A stretch of 43,116 bases of DNA, taken from the NCBI RefSeq assembly GCF_000299415.1, contig NZ_AMPG01000010.1, positions 1 through 43,116 of the forward strand, read 5' to 3'. The notes under the pieces are model-generated. The model was given only the letters and a program-made list of their open reading frames with translations. It ran no database searches and was not told the origin of the DNA. How positions within the stretch are numbered: the stretch's first letter is position 1; each line of letters opens with the position of its first letter. This document shows, piece after piece, positions 1-43,116 of this stretch. A program made the translations under genes and the position numbers. The stretch is from Candidatus Microthrix parvicella Bio17-1 (GTDB taxonomy: Bacteria > Actinomycetota > Acidimicrobiia > Acidimicrobiales > Microtrichaceae).

Positions 1-60
1 GAGTGGTGGGGCGTGGAGTGGTGGGGCGTGGAGTGGTGGGGCGTGGAGTGGTGGGGCGCG
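1..60. repeat. 15-bp tandem repeat, four units
   Basis: Four head-to-tail copies of GAGTGGTGGGGCGTG fill bases 1-60; the last copy has one change. The array probably continues past the left edge. Read on the minus strand in the frame of the lipoprotein gene below, each unit encodes the pentapeptide RPTTP, so this is a coding repeat forming a Pro/Thr-rich linker. Confidence 0.9.
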
Positions 61-208
61 GTGGGCGGGTGGTTGGCACAGGAGCGGGGGCGCAGGCGCA
101 CCCGGCAATGAGGGCGGACGCGGCGAGCATCACACCCAACGCGTTCATGCGGGTCCTGTCCGATGCGCGTAAACGGAGGAGCCACGGCCGTACTTCGATC
201 GGTGTCAC
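1..208 (-). CDS. Lipoprotein, N-terminal part, cut by window edge
   Basis: Read directly from the minus strand. The start is GTG at 208, with an in-frame ATG at 148 as an alternative. About 20 residues with several Arg are followed by a hydrophobic stretch ending in the lipobox IAGC (Cys about residue 37), so export and lipidation at the outer face of the membrane are expected. After the Cys comes a proline-rich stretch and then RPTTP pentapeptide repeats running off the window, typical of a flexible spacer in front of a folded extracellular domain that is not visible here. The GTG start is preferred because a TAGGGT box lies 7 bases upstream. The gene follows the permease on the same strand after 66 bases. 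Function is unknown; the mature domain lies outside the window. Bases 209-274 hold only the promoter box. Confidence 0.72.
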   Translation of the reverse strand, partial: MTPIEVRPWLLRLRASDRTRMNALGVMLAASALIAGCACAPAPVPTTRPPRPTTPRPTTPRPTTPRPTT

Positions 209-215
209 ACCGCCG

Positions 216-221
216 ACCCTA
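216..221 (-). promoter_or_regulatory. -10 box, leaderless lipoprotein gene
   Basis: TAGGGT on the minus strand is followed by 7 bases and then GTG at 208. Transcription would start at or next to the start codon. No Shine-Dalgarno sequence is visible. Confidence 0.5.
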
Positions 222-274
222 ACTTGCGTTCAGCAGCTGCTCAATACGCCATCCGGTGCGGTGAGTCGGCGGGC

Positions 275-1057
275 TCACAGCACCCCGAGCAGCTTGAGCG
301 CTGAGGCACCGAGGATGGCGGGTATGGCCGCCCGAACGAGCCTGCCGTCGTAGTGGGCCGAGACCCGGGCACCAAGGATGATGCCGGGCAGGCTGCCGAG
401 GATGAGCGACCCGGTGATCGCCGCCGAAACGCTTCCAATGCTCATGTGGGCAAGGGCGGCTGCGCCCACGAGCGGTACCGCCTGCACCAGGTCGGTGCCC
501 ACCAGTTCCGACCGTTTGAGCTTCGGGTAGAGCAGGGTGAGTACGGCGATCATGAGCGACCCGGAGCCCACCGAGGTCAGGCCAACCACCGTTCCGCCGA
601 TCAACCCGAGCGCCACGGTGGGGATGGGCCGCACCGGGGTCGGTGGGCCCACATGATCGGGCACCGGGTTGCGGGCCCGCCACACCATGACGGCGGCGGC
701 AGCCAGCAGCGTGAAGCCCAGCATGATCTTCACCAGCTCATCGGCGCCGGCACCGACGGCATGAAGCAGCGTCACACCGGCCAAAGCACCGGGTACCGAC
801 CCCAATGAGAGCCATCGCACGAGGTCCCAACGCACGGTGCCGGCCCGAGCGTGGATGGCGCCACCGAAGGGCTTCACCGCAAGCGACGTCACGAGGTCGG
901 AACCGACGGCTGCGGTGGGCGACACACCGAAGACCAGCACCAGCATCGGGGTGAGCAAAGCGCCGCCGCCCATGCCGGTGAGCCCCATGGTGAATCCACC
1001 GAGGAGCCCTCCAATCACCAGGCCCGGGTCGATCCAACCCACGATGTCCGCCAGCAC
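275..1057 (-). CDS. TauE/SafE family sulfite/anion permease
   Basis: A 260-residue integral membrane protein with the glycine-rich hydrophobic repeats of the TauE/SafE family (older DUF81). The N-terminal segment GGFTMGLTGMGGG and its echo near residue 150 (GGTVVGLTSVGSG) are the two pseudo-symmetric signature helices. Members export or import sulfite, sulfoacetate or related organosulfur anions; the substrate cannot be read from sequence. Length is normal for the family (about 250-270). The GTG start at 1057 is supported by a TAACAT box 8 bases upstream and is divergent from nadA. Confidence is high for the family and low for the substrate. Confidence 0.88.
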   Translation of the reverse strand: MLADIVGWIDPGLVIGGLLGGFTMGLTGMGGGALLTPMLVLVFGVSPTAAVGSDLVTSLAVKPFGGAIHARAGTVRWDLVRWLSLGSVPGALAGVTLLHAVGAGADELVKIMLGFTLLAAAAVMVWRARNPVPDHVGPPTPVRPIPTVALGLIGGTVVGLTSVGSGSLMIAVLTLLYPKLKRSELVGTDLVQAVPLVGAAALAHMSIGSVSAAITGSLILGSLPGIILGARVSAHYDGRLVRAAIPAILGASALKLLGVL

Positions 1058-1065
1058 GACGGGTC

Positions 1066-1071
1066 ATGTTA
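1066..1071 (-). promoter_or_regulatory. -10 box, leaderless permease gene
   Basis: TAACAT on the minus strand ends 8 bases before GTG 1057. There is no ribosome-binding site, and the spacing equals that of other leaderless candidates in the window. Confidence 0.5.
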
Positions 1072-1158
1072 CGCCTAAACCCGACCAAATCAATCGGGAA
1101 TTGGAACCAGGGCTGTTTGGCCCATTCCGGCCGTTCGGGGTGCGGCCTGATCACGCCG

Positions 1159-1164
1159 TATGCT
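1159..1164 (+). promoter_or_regulatory. Candidate -10 box for nadA
   Basis: TATGCT lies 46 bases before the nadA start, giving a leader of about 40 nt that contains GGAGAGG at 1195-1201. No convincing -35 element is visible. Confidence 0.3.
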
Positions 1165-1209
1165 GCTGCGGCGGGATACTCCTCCATCGCCCGCGGAGAG
1201 GCCACCGGA

Positions 1210-2313
1210 ATGATGCGACTCCAAGGCCGGCTGGGAGCCGCCTACACAGACGCCTCGCCCGAGGAATTGGACGTGCGGATCGCCGCCGCCAAGGCCACGC
1301 TTGGCGACAGGCTGTTCATCCTGGGGCACCACTATCAACGTGACGAGATCATTCGCTGGGTCGATGCGAGAGGCGACAGCTTCAAGCTGGCCAAGCTGGC
1401 TCAGGCGCGGCCCGAGGCCACCTACATCGTGTTCTGCGGCGTGCATTTCATGGCTGAGGCCGCCGACGTGCTGACCTCGCCGGAGCAGCGGGTGGTGCTG
1501 CCCGACCTGAACGCCGGCTGTTCGATGGCCGACATGGCCGATCTGGAATCGGTGGAGGACGCCTGGGACGAACTGGCGGCGGTGACCGACATTGAGAAGG
1601 TCGTCCCGATCACCTACATGAACTCATCGGCTGCGTTGAAGTCGTTCGTCGGTAGCCACGGTGGCGCCGTGTGCACCAGTTCCAACGCCAGGGCGGTGCT
1701 GGAGTGGGCATTCGCCAAAGGCGAGGGCACCAAGGTGCTCTTTTTCCCCGACCAACACCTGGGCCGCAACACCGGGTTCGATATGGGTTACGGCGAGTCC
1801 GACATGGCGGTCTGGGATCCACGCAAGGACCTTGGTGGCCTGGCGGAGGCCGACGCAAAGGCGGCCACCTTCCTGTTGTGGAAGGGCCACTGCACGGTGC
1901 ATCAACGCTTCCGGCCGGAGCACATTGCGGCCTTCCGGGCCGAGCACCCCAACGGAATTGTGGTCGTGCACCCCGAGTGCTCTCACGACGTGGTGGAACT
2001 GGCCGACACGGTAGGTTCGACCGAGGTGATCCTGCGCACCGTCACCGAGGAGGCTCCGCCGGGCTCGGTCATCGGTGTGGGCACGGAGGTCCACATGGTG
2101 CAGCGCATGGCCGATGAGAACCCCGACCGCACCATCGTGTCGCTCGACCCGCTGGTGTGCCCATGTTCCACCATGTTCCGTATTGACGCACCGCACTTGT
2201 GCTGGGTTTTGGAGAACCTGGTCGAAGGCAACGTGGTGAACGAGATCCGTGTTGATGACGAGACCGCCGAGTGGGCGCGGGTGGCGTTGCAGCGCATGCT
2301 CGACATCGTGTGA
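1210..2313 (+). CDS. nadA: Quinolinate synthase NadA
   Basis: A 367-residue cytoplasmic [4Fe-4S] enzyme that condenses iminoaspartate with dihydroxyacetone phosphate to quinolinate in de novo NAD synthesis. Visible family motifs are GHHYQRDEI near residue 39, FCGVHFMAE (Cys76), GAVCTSSNA (Cys155), HPEC near 257 and CPCSTM (Cys317/319); three of these cysteines should hold the cluster. The open frame extends upstream to 1066, but ATG 1210 is chosen because GGAGAGG sits 8-9 bases before it and homology begins just after it. No nadB or nadC is in the window, so the iminoaspartate source lies elsewhere. The stop overlaps the next gene by 4 bases. Confidence 0.95.
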   Translation: MMRLQGRLGAAYTDASPEELDVRIAAAKATLGDRLFILGHHYQRDEIIRWVDARGDSFKLAKLAQARPEATYIVFCGVHFMAEAADVLTSPEQRVVLPDLNAGCSMADMADLESVEDAWDELAAVTDIEKVVPITYMNSSAALKSFVGSHGGAVCTSSNARAVLEWAFAKGEGTKVLFFPDQHLGRNTGFDMGYGESDMAVWDPRKDLGGLAEADAKAATFLLWKGHCTVHQRFRPEHIAAFRAEHPNGIVVVHPECSHDVVELADTVGSTEVILRTVTEEAPPGSVIGVGTEVHMVQRMADENPDRTIVSLDPLVCPCSTMFRIDAPHLCWVLENLVEGNVVNEIRVDDETAEWARVALQRMLDIV

Positions 2314-3176
2314 GCCCGTTGAGAGGGGATGCTCCGGTCGGGCACCTCGACGGGCCATCGCCCACCTGGCGCCTGGACTTCGACGAGGCGGGCGCGGGAG
2401 GGAGCCCCTTGCTTCTGGTGCACGGCTTTACCGGTGGTCGAGCGGATTTTGCCGACTGGATCGAACCGCTGGCGCAGTTGGGTCACCACGTGGTGGTGCC
2501 GGACCTTCGGGGCCACGGGGCCACAGGCGGCCCCGACGACCCTGGGGGGTACAGCCTGGAACTGTTCGCCACCGATCTGCTGGCGCTGGCCGATGATCTC
2601 GGCTGGAACCGTTTCGACCTTCTGGGTCATTCCATGGGTGGCTTCATCGCTCAGCAACTGATCGCAGAGCGCCCCGAACGTGTCAGTCGGTTGGTGCTGA
2701 TGGACACCACCCATGGGCCGGTGCCGGGCATGGATCCGGAGATCCTCGAGTTGGGGATTGCACTGGCACAATCCGAGGGCATGCAGGGTCTTGCAGACGT
2801 GATCGACGCGTTTGGTGCGTCGCCGCTGGAAACCGCTGCTGCCCGCAGCATACGCGAAACGCGCCCCGATCTGGTGGCGCTCGATCGGGCCAAGTTTCTG
2901 GCCGCAAAGCCCGCCATGTACGCCACGATGGGGCGATTGCTGGTGAGCGGCCCCGACCGGCTTGACCGCATGGCCCACGTCCGCGCACCCACGCTGGTGA
3001 TGGTGGGGGAGCAGGACGGGCCCTTTCTGGATGGCAGTCGAGCACTTGCCCGCACGATCCCCGGGGCCGAGTTGGCGGTGATACCCGAAGCCGGCCATTC
3101 ACCCCAACGAGAGGCACCCGACGCCTGGTGGGAGGCGTTCAGCCGGTTCCTCGCCGCCTCGACAGCCACTGGTTGA
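2310..3176 (+). CDS. Alpha/beta hydrolase coupled to nadA
   Basis: A 288-residue alpha/beta-hydrolase-fold protein. The oxyanion-hole strand LLLVHGFTG lies at about 35-42, the nucleophile elbow GHSMGG has Ser108, the acid is likely the Asp in GEQDGP and the His is in AGHSPQ near the C-terminus, so the triad is complete. The frame opens at 2271 inside nadA, but GTG 2310 forms a GTGA overlap with the nadA stop, which points to translational coupling. It resembles MenH/esterase-type hydrolases in general; the substrate is unknown and coupling to nadA does not prove a role in NAD metabolism. Confidence 0.85.
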   Translation: MSPLRGDAPVGHLDGPSPTWRLDFDEAGAGGSPLLLVHGFTGGRADFADWIEPLAQLGHHVVVPDLRGHGATGGPDDPGGYSLELFATDLLALADDLGWNRFDLLGHSMGGFIAQQLIAERPERVSRLVLMDTTHGPVPGMDPEILELGIALAQSEGMQGLADVIDAFGASPLETAAARSIRETRPDLVALDRAKFLAAKPAMYATMGRLLVSGPDRLDRMAHVRAPTLVMVGEQDGPFLDGSRALARTIPGAELAVIPEAGHSPQREAPDAWWEAFSRFLAASTATG

Positions 3177-3219
3177 CCTGCCGCTTGCCCCCGGGCGGGT
3201 GACCGGTGGGGGTGGGGAG

Positions 3220-3225
3220 TAGCCT
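3220..3225 (+). promoter_or_regulatory. Candidate -10 box for antiporter gene
   Basis: TAGCCT lies 42 bases before ATG 3268. The implied leader of about 35 nt carries GGAGGAAGG at 3238-3246, unusually far (about 21 bases) from the start codon; no closer in-frame start exists. Confidence 0.35.
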
Positions 3226-3267
3226 GGCTCGTTCGCCGGAGGAAGGTTCCCCGCGACCCCCAAACAC

Positions 3268-5214
3268 ATGGCTGCCTTCTCCACCCCCTTGTTCGAACCA
3301 GCCCTGGTTCTAGCGCTGCTGTTTGTCCTGGTGCTGATCGCCCCACTTGCGGCCCGGGCCGTGCGCATGCCGTCGATCATCGGGCTCATCGGCGCAGGCA
3401 TCCTGATTGGGCCCTCGGCATTGGGCCTGTTGGAGCGAGAGGGCACCGTGGAGGTGCTCGGCAACGCCGGACTGCTGTACCTCATGTTCCAGGCAGGGTT
3501 GGAGCTGGACCTGGAGGAATTCCGGGAGCGGCGATCCCAGGCGCTGACCTTCGGCGCACTCACCTTCATCATCCCGTTCGCAGTGGCCATCCCGGTCAAC
3601 CTGGCCCTGGGGTTCACCACCACCGCCGCGATCCTGTTGGCCATCAGCTGGGCGCCACACACGCTGCTGGCCTACCCGGTGGTGCAACGCCTGGGCCTGA
3701 CCAAGGCCCGATCGGTTGCCATCACCGTCGGCGCCACCATCGTCACCGACACGGCCGCACTGACCGCCCTTGAACTCCTGGTGGAGAGCCATGAGGGCAG
3801 GCTGACCCCCGGGTTCGTGCTGAAGCTGATCCCCACCGCAGGTGCCGTGGTGGTGTTCATCGTGGTCGTGCTTCCCTGGCTGGGCCGCCAGTTTTTCGCC
3901 AGCGTCGGACAGGACCGGTCGGTGCGGTTTCTGTTCATCATGGCCGCCATGTTTCTGTCTGCGGGCCTGGCCGAGCTGGCGGGCCTGGAACCGATCATCG
4001 GTGCCTTCCTGGCGGGGCTGGCACTCAACCGGCTGGTGTCTGAGGGGTCGGAGCTCTCAAGCAGGATCGAGTTTTTCGGCTCGGCGTTCTTCATCCCCGT
4101 CTTTCTTATCTCGGTGGGCATGCTGGTGAACCTGGGCGTCGTCATCGATCGTCCTGCGATTCTGGTGCGGGCCGGGGTGTTCTCGTTGGTGGCCGTGGGA
4201 ACCAAGATGGTGGCGGCGTTCATCGCCGGAAAACTTTTCCGCTACACCAACACCGAGATCGGCATCATGGCGTCGCTCTCCACCGCCCGTGCCGCAGCCA
4301 CGTTGGCTGCCGCATTCGTTGGTTTGAGCGCCGGGCTGATCTCGGAGGTCACCGTTAACACCGTGGTGTTGGTGATCCTGGTGACCAGCCTGGTGTCATC
4401 GCTGTTGGCCACTCGTTTCGGGACCCAACTGCCGCCGCCCACCGAGCGCCGCCGCGCACCCGCCGAAAAGGTGCTGGTGCCGGTGGGCGACCCGAAACGC
4501 TCGATGGACGTGCTGCGGCTTGCCGGTATGTTGGCCGCCCCCGACACGGGAACGGTCGTGCCGGTGTCCGTGCTGGACCTCGAGGCGACCCAGGCCGATG
4601 TGAAGGCGCGACGAGCCGAGTTGGCGGAGGCCGAGCGCACCATCCTGGGGGAGGGCGCGGAGGCGACCTCGGTGGTGCGCCTCGACCTGACACCATCTGC
4701 GGGCATGTTGCACGCGTCGGTGGAGCAGGCGGCCACGGCGGTGCTGGTCGGTTGGAAGGGCTTTGCCAATCGAAACGGTTCAGCCTTTGGACAGCGGGTG
4801 GATGCGCTGCTGGCCGCCAGCCCGGTACCGGTGGTGGTGGCCCGATTGGGGCCTGCGGAGAACTGCGAGCGTGTGGTGATCGCCGTGTCGGACCACGACC
4901 TCACGCCGGCGGGTGCCCCGGGGGTAGAACTGGCGGTGTTGCTGGCGCGCCGCCTGGCCAAGGCACACCGGGCGGAACTGACCATCCTGGTGCCCCGGGA
5001 GCAGGTCACCCACAAGATGCTGGGCATGGAGGAGGATCAGGGACGATTGACGGTGGAGCGACGCCGCCCTGCCGTGGCGCTGCGCGACCTGACCACACCG
5101 GGCGACATGGTGGTGGTCACCCAACCGCGGGTTGAGCCGGGTTTGGGCGGCGAGGTGCCGCGTCTGGCCCGGGCCCTTCCCGATCGGTCGCTGCTGGTGA
5201 TCGCGCCACGCTGA
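3268..5214 (+). CDS. CPA2-type cation/proton antiporter with USP-like tail
   Basis: A 648-residue protein. Residues 1 to about 385 are about 12 hydrophobic segments of the Kef/NhaP-like sodium/proton exchanger fold, including PSIIGLIGAGILIGPSALGL near the N-terminus and a GAFLAGLALN helix near 250. Residues from about 400 to the end are soluble and look like two tandem universal-stress-protein-type alpha/beta domains, starting at KVLVPVGDPKRS and again near CERVVIAVSDHD. It should exchange K+ or Na+ for H+ across the cytoplasmic membrane, with the tail as a regulatory, possibly nucleotide-sensing, module. It lacks the Rossmann RCK domain of classical KefB/C. The ion is not predictable. Confidence 0.85.
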   Translation: MAAFSTPLFEPALVLALLFVLVLIAPLAARAVRMPSIIGLIGAGILIGPSALGLLEREGTVEVLGNAGLLYLMFQAGLELDLEEFRERRSQALTFGALTFIIPFAVAIPVNLALGFTTTAAILLAISWAPHTLLAYPVVQRLGLTKARSVAITVGATIVTDTAALTALELLVESHEGRLTPGFVLKLIPTAGAVVVFIVVVLPWLGRQFFASVGQDRSVRFLFIMAAMFLSAGLAELAGLEPIIGAFLAGLALNRLVSEGSELSSRIEFFGSAFFIPVFLISVGMLVNLGVVIDRPAILVRAGVFSLVAVGTKMVAAFIAGKLFRYTNTEIGIMASLSTARAAATLAAAFVGLSAGLISEVTVNTVVLVILVTSLVSSLLATRFGTQLPPPTERRRAPAEKVLVPVGDPKRSMDVLRLAGMLAAPDTGTVVPVSVLDLEATQADVKARRAELAEAERTILGEGAEATSVVRLDLTPSAGMLHASVEQAATAVLVGWKGFANRNGSAFGQRVDALLAASPVPVVVARLGPAENCERVVIAVSDHDLTPAGAPGVELAVLLARRLAKAHRAELTILVPREQVTHKMLGMEEDQGRLTVERRRPAVALRDLTTPGDMVVVTQPRVEPGLGGEVPRLARALPDRSLLVIAPR

Positions 5215-5245
5215 ACATTGGGTGATGTGTCCGCCGACCAACGGA

Positions 5246-5251
5246 TAGGGT
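5246..5251 (+). promoter_or_regulatory. -10 box, leaderless DUF3151-like gene
   Basis: TAGGGT is followed by 8 bases and ATG 5260. It would drive the coupled pair 5260-6983. Confidence 0.5.
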
Positions 5252-5259
5252 CGCCTCCC

Positions 5260-5715
5260 ATGTCAGAGGAACGATCAATCGGACTGTCGTCGAACGGCCC
5301 GCCTGAGACCGTGTTGCCCCCGCCGCCCGAACCGCTGACCGAGGCGCTGGCCGTCGCCGTCGGGCGCGATGCGGTTGCGTCGGTGGTGGCCGGCTACCCA
5401 ACCTGGTCGGTTGCCTGGGCTGCGCTCGGCGACCATGGGCGCGACGACCTGGAGCGATACGCGGCCTACCGGGTGGGCTATCACCGGGGCCTGGACCTGC
5501 TGCGCCACTCCGGCTGGAGAGGGTCCGGTTACGTTCGTTGGGCATTCGAACCCAACCGCGGTTTCCTGCGCTGTCTGGTCGGTCTACGAACTGCCGCAGA
5601 GGCGATCGGCGAGCAGGACGAGACCGAACGTATCGACGTCTTCATCGACCAACTGGACCCGGGCTGGGACCGTCAGACCAACCTCGATGCAAACGACGCA
5701 GGAGACCTCTCATGA
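5260..5715 (+). CDS. DUF3151-like actinobacterial protein
   Basis: A 151-residue soluble protein that I recognise, with moderate certainty, as the actinobacterial DUF3151 family. Features are a conserved core around YPTWSVAWAALGD, the aromatic run AAYRVGYHRGLDLLR and GSGYVRWAFEPNRGFLRCL. Biochemical role is unknown. The upstream in-frame start at 5218 is less likely than ATG 5260, which has a leaderless-type promoter box. The last bases overlap the start of the PLP enzyme (ATGA), so the two are probably translated in concert and may be functionally linked. Confidence 0.72.
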   Translation: MSEERSIGLSSNGPPETVLPPPPEPLTEALAVAVGRDAVASVVAGYPTWSVAWAALGDHGRDDLERYAAYRVGYHRGLDLLRHSGWRGSGYVRWAFEPNRGFLRCLVGLRTAAEAIGEQDETERIDVFIDQLDPGWDRQTNLDANDAGDLS

Positions 5716-6983
5716 GCGAATCGACCCCCGACCCGTCGGCCTCGATCTCCGCCGGCTTTCCCGATCTGGGCACCTCCGTCGACGAGCTGGTGGCGACCAT
5801 GACCGAGGAGCGCGCCGATGACCTGGACTGGCGGGGTGGCAAGGCATTCAGCCTCGTGTACAACGCCGACGACCCCGAGCTCGAGCGACTCCAGCACGAC
5901 GTCGCCGAGATGTTCCTGCACGAGAACGCGCTCAACCCGTTTCGATATCGCACCCTCCTCCACATGGAAGGCGACGTCATCGACTGGGCGTCGGCGCTTC
6001 TGGGGGCTCCCCCCAGGTCCGGCTCACTCTCCTCCGGTGGTACCGAGAGCATCTTCCTGGCCGTGCAGGTGGCGCGTGACGAGGCTCGGGCTCGCGGCAT
6101 CATCAACCCGACGATTCTCGCCCCCGAGACGGCGCACCCCGCATTTGAAAAAGCATGCAAGTACCTCGACGTCGAGCGGGTTCGCATCCCGCTACGCGAC
6201 GACATGCGGGCCGATCCGAACGCCTACCGGTCGTCGATCGACGAGCGCACCATCCTGCTGGTGGGTTCGGCGCCCTGTTACCCCTACGGGGTGATCGATC
6301 CGATCGCAGAGATCGCGTCCACCGCCGCCGATGCCGGGTTGTTGTGCCACGTGGATGCGTGTTTGGGCGGCTGGCTGTTGCCGTTCTGGCGGTCGATCGG
6401 ACGCGAGGTTCCCCCGTTTGACCTGTCGGTTCCTGGCGTCACGTCGCTGTCCGCCGACATCCACAAGTACGGGTACGCCTACAAGGGCGCCTCGGTGATC
6501 CTGTACTCGTCACCCGACTACGTCGATCGCCAGACCTTTATGTACGACGCGTGGCCGGGCGGCCTGTACGCGTCGCGCACCACCGCCGGTACCCGGCCCG
6601 GAGGGCCCATTGCGGGTGCATGGGCCACCATTTCGCACCTGGGTCGTGACGGCTATGAGCGGCAGGCCCGCCGGGTGGCCACCGCCACCGACGGGTTCCG
6701 CGCCGCCGTCGATGCGATCGAGGGCATTCGTGTCACCGGTGAACCGGATATGTCGGTGTTCGAGATCTCGACCGAGCCTGGTAGCGACCTGGACCTTGAA
6801 GGTGTCTCCGAAGAGATGGACGCCCGCAACTGGGCGTTGGATCGTCAGCAGGGTGGGCTGCACGTCATGCTGTCACCTGGGCACGATCGGGTGATCGACG
6901 CGTTCGCCGAGGACCTGGCCGCATCGGTCGCCGCGGGACGCACCGGCGCAGGTGCCAATGCGGTCTACGGCTCGGTAGTGTGA
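5712..6983 (+). CDS. PLP enzyme, sphingosine-1-phosphate-lyase-like
   Basis: A 423-residue fold-type I PLP enzyme of the group II decarboxylase / S1P-lyase branch. Visible motifs: phosphate-binding SSGGTES (108-113), the PLP-pyridine Asp in HVDACLGGWLLPF (Asp215) and the Schiff-base lysine in SADIHKYGYAYKG (Lys252). The VDACLGG and DIHKYG forms are closer to S1P lyase than to glutamate decarboxylase. The reaction could be cleavage of a phosphorylated long-chain amino alcohol or decarboxylation of an amino acid. There is no N-terminal membrane helix, so a cytosolic enzyme. It is coupled to the upstream gene by a 4-base overlap and followed after 26 bases by a rhodanese gene. Confidence 0.82.
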   Translation: MSESTPDPSASISAGFPDLGTSVDELVATMTEERADDLDWRGGKAFSLVYNADDPELERLQHDVAEMFLHENALNPFRYRTLLHMEGDVIDWASALLGAPPRSGSLSSGGTESIFLAVQVARDEARARGIINPTILAPETAHPAFEKACKYLDVERVRIPLRDDMRADPNAYRSSIDERTILLVGSAPCYPYGVIDPIAEIASTAADAGLLCHVDACLGGWLLPFWRSIGREVPPFDLSVPGVTSLSADIHKYGYAYKGASVILYSSPDYVDRQTFMYDAWPGGLYASRTTAGTRPGGPIAGAWATISHLGRDGYERQARRVATATDGFRAAVDAIEGIRVTGEPDMSVFEISTEPGSDLDLEGVSEEMDARNWALDRQQGGLHVMLSPGHDRVIDAFAEDLAASVAAGRTGAGANAVYGSVV

Positions 6984-7009
6984 GCAACTCCACCACGTGA
7001 GGGACCCCC

Positions 7010-7339
7010 ATGAGTAACGACATCCCCCAGATCTCGGTCGACGAGTTGCAGGCCGACCTTGAAGCCGAGGTGCCGTTGATCGACGTGCGCGAACGAGACG
7101 AATACGAGCTCGCCCATGTACCCGGCGCCATTTTGGTGCCGCTGACCCAGTTGCCCGAACGGTTGGGGGCCATCCCCACCGAGGAGCCGGTCAACCTCAT
7201 CTGTCGGAGCGGCGCACGCAGCCAACGGGCGGCCCAGTTTCTGATCGGCCAGGGTTACCTGCCTCGCAACGTGACGGGTGGAACCGACGCCTGGATCAAT
7301 GTGGGCTTTCGGGTGGAGACCGGGCCGCCGAGTGCATAG
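7010..7339 (+). CDS. Single-domain rhodanese
   Basis: A 109-residue rhodanese domain. The N-terminal motif LIDVRERDEYELAHVPGA and the active-site loop CRSGARS (Cys65) are intact; the loop length fits a sulfurtransferase or persulfide carrier rather than an arsenate reductase. It is cytoplasmic with no signal peptide. GAGGGA lies just before ATG 7010. It could donate persulfide sulfur to acceptors such as the ThiS-like/TtuA system at 35.5 kb, but that link is only a guess because the loci are 28 kb apart. The end overlaps the likely RNase D start. Confidence 0.9.
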   Translation: MSNDIPQISVDELQADLEAEVPLIDVRERDEYELAHVPGAILVPLTQLPERLGAIPTEEPVNLICRSGARSQRAAQFLIGQGYLPRNVTGGTDAWINVGFRVETGPPSA

Positions 7340-8531
7340 GAAGCCCGCTCGCAATGATTCGGGACCGTTGGAGCAACCCGACTGGGAGATGATCGAGACC
7401 CAGGGCGGCTTCGATGAGCTCCTCGACGAATGGAAGGGTGTCGAGCGGTATGCGCTCGACACCGAGTTTCATCGCGAGGGCACCTACCACCCCAGGGTTG
7501 CGCTGGTGCAGGTGGCGTGGCCCGGCCGCCTGGCGTTGATCGACCCGCTGGCGGTCAACCTGGCCCCGCTGTCGGAAGTGTTGGCGAGCGGCAGCTGTGC
7601 GGTGATGCACGCCGCCCGCCAGGACCTCGAAATCCTGCACCGAGAATGCGGCCTGGTCCCGACCGAACTCTTCGATACCCAGGTCGCCGCCAACTTCGTC
7701 GGCTTTTCCAACCCATCGCTCGGCACACTGTCTGAGCGATTGACCGGCAAGAAGGTGCCCAAGGGCGACCGACTCACCGACTGGATGCGGCGTCCTCTGA
7801 AGCCGACGCAACTGAGTTACGCCGCCGCCGATGTGCGCGACCTGCTCGACATTGCCGACCGGTTGATCGAGCAGTTGGATCGGCGGGACCGAACGACGTG
7901 GGCGGCGGACGCCATCGAGGAGGAACGAACCGACTCCTGGACCACTCGGGATCCGGCGGTGGCCTGGACCCGCATCAAAGAGGTGCGGCACCTTCGGGGC
8001 CAGGCGTTGGCGACCGCGCAGGCGTTGGCCATGTGGCGGGAGGAGGCGGCCGCCTCCGACGACGTGCCCACGCGCAACCTGTTGAGCGACCTGGGCCTGG
8101 TCGGCCTGGCCCAGACCCGGCCGGACACCGTCAAGACGGCTCGCGCGGTGCGCGGCGTGGACGGCCGAAACCTGCGTCACGGCCGAGCCGAGGATGCACT
8201 GGCGGTCATCGCCGCTTCCGAGGGTGCCGAACCGGCCGACGCTGAATCCTTGAGATCGCCGGAGGTGCCCGGTGATCTGCGTTCGGCGATCGGCCTGGTG
8301 ACCACGTGGGTCAAGCAGTTGGCGAAGGATCTCGACCTCGATCCTTCCACCGTGGCCACCCGTCACGATGTTGAGATGTTGCTGGCCCCTGGCCCGGATG
8401 GCCGGTTGGGGAGCGGTTGGAGGGCCGAGTTGGTGGGCGATCCCATCCGGGATCTGGTGGCCGGCCAGTCGGCGCTGGCCTTTCAGCGCGGGAGCGGCCT
8501 GGTGTTGGAGCCTCGGTCGACCAGCGCGTAG
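7332..8531 (+). CDS. rnd: Ribonuclease D
   Basis: A 399-residue 3'-5' exoribonuclease. The DEDDy exonuclease domain spans roughly residues 20-190: LDTEF (first Asp and Glu), the Asp in HAARQDLEIL and the Y-x3-D pair in SYAAADV are all visible. A C-terminal HRDC domain follows from about 220. Expected role is trimming tRNA and other structured RNA 3' ends. Start choice is uncertain: GTG 7332 overlaps the rhodanese stop and has GGAG 13 bases upstream; ATG 7389 begins right at the conserved region but its purine run abuts the codon. Co-transcription with the rhodanese gene is likely. Confidence 0.9.
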   Translation: MHRKPARNDSGPLEQPDWEMIETQGGFDELLDEWKGVERYALDTEFHREGTYHPRVALVQVAWPGRLALIDPLAVNLAPLSEVLASGSCAVMHAARQDLEILHRECGLVPTELFDTQVAANFVGFSNPSLGTLSERLTGKKVPKGDRLTDWMRRPLKPTQLSYAAADVRDLLDIADRLIEQLDRRDRTTWAADAIEEERTDSWTTRDPAVAWTRIKEVRHLRGQALATAQALAMWREEAAASDDVPTRNLLSDLGLVGLAQTRPDTVKTARAVRGVDGRNLRHGRAEDALAVIAASEGAEPADAESLRSPEVPGDLRSAIGLVTTWVKQLAKDLDLDPSTVATRHDVEMLLAPGPDGRLGSGWRAELVGDPIRDLVAGQSALAFQRGSGLVLEPRSTSA

Positions 8532-8582
8532 CGCAGCCACCGCCAACCGCCAGGGCGAATCGTCGAAACCAAATCCAGGCGC

Positions 8583-8588
8583 TAGGCT
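8583..8588 (+). promoter_or_regulatory. Candidate -10 box, 60-residue protein leader
   Basis: TAGGCT would place the transcript start near 8595 and give a leader of about 80 nt holding the hairpins described next. Confidence 0.4.
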
Positions 8589-8611
8589 GACGAACCTTGG
8601 AATCGAACCCG

Positions 8612-8657
8612 TAGCGGTGCTGCAGTAGTGCGGCTCCGCTATGACCGCCGCACTACT
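8612..8657 (+). promoter_or_regulatory. Structured mRNA leader with two competing stems
   Basis: AGTAGTGCGG (8624-8633) and CCGCACTACT (8648-8657) are a perfect 10-bp inverted repeat with a 14-nt loop. A second pair, TAGCGG (8612-8617) with CCGCTA (8636-8641), overlaps it so that the two stems interlock and cannot form a simple nested fold. The hairpin ends 19 bases before the GTG start at 8677. No T-run follows, so this is not a standard terminator of RNase D; a regulatory leader is more likely. No known riboswitch class is recognised. Confidence 0.55.
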
Positions 8658-8676
8658 ACCCCGTGGAGCGTGACCC

Positions 8677-8859
8677 GTGAAAAAGGGTCGTCATCGTCGT
8701 TTCGAAGAGGCACGTGCCCTCAAGCGAAGCTCTGACATCGATATTGAAGCCGTCTTCTCCGTCCCCAAGGGGCCGTGTGAGGAGTGCGGGGCCGAACCGG
8801 AGGACAGCCACGCCACCTGGTGCATGGCGGAGGATGCCTTGGAAGAGGAATACAGCTAG
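8677..8859 (+). CDS. Small cysteine-containing protein, 60 residues
   Basis: A 60-residue acidic protein with a basic N-terminus (KKGRHRRFEEARALKR) and three cysteines, C-x2-C near residues 34-37 and one near 49, close to an HATWC segment. It could bind Zn or a small cluster, but no family is recognised. The GTG start has GGAG at 8665-8668 with 8-base spacing. The unusual hairpin leader suggests the gene is regulated. The next gene downstream is also cysteine-rich. Confidence 0.7.
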   Translation: MKKGRHRRFEEARALKRSSDIDIEAVFSVPKGPCEECGAEPEDSHATWCMAEDALEEEYS

Positions 8860-8912
8860 CACCCCGTGGGGGGTGAGTGGTTGACGCCGCCGATCGGGCA
8901 GGTGCGGGGCAC

Positions 8913-8918
8913 TACGGT
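8913..8918 (+). promoter_or_regulatory. -10 box, leaderless cysteine-rich gene
   Basis: TACGGT is followed by 7 bases and GTG 8926; no Shine-Dalgarno sequence is present. Confidence 0.5.
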
Positions 8919-8925
8919 TTCGGCC

Positions 8926-9696
8926 GTGAACGTCGCCGACTCCGCCCGAGAGTGGTTTTCCCTCGATGATGACGAGGGAACCTGGCTTTTTGACGTGACG
9001 TTCCTGGCCAGCGCCTGGCAGTGTGTGTGGGGGCAGGGTTGCCCGGGCATCGAACCCGAACCCGACGTGACCTCCGCCCTCGGCTGCTGCACCCACGGAG
9101 CCCATTTCGGCGATGCTGACGACCGGGCCAGGGTGCGTGAAGCGGTGGATCGACTCGGTCCAACTCAATGGCAGCTTCGACCTGCGGACCGGCGCCGCTC
9201 ACCTTTCGAGCGCACCGACGAAGGCTGGAAGACCCGGGTGGTCGACGGCGCATGCATCTTTTTGAACCGTCACGATGCCGATGCATCCGCTGGGTCGGGC
9301 CCGGGCTGTGTGCTGCATTCGGCGGCGGTGGTGGCGGGGGAGCGGCCGATGGATTGGAAACCCGAGGTGTGCTGGCAGTTGCCTCTGCGGCTGGAGCACC
9401 ACACCGACGAGAGCGGCGCCGACCTGCACACGCTTCGCGAGTGGCGCCGCCGCGACTGGGGCGAGGGCGGGTCCGAATTCGGCTGGTGGTGCACCGAGGA
9501 GCACCTGGCGTTCACCGGTACCGAAGCGGTCTACGAATCGCTTCGCGACGAGGTGGTCGAGTTGATCGGCCCGACCCGGTACCGGGTGCTGGCCGGCTAC
9601 CTTGACGGGCGGCGCCCGGGTGCCACGGCGGCCACGGGCCCCACGCCGGTGATGGTGGCCCATCCCGCCGTCCGCGCCCTACCGACGACGCTGTGA
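8926..9696 (+). CDS. YkgJ/DUF3109-like cysteine-rich protein
   Basis: A 256-residue protein with clustered cysteines: CVWGQGCPG near residue 30, GCCTHGAHF near 52, then GACIFLNR, GPGCVLHSAA, PEVCWQLPL and WWCTEEH. The order C..C, CC, CIFL, CVLH, P-x-x-CWQLPL resembles the YkgJ/DUF3109 cysteine-cluster family, thought to bind Zn or an Fe-S cluster; the function of the family is not established. The open frame begins at 8866, but GTG 8926 is preferred because of the leaderless-type box and because conserved sequence begins shortly after. It is followed by a small helical protein after 22 bases. Confidence 0.72.
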   Translation: MNVADSAREWFSLDDDEGTWLFDVTFLASAWQCVWGQGCPGIEPEPDVTSALGCCTHGAHFGDADDRARVREAVDRLGPTQWQLRPADRRRSPFERTDEGWKTRVVDGACIFLNRHDADASAGSGPGCVLHSAAVVAGERPMDWKPEVCWQLPLRLEHHTDESGADLHTLREWRRRDWGEGGSEFGWWCTEEHLAFTGTEAVYESLRDEVVELIGPTRYRVLAGYLDGRRPGATAATGPTPVMVAHPAVRALPTTL

Positions 9697-9718
9697 CCAA
9701 ACCCCGAGGAGCGAGCTG

Positions 9719-9931
9719 ATGGCAGGAGAGTTCGACGAGCTGCGGGCACGCCTTGAGGCGATCTCCGAGGAGCTGGCCGATCTGGCCATCGCCCGGTTGC
9801 GCGATTCGATCGATGCAGGCGGCACCGAGTTGCCGATCGACGAGCGCCGCCTCACCCGAGCCCGGCGGGCTGTTGAAAAGGCGGCCGGTCTCCTCCGCGA
9901 CGAGCCGGACGAGTACGGAGGAAGCGCCTAG
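9719..9931 (+). CDS. Small helical protein, 70 residues
   Basis: A 70-residue, highly charged and probably all-helical protein (EFDELRARLEAISEELADLA, then an ARRAVEKAAGLL helix). No family is recognised. ATG 9719 has GAGGAG at 9706-9711 with good spacing. It probably shares a transcript with the cysteine-rich gene. Its TAG stop and the TAG stop of the convergent kup gene are read from the two strands of one CTAG palindrome at 9928-9931. Confidence 0.68.
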   Translation: MAGEFDELRARLEAISEELADLAIARLRDSIDAGGTELPIDERRLTRARRAVEKAAGLLRDEPDEYGGSA

Positions 9932-11823
9932 ATCTCCACCTGGACACCGAGCTCGATCGTCTGCTCGGGGGGCAGCTTGAAGTACGCATCCGCGGTCGTG
10001 GCATTGCGCAACATGAACACGAAGAGGTGCTCTCGCCACTGGGCCATGCCGGGTCGGTCGGTCACCCGCAGGGTCTCACGACCGAGGACGTAGCTGGCGG
10101 CTGAAAAGTCGAGTCCGGTCAACTCGGTGCCGAGACGTGACAACTCCTTGGGCACGTCGACGTCGTCGGAGTAGCCCAGATGGATCTTGAGTTGCCAGAC
10201 CCCGCTCGAACGTTTGACGGCTGTCAGCCGTTCGTCCTCGGGCACGTAGGGCCGACTCTGGATCAGGACGGCCAACACACACACGTTCTCGGGTAGAACA
10301 CGGGCGTGGCGTAGCTGCGACGACAGCGCCTGGGGAACCACGTCGGGGTTGGAGCCCAGGTAGATGCCCACGCCCGGGCCACGCAGCGGGGGATCCTCTG
10401 CGAGTTGCTCGGCGAACTCGGACAGCGGGCGGGCGCGGTCGGCCAGCCGCGCAGCCGTGAGCGCCCGTCCCGTGAACCACGTGGTCAGGACCAGCAGCAG
10501 CACCAGGCCGATACCAATCGGAATCCAGCCGCCCTCGGGGATCTTGGGGAGGTTGGCTCCGAGGAGCGCCAGGTCGACCACCAGGAACACGGTGGTCAGC
10601 CCGATCGTCGGCCACTTCGACCAGCCGAACCGGTCGCGGGCCACTCGGTAGAACAAGACCGTGGTGATGAACATCGTGGACGTGACCGCGATGCCGTAGG
10701 CGGCGGCCAGGTTGCCGGAGTTTCTGAAGATCAACACGAGGGCCACGCAGGCGGCCAGGAGCAGCCAGTTGACCACTCCGATGTAGATCTGCCCTTCGGC
10801 CTCGTCGGACGTGTGGGTGATGCGCACCCTGGGCAGATAGCCCAGTTGTACCGCCTGGCGGGTCAGGCTGAACGCACCGGAGATCAGTGCCTGGCTGGCG
10901 ATGACGGTGGCCATGGTCGCCAGGATCACGAGCGGCCACAACGCCCAACGGGGGGCCATGCGATAGAAGGGGTTGTCGATGTTCTCGGGGTGGGCCAACA
11001 ACATGGCGCCCTGACCGAAATAGTTGAGCACCAGCCCGGGCAGCACGATCTTGTACCAGGCCCGGCGAATGGGGGAGACGCCAAAGTGGCCCATATCGGC
11101 GTACAGGGCCTCGACGCCGGTCACCACCAGGACCACCGAACCCAGGGCGATGAACCCGCGGGAACCGTTGTTGATGAGGAACTCGACGCCGTACCACGGG
11201 TTGATCGCCCGCAGGACCGCCAGTTGATCGGCGATGTGGGTGATGCCGAGCACGCCAAGCACCAAAAACCACACGAACATGACCGGGCCGAACACCCGGC
11301 CGACGGCGGCGGTGCCGCGTCGCTGCACGCTGAACAGGCCGATCAGGATGGCGATCGAAATGGGTACGACCAGCGGTTTCATCGACGCGGTCACCACGCT
11401 GGTGCCCTCCACGGCGGAGAGCACCGAGATGGCCGGGGTGATGATGCCGTCGCCGTAGAGCAACGCTGCGCCGAACAGCCCAAGGATCAGCAGCACCACC
11501 GCCTGGCGAGACGCATCGCGAGGGTTTTTGGGTCGGATCAGGGCCGTGAGGGCGAGGATGCCGCCCTCCCCGTGGTTGTCGGCTTTCAAGACGAACGTCA
11601 GGTACTTGAGGGACACCACCAACAACACCGCCCAGAGCACCAGCGAGAGCACGCCGATGATGTTGGCCTCGTTGATGGGTGGCGGGGCGTGGCCCGCTCC
11701 CTCAAACGTCTCTCGCAATGAGTACAGGGGACTGGTGCCAATGTCGCCGAACACCACCCCGAGCGCGCCCAGGGTGGCAACTCGTCCGGCAGGATGGCTT
11801 GGGCGCACAGCGGTGTCGGACAC
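9928..11823 (-). CDS. kup: KUP-family potassium uptake permease
   Basis: A 631-residue K+/H+ symporter of the KUP/HAK/KT family. The N-terminal signature ALGVVFGDIGTSPLYSLRE (residues about 17-35) is followed by about 12 membrane segments to about residue 450 (including YADMGHFG) and a hydrophilic C-terminal region. Length matches typical Kup (about 620-650). The open frame runs upstream to 12234, through the glycosyltransferase gene, so the start is set at GTG 11823 just before the family signature. Only a weak GAGA lies upstream and no clear -10 box was found. It takes up potassium at the cytoplasmic membrane, possibly complementary to the antiporter at 3.3 kb. Confidence 0.95.
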   Translation of the reverse strand: MSDTAVRPSHPAGRVATLGALGVVFGDIGTSPLYSLRETFEGAGHAPPPINEANIIGVLSLVLWAVLLVVSLKYLTFVLKADNHGEGGILALTALIRPKNPRDASRQAVVLLILGLFGAALLYGDGIITPAISVLSAVEGTSVVTASMKPLVVPISIAILIGLFSVQRRGTAAVGRVFGPVMFVWFLVLGVLGITHIADQLAVLRAINPWYGVEFLINNGSRGFIALGSVVLVVTGVEALYADMGHFGVSPIRRAWYKIVLPGLVLNYFGQGAMLLAHPENIDNPFYRMAPRWALWPLVILATMATVIASQALISGAFSLTRQAVQLGYLPRVRITHTSDEAEGQIYIGVVNWLLLAACVALVLIFRNSGNLAAAYGIAVTSTMFITTVLFYRVARDRFGWSKWPTIGLTTVFLVVDLALLGANLPKIPEGGWIPIGIGLVLLLVLTTWFTGRALTAARLADRARPLSEFAEQLAEDPPLRGPGVGIYLGSNPDVVPQALSSQLRHARVLPENVCVLAVLIQSRPYVPEDERLTAVKRSSGVWQLKIHLGYSDDVDVPKELSRLGTELTGLDFSAASYVLGRETLRVTDRPGMAQWREHLFVFMLRNATTADAYFKLPPEQTIELGVQVEI

Positions 11824-11879
11824 GAAGTGGTTCTCAGAGGCGGTGGGCACCCTCGTCCAGGTACCGAGAGCCCGTGAGC

Positions 11880-12785
11880 CTAACGCCGGTTTCGGTCTGC
11901 CTGGCGAAGCCAGGCTGCAATGCCAAGTGCCGAGCGCCGCGCCAGGGAGGCGCGGGACACCTCGGGACGGCGGAGATTGAGCAGGTTGAGGGCCGTCACA
12001 CCCGCCAGGAACGCCCACAGCGTGACGCCTCTGGCCCGAGCGTTGAACGTGCGAGAGATCGCCCATCGTGCCCGGTCGGCACGCCAGCGGCTGGAAACCA
12101 CGATCGCGTCCACGTCGCTGCTGCCCACCTGTGCGGAATCCTGAGCGGTGGCGCTGGCGGCGTGGACCCGATAGTGCAGGAGCACCCGATCGAGGTTGGC
12201 CAGCGCCACTCCTCGACGGCTCAGCGTCCGCCACAGGGCCAGGTCCTCGGCGTCAGGAAACCCGGAGGTGTACTGCAGTTCGCCGGTGCGGCGTCGGTCG
12301 ATCGTCACGGTGGGGTGAGCGAGCGGGTTGCCGAAGTACAACGACGCAGCAACCAGTTTCGGCGAGGTGACGAACCGCCGGGACCCGACCTGGGTGCCGG
12401 CGGCATTGATGTAGTCGTGGGCGGTGCCCAGTACCCCGATTTCGGGATGGGCACGCAGGTATGCCAACTGGAGCTCCAGGCGGTCCGGCTCGGCAAGATC
12501 GTCGGCATCCATGCGGGCCAGGTAGCGGCCGGTGGCGGCGGCGAGTCCCAGGTTGAGCGCAGCGACCAGACCCACCGGCCCGGCCTCGATCACCCGTACC
12601 CGGGCATCCCGGGTGGCGTGTCGCCGCAAGACCGCCGACGAGCCATCGGTGGAGCCGTTTTCAACCGCCACCACCTCGAGGTCGGTCTCGGTCTGGCCCA
12701 GGATGCTGTCGATGGCGGCGTCGAGGAAGTCGCCCCCGTTGTGCACCGGCATCAGGACGCTCACCAGCGGGGTGCGCTGGTTCAC
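11880..12785 (-). CDS. Family 2 glycosyltransferase
   Basis: A 301-residue GT2 (GT-A fold) enzyme. It opens with VSVLMPVHNGGDFLDAAIDS, has the nucleotide-binding ENGSTDGS and the metal-binding DADD (ARMDADDLAEPDR) near residue 95, and an acidic GFPDAEDLALW segment likely to contain the catalytic base. A hydrophobic stretch near residue 260 may anchor it to the membrane. GTG 12785 overlaps the stop of the TagF-like gene by 4 bases (GTGA), so the two are coupled. The pair may glycosylate and polymerise a glycerol-phosphate-type wall or surface polymer; this is inferred from the neighbour. Confidence 0.9.
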   Translation of the reverse strand: MNQRTPLVSVLMPVHNGGDFLDAAIDSILGQTETDLEVVAVENGSTDGSSAVLRRHATRDARVRVIEAGPVGLVAALNLGLAAATGRYLARMDADDLAEPDRLELQLAYLRAHPEIGVLGTAHDYINAAGTQVGSRRFVTSPKLVAASLYFGNPLAHPTVTIDRRRTGELQYTSGFPDAEDLALWRTLSRRGVALANLDRVLLHYRVHAASATAQDSAQVGSSDVDAIVVSSRWRADRARWAISRTFNARARGVTLWAFLAGVTALNLLNLRRPEVSRASLARRSALGIAAWLRQADRNRR

Positions 12786-14161
12786 GTTGCCGACCCGCCG
12801 ACCCGCGCCCTGCCAAACCGCGCCCTGCCAAACCGCGCCCTGCCAAACCGCGCCCTGCCAAACCGCGCGGGGCCGAATCGCGATGTTGCGATGTTGGTGA
12901 TCTGGCCGACGAGGTCGCTGTTGGAGTCGACCATCGCGGGGCCGGGACCCTCACCCCACACCTGATCGCGAACCTCGGGGGGAAACGTCCAGGTGCGCCA
13001 GGCGCCGGAATGAATCACGTCGACCAGTTCGGCATACGTCCTGGCGACGTGTCCCTTCACCAGCGATTCGTAGTCAAAGGCGAACGAGGTGCTGGACGCC
13101 CGCACGTAGTCGGCGAGGTCGAAGGGGTAGAACACCACTGGAATCCGCAGCAGGGCCGCATCAAACATCACCGAGGAGTAGTCGGTGATCACGCCGTCGA
13201 CACGACCGATGAGTTCGTTGATCTCCGCCTCGTTGGGTACGAGTTCCACCCGGTCCAGCGGGCGGGGAAGCATCACCTTGTCGTAGAGGTGCGCCTTGAT
13301 GAGGAGCCGCGTGTTGGCATCGGACAACGCCGACTCCAGCGCCTCCAGATCCGGCAGCGCCTCGGCCAGATCGAAGCCTGGCGGCACCCGCCACGTGGGT
13401 GCATACAGCAGCACGGCAGGGTGGTCGTCTCCGCCCCGGTCGGCGCCCTCGACTGCAACGGCGGCGCGGTCGGCGACGGACACGGTCATGCGGGGCGGGC
13501 GGCCGACCATCATGTGCCGGGCACGAGCGCCGAACGCACGCTGCATGGCCTGGGCCACCTGGGCTGATGGGGCCAAAACGAGGTCGTTCGGGATTGACCG
13601 CGGGTAGTACACCGTGGCCGCCCGCAGCCGATCGGCGAGAGTGCGCGGATGGTAGATGCGCCGGGCCGAGCCCACGGTGATGTCGTTCTCAATCTGCTTG
13701 AGCGGAATGCCGTGGTACAGGTTGACGCCGACGGTCCCACCCGTGAGCGCAACGTTGACATCGGCCACATCGAACGCATACACGGCCACCCCCGCCCGCA
13801 GGGTGGACCAGATACCGCTGATGCTCCAGCGCCGCGCCGCGGAGCGTCCCTCGCCCCTCACGCGGTCCACCACAGCGTCGTCGCCCGAGACCCAGACGGC
13901 CGAAATCTCATGATGGTGATCCGCCACATGCTCAAACAGGAAGCGGGGATTGTCGACGTACGCGTCGGCCCGGCTGGCGAACACCCACCGATCGGCCCGT
14001 CGGGGTACAACACGGCTCAGCGTCCGCAGCATCCGTTGGATCAGGCCCACGAGCACCCGACCACCGGGCGCCAACAGGCCCAGCGGTGACTTTCGAACGG
14101 CCGGAGCGGTCAGGGGACTCAGCGCAACCCTCGTCGCGGCGACGTCGGGTCGTGCGGGCAC
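12782..14161 (-). CDS. CDP-glycerol glycerophosphotransferase (TagB/F-like)
   Basis: A 459-residue member of the TagB/TagF glycerophosphotransferase family. Motifs: YHGIPLKQIEND (near residue 165, catalytic His region), LLYAPTWR (near 255), LLIKAHLYDK, TDYSSVMFD (near 325) and FYPFDLADYVR ... FDYE. These enzymes add glycerol-phosphate units from CDP-glycerol to a lipid-linked acceptor at the inner membrane face. The C-terminal 30 residues are an unusual RFGRA pentapeptide array encoded by 15-bp repeats, very basic and lacking homology I know of. GTG 14161 has no Shine-Dalgarno sequence; internal GTG codons nearby are alternatives. It is coupled to the GT2 gene downstream. Confidence 0.85.
   Translation of the reverse strand: MPARPDVAATRVALSPLTAPAVRKSPLGLLAPGGRVLVGLIQRMLRTLSRVVPRRADRWVFASRADAYVDNPRFLFEHVADHHHEISAVWVSGDDAVVDRVRGEGRSAARRWSISGIWSTLRAGVAVYAFDVADVNVALTGGTVGVNLYHGIPLKQIENDITVGSARRIYHPRTLADRLRAATVYYPRSIPNDLVLAPSAQVAQAMQRAFGARARHMMVGRPPRMTVSVADRAAVAVEGADRGGDDHPAVLLYAPTWRVPPGFDLAEALPDLEALESALSDANTRLLIKAHLYDKVMLPRPLDRVELVPNEAEINELIGRVDGVITDYSSVMFDAALLRIPVVFYPFDLADYVRASSTSFAFDYESLVKGHVARTYAELVDVIHSGAWRTWTFPPEVRDQVWGEGPGPAMVDSNSDLVGQITNIATSRFGPARFGRARFGRARFGRARFGRARVGGSAT
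12811..12870. repeat. 15-bp tandem repeat encoding RFGRA
   Basis: Four contiguous units of TGCCAAACCGCGCCC, the last with two changed bases, flanked by degenerate partial copies on both sides. On the minus strand each unit encodes Arg-Phe-Gly-Arg-Ala in the tail of the TagF-like protein. Confidence 0.92.
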
Positions 14162-14188
14162 TGGCTTGGCGTGGAACGCATCCGGGCG

Positions 14189-14194
14189 ATGGTA
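14189..14194 (-). promoter_or_regulatory. Candidate -10 box, TagF-like gene
   Basis: TACCAT on the minus strand lies 27 bases before GTG 14161. It is 7 bases ahead of an ATG that opens a 20-codon frame overlapping the gene start in another frame, a possible leader peptide. Confidence 0.33.
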
Positions 14195-14201
14195 GCCCCG
14201 C

Positions 14202-14207
14202 TACTGT
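14202..14207 (+). promoter_or_regulatory. -10 box, leaderless hydrolase gene
   Basis: TACTGT ends 6 bases before ATG 14214. It lies within about 10 bases of the divergent minus-strand box. Confidence 0.48.
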
Positions 14208-14213
14208 GCGCCG

Positions 14214-15080
14214 ATGCCACGTCCCCACCATGTCGACGGTGTGCCCCTCCCCGCCGAGCGAGTCAGGTTGGCGTCCGGTCGATCGCTGGCGTTCGAACTT
14301 GTCGGGGCGGGGCCGGGCCACCCGGTGGTGCTGGTGCTCCACGGCACGCCCGACAGCCGCCTGGCCACGCCCCCTGATCCGCTCGTCCCATCCGTCACCC
14401 AGATTCTGGTGGATCGGCCGGGGTTTGGCGACAGTGACGTCGACCCCGACGCCACGCCCTCCTCGGTGGCCGATGACCTGGCCGAAACGTGTGGGCTGCT
14501 GGGATTTGAACGCATCGGGGTGATGGCATGGTCTGCCGGTGCGCTGTTTGCCCTGGCGCTGGCAGCGCGCCACCCCTCGCTGGTGGGCAGGCTCGTCCTG
14601 GCGGCACCGCTGGCGCCGGCCGGTTCGTGGGCCGAAACCGCTCCCGATCGATTTCATTTCGAACATGCCGACATCGTTGATATCGCGCCGCTGTTGGTGC
14701 CTGAGGGCATCGACCTTGAGGCGGCCGTGCAGATCGTTCTGGGTGACGAATCGGCGGCGCGGCAGCGTGAGATCCTCTCGATCCCCGGTGCGGCCGAGCG
14801 CTTGGGCCTTGCGGTGATGGGCTCGGTGCAGTCCGGGCTCGTCGGGTTGCAGCGCGATCTTGCCGCGCAGTTGGTGATGCCCGACCTGGCCTCCATCGCC
14901 GCTCCCTGCCACATCGTGGTCGGTGCCGAGGACGCGACCTGTCCTCCGGCGATGGGGCAGTGGCTGGCCGGTCGGATGACGCACTCGGCGACGACCCTCC
15001 AACGGGTGGCCGGCGCCGGTCACGCGTTCCCGCTTCTCCGCTGGACCGAACTGGTGATGGCCGCCGCCGAGGCGGGGTGA
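14214..15080 (+). CDS. Alpha/beta hydrolase
   Basis: A 288-residue alpha/beta-hydrolase-fold protein: oxyanion motif VLHGTPDSR near 41-49, nucleophile elbow AWSAGA with Ser107, acid probably the Asp in GAEDAT and His in GAGHAFP near the C-terminus. AWSAGA instead of GxSxG has Ala in the first Gly position, a tolerated variant. It resembles the proline iminopeptidase/lipase-like general hydrolases; the substrate is unknown. It is divergent from the TagF-like gene and followed by the LldD-like gene on the same strand. Its stop lies inside a 15-bp repeat array. Confidence 0.85.
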   Translation: MPRPHHVDGVPLPAERVRLASGRSLAFELVGAGPGHPVVLVLHGTPDSRLATPPDPLVPSVTQILVDRPGFGDSDVDPDATPSSVADDLAETCGLLGFERIGVMAWSAGALFALALAARHPSLVGRLVLAAPLAPAGSWAETAPDRFHFEHADIVDIAPLLVPEGIDLEAAVQIVLGDESAARQREILSIPGAAERLGLAVMGSVQSGLVGLQRDLAAQLVMPDLASIAAPCHIVVGAEDATCPPAMGQWLAGRMTHSATTLQRVAGAGHAFPLLRWTELVMAAAEAG

Positions 15081-15113
15081 GGTGAGGCGGGGTGAAGCGG
15101 AGCGGGGTGCCGG
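15069..15113. repeat. 15-bp period repeat at hydrolase stop
   Basis: GAGGCGGGGTGA occurs at 15069-15080 and 15084-15095, and a degenerate copy (GGAGCGGGGTG) at 15099-15109, all with a 15-base period. The first unit contains the TGA stop of the hydrolase gene, so slippage here would alter the spacer and possibly the reading through to the next gene. Confidence 0.75.
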
Positions 15114-15130
15114 TGCGCGAGGCTGAGCCC

Positions 15131-16315
15131 ATGGTGACCCTGAACCCGTTGGGCCGAGATCGACCGCTGGGGCTGGCCGCCGCGTCGGTTCGCGATTATC
15201 GGGAGGTGGCGCGACGAAGACTGCCACGGCAGTTGTTCGACTACATCGACGGGGGTGCCTACGAGGAGGCGACGTTGGCGGCCAACACCGCCGATCTGGA
15301 GGCGATCTCGCTGCGTCAGCGGGTGCTGCGCGACGTGTCCACCCGGACGATGAGCACCACGGTGCTGGGCGAGGAGCTGAGCCTGCCGGTGCTCCTGGCC
15401 CCGGTGGGGCTGGCGGGCATGTTTGCCAACCGGGCCGAGGTGGCGGCGGCACGAGCGGCCGAACACGCAGGTGTGAGCTTCGTGGAGTCCACCGTGTCGA
15501 TCTGCTCGTTGGAGGAGGTGGCCGCTGCGTCCAAGCGGGCGCCGTGGTTTCAGTTGTACGTCATGCGGGACCGCGGGTATGCAGAGAATCTCATGGCCCG
15601 TGCCCAGGCGGTGGGGTGTCGCGTGCTGGTACTGACGGCGGACCTTGCGGTGGTGGGCGCCCGCTACCGCGATACCCGAAACGGCCTGGGCGGCCGGGTC
15701 TCGCCTGTGGGTGCGGCCATTCGGGGACTCGATCGGGTCAGCCACCCACGCTGGGTGTGGGAGGTGGGTATCCAAGGCAAGCCCCACACGTTCGGCAATC
15801 TCACCGATGCGGTTCCCGGAGGCAACTCACCCGACGACTTTCGAGACTGGGTGGACGCGCAGTTCGATCCGTCCGTCACCTGGGACGACCTGGCCTGGGT
15901 TCGCGATCACTGGGATGGCCCGGTGGTACTCAAAGGCATTCTCGATCCCGAGGATGCCCGGGCGGCCGCCGACGCCGGCGTCGACGCTGTGGTGGTGTCC
16001 AACCATGGCGGTCGTCAATTGGATGCTGTGCCATCAACGGCCGCGGCGCTGCCGGCGGTGGTCGAGGCCGTCGGCGATCGGATCGAGGTGTTGGTCGACG
16101 GCGGCGTCCGCAGCGGTCTGGACCTGCTCAAGATGATGGCGATGGGGGCCAAGGCCTGCCTGGTCGGTCGCCCGTGGGCCTGGGCGGTCGCCGCAAAAGG
16201 CGAGGCGGGGGTGGCACACCTGCTGGAGATTCTTCGGGACGAATTGGCGGTGGCGATGGCGCTCACCGGTACCACCGACGTGGCCGACCTCGGCCCGGAC
16301 TCCCTGCTGCGATAG
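15131..16315 (+). CDS. FMN-dependent alpha-hydroxy-acid oxidase/dehydrogenase
   Basis: A 394-residue (beta/alpha)8 FMN enzyme of the L-lactate dehydrogenase (LldD) / glycolate oxidase family. Visible: FDYIDGGAYEE near the N-terminus, LLAPVGLAGM, WFQLYVMRDR, VLTADLAVVGAR-YRDTRNG, VLKGI (FMN-binding Lys), SNHGGRQLD (catalytic His about 292 and substrate Arg) and VDGGVRSG. It oxidises an L-2-hydroxy acid and passes electrons to quinone, cytochrome or oxygen; the acceptor is not evident. ATG 15131 is chosen over GTG 15092, which lies in the repeat array; the RBS is weak. It is convergent with fbiC, 22 bases away, with no terminator hairpin visible. Confidence 0.9.
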   Translation: MVTLNPLGRDRPLGLAAASVRDYREVARRRLPRQLFDYIDGGAYEEATLAANTADLEAISLRQRVLRDVSTRTMSTTVLGEELSLPVLLAPVGLAGMFANRAEVAAARAAEHAGVSFVESTVSICSLEEVAAASKRAPWFQLYVMRDRGYAENLMARAQAVGCRVLVLTADLAVVGARYRDTRNGLGGRVSPVGAAIRGLDRVSHPRWVWEVGIQGKPHTFGNLTDAVPGGNSPDDFRDWVDAQFDPSVTWDDLAWVRDHWDGPVVLKGILDPEDARAAADAGVDAVVVSNHGGRQLDAVPSTAAALPAVVEAVGDRIEVLVDGGVRSGLDLLKMMAMGAKACLVGRPWAWAVAAKGEAGVAHLLEILRDELAVAMALTGTTDVADLGPDSLLR

Positions 16316-16337
16316 CCGGGGTGGATGGGTTCTCCGG

Positions 16338-18779
16338 TCAGGTTCTGGCAGCACCGACCGTTGGCTGGACCTCATGCGGGCTGTGGTCCACCCTGCCGTA
16401 GAGGGTCGAACGCTGACAGAGTGGGCGGCCCAGCGGTTCCACCAACGCAGCAAAGTCGTCAGCGGTCGCCAGCGTGCCGTGATCGGCGCCGGCAGCCCGG
16501 GAGATGTTCTCGTCCATCAGTGTTCCACCCAGGTCGTTGACCCCGGCCTGCAGCAACTGTCGGGCGCCTCCCAGACCCAGCTTGACCCAGGATGCCTGAA
16601 TGTTGTCGATGTAGCCGCGATAGGCCAGTCGTCCGACCGCATGCATCAGCACGACCTCGCGCCAGGTGGGGCCCCGGCGGGCCTTGCGTTGCAGGTAGAT
16701 GGGGCTGGCCATGTGGACGAACGGCAGCGGCACAAACTCGGTGAAGCCGCCGGTCTCCGCCTGCAGGTCGCGGGTGCGGATCAGGTGTCGGGCCCAGTGG
16801 CGGGGTTGCTCGATCGACCCAAACATGATGGTCACGTTGGATCGCAGCCCGACACGGTGCGCCACCCGATGGGCCTCCAACCACTCCTCGGTGTTGATCT
16901 TGTCCGGACACAACTCCGCCCGCACCTCATCATCGAGCACCTCGGCCGCCGTGCCGGGTAACGATGCGAGGCCGGCGTCGACGAGGCGGCCCAGGTACTT
17001 CTCCAGGTCCTCACCAAGACGTCCGGCACCTTCGGTGACCTCAAGCGCCGTGAAGCCATGGATGTGCATCTCCGGAACGGCTTCCTTCACCGCACGGGTG
17101 ACGTCGAGGTAGTAGTCACCGTCGAAGTTGGGGTGGATCCCGCCCTGCAGCGTCACCTCGGTCGCGCCCCTCGCCCAGCCCTCCGCAGCCCGCTCGGCTA
17201 TGTCGTCGAGCGTCAGCAGGTACGGGGTGCCCCGGAGGTTGAGCGACAGGGGGCCTTTGGAGAAACCGCAGAAGCGACACTTGAAGGTGCACACGTTGGT
17301 GTAGTTGATGTTGCGATTGACCACGTAGGTGACGTCGTCCCCGACCACCTCGGATCTCAACCGATCGGCTGCCTCGGCGATCTCGCCAACCTCGGGGCCT
17401 CGGGCGCCAAACAGCGTGACAATGCGGTCCTCATCCAGGTCCTCGCCGGCTTCAAAGGCCGTCAGCACCTCGTCGACGGCTCCCTGGAGACGCCGTGAAC
17501 CGCCGCTGACAGCAGGCACGAGGACCGGAGGCTCCACCGGCACACCCGAGTACCACTGCGAACTGTCGATGCCGATCAACTCGACCTCGGCACCGTCTGC
17601 CACCTGGGCGGCGGCCCGCTCCTTGATTCGCTCGGGGAACACCGAACCGGGGTCGTCTCTGGCCAGAAACTCGGCGTCGGAGCGGTCCATCACCGCAAAC
17701 CGCAGCTTCGGGTCGAGCCACCTCAGTGGCTCGGCGGCCCAAGCCGGGTGCACCGTCAGCCGCGGCGCGAGGGTGAACCCGGCCGCCTCGGTCACCTCCG
17801 TCAACCGGTCGAGGTCTGGCCAGGGGCGCTCGGGGTTGACGTGATCGGCCGTCACCGGCGAGACGCCACCCCAGTCGGACACCCCGGCGGCCAGCAGATG
17901 ACCGAACTCGTCGGACAGGTTGGGTGGGGCCTGAACCGCCACGTCGTCGGGCAGGATGAGGCGCGCCAGCGCGATCGCCTCGGTGTAGGCATCGTCGGGG
18001 CACGGGTCCGACCGCCACATGGCGGTGCCGTGCTTGGGCAGAAAATTCTGGACGATCACCTCCTGCACGTGCCCGTGACGGCGATGCGACTCGGCGATCG
18101 CCACCAGCGCATCCACCCGGTCGGAGCGGCTCTCGCCGATGCCCACCAGAATTCCGGTGGTAAAGGGAATGGCCAGCTCACCGGCCCACTCCAGCGTCGC
18201 CAGGCGGCGGGTCGGCACCTTGTCGGGAGACCCCCGGTGCGCCTCCAGCCCGCCGTTGAGACTCTCGATCATCATGCCCTGAGACGGGGAGACCCGACGG
18301 AGTGCCAGGAGTTCCTCCGGGAAGAGCGCACCGGCATTGGCGTGGGGTAACAGGCCCGTCTCCTCGAGCACCGCGTTGGCCGCGTCCACCACGTAGTGGA
18401 CCGTCGACTCGTACCCGTTGGTGTCCAGCCAGTCCCGAGCGGCCGGGTAGCGCAACTCCGGGCGCTCGCCGAGGGTGAACAGTGCCTCGTGGCAGCCGGC
18501 CTCAGCCCCGCCGCGGGCGAGTTTCAGCACCTCCTCGAGGCCCAGGTAGGGGTGCTCCAGCCGGGCCGGCGGTTGGGCGAACGTGCAGTAGCCACAACGA
18601 TCCGAACACAGCATGGTCAACGGGATGAACACCTTCGGGGAGTAGGTCACCCGATTGCCAAAGGCCGCGTCGCGCCGTGCGGCAGCACGCGCCAGCAGCT
18701 CGGCGTGCGGCAACTCCAGAAGGTTGTGCATGCTCGGGACCATATCTCGCACCTGACGGTGCCCAACGGTCACCGTCAT
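16338..18779 (-). CDS. fbiC: FbiC, F420 7,8-didemethyl-8-hydroxy-5-deazariboflavin synthase
   Basis: An 813-residue fusion of CofG and CofH, the form typical of actinobacteria. The N-terminal radical-SAM domain has CSDRCGYC (Cys58, 62, 65) and the C-terminal one CTFKCRFC (Cys497, 501, 504). Together they join tyrosine to 5-amino-6-ribitylamino-uracil to form the deazaflavin (FO) core of coenzyme F420. Both domains look intact. ATG 18779 overlaps the stop of the upstream glycosyltransferase (ATGA), so it is the last gene of a minus-strand coupled run. No other F420 genes (cofC/D/E) are in the window, which means the organism should make F420 with genes elsewhere. Confidence 0.97.
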   Translation of the reverse strand: MTVTVGHRQVRDMVPSMHNLLELPHAELLARAAARRDAAFGNRVTYSPKVFIPLTMLCSDRCGYCTFAQPPARLEHPYLGLEEVLKLARGGAEAGCHEALFTLGERPELRYPAARDWLDTNGYESTVHYVVDAANAVLEETGLLPHANAGALFPEELLALRRVSPSQGMMIESLNGGLEAHRGSPDKVPTRRLATLEWAGELAIPFTTGILVGIGESRSDRVDALVAIAESHRRHGHVQEVIVQNFLPKHGTAMWRSDPCPDDAYTEAIALARLILPDDVAVQAPPNLSDEFGHLLAAGVSDWGGVSPVTADHVNPERPWPDLDRLTEVTEAAGFTLAPRLTVHPAWAAEPLRWLDPKLRFAVMDRSDAEFLARDDPGSVFPERIKERAAAQVADGAEVELIGIDSSQWYSGVPVEPPVLVPAVSGGSRRLQGAVDEVLTAFEAGEDLDEDRIVTLFGARGPEVGEIAEAADRLRSEVVGDDVTYVVNRNINYTNVCTFKCRFCGFSKGPLSLNLRGTPYLLTLDDIAERAAEGWARGATEVTLQGGIHPNFDGDYYLDVTRAVKEAVPEMHIHGFTALEVTEGAGRLGEDLEKYLGRLVDAGLASLPGTAAEVLDDEVRAELCPDKINTEEWLEAHRVAHRVGLRSNVTIMFGSIEQPRHWARHLIRTRDLQAETGGFTEFVPLPFVHMASPIYLQRKARRGPTWREVVLMHAVGRLAYRGYIDNIQASWVKLGLGGARQLLQAGVNDLGGTLMDENISRAAGADHGTLATADDFAALVEPLGRPLCQRSTLYGRVDHSPHEVQPTVGAART

Positions 18780-19831
18780 GGCTGCCGCTCGTGGCCTGCG
18801 TCATCGGGGTCGGCGTCATCTGAAGGTTTGGGTTGTCGGGGTTTGGGCATCACCACGTACAACGGTCGTGCCTTCACCTCCTCCACGACGCGGCCGACGT
18901 ATTCGCCGATGACACCGAGAAACATCATCTGCAGTCCGCCAAGGCCCAGGACCACCAAGAGCACGGTGGTCTGGCCGGAGAGAAACGGCGATCCGACCGC
19001 CCGCGCCACGATCACCACCGGTACCGCCAACAAGGCCAGCGTGGCGGCGATGAAGCCCACCAGCGTCGCCAGTTGCAGCGGCACGAACGAAAACGACGTC
19101 ACCGCGTTGACCGCCAGGCGCAGCATGCGCCGCATCGGGTACTTGGTGCGGCCCGCGTATCTGGCAGAGCGGTCGTAGGCCACCCCCACCTGACGGAAGC
19201 CCGCCCAGGCCACCATTCCCCTGACGAACCGGTGTCGCTCACGCATCGAGGTGAGCACCTCCACCACGCAGCGATCCAAGAGCCGGTAGTCGCCGGCGTC
19301 CAGTTGGATGTCCAGGTCGGTCAGGCGCCGAATGCCGCGGTAGAACCACTTTGCAGTGGCGAGCTTGAAGCGACTTTCGCCGTGGCGTTGGTCGCGTACG
19401 GCGTGCACCACCTGGGCGCCGAGGCGCCACTGCGCAACCAGGTCACCGATGAGTTCGGGCGGGTCCTGAAGGTCGGAGTCGATCACCACCACGCCATCAC
19501 CACGGGCCTGGTCGAGCCCGGCGGTGATGGCCACCTGGTGGCCGAAGTTGCGCGAGAACGTCACCACCGTGACCCGTGGGTCGTCTGCTGCGATCGCCGC
19601 TAGCAATGCGCCGGAGGAGTCGGTGGACCCGTCGTCGATGTACACCATCTCGCAGCGACCGGGGTCCAGCCCGTTGATGCCCTCCAAGGCCCCGCTCAGC
19701 CGACGGTGGAACTCTTCGATCGTGTCGGCCTCGTCAAACACCGGTGCGACCACGCTGAGCTCGGGCACGGTGAGCTCGGGCACGGTGCTCTTGGAGGGCC
19801 CGGAGGTGCGGCCGGGTTCAGCCATGGTCAT
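18776..19831 (-). CDS. GtrB/DPM1-like family 2 glycosyltransferase, membrane-anchored
   Basis: A 351-residue polyprenyl-phosphate glycosyltransferase type GT2. The GT-A domain covers about residues 25-240: SVVAPVFDEADTIEEF, YIDDGSTDSS, the DSDLQDPPEL metal site and the RERHRFVRGM segment. Two membrane helices follow at about 245-275 and 285-315, then VGRVVEEVKARPLYVV, as in GtrB/YfdH. It should load a sugar (glucose, mannose or other) onto undecaprenyl phosphate at the inner membrane face. ATG 19831 gives a 14-base overlap with the upstream gene; ATG 19825 is an alternative. The N-terminus carries a duplicated TVPEL encoded by a 15-bp repeat. Confidence 0.92.
   Translation of the reverse strand: MTMAEPGRTSGPSKSTVPELTVPELSVVAPVFDEADTIEEFHRRLSGALEGINGLDPGRCEMVYIDDGSTDSSGALLAAIAADDPRVTVVTFSRNFGHQVAITAGLDQARGDGVVVIDSDLQDPPELIGDLVAQWRLGAQVVHAVRDQRHGESRFKLATAKWFYRGIRRLTDLDIQLDAGDYRLLDRCVVEVLTSMRERHRFVRGMVAWAGFRQVGVAYDRSARYAGRTKYPMRRMLRLAVNAVTSFSFVPLQLATLVGFIAATLALLAVPVVIVARAVGSPFLSGQTTVLLVVLGLGGLQMMFLGVIGEYVGRVVEEVKARPLYVVMPKPRQPKPSDDADPDDAGHERQP
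19757..19786. repeat. 15-bp tandem duplication in glycosyltransferase
   Basis: GAGCTCGGGCACGGT occurs twice in tandem. On the minus strand it encodes TVPEL twice, just before the first beta-strand of the GT-A domain. Confidence 0.85.
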
Positions 19832-21938
19832 CGCCGGATGGAGCGTCGCCCGCGCTTTGATTGGTTCTCTTGAGAACGCGGCGACGTCGCAGCGTGGTCA
19901 GCGCTCCGGCGCGCCATGCAATCACCACCAGGGTGATCACGACACCCACGTAGTCGGCCCATGAGCGCCGGAAGACGGCCTCGACGGTGTGGGCACCGCG
20001 GTCTGGCAACCGTGCGGTGAGGAATCCGTCCCGCTCCGAATTCGGGATGGGCGAACCATCCACCGAGAGGTGCCACTTCGGGAACGCCGGGATCCCGGTC
20101 ACCAGTTGATCGGCGCCTTCGGTGCGCCACGTCACACGCTCCGGGCTCCACCCGGTCAACTCGGTGGTCTGGCCCTGCTGGGGGGCGGCGAGGTTGACCG
20201 GGCCCACGTGTTCCAGCACGGCGAGCCTGTCCGATGCCCAGATTCGTTGCCACTCGGGCAGCGACTCGTAGCGGGCCAGCGTGGCAGGTCGCCCAATCAG
20301 GTGCGAGACCCCGTTGCGCACGAGCTGCGGTTCGGCCTGGCGGGGGTCCATCTCGGCCAGGTGATATTGCAGGAAGGTGTCAACCGGGCTGATGGTTTCG
20401 CCCCCAAAACCGTTGAGCGTGGAGGCGTCGGCGTCCATCGCCAGCCAGAGCTCGGGGTGAACCGGGCCAAAGCCGGTGTCGAAGTTTGACTCGTGCACCC
20501 ATGCGAAACGGCCCTCCGGCGTGACGGCCCGGGCCAGTACGCCACTTGCTGCCTGGAGCTCAGGGCTGGGCGCCGGGGCTGGTCGGGCCAGACCCGATGC
20601 GGGAATCAGGGCGGGAAAGGCAACGATGCCGGCGCCCAGCAGCGCCACCAACGTCAGGGCTGCCGGCTCGCTGCGGCGAGCCACAGCATGATCGGCCACC
20701 ACGCCGATGGGAACGATCCACATCAGGGCGGCGTACCCCGTGCCCCGGTTGACCATCAGCAGGCCGGTGTCGCCGGGAAGCAGGTGGTACATGGCGTACA
20801 GCGCCAGAAGGACTGCCGGGCCGGCCATCACCACCGATACCCGCCACCGGCCCAGCGGCGCCATCGCCGGTGAAGCGACCAACAGCCACAGCGCGCAGAT
20901 GGCGAGCGCCGCCAGCGTGATCATCACGATCAACTGTGAGCTCCAGAGGTCGGTGCGCACGAGCGACAGCACCTCCTGACCCAACTCCGGCGTGTCCCAG
21001 GTGGCCGTCGCCGGTCGGGGACCCGGGTTTTGGCTCAGCGGCAGGAGCCACCAGGCCCCGAACCCGGCTGCAAGGAGTCCGGCCAGGCCAAGCCGATAGG
21101 CGGCGCGGAGGCCGGCATGTGGGCCGCCGGCCGCAACGTCGCTCGGATCCGGTGGCGTCAGCGACCGGACCGCCACCAGGATGCCAAACGTGACCAGCGT
21201 CACCAGCGCCGAAGTGAGGTGGGTGACTGTGACCCCCGTGGCGGCAGCGGCGGCCAGCGTGACCCAGCGCCGGTCCGGCTGGTCCACCACGCGGATCAGT
21301 GCGCCCAGCGTGACCAGCACCATCGGCACCGCCAGTTGGTGGGGAACCAGCCCAAGATCGAACGTGCCGGCCAGACCGGTGCCGTAGGGCACCGACACAC
21401 ACAGCGCGGCGAGCCCGACCACCGAGGCGCCGGTGCGGCCCAGACGCAGGCCACGGGCCATGAAATATGCGGCGGGTGCGGTGGCCACGAACGCCAGAGC
21501 CCCAACCCAGCCCACCAGCGTGCGTTGATCGACGAGGCCCAACGACAGCAGGCGCAGCGCGGCGGCCACCAGGGACGCCCCCGGGCCGTAGAGCAGGAAC
21601 TGCTGTGACCCCATCGAAAACGTGGGCCCCCAACCGTCAAGGTGACCCCTGGCGAAGATCTCGGTGAAGGCGAACGCGTTCTTGGCGACGTGGTACGGCG
21701 CATCGTCGCCCTCGGGCAAACCTCCGACCAACACCCGGCGCACCAGGATGAAGCCGACCAGCACGCCGATCGCGGGGCCCACGTTGGGCCAACAAGGCCG
21801 GGGCTCCGGCGTCAGGGCTCGTGCCCGCCCGCCCAGCCTGGCGGCCTGGGAACCCAACGACGACACCCAGGCAGGTGCCCGCTCGATACGGGGGGCAGGT
21901 TCGGAAGTGGTCTCCTCTGGCGCCTGGGGGTGAGCCAC
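19818..21938 (-). CDS. Large polytopic membrane protein, GT-C-like
   Basis: A 706-residue membrane protein. A hydrophilic N-terminus (about 50 residues) is followed by about 12 hydrophobic segments to residue 450, an extracytoplasmic domain (about 460-660, rich in Trp and charged residues) and a final membrane helix followed by a basic tail. The first loop contains EGDDAPYHVAKNAF, with the acidic pair expected in GT-C glycosyltransferases (PMT/EmbC/DUF6541-like 'YfhO-type'). The gene lies directly upstream of the GtrB-like gene, which would make the lipid-linked sugar, so a role in transferring that sugar outside the membrane is reasonable but unproven. The start is GTG 21938, 10 bases after the transaldolase stop. 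Confidence 0.75.
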   Translation of the reverse strand: MAHPQAPEETTSEPAPRIERAPAWVSSLGSQAARLGGRARALTPEPRPCWPNVGPAIGVLVGFILVRRVLVGGLPEGDDAPYHVAKNAFAFTEIFARGHLDGWGPTFSMGSQQFLLYGPGASLVAAALRLLSLGLVDQRTLVGWVGALAFVATAPAAYFMARGLRLGRTGASVVGLAALCVSVPYGTGLAGTFDLGLVPHQLAVPMVLVTLGALIRVVDQPDRRWVTLAAAAATGVTVTHLTSALVTLVTFGILVAVRSLTPPDPSDVAAGGPHAGLRAAYRLGLAGLLAAGFGAWWLLPLSQNPGPRPATATWDTPELGQEVLSLVRTDLWSSQLIVMITLAALAICALWLLVASPAMAPLGRWRVSVVMAGPAVLLALYAMYHLLPGDTGLLMVNRGTGYAALMWIVPIGVVADHAVARRSEPAALTLVALLGAGIVAFPALIPASGLARPAPAPSPELQAASGVLARAVTPEGRFAWVHESNFDTGFGPVHPELWLAMDADASTLNGFGGETISPVDTFLQYHLAEMDPRQAEPQLVRNGVSHLIGRPATLARYESLPEWQRIWASDRLAVLEHVGPVNLAAPQQGQTTELTGWSPERVTWRTEGADQLVTGIPAFPKWHLSVDGSPIPNSERDGFLTARLPDRGAHTVEAVFRRSWADYVGVVITLVVIAWRAGALTTLRRRRVLKRTNQSAGDAPSGDDHG

Positions 21939-21948
21939 GCTCGACCGG

Positions 21949-23040
21949 CTACGTGCGGGCGGAACGGTCGACCCGCTCTGCCAACGTGGTCAGCACCTCG
22001 CGAAAGCTCTGGGCGAAACTTGCGACGCCTTCGGACTCGAGCGTTGCCCCGACATCATCCAGGTCGACCAACTCGCCCAACTGTTCCCAACGCTTTCGGT
22101 CGGCCTCGGGGTTTGCGTCCAGCGTGGACACCACCGTGCCATGGTCGTCGAACGCCTCCAGGGTGGCCTCCGGCAGCGTGTTGACCGTGTGGGGTCCGAT
22201 CAATGAGTCGACGTAATAGGTGTCGGGGTAGTCGGGGTTCTTGGTGGAGGTGGACGCCCAGAGCGGGCGTTGCATGGTGGCGCCGCGTTCGGTGAGCGCG
22301 TCCCAGCGGGGGCCGCTGAAGGCCTCCATGGCCAGTTGATAGGCCAACTTGCCCTGTGTGATGGCGGCGGTGCCCATCAGGTCGAGGGCATCGTTGGTTC
22401 CGATTTCCTGCAGCCGACGATCGACCTCGGTGTCCACCCGACTGATGAAGAACGAGCCCACACTGGAGATGTGGCTGAGGCCGCCCTGGTGCGCTTCGAG
22501 GCCGCTGAGGTAGGCCTCGATCACGTCGGCATACCGGTCCAGGCTGAAGATCAGGGTGACGTTGACCGGAATGCCCTCGGAGGTGAGCACCCGGATCGCT
22601 TCGATACCGGCCGGGGTGGCCGGCACCTTGACGTACATGTTGGGGAGCCCCAGGTTGCGGGCCAACTCCCGCCCCGCCTCGATGGTTGCTGCGGTGTCGT
22701 GGGCCAATTCGGGGGAGACCTCAACCGAGACCCAGCCGTCCTCCCCGTTCGAACGTTCATGTACGCCCGACAGGAGGTCGGCGGCCGCCGAGATGTCGCT
22801 GCCCACCAACTGCCAGTAGGCCTGCTCGGTGGTGGCGCCGCTGCGGGTCAGACGGGCCAATTCCTCGTCGTAGTCTGCCGACTCCATCGCCTTTTTGAAG
22901 ATGGTGGGGTTGGAGGTGACGCCGCGTACGCCCCGCTCGATCCAGCGCCTGATTTCGCCGGAGTTGATCCACTGACGCGTGATGTTGTCCAGCCAGGGGC
23001 TTTGGCCACAGTCTTCGTGCAGTTTGATGAGCTGGCTCAC
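21949..23040 (-). CDS. tal: Transaldolase
   Basis: A 363-residue class I aldolase of the long actinobacterial/cyanobacterial transaldolase type. Visible: SPWLDNITRQWI, GVRGVTSNPTIFKKAM, the YVKVPATPAGIEAIR strand with the Schiff-base Lys, NVTLIFSLDRYADVIEAYL and the PLWASTSTKNPDYPDT segment. It transfers dihydroxyacetone units in the non-oxidative pentose phosphate pathway. GTG 23040 is preceded by GGAGAA. It sits 48 bases after the transketolase gene on the same strand, the usual tkt-tal pair. Confidence 0.95.
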   Translation of the reverse strand: MSQLIKLHEDCGQSPWLDNITRQWINSGEIRRWIERGVRGVTSNPTIFKKAMESADYDEELARLTRSGATTEQAYWQLVGSDISAAADLLSGVHERSNGEDGWVSVEVSPELAHDTAATIEAGRELARNLGLPNMYVKVPATPAGIEAIRVLTSEGIPVNVTLIFSLDRYADVIEAYLSGLEAHQGGLSHISSVGSFFISRVDTEVDRRLQEIGTNDALDLMGTAAITQGKLAYQLAMEAFSGPRWDALTERGATMQRPLWASTSTKNPDYPDTYYVDSLIGPHTVNTLPEATLEAFDDHGTVVSTLDANPEADRKRWEQLGELVDLDDVGATLESEGVASFAQSFREVLTTLAERVDRSART

Positions 23041-23088
23041 AGTTTCTCCGGTGGGTCGAGGGGCGGGCGGTCGGGCTGCGGGGCGAGC

Positions 23089-25065
23089 CTACCGATCGTC
23101 GAGCAGAGCCCGGGCGGCGTCGGCCACGGCGGCCGGGTTGATTCCAAGCCGGTCGAGCACGGTGGCCCCGGGGGCGGATGCCCCGAACCGGTCGATGCCC
23201 AGGGGGACATCGGCCCATCGGTGCCAACCCAGGGTGACCCCGGCCTCCACTGAGACAACCGGCAGGCCCTTCGGGAGGACCGAGGCGCGGTACTCGGCGC
23301 CGGCGGCCTCAAAGCGCTCCCAACTGGGCATCGACACGACACGTGCGGTGATGCCCTCAGCGGCCAGGGTCTCGGCCGCCTCCACCGCGACGGCCACCTC
23401 GGTGCCGGTACCGGCCAGCACCACCTGGGCATCGTCGGGGTCAACCAGGACGTAGGCGCCGTTGGCGACGCCGTCGACTGCCAGATCGGCCGTTCCGGTG
23501 AGCGTCGGGGTGCCCTGCCGGGACAGGATCATGGCGACCGGTCCGTCGATTTTGGCGGCGGTGGCCCAGGCGGCCGCGGTTTCGTTTCCGTCAGCGGGAC
23601 GGAAGACACAGAGCCCGGGGATCGTGCGCAACGCCATGACCTGCTCCACCGGCTGGTGGGTGGGGCCGTCCTCGCCAACGCCCACCGAGTCGTGGCTCCA
23701 CACGAACACCACTCGGGCCTTGGACAGTGCGGCCAGCCTCACCGACGGACGGGCGTAGTCGCTGAACACCAGGAAGGTGCCGCCGACCGGCCAGATGCCA
23801 CCGTGAAGCGCCATGCCCACGGACGCTGCGGCCATCGCGTGCTCGCGGACGCCGTAGTGCATCGCCATGCCGGAGGGCGTTGCCGCCGACTGGAACTCGG
23901 CTCCTGCCAATTTGGTGCCGGTGTTGCCCGACAGGTCGGCCGATCCGACGAACAGCGAGGGGCTGATCGGGGCCAGCGCGTCAATGACCTGCTGGGACGC
24001 CACCCTGGTGGCGGGCGAGTCGTCGGGTCCGAAGGTGGGCAGGCCGGCGACGATGTCTCCCGCAGGCCTGGCCGACCAGGCGGCCTCGAAGGCCCGGCGC
24101 GCCTCGGTGTCGGCGCTCGCCGTGCGTTCGGTCCATTCGGCGTGGGTCGCGGCGCGGGCCGCCGCGGCGTTGCGGTAGAAGTTGGCGACGTCGTCGGGCA
24201 CGAAGAACGTCTCCTCCGGGGGGAGGCCCATCACCCGCTTGGTCTCGGCGATCGTGGCCTCGTCGAATGGATTGCCGTGCGCCTTTGGGTTGTCCTCCCA
24301 GGTGGGGGAGGGGGAGCCCACCCGGGTGCGCAACACCATCAGGGTGGGGCGGGTCTCGTCGACCTTGGAGGCCTTCAACGCGGCTTCGATCGCGTCGAGG
24401 TCGTCGCCTGCCTCGCCGAGTTCGATGACCTCCCAGCCATAGGCTGCGAACCTGGCGGGGGCATCGTCGCGCAGGGCGATCTCGGTGGCGCCGTCGATTG
24501 TGATGTGGTTGTCGTCGTAGACGACGGTCAAGCGTCCCAGACCTTGGGCTCCGGCGAGCGATGCGGCCTCGTGGCTGATGCCCTCCATGAGGTCGCCGTC
24601 GGAGGCGATGACCCAGGTGTGGTGATCGATGAAGCCGTCACCCAGCCTGCCCCGCAGGTTTCGTTCGGCCAACGCCATGCCAACCGCATTGCCAAATCCC
24701 TGGCCCAACGGGCCGGTGGTCACCTCGATGCCGGCGGTGTGGCCGGCCTCGGGGTGGCCGGGGGTAGCCGAACCCCACTGGCGGAACGCCTTGAGGTCGT
24801 CCATGGTGAGTGGATAGCCCATGAGGTGCAGCATGGAGTACTGCAGGATCGAGGCATGGCCCGCCGACAGGACAAAGCGGTCGCGGTCCGGCCAGTCGGG
24901 GGCTTCGGGGTCGTAGGCCATCACCCGGGTCCACAGCACGTGGGCCAGCGGCGCGAGGGCCATGGCGGTGCCTTGGTGCCCGGAGTTGGCGGCTTGCGGC
25001 GCGTCCATGGCCAGGCCGCGCACCACCGAGATGCAGCGCTGTTCCAGGGGGTTGATTTCGGGCAT
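23089..25065 (-). CDS. tkt: Transketolase
   Basis: A 658-residue TPP enzyme. Residues 1-330 hold the pyrophosphate domain (NSGHQGTAMALAPLAHVLW, the GDGDLMEG-type motif as SDGDLMEGISHEAASLAG, and DDNHITIDG); the middle domain contains the GVREHAMAAASVGMALHGG segment with the TPP-activating Glu, and the C-terminal domain WERF...LGWHRWADVPLGIDRFG. It moves two-carbon ketol units between sugar phosphates. ATG 25065 has a GAGGTG sequence 7 bases upstream; the frame also extends to 25161 but lacks homology there. It is divergent from the FIST gene. Confidence 0.97.
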   Translation of the reverse strand: MPEINPLEQRCISVVRGLAMDAPQAANSGHQGTAMALAPLAHVLWTRVMAYDPEAPDWPDRDRFVLSAGHASILQYSMLHLMGYPLTMDDLKAFRQWGSATPGHPEAGHTAGIEVTTGPLGQGFGNAVGMALAERNLRGRLGDGFIDHHTWVIASDGDLMEGISHEAASLAGAQGLGRLTVVYDDNHITIDGATEIALRDDAPARFAAYGWEVIELGEAGDDLDAIEAALKASKVDETRPTLMVLRTRVGSPSPTWEDNPKAHGNPFDEATIAETKRVMGLPPEETFFVPDDVANFYRNAAAARAATHAEWTERTASADTEARRAFEAAWSARPAGDIVAGLPTFGPDDSPATRVASQQVIDALAPISPSLFVGSADLSGNTGTKLAGAEFQSAATPSGMAMHYGVREHAMAAASVGMALHGGIWPVGGTFLVFSDYARPSVRLAALSKARVVFVWSHDSVGVGEDGPTHQPVEQVMALRTIPGLCVFRPADGNETAAAWATAAKIDGPVAMILSRQGTPTLTGTADLAVDGVANGAYVLVDPDDAQVVLAGTGTEVAVAVEAAETLAAEGITARVVSMPSWERFEAAGAEYRASVLPKGLPVVSVEAGVTLGWHRWADVPLGIDRFGASAPGATVLDRLGINPAAVADAARALLDDR

Positions 25066-25113
25066 GTGTGGGCACCTCGGACGTGTGGTTGAGCAACTCA
25101 AGGAGAAGCTGCG

Positions 25114-25119
25114 ACGGTA
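25114..25119 (-). promoter_or_regulatory. Candidate -10 box for tkt-tal
   Basis: TACCGT on the minus strand lies 48 bases before ATG 25065, near the divergent TACGGT box for the FIST gene. Confidence 0.35.
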
Positions 25120-25131
25120 CCGCAGGGCCGG

Positions 25132-25137
25132 TACGGT
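25132..25137 (+). promoter_or_regulatory. -10 box, leaderless FIST gene
   Basis: TACGGT is followed by 7 bases and ATG 25145. Confidence 0.5.
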
Positions 25138-25144
25138 GACCCAG

Positions 25145-26314
25145 ATGCAGATCGCCCGCAACGAGCGGCGCTTCGCAGCGGCAGGGTCCGAGCATCCGCT
25201 CGCTCCTCATGCGGTGGGTGAGGTGTGCGGCCAGATCTCAGATCTGCTCGGCCCGGGTCCGGCCCCCGACGTGGTGTTCGTTTTCTGTTCCGGCGACCAG
25301 GTCGCCTCGGCCGAGGCGACCCTGCGGGCCGTCGACGCGTTGTTGTCTCCCCGCATCTGCGTGGGCGCGGCATCCACGGGCACACTCGCCGGCGCCCGGG
25401 AGGTGGAGGGCCGCTCCTCGCTGTCGGTGTGGGCGGCGCGCCTGGGCGAGGCGGTCGAGCCGGTGTCCTTTGACCTGACGTCGACCGATGCCGGCGTCGT
25501 CGTGGCGGGCACCTCGGAACTGGTGGATGCCACCGGCCACCTGGTGGTGGTGGGCGATCCCCAGGGTCTTCCCATCACCGGGCTGCTCACCAGCCTTGCT
25601 CAGCGGGCGCCCGAGTTGAAGGTGTTGGGTGGTTTGGCGCCCCCGGTGGGGAGCCGGGCGCTCCCGCTCCTGTTGGAAGGCACCGCAGTTCGAACGGGGG
25701 GCATGGTGGGGGTCCGGTTGGCGGAAAGCGTGCCGATGACAACGCTGGTTGCTCAAGGTTGTCGACCCGTGGGCGATCCGATGGCGGTCACCGGCACGGA
25801 CGGCACGATGCTCACCGGGTTGGCCGGACGCAAACCGATGGATCGCATCCGTGAGCTTGCCCAACGGATGGATCCCGACGACCGGGAACTGGCTTCCGGC
25901 GGCCTTCATCTGGGTGTTGTGGTCGACGAACATCGGCTGGAGTTCGGCCACGGTGACTTTGTGATCCGCAGCGTGATGGGGGCCGACGTGGGGAGCGGGG
26001 CGTTGGCGATGGGGGAGCCGCTGCCGTTGGGAACGACGGTTCAGTTTCAGGTGAGCGATCCGACCGTCGCCGAGGCCGACCTGGCCGGGTTGGCCGAGCT
26101 GGCCGGCCGGGCCGACGCCGCTTTGGTGTTTGCGTGCAGCCGACGGGGCGTCGGCTTCTTCGGCGAACCACACCACGATGCATCGCAACTGGCCGACACC
26201 ACCGGTGCGTCGGCCATCGCCGGCATGTTCTGCGCGGGAGAGATCGGCCCAATCGGTGGTGTCACACGGGTCCACTCCTTGAGCGCGGCGGTGGCGCTGT
26301 TCCGAGACGGCTGA
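25145..26314 (+). CDS. FIST N/C domain sensor protein
   Basis: A 389-residue protein with the FIST_N domain (about 30-220, containing VVFVFCSGDQVA and GAASTGTLAG) and the FIST_C domain (about 220-385, ending in SAIAGMFCAGEIGPIGGVTRVHSLSAAVALF, the typical C-terminal signature). FIST domains are proposed to sense small ligands such as amino acids and are often attached to or beside signalling proteins; here the protein stands alone with no kinase, diguanylate cyclase or chemotaxis domain. ATG 25145 is chosen over the upstream open frame because of the leaderless-type promoter. Function is unknown. Confidence 0.85.
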   Translation: MQIARNERRFAAAGSEHPLAPHAVGEVCGQISDLLGPGPAPDVVFVFCSGDQVASAEATLRAVDALLSPRICVGAASTGTLAGAREVEGRSSLSVWAARLGEAVEPVSFDLTSTDAGVVVAGTSELVDATGHLVVVGDPQGLPITGLLTSLAQRAPELKVLGGLAPPVGSRALPLLLEGTAVRTGGMVGVRLAESVPMTTLVAQGCRPVGDPMAVTGTDGTMLTGLAGRKPMDRIRELAQRMDPDDRELASGGLHLGVVVDEHRLEFGHGDFVIRSVMGADVGSGALAMGEPLPLGTTVQFQVSDPTVAEADLAGLAELAGRADAALVFACSRRGVGFFGEPHHDASQLADTTGASAIAGMFCAGEIGPIGGVTRVHSLSAAVALFRDG

Positions 26315-26354
26315 GTTTCGCGGTCCGGAAGGGTCGGTCGGCACCGCCCTCAGG

Positions 26355-26360
26355 TAGCCT
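26355..26360 (+). promoter_or_regulatory. -10 box, leaderless nfeD-like gene
   Basis: TAGCCT is followed by 7 bases and ATG 26368; it would serve the nfeD-SPFH pair. Confidence 0.5.
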
Positions 26361-26367
26361 TCATCGG

Positions 26368-26820
26368 ATGGAAGCAGGCGACTGGATCTGGATCTGGCTT
26401 GGGGCCTTCGTGGTCTTTCTGATCGGTGAGTTGCTGACCCCGGGCGCCTTCTTTCTCCTCGGCTTCGCAATCGGTGCCGTCGTTGCCATGTTGGCTGCCA
26501 TCGTGGGAGCCGACGAGGTGGTGCAGTGGGCGCTCTTCGTGCTGGTCTCGGGTGGGGCGTTTGCCGCGCTGCGCCCTTTGGCCCACCACATGGACCGTCG
26601 TGCCGATCCATCGCCCAACGTCGGATCCACGCGGCTGCCCGGCACCATCGGTGTGCTCACCCAGGCCACCGGCCCCGGCCGCAACGACGTGGGTATGGCC
26701 GAGGTCGGCAGCGAACATTGGCGGGCCGTGACCGAGGAGGGCCGTTTGCTCCCGGTGGATACTCATGTCACCGTGATTCGGGTGGAAGGCACCCGCGTCG
26801 TGGTTCGCGCCGTCGCCTGA
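26368..26820 (+). CDS. NfeD-like membrane protein
   Basis: A 150-residue short-type NfeD protein. Residues 5-75 form two or three hydrophobic segments (WIWIWLGAFVVFLIGELL, FFLLGFAIGAVVAMLAAI), followed by an OB-fold domain (about 90-150, GTIGVLTQATGP ... VTVIRVEGTRVVV). Short NfeD proteins partner the neighbouring SPFH protein and are thought to scaffold or tether it at membrane microdomains. The SPFH gene follows after 36 bases, matching this. There is no protease domain, as in the NfeD1b class. Confidence 0.87.
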   Translation: MEAGDWIWIWLGAFVVFLIGELLTPGAFFLLGFAIGAVVAMLAAIVGADEVVQWALFVLVSGGAFAALRPLAHHMDRRADPSPNVGSTRLPGTIGVLTQATGPGRNDVGMAEVGSEHWRAVTEEGRLLPVDTHVTVIRVEGTRVVVRAVA

Positions 26821-26856
26821 GCTCACCACCCGATCCCACAACCCGAAAGGCCATCC

Positions 26857-27828
26857 GTGGTTCCCGCAGTCATCGTTCTCAGTGTCTTTGCGCTCATCCT
26901 CTTCGTGGTGGCGGCATCGTCGTTCAAGATCATCAGCCCGTACCAGCGTGGTGTGGTGGAGGAACTTGGCCGCTACAAGGAAACCCGAGACCCCGGGTTG
27001 CGCTTCATCATGCCGTTCATTCAACGCATGCGGCTTGTGGACATGCGCGAGCAGGTGATCGACGTGCCGCCACAGGAGGTCATCACCTCCGACAACGTCG
27101 TGGTGTCGGTGGACGCCGTCATCTACTACGAGCCGACCGACCCGCAGCGGCTGTTGTACAACGTCGCTCAGTTCCAGCTGGCGGTCACGAAGCTGGCCCA
27201 GACCAACATGCGTAACGTCATCGGCGATCTCAGCCTGGACGACGCGCTGACCTCACGGGACACGCTCAACACCGAGCTGCGAACGATCCTCGACGACGCC
27301 ACCGACAAGTGGGGCGTGCGGGTGGTGCGGGTGGAGATCCAGCGCATCGACCCGCCCGCCGATGTGATGGCCGCCATGCACGAGCAGATGAAGGCCGAGC
27401 GCACCCGGCGGGCGCGGGTCCTGGAGGCCGACGGCATCCGGGAGGCGGAGATCAAGACCGCCGAGGGTTCCAAAGCCTCGGCCATCCTGAAGGCCGAGGG
27501 AATCCGCCAGCAGCAGATCCTCGAGGCCGAGGGTGAGGCCGAAGCGGTGCAGACGCTGGCGCAGGCGGAGCGCTTCCGTCAGATCACCACCGCCGAGGGC
27601 GAGGCCCAGGCGATCGAGCAGGTCTACGGGGCGATCCACGCCGGCGACCCCACCAACGACCTGATCGCCATCAAGTACCTCGAGACGCTGAGCGCCATGG
27701 CCGACGGCCAGGCCACCAAGATCTACCTGCCAAACGACACCTCGGGGCTGCTCAGCTCGATTGCGGGCGTCGGCGAGCTGCTGCGGGCCACCAAGGAGCC
27801 CGCCGAGGGCGAAACGGTGGACGGCTGA
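26857..27828 (+). CDS. SPFH/band 7 (stomatin-like) protein
   Basis: A 323-residue stomatin/paraslipin-type protein. One N-terminal membrane helix (3-20) is followed by the SPFH domain (about 22-200: IISPYQRGVVEELGRY, ITSDNVVVSVDAVIYY, RDTLNTELRTILDDATDKWG) and a long coiled coil rich in Ala/Glu (RRARVLEADGIREAEIKTAEG, KAEGIRQQQILEAEGEAEAV). It should oligomerise into ring-like membrane scaffolds with NfeD. GTG 26857 has GAAAGG six bases upstream. It is convergent with the nuclease gene, only 4 bases apart, with no terminator visible. Confidence 0.93.
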   Translation: MVPAVIVLSVFALILFVVAASSFKIISPYQRGVVEELGRYKETRDPGLRFIMPFIQRMRLVDMREQVIDVPPQEVITSDNVVVSVDAVIYYEPTDPQRLLYNVAQFQLAVTKLAQTNMRNVIGDLSLDDALTSRDTLNTELRTILDDATDKWGVRVVRVEIQRIDPPADVMAAMHEQMKAERTRRARVLEADGIREAEIKTAEGSKASAILKAEGIRQQQILEAEGEAEAVQTLAQAERFRQITTAEGEAQAIEQVYGAIHAGDPTNDLIAIKYLETLSAMADGQATKIYLPNDTSGLLSSIAGVGELLRATKEPAEGETVDG

Positions 27829-27832
27829 CCCG

Positions 27833-28885
27833 TCAGCTCAAGCGATCACGAAACGCCCCAAAGTTGGCGGTGAGCGCATGTGAGTATTCCGACACTGCAG
27901 CGCCGGTGCGGCCGTCGATGACCACGGCGCGTTGCTCGTCGCCCCGTGACAACACGCCGACCTGCATGGGTGCGTGCCACAGCTCGTCGTGCTCGACGGT
28001 GATCAACTCGGCCTCGGCGGGCAGCCCCGAGCCGAGCAGGGTGCCTTGATGGCGCTCCACTGCCGCTGCCGTGCTGACCCGGGCCAACGCCGCCATTGCC
28101 TTGCCGACCGGCCGGGTGATGTCCGCTGCGCTCATCAACGGGGCGAGTGCGGCTCGGCCCGGCACGTCCAGCCGAACCTCGCAGGGGTCGAGGCACTGCA
28201 ACGGGAGGCCTGAGAAGCCGTCGTAGTACACCTCCACCACACGCGTGCGATTGGTGCCGGAGCCATGTCGTCGCCCTTGGACACCGGCATCGGCCACGCG
28301 GAAGGCGATGGCCCGCACCGGCAGCCACAGCGCCGCCTGCCACACCAGTGAGTCACCCCCCATCCCAAACCGTCCCCGAGCCATTCGCTTCAGCACGTTC
28401 GTGGCCCGTGCCTGCGAGATTCGATGGTGGTCGCCGGTTACGGTCAGGGTTGCCGGCTGCCGTGACTCCCCTCGGCCGTCGGCAGCGTCGGCCAGCGCGG
28501 TGGCACCGAGGCGTCGTTCCAACTCGGCGCCGTCCCAAACCTCGATGCCCAACGCCTCGGCGGCGGTGATCGCACCCGAGGTGAGCCCGCCAGGCGCAGC
28601 GATGATGCCCTTGTGCATGCCAACGTCGGCCAGCACGTAGGCCAGCTTGGCCACCACCTCCTTACCCACGCGGTTGCTCCACGACTTGGCCTCCACCACG
28701 GTGACGTAGTCGGTCAGCGCATCGGAGCGACGTGCAACCACGTCCAACTCGTGGGCATTTCCAGAGCGTCCCTCCACCACCAGATTGGATTCAACGGCGT
28801 AGCCGTGACGGGTGAAGTGGCCTGCCAGAAGCGTCTCCAGCGCCGCGCCTCGGGCGGCGGAAGGGGTCTGGCTCACCTGGGACAT
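27833..28885 (-). CDS. Mrr-like restriction-fold nuclease
   Basis: A 350-residue protein whose N-terminal 90 residues match the PD-(D/E)xK Mrr-like fold: an acidic residue in HELDVVARR (Asp48) and VVEAKSW (Glu65-x-Lys67) about 17 residues later. The remainder (about 120-350) is a mixed region with several hydrophobic strands and no recognised domain. It could be a solitary DNA nuclease acting on modified or damaged DNA; no methyltransferase or helicase is adjacent. The open frame continues to 30181 but that extension is antisense to tesB, so ATG 28885 is chosen, supported by the TAGGGT box 7 bases upstream. Confidence 0.78.
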   Translation of the reverse strand: MSQVSQTPSAARGAALETLLAGHFTRHGYAVESNLVVEGRSGNAHELDVVARRSDALTDYVTVVEAKSWSNRVGKEVVAKLAYVLADVGMHKGIIAAPGGLTSGAITAAEALGIEVWDGAELERRLGATALADAADGRGESRQPATLTVTGDHHRISQARATNVLKRMARGRFGMGGDSLVWQAALWLPVRAIAFRVADAGVQGRRHGSGTNRTRVVEVYYDGFSGLPLQCLDPCEVRLDVPGRAALAPLMSAADITRPVGKAMAALARVSTAAAVERHQGTLLGSGLPAEAELITVEHDELWHAPMQVGVLSRGDEQRAVVIDGRTGAAVSEYSHALTANFGAFRDRLS

Positions 28886-28892
28886 GGGCTCC

Positions 28893-28898
28893 ACCCTA
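28893..28898 (-). promoter_or_regulatory. -10 box, leaderless nuclease gene
   Basis: TAGGGT on the minus strand is followed by 7 bases and ATG 28885. Confidence 0.5.
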
Positions 28899-28996
28899 GA
28901 AAGCGACGGTGACAGTGGGGGGTACGGGGCGCCGCGCCATCGATGCCCGGGCCGTCCAACTGGTGGAACGTCCCGACCATGGGGGAGGGTGGCCGC

Positions 28997-29797
28997 ATGG
29001 ATTTTGCCCAGATGATGGCCTTGGAGGCACACGGGCCCGACGTGTACGTCGGCGCAGGCCCGCGATATCCGTGGGGCGGATTGTACGGTGGCCAGATCGT
29101 CGCCCAGGGGTTGCGTTCGGCCCAGTTGACCGTCGACGAGGCCTTCACGCTGCACTCGATCCACGCCTATTTCATTCGCATGGGCGACCACACCGAACCC
29201 GTTCGATTCGAGGTGGATCGCATTCGCAACGGCCGATCGTTCTGCACGCGGCGGGTGGTGGCCCGCCAGGCCACCGGGGCGATCCTCAACCTGGCGTGTT
29301 CGTTTCAGCGACCCGAACCAGGGGAGACGATTCAGAGCGTCACCATGCCCGACGTGCCCGGCCCCGACGCCTTTGAGGGCGACTCGTGGTCGTCCATGTT
29401 CGAGCGGCGAACCGTGGGGCCCGACGCAGCGTCCGGGCAACCGGGGGCGTGGGCCGGGTTGTGGATGCGCACGCCAGGCGCGGTCGGGCCTGAACTTGCC
29501 CATGCGGCTTTGGCCTACCTGTCTGATGACGTGCCCACCGATGCGGTGCTTCCACAGCACCCGGAGGCGCTCCCGACCGGTGAGAATCATGATCGGTTCA
29601 TGGTGGCCAGCCTGGATCATGCCATCTGGTTTCACCGTGGGTTCGACCCGGCCGAGTGGCACCTCTTCGATGCCACGTCCCAGGGGTTCGGCAACGGAAG
29701 GGGTCTCTCGGTCGGACACGTGTTCTCGGCCGACGGTGTGCACGTGGCCACGGTGACCCAGGAGGTGCTGATCCGTCGGGCCCGCCCCGCCGGATGA
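28997..29797 (+). CDS. tesB: Acyl-CoA thioesterase II (TesB-like)
   Basis: A 266-residue double hot-dog thioesterase. Visible: YPWGGLYGGQIVAQGL near the N-terminus, LHSIHAYFIRMGDHTEPVRFEV, RNGRSFCTRRVVARQ, and in the second half ASLDHAIWFHRGFDPAEWHLF with the catalytic Asp region. It hydrolyses acyl-CoA to free acid and CoA. ATG 28997 has GGAGGG 8 bases upstream and is preferred over ATG 28943 and 28979. It precedes an acyl-CoA synthetase pair, so the two could set a balance between free acids and CoA esters. Bases 28899-28996 hold no gene that I can see. Confidence 0.92.
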   Translation: MDFAQMMALEAHGPDVYVGAGPRYPWGGLYGGQIVAQGLRSAQLTVDEAFTLHSIHAYFIRMGDHTEPVRFEVDRIRNGRSFCTRRVVARQATGAILNLACSFQRPEPGETIQSVTMPDVPGPDAFEGDSWSSMFERRTVGPDAASGQPGAWAGLWMRTPGAVGPELAHAALAYLSDDVPTDAVLPQHPEALPTGENHDRFMVASLDHAIWFHRGFDPAEWHLFDATSQGFGNGRGLSVGHVFSADGVHVATVTQEVLIRRARPAG

Positions 29798-29856
29798 GCC
29801 GGCCGCACAGCTTGGACCTACGAACCGAGGTGCCATCGCGCGCATGCGGTCGCCGG

Positions 29857-29862
29857 TAGTGT
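29857..29862 (+). promoter_or_regulatory. -10 box, leaderless acyl-CoA synthetase beta gene
   Basis: TAGTGT is followed by 8 bases and GTG 29871. It would drive the coupled run through 33528. Confidence 0.5.
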
Positions 29863-29870
29863 GGCTCGCC

Positions 29871-30554
29871 GTGGTCGAACCCCGCAGAGTTGAGAGCCGA
29901 ACGCTGTCCGAGCCGGAAAGTAAGGCGCTGGTGGCCGCGTACGGCGTTCCGGTGCCGAGCGAGGCGACCGCGACGAACGCGGCCGAAGCCGCCGACGCAG
30001 CCGATCGGGTGGGGTACCCGGTGGTGCTGAAGTTGGCGGGCGGGTCGATCGCGCACAAAACCGAGCGAGGCCTGGTGCGGCTGGGTATCCGAACCCGGTC
30101 CGACGCCGAGGCTGCCGCAGCTGAACTGCTTGCATTGGCCCGGCCCGACGATGGCCGGGTGGAACTGTTGGTGGCACCCATGGTCTCGGGTGACCGGGAA
30201 TTGATCGCGGGGATGATGCGTGACCAGCAGTTCGGTGCGCTGGTGGCCTTCGGGCTCGGTGGCGTGTTGGCCGAGGCGATCGGCGACGTCGTGTTTGCCC
30301 CGGCACCGCTGAACGCGGCCGACGCGGAGGCGCTGATTGATCGGCTGGCCGGTCAGGCGGTCTTGGGCGAGTTCCGGGGGCAACCCCCGGTTGACCGCGC
30401 GGCGCTGGTTGAGCTGCTGTCCGGCCTGGGCCGGCTGGCCGACGAACGCGCCGACGTCGTGTCGGTTGACCTCAACCCGCTGATCGTCTGTGACGGCAGG
30501 CCCATTGCGGTGGACGCACTGGTGGAACTCACATCATCCGAGGAGGCCCCGTGA
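29871..30554 (+). CDS. ADP-forming acyl/acetyl-CoA synthetase, beta (ATP-grasp) subunit
   Basis: A 227-residue ATP-grasp protein like the beta subunit of ADP-forming acetate-CoA ligase. Visible: SEPESKALVAAYGVPVP (leading helix), GYPVVLKLAGGSIAHKTERGLVRLG (ATP lysine and the conserved HKT/S), VAPMVSGDRELIAGMMRDQQFG, FGLGGVLAEAIGD and the VDLNPLIV end motif. It binds nucleotide and takes the phosphoryl group from the alpha-subunit histidine. GTG 29871 is chosen because of the leaderless-type promoter. The stop overlaps the alpha gene by 4 bases. Confidence 0.9.
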   Translation: MVEPRRVESRTLSEPESKALVAAYGVPVPSEATATNAAEAADAADRVGYPVVLKLAGGSIAHKTERGLVRLGIRTRSDAEAAAAELLALARPDDGRVELLVAPMVSGDRELIAGMMRDQQFGALVAFGLGGVLAEAIGDVVFAPAPLNAADAEALIDRLAGQAVLGEFRGQPPVDRAALVELLSGLGRLADERADVVSVDLNPLIVCDGRPIAVDALVELTSSEEAP

Positions 30555-32011
30555 CGCACCGGCTTGACCCGTTGTTCAACCCCAAGGGCGTGGTCGTTGC
30601 CGGTGCCTCCACGCATCCCGGCAAGTTCGGCTTCGTCACCCTGCACAACCTGCTTGCCGGTGGGTTCGAGGGCCCGGTGTTCGCCACCAACCGCGACGGT
30701 GCCGACGTCCTGGGGCGTCCGACGCTGAGGTCGGTGGCCGAGGTGCCGGAGGGGGAGGCCGACCTGGTGGTGGTCTGCACCCCGAAGGGCTCGGTGCCGG
30801 AGGTGCTGACCCAGGCGGCCGATCGCGGCGTGCGCGCCGCCTTCCTGACCACCGCCGGATACGGGGAGGCCGGTGACGCCGGACGAGCCGAGCAGGCCGA
30901 GCTGGTTGCGCTCGCCGAGCGTCTGGGACTGGTGATCGCCGGGCCCAACGGGCAGGGCGTGATCTCCACCCCGGCCAAGCTGTGCGCCCAGATCGTCGCC
31001 CCCAACCCGCCCCCGGGGTCGATCGGTGTCGTCAGCCAGTCGGGCAACCTGGTGTCTGCCTTCCTGAACCACTCGGTACGGTCCGGCGTCGGGGTTTCAC
31101 GTGCCGTCTCGGCCGGGAACGCCGCGATGCTGGAGCCGATCGACTACCTGGAGTACTTCGCCGACGACCCGGCCACATCGGTGGGTCTGTGCTATCTGGA
31201 AGGCGTGGGTGATGGGCGGGCCTTCTACGAGCGGTTGCGGCAGGTGACCCGCCGCATGCCGGTGGTGATCGTCAAGGGCGGCGCCACCGGTGCGGGGGCA
31301 AAGGCGGCCGCCAGCCACACCGGGTCCATGGCCTCCGATGATCGCATCATCGACGGTGTGCTGGCCCAGGCCGGCGCGGTGCGAGCCATCGGGGTGGAGG
31401 CGGCGTTTGACGCGGCGGCCACGCTTGCCAGCCAACCGCCGGCGTCCGGCGGCAACGTGGTGGTGGTGACCACGGTGGGCGGCTGGGGAGTGGTGGCGGC
31501 TGATGCCATCGCACGCAGTCGACACCTGCGGCTCGATCCGCTGCCAGGCGACCTGGTGGCCGCCATCGACCACCTGTTGCCGCCGCGGTGGAGCCGCAAC
31601 AACCCGATCGATATGGCCGGTGGCGAAACCCGGGACACCGTTCCCGAGGTGCTTCGGCTGGTCGCCTCGCATCCCGCCACCGACGCAGTGCTGTTCCTTG
31701 GCCTGGGCATCCAATCCAACCAGGCCGCCCTGATGCGCAGCGGCGGCTTCTACCCCGACTTCGGCCTGGAACGCATCGTCGACTACCACGAGCGTCAGGA
31801 TGACCGTTACGGACGAGCCGCTGCGGAGGTGTCGGAGGCGACCGGCAAACCGATCCTGTGCGCCACCGAGCTGGCCGTGACGCACTCGAACAATGCGGCA
31901 CCCGCCGCGGTTGCAGCCACCGGCCGCTATTGCGCAGCGTCGGCCGAGCGAGCCGTCGCCGCCCTCGATGCATCGTTGTCCGGCTGGGCGGGCACCGAGG
32001 TTCGCCAATGA
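30551..32011 (+). CDS. ADP-forming acyl/acetyl-CoA synthetase, alpha subunit
   Basis: A 486-residue CoA-binding/ligase protein. The CoA-binding Rossmann domain (1-130: FNPKGVVVAGASTHPGKFGF) is followed by two succinyl-CoA-ligase-like domains with SIGVVSQSGNLVSAFL, AVSAGNAAML and the phospho-histidine motif AASHTGSMA near residue 258. With the beta subunit it converts acyl-CoA + ADP + Pi to acid + ATP + CoA (or the reverse). The acyl specificity is unknown. GTG 30551 forms a GTGA overlap and has AGGAGG at 30541-30546. Separate beta and alpha genes are less usual than the fused form. Confidence 0.9.
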   Translation: MTHRLDPLFNPKGVVVAGASTHPGKFGFVTLHNLLAGGFEGPVFATNRDGADVLGRPTLRSVAEVPEGEADLVVVCTPKGSVPEVLTQAADRGVRAAFLTTAGYGEAGDAGRAEQAELVALAERLGLVIAGPNGQGVISTPAKLCAQIVAPNPPPGSIGVVSQSGNLVSAFLNHSVRSGVGVSRAVSAGNAAMLEPIDYLEYFADDPATSVGLCYLEGVGDGRAFYERLRQVTRRMPVVIVKGGATGAGAKAAASHTGSMASDDRIIDGVLAQAGAVRAIGVEAAFDAAATLASQPPASGGNVVVVTTVGGWGVVAADAIARSRHLRLDPLPGDLVAAIDHLLPPRWSRNNPIDMAGGETRDTVPEVLRLVASHPATDAVLFLGLGIQSNQAALMRSGGFYPDFGLERIVDYHERQDDRYGRAAAEVSEATGKPILCATELAVTHSNNAAPAAVAATGRYCAASAERAVAALDASLSGWAGTEVRQ

Positions 32012-33528
32012 CCTCCCCAACAAGTCGCCGCACGGTCGACCGTCGAGCCCGACGTCGTGCCCAACAGCGGCGCCGTCTGCAACGTTTGCGCGTGGTGGCG
32101 TTGGTGCTGGCGTTGACCGGCGCAGTGCTGGTTGCGGTCGGCTACTCCGCCGACGGCACCCCGGAGATGGCCTCCGCAGAGCGAACCGGCTACGAGCTCG
32201 CAACGCCCATGCTGTCGGCTCGCCGGGTTCCTCAACTGCTGTTGCGACCGGTGGCCGACGCCAAGATGGCGGCGGAACTGCAACCGTTGGTGCAACAGTC
32301 GCCCCCGGACAGCTGCATCAGTGCGGGTCAGGCCGGCAGTTCGGTTTTCGAGCTGCGTGCCGACCAGCCCCTGCTGCCGGCGTCCAACCTGAAGTTGGTG
32401 GTTGGGGCCACCGCCCTGGAGGTGTTGGGGCCCGATACCACCATGACCACCCGCGTGGTCGCCAAGGCGGATCCCGTGGGGGGCACCGTGCAGGGCGACC
32501 TGTTCTTTGTCGGCGGTGGCGACCCGATCCTGGAGACCGGCAACTACGACGCCGCATTACGTTTCGCTCCTCAACCACACACCCCGTTGGAGCGGCTGGC
32601 CGACAGCATCCGAGCCGCCGGAGTCACCCGGGTCACCGGTGAGATCGTCGGTGACGATGGCCGATACGACACCAAGCGTGGGGTGGACTCGTGGGACCCC
32701 ATCGACTTTGCCAACGGTGAGATCGGCCCGCTCTCGGCACTCTCGGTGAACGATGCCAGAGATCGCACCAACGGCGGCGACCTGGCGGAAATTGCGAGCG
32801 GCGCGATCAGCGAACCGGCACAGGACCCTCCCGCTCACGCCGCCGAGGTGCTTCGCGAACTGCTGGTCGCACGTGGCGTCACCGTCGATGGCGGCTTCTC
32901 GTCGGGCATGGCGCCCGACGAGGCCCGACAGATCGCGTCCATCGAATCGCCGCCCGTCGTTGACCTGGTGGCACAGATGCTGCGATTCAGCGACAACAAC
33001 ACCGCCGAGTTGTTACTGAAGGAGGTCGGCAGGGAGGCCGGAGAGGAGGGCTCCACCGAAGCCGGGCTCATGGTGGAGATGAAGAAGTTGGCCGCGTGGG
33101 GCATCGACACCAAGGGTGTGAAGCTGGTCGACGGGTCGGGGCTGAGTTCGGACAACCGGATGACGTGCAATGTGTTGCGGAGCATCCTCGACCACCAGAC
33201 TGCGGGCGGCCGCCTGGCCGGCGGGTTGGCGGTGCCGGGCGAGAACGGCACGCTCAGGGATCGCTGGGTGGGGTCGCCGGCGGCCACTGCGGTGCGGGCC
33301 AAGACCGGCACCCTGTCAGCGGTCACCGGGTTGTCGGGCTGGGTGAAGACACCAAAGGGGTACGACGTGTCGTTCTCGTACCTGGTGAACCGACCTGGAG
33401 CCAGCATCATTCCTGACGACCTGATCCGGCAGGAACAACTGACCCAGGTGCTGCTCTCCTATCCGCAGCTGCCCGATCCGAAGCGACTGGCGCCCGAGCC
33501 GGTGCGGCCAGTGGATCCAGACTCGTGA
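32008..33528 (+). CDS. dacB: D-Ala-D-Ala carboxypeptidase/endopeptidase, PBP4 type
   Basis: A 506-residue class C low-molecular-weight penicillin-binding protein. An Arg-rich cytoplasmic start and one signal-anchor helix (about 30-47) put the rest outside the membrane. Active-site motifs are complete: SNLK (Ser126, Lys129), SDN (about 328-330) and KTGT (432-435). It trims peptidoglycan side chains or cuts cross-links. ATG 32008 overlaps the synthetase stop (ATGA), so it is coupled to genes of unrelated function. The spacing between SxxK and SxN (about 200 residues) matches the inserted domains of PBP4. Confidence 0.93.
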   Translation: MTSPTSRRTVDRRARRRAQQRRRLQRLRVVALVLALTGAVLVAVGYSADGTPEMASAERTGYELATPMLSARRVPQLLLRPVADAKMAAELQPLVQQSPPDSCISAGQAGSSVFELRADQPLLPASNLKLVVGATALEVLGPDTTMTTRVVAKADPVGGTVQGDLFFVGGGDPILETGNYDAALRFAPQPHTPLERLADSIRAAGVTRVTGEIVGDDGRYDTKRGVDSWDPIDFANGEIGPLSALSVNDARDRTNGGDLAEIASGAISEPAQDPPAHAAEVLRELLVARGVTVDGGFSSGMAPDEARQIASIESPPVVDLVAQMLRFSDNNTAELLLKEVGREAGEEGSTEAGLMVEMKKLAAWGIDTKGVKLVDGSGLSSDNRMTCNVLRSILDHQTAGGRLAGGLAVPGENGTLRDRWVGSPAATAVRAKTGTLSAVTGLSGWVKTPKGYDVSFSYLVNRPGASIIPDDLIRQEQLTQVLLSYPQLPDPKRLAPEPVRPVDPDS

Positions 33529-33538
33529 GCCGGTTGCG

Positions 33539-34207
33539 GTGAACACGACCGGCGTGGTGGCACCGATGTTTCCGTTGGGCTCGGTGCTGCTGCCGCACAT
33601 GCTGCTTCCGCTCAACGTCTTTGAGCCTCGCTACCGGGTGATGTTCGAGGAATTGGTGGGGGAGTTGCCCCGACCTGATGATCAGGTGACCTCGGACTCC
33701 GAGCCTCGATTTGGTGTGGCTTTGATCGAGCGGGGCAGCGAGATCGGCGGTGGTGAGGTGCGCTCGAAGGTTGCCACGCTCGCCACCGTGCTGGGCGCTC
33801 AGCTACTGGAGGACGGCCGTTGGGGGGTGGTGGCCCTCGGTGGCGAACGCGTGCGGGTCGACGAGTGGCTGGAGGACGATCCCTACCCAAGGGCCCGGGT
33901 GCGGAGCTGGCCGGATCTGGACCCGCCCGACGCCGCAGCCGTCCTGGCCGGTGCGCTTCCCGGGCTGCGGTCGCAGCACGCTGTGTTGATGGATCTGATG
34001 GCACAGTCGGGGGTGGTGGTCGATGAGGCCGATGGGCCCGACTGGAACACCGAACCGGTGAAGCTGATCTGGCAGGTGGCGTTGGCCTCACCGCTGGGAA
34101 GTCTCGATCGGTATCGGTTGCTGTGCGCGCCGGGGGCGACGGAACGCGTGGGGCTGCTCGCGAAGCTGCTCGAGGAGCAGAGCGACCTGCTGCAGGGTCG
34201 GCTGTAA
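33539..34207 (+). CDS. LON N-terminal (substrate-binding) domain protein
   Basis: A 222-residue stand-alone LON substrate-binding (PUA-like) domain. Typical features are MFPLGSVLLPHMLLPLNVFEPRYR at the start, GVALIERGSEIGGG, the VATLATVL strand and a helical C-terminus. There is no ATPase or protease domain, so it is not Lon itself; such proteins may be adaptors, but function is not established. GTG 33539 lies 10 bases after the DD-peptidase stop, so it probably ends the same transcript. Confidence 0.88.
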   Translation: MNTTGVVAPMFPLGSVLLPHMLLPLNVFEPRYRVMFEELVGELPRPDDQVTSDSEPRFGVALIERGSEIGGGEVRSKVATLATVLGAQLLEDGRWGVVALGGERVRVDEWLEDDPYPRARVRSWPDLDPPDAAAVLAGALPGLRSQHAVLMDLMAQSGVVVDEADGPDWNTEPVKLIWQVALASPLGSLDRYRLLCAPGATERVGLLAKLLEEQSDLLQGRL

Positions 34208-34301
34208 GCGGAGGACAGTTGCCCGGGGGTGGGGTCGGTTGCTAAACCGGGTGGCCACCGTCTGGGCCATTCCGGGTGGTGGGATGCACCAAGGGAGCCC
34301 T

Positions 34302-34649
34302 GTGGCCAAGAAAAAACCCGAAGCCCCAAGCACTGGAGATCAGGTCGGCGAGCTCAAGAACATGGTGGTGGGCTATGCCAAGCAGGAAACGATCGACCCG
34401 CTGAAGTCGTTGGGTCGTTACGTGGGTTTTGGTGCCGCAGGGGGTATCTGTATCGGCATCGGGGTGTTGCTCGTGACCATGTCGCTCCTTCGCGGTCTGC
34501 AGACGATCAACGCCATCAATGAAACCGATCGGTTGCATGGCGGCACGTGGTCGTGGGTGCCCTACCTTGGTGCGCTCGCCCTCTTGGTCGTCGCCACCGG
34601 TGCGGCCCTGATGGCCGCCAAACGAGGTGGCGACAAACGCCGCAACTAG
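34302..34649 (+). CDS. Small two-helix membrane protein (holin-3_6/DUF1469-like)
   Basis: A 115-residue protein with a charged N-terminus (about 35 residues), then two membrane segments (about 45-68 and 85-103) and a basic tail. The layout, a helix with acidic and basic residues followed by two Gly/Ala-rich hydrophobic segments, resembles the DUF1469/phage holin superfamily proteins common in actinobacterial envelopes; assignment is tentative. GTG 34302 has AAGGGAG 4-5 bases upstream and is preferred over the upstream start at 34239. It is first in a run of three small genes. Confidence 0.68.
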   Translation: MAKKKPEAPSTGDQVGELKNMVVGYAKQETIDPLKSLGRYVGFGAAGGICIGIGVLLVTMSLLRGLQTINAINETDRLHGGTWSWVPYLGALALLVVATGAALMAAKRGGDKRRN

Positions 34650-34702
34650 GCCACACCGACCGATCGAACAATGAGCCGCAACTTCGGAGTAGAGAGAGCA
34701 TC

Positions 34703-34909
34703 ATGAGCGACAAGACCATTAAGCGCGACGACATCCGCAACCAGTTGACCGATATCAGCGACGGGGTGGCAGGTCAGGCCGAGGAGGCCAAAACCCAACT
34801 GTTCGCCGTGGCGGCCGGTATCGGTTTGCTGGCACTGATCCTGTTCTTCTTCCTCGGTCGAAAGAACGGCCTGAAGCGCTCCGCAGTGATCGAGATTCGT
34901 CGCGCCTGA
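34703..34909 (+). CDS. Small single-helix membrane protein, 68 residues
   Basis: A 68-residue protein: a polar helix (RDDIRNQLTDISDGVAGQAEEA), one membrane segment (about 33-51) and a basic tail. No family is recognised. ATG 34703 follows an AGAGAGA stretch. Its stop overlaps the start of the next gene by one base (TGATG), so the two are coupled. Confidence 0.68.
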   Translation: MSDKTIKRDDIRNQLTDISDGVAGQAEEAKTQLFAVAAGIGLLALILFFFLGRKNGLKRSAVIEIRRA

Positions 34910-35442
34910 TGCTGCTCAGCCTGCTGAAGATGGCGGCGCCCTATCTGGCGGGTGGGGGGCCGACGGGCATGGTCGCCCGCAAGGCGGTCGACTGGGTTCA
35001 GGAGCGCTTGGAGGAGCCGGACGAGCAGCGCGTGACCTCGGCCCGGCTGGTCCCCGGCGACCGACTGGAGGTCGTCGCGCGTCCTGCGCCCACCAAGCAG
35101 GAGCGGCAACTTGAGGCCAGGCTGGCCGCCGCCAGGGCCCGGCTGGCCCACGCCCGCAGCGTCAAGCCCAAGCAGGTGAAGGTTGCCGCCAGGCTGGAGC
35201 GCACCCAACGGCGTCTGGACAAAGTCGCCGCGGGCTCGTCCAAAGCGGCCAAACTTCGGGCCCGGGAAGCCGATCTGCTGGTGCGTTTCGATCGCATGGA
35301 TCGGCGCCGCGGCGACCGGCGCCTGGCCGAGGCCGAGGTGATCGAGCTGAGCGAACGCCTCGAAGCGGTCCGCGCCGCTGCGTTGGCAGCAGCCGGCGGT
35401 TCCGGCACGACCAGGCGGGTGTTCTACCGGGCGGACGACTGA
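34909..35442 (+). CDS. Coiled-coil protein coupled to membrane protein
   Basis: A 177-residue protein with a short hydrophobic N-terminus (LLSLLKMAAPYLAGGG), then from about residue 60 to 165 a long, very basic, heptad-like Ala/Leu/Arg helix. No enzyme motif is seen. It might associate with the membrane through the N-terminus or through the coupled 68-residue protein. Possible roles are nucleic-acid or envelope binding because of the strong positive charge; nothing in the sequence decides. It shares a start/stop overlap with the preceding gene. Confidence 0.65.
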   Translation: MLLSLLKMAAPYLAGGGPTGMVARKAVDWVQERLEEPDEQRVTSARLVPGDRLEVVARPAPTKQERQLEARLAAARARLAHARSVKPKQVKVAARLERTQRRLDKVAAGSSKAAKLRAREADLLVRFDRMDRRRGDRRLAEAEVIELSERLEAVRAAALAAAGGSGTTRRVFYRADD

Positions 35443-35482
35443 GCGTTCACGGCCCGCTGCCCACAACTGGCAGACTGGGCTC

Positions 35483-35677
35483 ATGATCGTTCACCTGCGC
35501 CAGCCGACCCGGGAGGTGACCTTTGAGGGGTCGCTCACGGTCACCGCCCTGCTCGGGCGCCTGGAGATCAACCGCGAAACCGTGCTGGTGATCCGTAACG
35601 GCACGCTGGTGCCGGGCGACGAGCGCCTTGGGGCCGATGACGTGATCGAGATCCGTCCGGTGGTGTCCGGTGGCTGA
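35483..35677 (+). CDS. ThiS/MoaD-like sulfur carrier, TtuB-like
   Basis: A 64-residue beta-grasp protein ending in Gly63-Gly64, as needed for adenylation and thiocarboxylate formation. The sequence pattern (MIVHLRQPTREVTF, NRETVLVIRNGTLVPGD, DDVIEIRPVVSGG) fits ThiS/MoaD/TtuB; the partner next door, 27 bases downstream, is TtuA, so TtuB is the best reading and ThiS is the alternative. It would be activated by a ThiF/MoeB-type E1 not present here and hand sulfur to TtuA. In Thermus, TtuB is also attached to proteins like ubiquitin. A weak -10-like CAGACT ends 6 bases before ATG 35483. Confidence 0.85.
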   Translation: MIVHLRQPTREVTFEGSLTVTALLGRLEINRETVLVIRNGTLVPGDERLGADDVIEIRPVVSGG

Positions 35678-35704
35678 GGTGAGCATGACCGTGCGGGGGT
35701 TGCC

Positions 35705-36643
35705 ATGAAGTGTCGGGTGTGTCGTGGACCGGCGATCATCGATCTGCGCCGTCACAACGCCAATTTTTGTGCCGAGCACTTCGTGAAGTTCTGTCGTGAT
35801 CAAACGGCCAAGGCGATCAAGGATCATGACATGTTGCAGCCGGATGACCGGGTGCTGGTCGCAGTGTCGGGCGGTAAGGACTCACTTGCGGTGTGGGACA
35901 TCCTCGGCGCCCTCGGCTACGAGGCCGATGGTTTGTACGTCGGTCTCGGCCTTGGTGAGTACTCGGACGCGTCCGGCGATGCTGCCCGGGCCTTTGCCAC
36001 CCGGCACGGCCTGAAATTGATCGAGGTCGATCTGCGGGAGACCTATGGGTACGACATCCCCACCGGCTCCAAGGCGGCCAAGCGGACGCCGTGCTCGGCC
36101 TGTGGCATGTCGAAACGCCACGTGTTCGACGAGGCTGCCCGCACCGGGGGCTACGACGCGTTGGTCACCGGGCACAACCTTGACGACGAGGCGGCGGTCT
36201 TGTTCGGCAATGTGCTTCGCTGGCAGATGCCCTACCTCGGTCGCCAACGCCCGGTGTTGGAGGCCGGCGATGGGTTTCCTCGCAAGGTCAAGCCGCTGAT
36301 CCGCTTGGGGGAGCGCGAGATGGCCGCCTACTGCGTGGTGTCGGGTATCGACTACCTGGTCGAGGAGTGCCCGATGGCCGCCGGCAACCGACACCTGGCC
36401 TACAAGGAGGCGCTCACCGATATCGAGACGCGTTCCCCGGGAGCGAAATTCGCGTTCTATCACGAGTTTCTGGCCAAGGCGGCCGATCGCTTCGACGACG
36501 ACGAGACCACGGGCCGCGACGGCCTCGGAATCTGCGAGCGCTGCGGTTCTCCCTCGGAGTCCGAGGTGTGTGCATTCTGCCGTCTGGCCGAGCGGGCGTC
36601 TTCGGCTCAGCCGGTCGAGTTGATCTCAAAGCGGGCGTCGTGA
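35705..36643 (+). CDS. ttuA: TtuA-type tRNA U54 2-thiolase
   Basis: A 312-residue PP-loop ATPase of the TtcA/TtuA family. Every expected feature of Thermus TtuA is in place: N-terminal zinc site Cys3, Cys6, Cys22, His25; PP-loop SGGKDS (55-60); [4Fe-4S] cysteines Cys130, Cys133 (TPCSAC) and Cys222 (EECP); and a C-terminal zinc finger Cys277, Cys280, Cys289, Cys292. TtuA adenylates C2 of 5-methyluridine 54 in tRNA and replaces its oxygen with sulfur from TtuB thiocarboxylate. It is coupled by GTGA to trmI, whose m1A58 product favours thiolation in Thermus. Cytosolic Ctu1-like wobble thiolase is the alternative, less favoured because of the TrmI context. Confidence 0.92.
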   Translation: MKCRVCRGPAIIDLRRHNANFCAEHFVKFCRDQTAKAIKDHDMLQPDDRVLVAVSGGKDSLAVWDILGALGYEADGLYVGLGLGEYSDASGDAARAFATRHGLKLIEVDLRETYGYDIPTGSKAAKRTPCSACGMSKRHVFDEAARTGGYDALVTGHNLDDEAAVLFGNVLRWQMPYLGRQRPVLEAGDGFPRKVKPLIRLGEREMAAYCVVSGIDYLVEECPMAAGNRHLAYKEALTDIETRSPGAKFAFYHEFLAKAADRFDDDETTGRDGLGICERCGSPSESEVCAFCRLAERASSAQPVELISKRAS

Positions 36644-37530
36644 GCACACCCATCACCCATGGCCCGCCACATGACGGCGTCGCCCACCAGGGTCGCCACG
36701 GTCCGCTTCAGGTTGGCGAATCGGTGCTGTTGATCGACCACAAATCGCGTCGGTACCTGCAAACCCTGACTCCGCATCAGGAGTTTCACAGCCATGCGGG
36801 CCCGTTGGAACACGACCGGCTGATTGGGGCCGAGCCGGGCTCCACCCATCGCACCACCAAGGGCCTGACCTTCACGGTGTTTCGCCCGACGTTGTCCGAT
36901 CTGGTGTTCAAGATGCCTCGTGGCGCCCAGGTGATCTATCCCAAAGACCTGGGCCCCATCCTGATGCTCGCCGATATTGCACCCGGCGTCGACGTGCTTG
37001 AGTCCGGAGTCGGGTCGGGGGCGTTGTCGGCGGCCATGCTGCGTGCCGGTGCCAACGTGACGGGCTACGAACTGCGCGACGACTTCGCCCGACGGGCACA
37101 GCTGAATGTGGCCCGCTCCGTGGGGCCCGAGGCGGCTGCCCGCTACACGGTGCAGTTGCGCGACGTCTACGAAGGCATCGACCTCCCCGCCGGTGGGGGG
37201 TTCGATCGGGTGGTGCTCGATCTCCCCGAACCCTGGCAGGTGGTACCCCACCTTCGAGGGGCGTTGCGTCCCGGCGGCATCGTGTTGGCCTATACCCCCA
37301 GCATCATGCAGGCCAGCCAGTTCCGCGAGGCGCTGGGCGAGGCCGGTTTGGTGATGGCCGAAACACTCGAGGTGTTGCACCGCACCTGGAAGGTCGACGG
37401 CGCGGCCGTCCGTCCGGACCACCGCATGGTGGCCCATACCGCCTTCCTGACCCATGCCCGCATGCCCTCCACGGCAGAACGCACGCTGCCTCCGCCCGCC
37501 ACCGAGGCGCTCGACAAATCAGCCGGCTGA
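36640..37530 (+). CDS. trmI: tRNA (adenine-58-N1)-methyltransferase TrmI
   Basis: A 296-residue class I SAM-dependent methyltransferase. The N-terminal beta-domain (GESVLLIDHKSRRYL) is followed by the conserved KGLTFTVFRPTLSDLVFKMPRGAQVIYPKDLG linker region, SAM motif I as ESGVGSGALS (near residue 127), VTGYELRDDFARRA and the VVLDLPEPWQV catalytic-Asp motif. It makes m1A58 in the T-loop of tRNA. In Mycobacterium the homologue (Rv2118c) also sits near the proteasome genes. GTG 36640 overlaps the ttuA stop by four bases. It is convergent with the ferredoxin gene, with only 7 bases between. Confidence 0.95.
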   Translation: MSTPITHGPPHDGVAHQGRHGPLQVGESVLLIDHKSRRYLQTLTPHQEFHSHAGPLEHDRLIGAEPGSTHRTTKGLTFTVFRPTLSDLVFKMPRGAQVIYPKDLGPILMLADIAPGVDVLESGVGSGALSAAMLRAGANVTGYELRDDFARRAQLNVARSVGPEAAARYTVQLRDVYEGIDLPAGGGFDRVVLDLPEPWQVVPHLRGALRPGGIVLAYTPSIMQASQFREALGEAGLVMAETLEVLHRTWKVDGAAVRPDHRMVAHTAFLTHARMPSTAERTLPPPATEALDKSAG

Positions 37531-37537
37531 AGCCTGA

Positions 37538-37783
37538 TTACTCGTCAGGTTCGATGAAGATGCACTCGCCGGGGCATTCCTCGGCGGATTCGATGACACC
37601 CTCAAGCTCATCGTCGGGGATCTCGGCCCGGCCCTCGGAGCCGCCGGGATCGTTGAACACCTTGTCGCCTTCCTTGACGTAGGCCAAACCGTCGTCGAGC
37701 AGGGTGAACACAGCCGGCGAGATCTCCTCGCACAGGCCATCGCCGGTGCACAGGTCCTGATCGATCCAGACCTTTAATCCCAT
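37538..37783 (-). CDS. D-type single-cluster ferredoxin
   Basis: An 81-residue ferredoxin with C-x2-D-x2-C (Cys12, Asp15, Cys18) and a distal Cys-Pro (Cys70), so three cysteines and an Asp at the fourth site; Cys74 is extra. This is the Pyrococcus-type arrangement, able to hold [3Fe-4S] or [4Fe-4S]. It is very acidic, as for small soluble electron carriers. ATG 37783 has AGGAG five bases upstream. Position between trmI and arc, on the opposite strand, recurs in my recollection of actinobacterial loci, but its partner is unknown; reducing the TtuA cluster is speculative. Confidence 0.88.
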
Positions 37784-37803
37784 GGCATCTCCTCATTGGT
37801 GAT

Positions 37804-37818
37804 TCCCGAATCTCGGGA
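37804..37818. promoter_or_regulatory. Palindrome between ferredoxin and arc
   Basis: TCCCGA-ATC-TCGGGA is a perfect 6-bp inverted repeat with a 3-base centre. It lies 21 bases upstream of the ferredoxin start and just downstream of the minus-strand TATGCT box, in the place expected for an operator or a short 5' hairpin. No known regulator is assigned. Confidence 0.45.
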
Positions 37819-37832
37819 GGCGCTGATAGCTC

Positions 37833-37838
37833 AGCATA
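37833..37838 (-). promoter_or_regulatory. Candidate -10 box for ferredoxin gene
   Basis: TATGCT on the minus strand gives a 5' leader of about 43 nt ending in AGGAG before ATG 37783. Confidence 0.4.
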
Positions 37839-37932
37839 CCCACGCACCGGCAGATAAACCCGGCGAATCACGAACTAATTCAGTGTCGTTCATCACGCCT
37901 CAAGGGTGGCCCCGCTTCGATGCCCGTGCGGG

Positions 37933-37938
37933 TAGGTT
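37933..37938 (+). promoter_or_regulatory. Candidate -10 box for arc
   Basis: TAGGTT lies 26 bases before ATG 37964, giving a short leader that contains a strong AGGAGGGGG (37952-37960). Unlike many neighbours, arc is not leaderless. No TTGACA-like -35 is visible. Confidence 0.42.
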
Positions 37939-37963
37939 GGGGACGAGCATCAGGAGGGGGCCG

Positions 37964-39721
37964 ATGACGGCCAGCGACGAAACCAAGCGACTTGCCGCTG
38001 AGGCCGAGGAGCTTCACGACCGGCTGGCGGCGGCCGAGCGCGAGAACTCCATGATGGCCAGGCGCGGAGCCGAGGCGCCCAAGCGCATCCGCACGCTTGA
38101 AGACCGCCTGTCGGAGCTGAAGGCCCAATTGGCTCAGGCGGTCACGCAGAACGAGAAGCTCACGTTCACCCTGAGAGAGGCCCGGGATCACATCGCCGCT
38201 CTGCGGGACGAGGTGGACAAGCTGACCCGGCCTCCCGCCGGCTACGCCACGCTGCTGGCCACCAACGCCGATGGCACGGTGGACATCTCGTCCAGCGGCC
38301 GAAAAATGCGGGTGGAGGTGTCGCCCAACGTCGAGACGGACGACCTGCGTCGTGGCGCGGAAGTGGTGTTGAACGAGTCTTACAACGTGGTCATGGTGCG
38401 AGCGCCGGAGATCACCGGCGAGGTCGTGACGATCAAGGAGATCCTCGAGGTGGGGTGCCGCGCGCTGGTGGTGGGCCGTGCCGACGAGGAGCGGGTGGCC
38501 GAGCTGGCCGACCATCTCACCGACGCCCCGCTACGCGCCGGCGACACCATGTTGATGGAGCCCCGCGCCGGGGTGCTGGTGGAACGTCTGCCTCGCCCGG
38601 AGGTGGAGGAACTGGTGTTGGAAGAGGTGCCCGACATCGCCTACACCGACATCGGAGGTCTCGACAGCCAGATCGAATCGATCATCGATGCGGTCGAACT
38701 GCCGTTCCTGCAAGCCGAGCTTTTCCGTACCTATGACCTCCCGGCGCCCAAGGGCATTCTTTTGTATGGCCCGCCGGGCTGCGGCAAGACGCTGATCGCC
38801 AAGGCGGTGGCCAATTCCCTGTCCAAGCAGGTGGCCAAGACCACCGGCGAGGACGCCCGCAGCTTCTTCCTGAACATCAAGGGGCCCGAGCTGCTCAACA
38901 AGTACGTCGGCGAAACCGAGCGCCACATTCGTCTGGTGTTTCAACGGGCCCGTGAGAAGGCGGCCGAGGGCACGCCGGTCATCGTGTTCTTTGACGAGAT
39001 GGAGAGCCTGTTCCGTACCCGTGGCAGCGGCATCTCCTCCGACATGGAGTCCACCATCGTCCCTCAGCTGCTGGCCGAGATCGACGGCGTCGAGGCGCTG
39101 CGCAACGTGATCGTGATCGGCGCCTCCAATCGGGAGGATCTGATCGACCCCGCGATCCTCCGGCCGGGCCGCCTGGACGTGAAGATCAAGATCGAACGGC
39201 CCGATGCCGAAGCGGCCACCCGCATCTTCGGGGTGTACCTCACCAGTCGCATGCCGATCGCCGAGTCCGAGGTGGAGGAGCTGGGTGGCGGCGACCCGGC
39301 CAAGGCTCTGCAGGCAATGGCCGAGGCGGCGGTCGAGGAGATGTACCGGGAGGATGACGACAATCAGTTCCTCGAGGTCACCTATCAGAACGGTGATCGC
39401 GAGACGATGTACTTCCGCGACTTCTCGTCAGGGGCAATGATCGAGAACATCGTGCGCCGCTCAAAGAAGCTGGCGATCAAAAGGGAGTTGGCCGGTGGGG
39501 CCCGGGGCGTGGTGGCCTCCGACCTGGTGGCCTCGGTCCGTCAGGAGTTCCGGGAGCACGAGGACCTGCCCAACACGACGAACCCGGATGACTGGGCCAA
39601 GATCTCGGGTAAAAAAGGCGAGCGCATCGTGTATGTGCGCACCTTGGTGAGTCACACCTCGGAGGACGAGCCTGAGGGCGGCCGAGCCATCGAGCGGGTG
39701 CAAACCGGTCAGTACCTGTGA
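37964..39721 (+). CDS. arc: Proteasomal AAA ATPase ARC/Mpa
   Basis: A 585-residue hexameric AAA unfoldase that captures pupylated proteins and threads them into the 20S proteasome. In order: N-terminal coiled coil (about 5-75) that binds Pup, two OB folds (about 80-230, starting [15 protein letters not shown]), and the AAA domain with Walker A GPPGCGKT (about 269-276), Walker [11 protein letters not shown] and the second-region GASNRE. The C-terminus is GQYL, the proteasome-docking motif with penultimate Tyr. ATG 37964 has AGGAGG six bases upstream; the longer frame to 37796 is not supported. Dop follows after 17 bases. Confidence 0.97.
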
Positions 39722-39738
39722 CGTGACGGTCCGCTGAC

Positions 39739-41244
39739 ATGGCCATCCACAAGGTGCTGGGCATCGAGACCGAATACGGCATCTTTGTCCGCAACGCGCC
39801 CGAACAGAACCCCATCGCCGCGTCCAGCCTGCTGGTGAACTCCTATGTCAGCGAGGTGGCGCAGGCGGGAGCCGGACCGCGCATCGGTTGGGACTTCGGC
39901 GACGAGATGCCGGCCAACGACGCTCGCGGGGTGCTGGAGCAGTACGTGCAGCCTCCCGATGTGGAAACCCACCTCGTGAACGCGGTGCTCACCAACGGGG
40001 CGCGCTTCTACGTCGATCACGCCCATCCCGAGTACTCCTCGCCCGAGGTGGCCTCGGCCCGCGATGGCGTGGTGTGGGATCGGGCCGGGGAGGAGGTGTT
40101 GCGTCTGGCGATGACCGCCGCCAATCGCACCCTTGGCGATGATCAACAGGTGATCGTTCACAAGAACAACTCCGACGGCAAAGCCAACAGCTACGGCACC
40201 CACGAGAACTACGTGATGGATCGTGCGGTGCCCTTCAATCGCATCGTCGCCCGGGCCACACCGCATTTGGTGACCCGTCAGGTGTTCTGCGGGGCGGGCA
40301 AGGTGGGTTGTGAGCTTCCCGGGCGTCATGACGTGACCTATCAGCTCAGCCAACGGGCGGACTTTTTTGAGGAGGAGGTGGGCCTGGAGACCACGCTGAA
40401 GCGGCCGATCATCAACACCAGGGATGAACCGCACGCCGATCCGCAGCGGTATCGCCGCCTGCACGTGATCATCGGCGACGCCAACATGTCGGAGTGGGCC
40501 ACCTGGATGAAGCTGGCCACCACCGCGATCGTGCTGGCCATGATCGAGGACGACTGGCCGATGCCGGAGCTGCGCCCCATGACCCCGGTGTCCACCTTGC
40601 GGCGCATCAGCTGGGACCTGAGCCTGGCCGAGACCTACCAAACCCTCGATGGGCGCACGATCACCGCGTTGGAAACCCAGCGGGAGCTGTGCGCGCTGGC
40701 CCGGGCCTGGGCGGCCGAGCACGACACGTCGGTGGTGGGTGGTGTGGATGCGGTGACCGAGGTGCTTGGGGAATGGGAACTGGTCCTCGACGACCTGGAA
40801 AACGATCGGGAGCGGGCGGCCGACCGGGTCGACTGGGTGGCCAAGGGACGCCTGCTCGGCGGGTTCGCCGAACGCCATGGCCTGGCGCCGGGCTCGGCCA
40901 AGTTGCGTGCGCTCGACCTGCAGTATCACGACTTGCGACGCGATCGGTGCCTGGCGCTGCGGGCCGGGCTTCGCACGCTGGTGAGCGAGGCCGAGGTGGT
41001 GTCGGCCATCCACTCGCCGCCGACCGACACCCGGGCCTGGTTTCGCGGCACCGTGCTGGCCCGCTTCACCGATCAGGTGGTCACGGCCAACTGGGACTCG
41101 ATTGTTTTCGACACCGGGTCGTCGTCGTTGTCACGCGTTCCCATGATGGAGCCCACCCGCGGCACCGAGGCGATCCTTGGTGAGATGGTGGCTTCCAGCG
41201 CCGATGCGGCCGAGTTGTTGTCCAAGCTGAACGCGGCGGGTTGA
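39739..41244 (+). CDS. dop: Pup deamidase/depupylase Dop
   Basis: A 501-residue enzyme of the Dop/PafA family (glutamine-synthetase-like fold). The start GIETEYGIF (Glu in the metal/nucleotide site), YVDHAHPEYSSPE near residue 94, the NNSDGKANSYGTHENY segment near 150 and RRLHVIIGDANMSEWATWMK near 240 are characteristic. Length and the N-terminal sequence favour Dop over the ligase PafA. It converts the C-terminal Gln of Pup to Glu and removes Pup from substrates. pup would normally follow at once, but the next 1.9 kb is mobile DNA on the opposite or same strand. Confidence 0.96.
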   Translation: MAIHKVLGIETEYGIFVRNAPEQNPIAASSLLVNSYVSEVAQAGAGPRIGWDFGDEMPANDARGVLEQYVQPPDVETHLVNAVLTNGARFYVDHAHPEYSSPEVASARDGVVWDRAGEEVLRLAMTAANRTLGDDQQVIVHKNNSDGKANSYGTHENYVMDRAVPFNRIVARATPHLVTRQVFCGAGKVGCELPGRHDVTYQLSQRADFFEEEVGLETTLKRPIINTRDEPHADPQRYRRLHVIIGDANMSEWATWMKLATTAIVLAMIEDDWPMPELRPMTPVSTLRRISWDLSLAETYQTLDGRTITALETQRELCALARAWAAEHDTSVVGGVDAVTEVLGEWELVLDDLENDRERAADRVDWVAKGRLLGGFAERHGLAPGSAKLRALDLQYHDLRRDRCLALRAGLRTLVSEAEVVSAIHSPPTDTRAWFRGTVLARFTDQVVTANWDSIVFDTGSSSLSRVPMMEPTRGTEAILGEMVASSADAAELLSKLNAAG

Positions 41245-41256
41245 CGCACTCTGAAC

Positions 41257-41358
41257 TTACTCCAGTTGTGAGCCGTCGGGTCGGGTGGTCTGCCAGCCAC
41301 CGCCGGCGTCCCGGCGGACGCTGAAGCCCTTCTGCTTCCAACGGTTGTGGCGACCGCA
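41257..41358 (-). pseudogene. HNH endonuclease remnant (C-terminal end)
   Basis: Read on the minus strand, 33 codons run without a stop from 41358 to TAA at 41257: they begin CGRHNRWKQKGF and end WQTTRPDGSQLE. CGRHN-x2-K is the last part of an HNH nuclease motif as found at the C-terminus of DUF222/13E12-type proteins. The reading frame hits a stop exactly where the TTATGCCGAA repeat begins (41359), so the upstream part of the gene was cut off by insertion of the recombinase element. It is convergent with dop, with 12 bases between stops. Confidence 0.65.
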
Positions 41359-41443
41359 TTATGCCGAATCCGTGATTATGCCGAATGGGGGTGCGGATGT
41401 GTTGGTGGGAGCGGGATCGGCGGTGTTGTGTTCGGCATAATCA
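41358..41443. repeat. End repeats of recombinase element
   Basis: ATTATGCCGAAT occurs at 41358-41369 and again at 41375-41386 (17-base period), and TTCGGCATAATCA at 41431-41443 is the exact inverse of TGATTATGCCGAA at 41373-41385. The inverted copy contains the stop codon of the recombinase fragment. Such short repeats are expected as recombinase-binding arms at a tyrosine-recombinase element end. Confidence 0.75.
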
Positions 41444-41860
41444 CAGGTTCTTGAGGAAGGCGAGGGTGCCGGTGTCGGGCTGGTAGCGGCCGGGGCTGGT
41501 GTTGGGTGGTGTGGTCCGGTTGAGGGCGGTTTCTTTGGTGCCCATGTCGGCGTGCATGTAGATCTGGGTGGTCTCGATTGTTTCGTGGCCGAGCCAGAGC
41601 GCGATGACGGTGATGTCGACGCCGGCTTGGAGGAGGGCCATGGCACAGGTGTGCCGGAGGGTGTGCGGAGTCACATTTTTGGTGGTTAGGGATGGATGCC
41701 TGGCGGCGGCTGTTGCGGTGTGTTTGGTGACGAGGTGGGCAATGGAGTCTCGGCTGAGGTGGGTCCGACGTCCGCTGGGGAACAACGGATCGTCGGGTTG
41801 CCCGTTGCGTTCTCGGAGCCATTCTCCGAGGACAGCGATCACTGGGGTGCCCCGAGGATT
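41441..41860 (-). pseudogene. Tyrosine recombinase, C-terminal fragment (RIT-like)
   Basis: Codons from 41860 to the stop at 41441 (139 residues) encode the catalytic end of a tyrosine recombinase: HTLRHT (His-x2-Arg), LGHETIETT (second His) and the nucleophile Tyr in TQIYMHAD. The tail GRYQPDTGTLAFLKNL resembles, from memory, the third recombinase of recombinase-in-trio elements. The N-terminal half, including the first catalytic Arg, is missing because the IS3-family element begins at 41861, in the middle of the gene; the rest may lie beyond 43098. The fragment alone should be inactive. Confidence 0.8.
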
Positions 41861-41870
41861 TCGGACAGTG
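41861..41870. repeat. IS left inverted repeat
   Basis: TCGGACAGTG, the inverse of 43089-43098. Similarity stops after about 10 bases. Confidence 0.75.
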
Positions 41871-41908
41871 GGTGATTGATAACATCCACTGACACAAAGG
41901 AATCCAAT

Positions 41909-42199
41909 ATGGTACGCAAACGAACAAAATACTCTGACACTTTCAAGGCCGAGGCCGTGAAAATGGTGATCGACGGTTCCCGGCCGATCGCCACGGTCGC
42001 CAACGAGTTGGACATCAACCCGGGCACACTCGGTGTGTGGGTCAACAAGTACCGTGATGCCCACCCGATCGAGGAGGACCCTTTGACCCCAGCCGAACGT
42101 ATCCAATTCTGCGAACTCCAAGCCGAGAACCGGGAACTCCGAATGAAAAACGAGTTCTTGGGAAAAGCGGCGTCCTTCTTCGCCCAGGAGTATCGGTGA
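41909..42199 (+). CDS. IS3-family transposase OrfA
   Basis: A 96-residue DNA-binding subunit: KYSDTFKAEAVKMVIDG and the helix-turn-helix segment IATVANELDINPGTLGVWVNKY (about 25-47), then a leucine-zipper-like helix (RIQFCELQAENRELRMKNEFL, about 62-82). ATG 41909 has AAAGGA with 7-base spacing; the frame extends to 41876. The end overlaps orfB by four bases. Confidence 0.92.
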   Translation: MVRKRTKYSDTFKAEAVKMVIDGSRPIATVANELDINPGTLGVWVNKYRDAHPIEEDPLTPAERIQFCELQAENRELRMKNEFLGKAASFFAQEYR

Positions 42200-43074
42200 T
42201 CTCGAAGTACGAGTTCATCGACGGGGGGCAGGCGAACTACCCGGTCACCAAGATGTGTTTATGGGCGGGCGTGTCGAAGTCCGGCTACTACGACTGGCGG
42301 AAACGTCCGCTGTCAGCAACCGCGGAACGACGCGAGGAACTGGCGGTCGATGTCCGCAAGGTCTTCGATGCATCCGATGGCACCTACGGGCACCGTCGGG
42401 TCCATGCCGAGCTGGGCCGCAAGAAGATCGCTGCCGGCCTTGAACTGGTCCGTCGGGTGATGGTCGAGGGTGACATGGTTGCCTGTCAGCCCAGGCCATA
42501 CAGGCGAACGACCGACCCTGACGGCACGCCGAGCACGGCGGACTTGGTCGACCGGGACTTCACCGCCGCGGAGCCGGGCGTGAAGCTGGTCGGTGATATC
42601 ACCTATATCCGCACGTGGGAAGGGTGGGTGTACTTGGCGACGGTGATCGATTGTTTCTCGAAGATGGTGGTCGGGTTCGCGATGGCCGACCATATGCGCA
42701 CCGGTCTGGTGATCGACGCGTTGCAGGCCGCGATCGACGCTGGTGGCATTCAGTCGAATGCCATCTTTCATTCGGATCATGGGGCGCAGTACACCTCTGA
42801 GGAGTTCAAAGCGTTCCTTGCGTCAAATGACATGGTTGGGTCGATGGGTAAGACCGGGGTGTGTTGGGATAATGCTATGGCGGAATCGTTTTTTGCTTCG
42901 TTGAAGAACGAGTTCGTTTATCGGACAGTGTTCCCGACACGAAGAAAGGCTGTTTCGGGTATTGCGCATTGGATCGAGATTTGGTATAATCGTTCCAGGC
43001 TTCATTCGGGGATCGGTTACCGGACACCGGTTGAAGTGCATGACAGCTATCGCGACGAGACACGGGCAGCGTAA
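42196..43074 (+). CDS. IS3-family transposase OrfB (DDE)
   Basis: A 292-residue rve-fold transposase. An HTH_21-like segment (TYGHRRVHAEL near 60) precedes the catalytic core: first Asp in GDITYI, second Asp in FHSDHGAQYTS, and Glu in NAMAESFFASLKNEF, with the usual D-x-x-35-E spacing. GTG 42196 forms a GTGA overlap with orfA, suggesting re-initiation instead of, or besides, the -1 frameshift common in the family. It looks complete. Confidence 0.94.
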   Translation: MISKYEFIDGGQANYPVTKMCLWAGVSKSGYYDWRKRPLSATAERREELAVDVRKVFDASDGTYGHRRVHAELGRKKIAAGLELVRRVMVEGDMVACQPRPYRRTTDPDGTPSTADLVDRDFTAAEPGVKLVGDITYIRTWEGWVYLATVIDCFSKMVVGFAMADHMRTGLVIDALQAAIDAGGIQSNAIFHSDHGAQYTSEEFKAFLASNDMVGSMGKTGVCWDNAMAESFFASLKNEFVYRTVFPTRRKAVSGIAHWIEIWYNRSRLHSGIGYRTPVEVHDSYRDETRAA

Positions 43075-43088
43075 GGGCTGCCACAGAT

Positions 43089-43098
43089 CACTGTCCGA
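43089..43098. repeat. IS right inverted repeat
   Basis: CACTGTCCGA, the inverse of 41861-41870. Confidence 0.75.
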
Positions 43099-43116
43099 GA
43101 AACGCGGGGCTCACCA
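43099..43116. other. Flank right of the IS
   Basis: Eighteen bases remain before the window end. If the recombinase gene was only split, they should encode part of its N-terminal half on the minus strand; they are too few to tell. Confidence 0.4.

Follow-up and report, generated by a model that had tools for sequence, protein, structure and literature searches.

The closest described counterpart of the genes treated here is the TtuA/TtuB/TtuC system of Thermus thermophilus together with the methyltransferase TrmI, whose product m1A58 speeds the thiolation of U54 in Thermus. Heat-loving microbes employ these proteins to harden the tRNA T-loop. In Thermus, U54 receives its methyl group and its thio group independently of each other, and the m5U54 enzymes of archaea are similar to RumA, also called RlmD (PMC6418473). 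A 2018 review treats m5s2U54 as a typical thermophile-specific nucleoside, and in its accessible part the nucleoside comes from named thermophiles and not from mesophiles (PMC6313347). For Sulfolobus acidocaldarius, s2U54 is described together with TtuA and TtuB, with no TrmA, Pus10 or TrmY gene found according to the excerpt (PMC7912444).

Ubiquitin-like carriers of this kind depend on an activating E1, which acts on a free carrier C-terminus (established chemistry; PMC3980101). Some carriers reach this state only by cleavage: in M. tuberculosis an unidentified protease cleaves MoaX between Gly82 and Ser83 (PMC4326299), and in D. radiodurans a JAMM protease cleaves the MoaD-MoaE fusion DR2607 (PMC8832034). 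A survey of archaea describes MoaD-MoaE fusions as well as ThiS genes beside PP-loop ATPases, and its excerpt does not name a TtuB-TtuA fusion (PMC2948915). Within the parts of the open-access literature looked at, we found no report of tails on TtuB or of TtuB-TtuA fusions.

Here we describe a ttuB-ttuA-trmI row from Candidatus Microthrix parvicella Bio17-1, located in a stretch of 43,116 nucleotides that was analysed as a whole and is called the window. We are fairly confident that the row encodes a T-loop module combining TtuB-fed s2U54 thiolation with m1A58 formation, in which the tailed or fused carriers of relatives would have to be cut first. These carrier tails and the recurrent fusion are the more original part of the finding.

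The three-gene row and its distribution

The three genes follow each other on one strand (Table 1), with a gap of 27 bases between ttuB and ttuA and an overlap of 4 bases, GTGA at 36640-36643, between ttuA and trmI. It is this spacing that suggests a single transcript; a simple scan for sigma-70-like promoters returned none in 34700-38000 vs 0.3 expected. The downstream neighbours include a proteasomal ATPase, which we take to be of the Mpa/ARC type and whose true start probably lies downstream of the listed TTG, and a Pup-ligase family protein, presumably Dop or PafA. A 177-aa charged protein without a Pfam match (34909-35442) lies 40 bases upstream of ttuB on the same strand. Beyond the Pup-ligase family gene, a minus-strand frame resembling an integrase was recognized by eye (region 41441-43074), as was the first member of an IS3-type transposase pair at 41876-42199, the second of which (42196-43074) has integrase-core Pfam matches.

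Table 1. Features of the ttuB-ttuA-trmI region, in positions of the window
Feature	Position	Strand	Description
ttuB	35483..35677	+	64-aa beta-grasp sulfur carrier with exact Gly-Gly end (...RPVVSGG)
ttuA	35705..36643	+	312 aa; predicted tRNA U54 2-sulfurtransferase with PP-loop, [4Fe-4S]-type cysteines and two zinc fingers
trmI	36640..37530	+	296 aa; GTG start; predicted tRNA m1A58 methyltransferase
small 4Fe-4S ferredoxin	37538..37783	-	neighbour, convergent to trmI
proteasomal AAA ATPase	37796..39721	+	neighbour
Pup-ligase family protein	39739..41244	+	neighbour

A sequence-only reading of this DNA had proposed a TtuB-like beta-grasp carrier of 64 residues ending in Gly-Gly, a PP-loop TtuA with Cys3/Cys6/Cys22/His25, Cys130/Cys133/Cys222 and a C-terminal four-Cys finger, and a TrmI overlapping ttuA by 4 bases. 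All of these elements were found again. TtuB matches the Pfam families ThiS (3.3e-9) and SAMP2 (8.3e-8), and its predicted model (mean pLDDT 90.9, from a 17-row alignment) is a beta-grasp whose top five PDB matches all come from 5ztb and 5gha, where they are chains of the Thermus TtuA-TtuB structures. TtuA matches TtuA_LIM_N (2e-10) as well as PP-loop models and carries every cofactor residue of Thermus TtuA, namely C3, C6, C22 and H25, C130, C133 and C222, C277, C280, C289 and C292, and SGGKDS at 55-60. An alignment of 28 class members shows no variation at the ten cysteines or in SGGKDS, and position 25 is Cys in some. Among PDB entries TtuA scores best with Thermus TtuA (297 bits), followed by P. 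horikoshii TtuA (222) and NcsA (90). TrmI matches GCD14 (5.9e-23) and TrmI-like_N (4.1e-16), its best PDB match being M. tuberculosis Rv2118c with 193.5 bits. The agreement of the three-gene observation with families and structures is far beyond chance, and the earlier reading of the module was probably right in kind.

How widespread is this arrangement? In a class sample of 247 genomes, with TtuA counted at E <= 1e-30, the protein occurs in 101 (74 of the 175 good ones). It is absent at this threshold from 146 (101 of the 175 good ones), including three of five further genomes that belong to the window's family, which makes TtuA dispensable. When one place per genome is taken (101 of the 103 found, leaving aside two partial second ones), ttuB lies directly upstream in 99 loci and trmI directly downstream in 97, and all six misses (two ttuB, four trmI) are contig ends. 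The best 80 named loci of a GTDB scan, among the matches listed, give 79 with ttuB and 79 with trmI, and again each of the two misses is a contig end. Some genomes occur both here and in the class sample, as shown for example by one contig of 1,296,539 bases, and the two sets are not independent. Intergenic gaps in relatives are approximate, being measured from the match start.

The phylum sample has a TtuA match in 84 of 396 genomes. Outside the class all 70 places were read, 54 of them close and 16 others, the latter comprising 15 loci of a distant group and L237, a contig-end fragment with trmI. The close loci have ttuB in 51 cases (three misses at contig ends) and trmI in 52, the gene being truly absent beside ttuA in L203 and L225. 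The co-occurrence search that had been proposed earlier finds a fixed row whose sole misses in the class are at contig ends, and the linkage of the two T-loop genes, like the enzyme identities, is strongly supported. The module, of a kind known from thermophiles, is a regular but patchy feature of the class, physically linked to TrmI.

A plasmid search with TtuA gave 32 records, many annotated as TtcA and all partial except one covering at least 80%, a Thermovirga lienii record (L326) with no ttuB or trmI annotated within 2 kb on either side. A phage search with TtuB gave no match, and a plasmid search with the fusion protein described below showed no fusion. At one class locus (L108, genome G205) the ttuA match spans only the first 139 residues, between ttuB and trmI, and is likely a decaying copy.

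Tailed and fused carriers

In the window itself TtuB is unfused and has GG as its exact end. Among the 99 TtuBs of the class such an end is found in 23, and the other 76 carry a tail after SGG, which is two residues long in 49 of them. Exact GG ends make up 13 of the 79 TtuBs in the named set (from the best 80 loci) and 1 of 21 among separate outside-class TtuBs. In 30 of the 54 close outside-class loci ttuB runs on into ttuA in one open frame, TtuB-SGG-short linker-TtuA. These 30 distinct loci lie within L173-L226 (e.g. L188, L189 and L217), and L243 repeats L173. Two tails stand out by their length: that of L038 has 64 residues, counted from the first SGG, and ends in a second, partial EIRPVISGG copy (...EIRPVISGGARP), and that of L076 has 55 residues, part of which is repeated.

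Since the E1 needs a free C-terminus, tailed and fused TtuBs should require a cut after GG, and we consider them probable precursors of the carrier that are cut there before working. The residue following GG is consistent with such a site. It is Ala or Ser in 66 of the 76 class tails (46 A, 20 S) and in 29 of the 30 fusions (27 A, 2 S); the named-set tails give 50 of 66 and the outside-class tails 16 of 20. At the next position, P2', A or S occurs in only 17 of 70 class tails. The rows are related, hence no p-value is attached to these counts.

Could the tails and fusions instead be side products of translational coupling, arising from a 4-base overlap followed by loss of the stop, with a harmless tail that either stays in place or is removed by general peptidases? 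The 4-base overlap in 58 of the 101 class loci would fit, as would the two-residue length of most tails and the finding that carriers of another family near JAMM genes, treated below, are tailed in 12 of 23 cases. We nevertheless think this unlikely, though it keeps some weight. A free C-terminus is the only one that the E1 adenylates, all 30 fusions retain SGG at their joint, and the Ala/Ser bias holds for P1' and not for P2'. Furthermore, 27 of the 30 fusions have lost every ATG, GTG and TTG between SGG and the first Cys of TtuA, so that by these codons TtuA with its first zinc finger is made only as a fusion. On the TtuA tree described in the next section, the 29 fused rows need six changes of fusion state, gains and losses counted together, and at least four of them are forced by well-supported branches.

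Returning to a precursor that is cut after Gly-Gly, the obvious question is which peptidase would be responsible. The JAMM family PF14464 is found in 90 of the 101 TtuA-positive class genomes and in 94 of the 146 TtuA-negative ones. Outside the class it occurs in 51 of 53 TtuA genomes, in 50 of them over the cut-off, and it is over the cut-off in 29 of 30 fusion genomes. Eleven class genomes have TtuA without a JAMM match: three with exact GG (G062, G183, G212), seven with a tail (G100, G150, G174, G178, G200, G205, G206) and one without TtuB at a contig end. Co-occurrence was tried as a means of assigning JAMM as the TtuB protease and gave no link with tails, JAMM being missing for 3 of 23 exact and 7 of 76 tailed carriers. 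Very complete genomes without JAMM point both ways. G062 (95%) and G411 (100%) have a TtuB with exact GG, which fits the role; against it stand G100 (90%) with a tail, G205 (96%) with a tail and a truncated ttuA, and G256 (94%) with a fusion and JAMM at 21 bits only. Being common without TtuA and unlinked to tails, JAMM is a candidate only.

Near the JAMM gene several loci (e.g. L113, L118, L127 and L128) encode a carrier ending in PAVAGG, presumably CysO-like. With the narrow pattern PAV[AS]GG it was found in 23 of 60 JAMM loci, 11 times with exact GG and 12 times tailed, so tails are not unique to TtuB.

Taken to mesophilic Actinomycetota at large, the proposal would be that s2U54 is an ordinary trait there and that its carrier is first made in masked form, bearing a short tail or placed ahead of TtuA in a 1:1 fusion, until a Gly-Gly peptidase (JAMM being the candidate) cuts between GG and A or S; we see the chances of this as evenly balanced. 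If the masked-precursor reading is true, tRNA thiolation has a maturation step like that of ubiquitin precursors. The fusions and tails offer a predicted maturation step as well as a way into the question of how TtuB is matched to TtuA.

Target of the thiolase and predicted product

How would the module work? Judged by homology, TtuA, with a [4Fe-4S] cluster on Cys130/133/222, would activate U54 of tRNA using ATP, and sulfur would pass from TtuB to U54, yielding s2U54, or m5s2U54 if an RlmD-like enzyme methylates U54. TrmI would make m1A58, the reverse-Hoogsteen partner of position 54, and the fixed row would keep both steps together. In relatives with tailed or fused TtuB a peptidase, most likely a JAMM metalloprotease, would first cut after Gly-Gly.

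A different role for the carrier would be that of a protein modifier in the manner of SAMP or Urm1, tied to the Pup-proteasome genes, with tRNA thiolation as a secondary activity. Genes for a proteasomal ATPase and a Pup-ligase family protein do adjoin in the window. However, trmI beside proteasome genes is a usual actinobacterial layout, and the closeness of ttuB to the Pup genes may therefore only reflect trmI. The SAMP2 match of TtuB also speaks for protein modification, as does K137 of TtuA, which is invariant in 28 alignment rows and corresponds to a conjugation site of Thermus TtuB, a carrier that is conjugated to TtuA and TtuC (PMC3980101); this lysine fits the T-loop module as well. 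Yet in loci found through TtuA the constant neighbours of ttuB are enzymes for thiolation and methylation of tRNA, and we judge a mainly protein-modifying TtuB to be improbable.

The site on the tRNA was approached by a maximum-likelihood tree of 99 rows, consisting of 25 of the 101 class loci, 53 of the 54 close outside-class loci, the 15 distant ones and 6 references. The outgroups are one NcsA and two TtcA rows, and the root is the midpoint. As the program warned of several long branches, we rely on the group only and not on its inner order. This group has 80 rows (support 96/93) and unites 77 close actinobacterial TtuAs with Thermus TtuA, Pyrococcus TtuA and L225; NcsA, both TtcAs and the 15 distant proteins from actinobacteria fall outside. 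Grouping with wobble (U34) thiolases, named earlier as the outcome that would speak against TtuA, is thus not what the tree gives. Among profiles, the TtuA equivalog NF049949, a Pyrococcus-named model, scores 252.5 bits and misses its cut-off of 450, and NcsA and TtcA reach 111.5 and 66.1 bits. Neither TtcA nor NcsA was found in the genome itself, where PF01171 matches two genes alone, TtuA and a TilS-like one. The genome does encode MnmA (255 bits), so U34 thiolation is already covered and TtuA is not needed there. A target at wobble U34, as for NcsA/Ctu1, or at C32, as for TtcA, is suggested by the shared superfamily and the NcsA and TtcA profile scores and is very improbable given the much higher TtuA profile and PDB scores, the position of NcsA and TtcA in the tree, the presence of MnmA and the fixed linkage to the T-loop enzyme TrmI.

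The distant TtuA-like group (L227-L242 minus L237) shows about 30-35% identity and belongs to other actinobacterial families, mostly f68. Its 15 loci have neither ttuB nor trmI adjoining, and it possibly has another target.

As a likely activating E1 the genome has one ThiF-family match, a 392-aa protein with an N-terminal rhodanese and a MoeB-type E1, which scores 544.5 bits with PRK08762 (cut-off 449) and 325.5 with the SAMP E1 UbaA. TrmFO is absent from the genome, its best score being 21.8 bits vs a cut-off of 428.65, and among the 50 TtuA-positive genomes examined (of 154 read) it exceeds the cut-off in G411 alone, whose TtuA clusters with Pyrococcus in the tree. With TrmFO lacking, s2U54 is the probable product; this would change if m5U54 were formed by an RlmD-like enzyme. 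This first choice also follows from the independent addition of methyl and thio groups in Thermus and from the s2U54 of S. acidocaldarius without m5U54 genes. The resemblance of archaeal m5U54 enzymes to RumA/RlmD leaves room for m5s2U54, for which a 444-aa RlmD-like protein would be at hand (RlmD model 166.8 bits, cut-off 183.55; TrmA 44.9). Predictions on 30 of the 49 tRNA matches gave 32 distinct tRNAs, and 31 of these have the T-loop motif TTCRA when a simpler T-loop pattern is used (an earlier one gave 22 of 32). The remaining one is a tRNA-Phe that may have been predicted wrongly.

Host temperature and comparison with known systems

The host of the module looks mesophilic by two rough proxies, a 16S G+C of 56.7% and an IVYWREL estimate of about 38 °C, the latter based on a mechanically picked set of open reading frames that includes doubtful ones. 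Its nearest named relatives are metagenome-assembled genomes of Acidimicrobiia, some titled Ilumatobacter, Ilumatobacteraceae or Microthrixaceae, and by these relatives the class of the window is probably Acidimicrobiia; clashing titles on a few contigs (Bifidobacterium breve, Ferrithrix thermotolerans) were set aside. Judged by their isolate labels (Baikal-deep, casp, LacPavin, fen), their habitats may be cool, in some cases lakes such as deep Baikal. The sequence-only reading had called U54 thiolation a thermophile trait. With TtuA in 101 of 247 class genomes and a mesophilic-looking host, it is doubtful that this holds generally. Should the class make s2U54, the role of this nucleoside would go beyond stability to heat, and thanks to the fixed linkage with TrmI the 54-58 pair could be tested directly at moderate temperature.

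Compared with Thermus thermophilus, the locus has a close TtuA with all Fe-S, Zn and PP-loop residues, the same TtuB fold, a TrmI and an E1 that is likely shared with other carriers. It differs from Thermus in its mesophilic-looking host, in having ttuB, ttuA and trmI in one row, in lacking TrmFO and in a rhodanese fused to the E1, and its relatives add carrier tails and TtuB-TtuA fusions. With Sulfolobus acidocaldarius it shares the TtuA and TtuB genes. That organism is a hyperthermophilic archaeon with s2U54 and, in the excerpt, without known m5U54 enzymes (PMC7912444), whereas here the RlmD-like enzyme is a candidate for m5U54. The fusions, finally, recall MoaX and DR2607, the fused MoaD-MoaE proteins, in that a ubiquitin-like carrier is placed ahead of the enzyme it feeds. 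Those proteins belong to the molybdopterin pathway and their cleavage has been observed; in the relatives of our locus the fused enzyme is a tRNA thiolase, and the cut is predicted.
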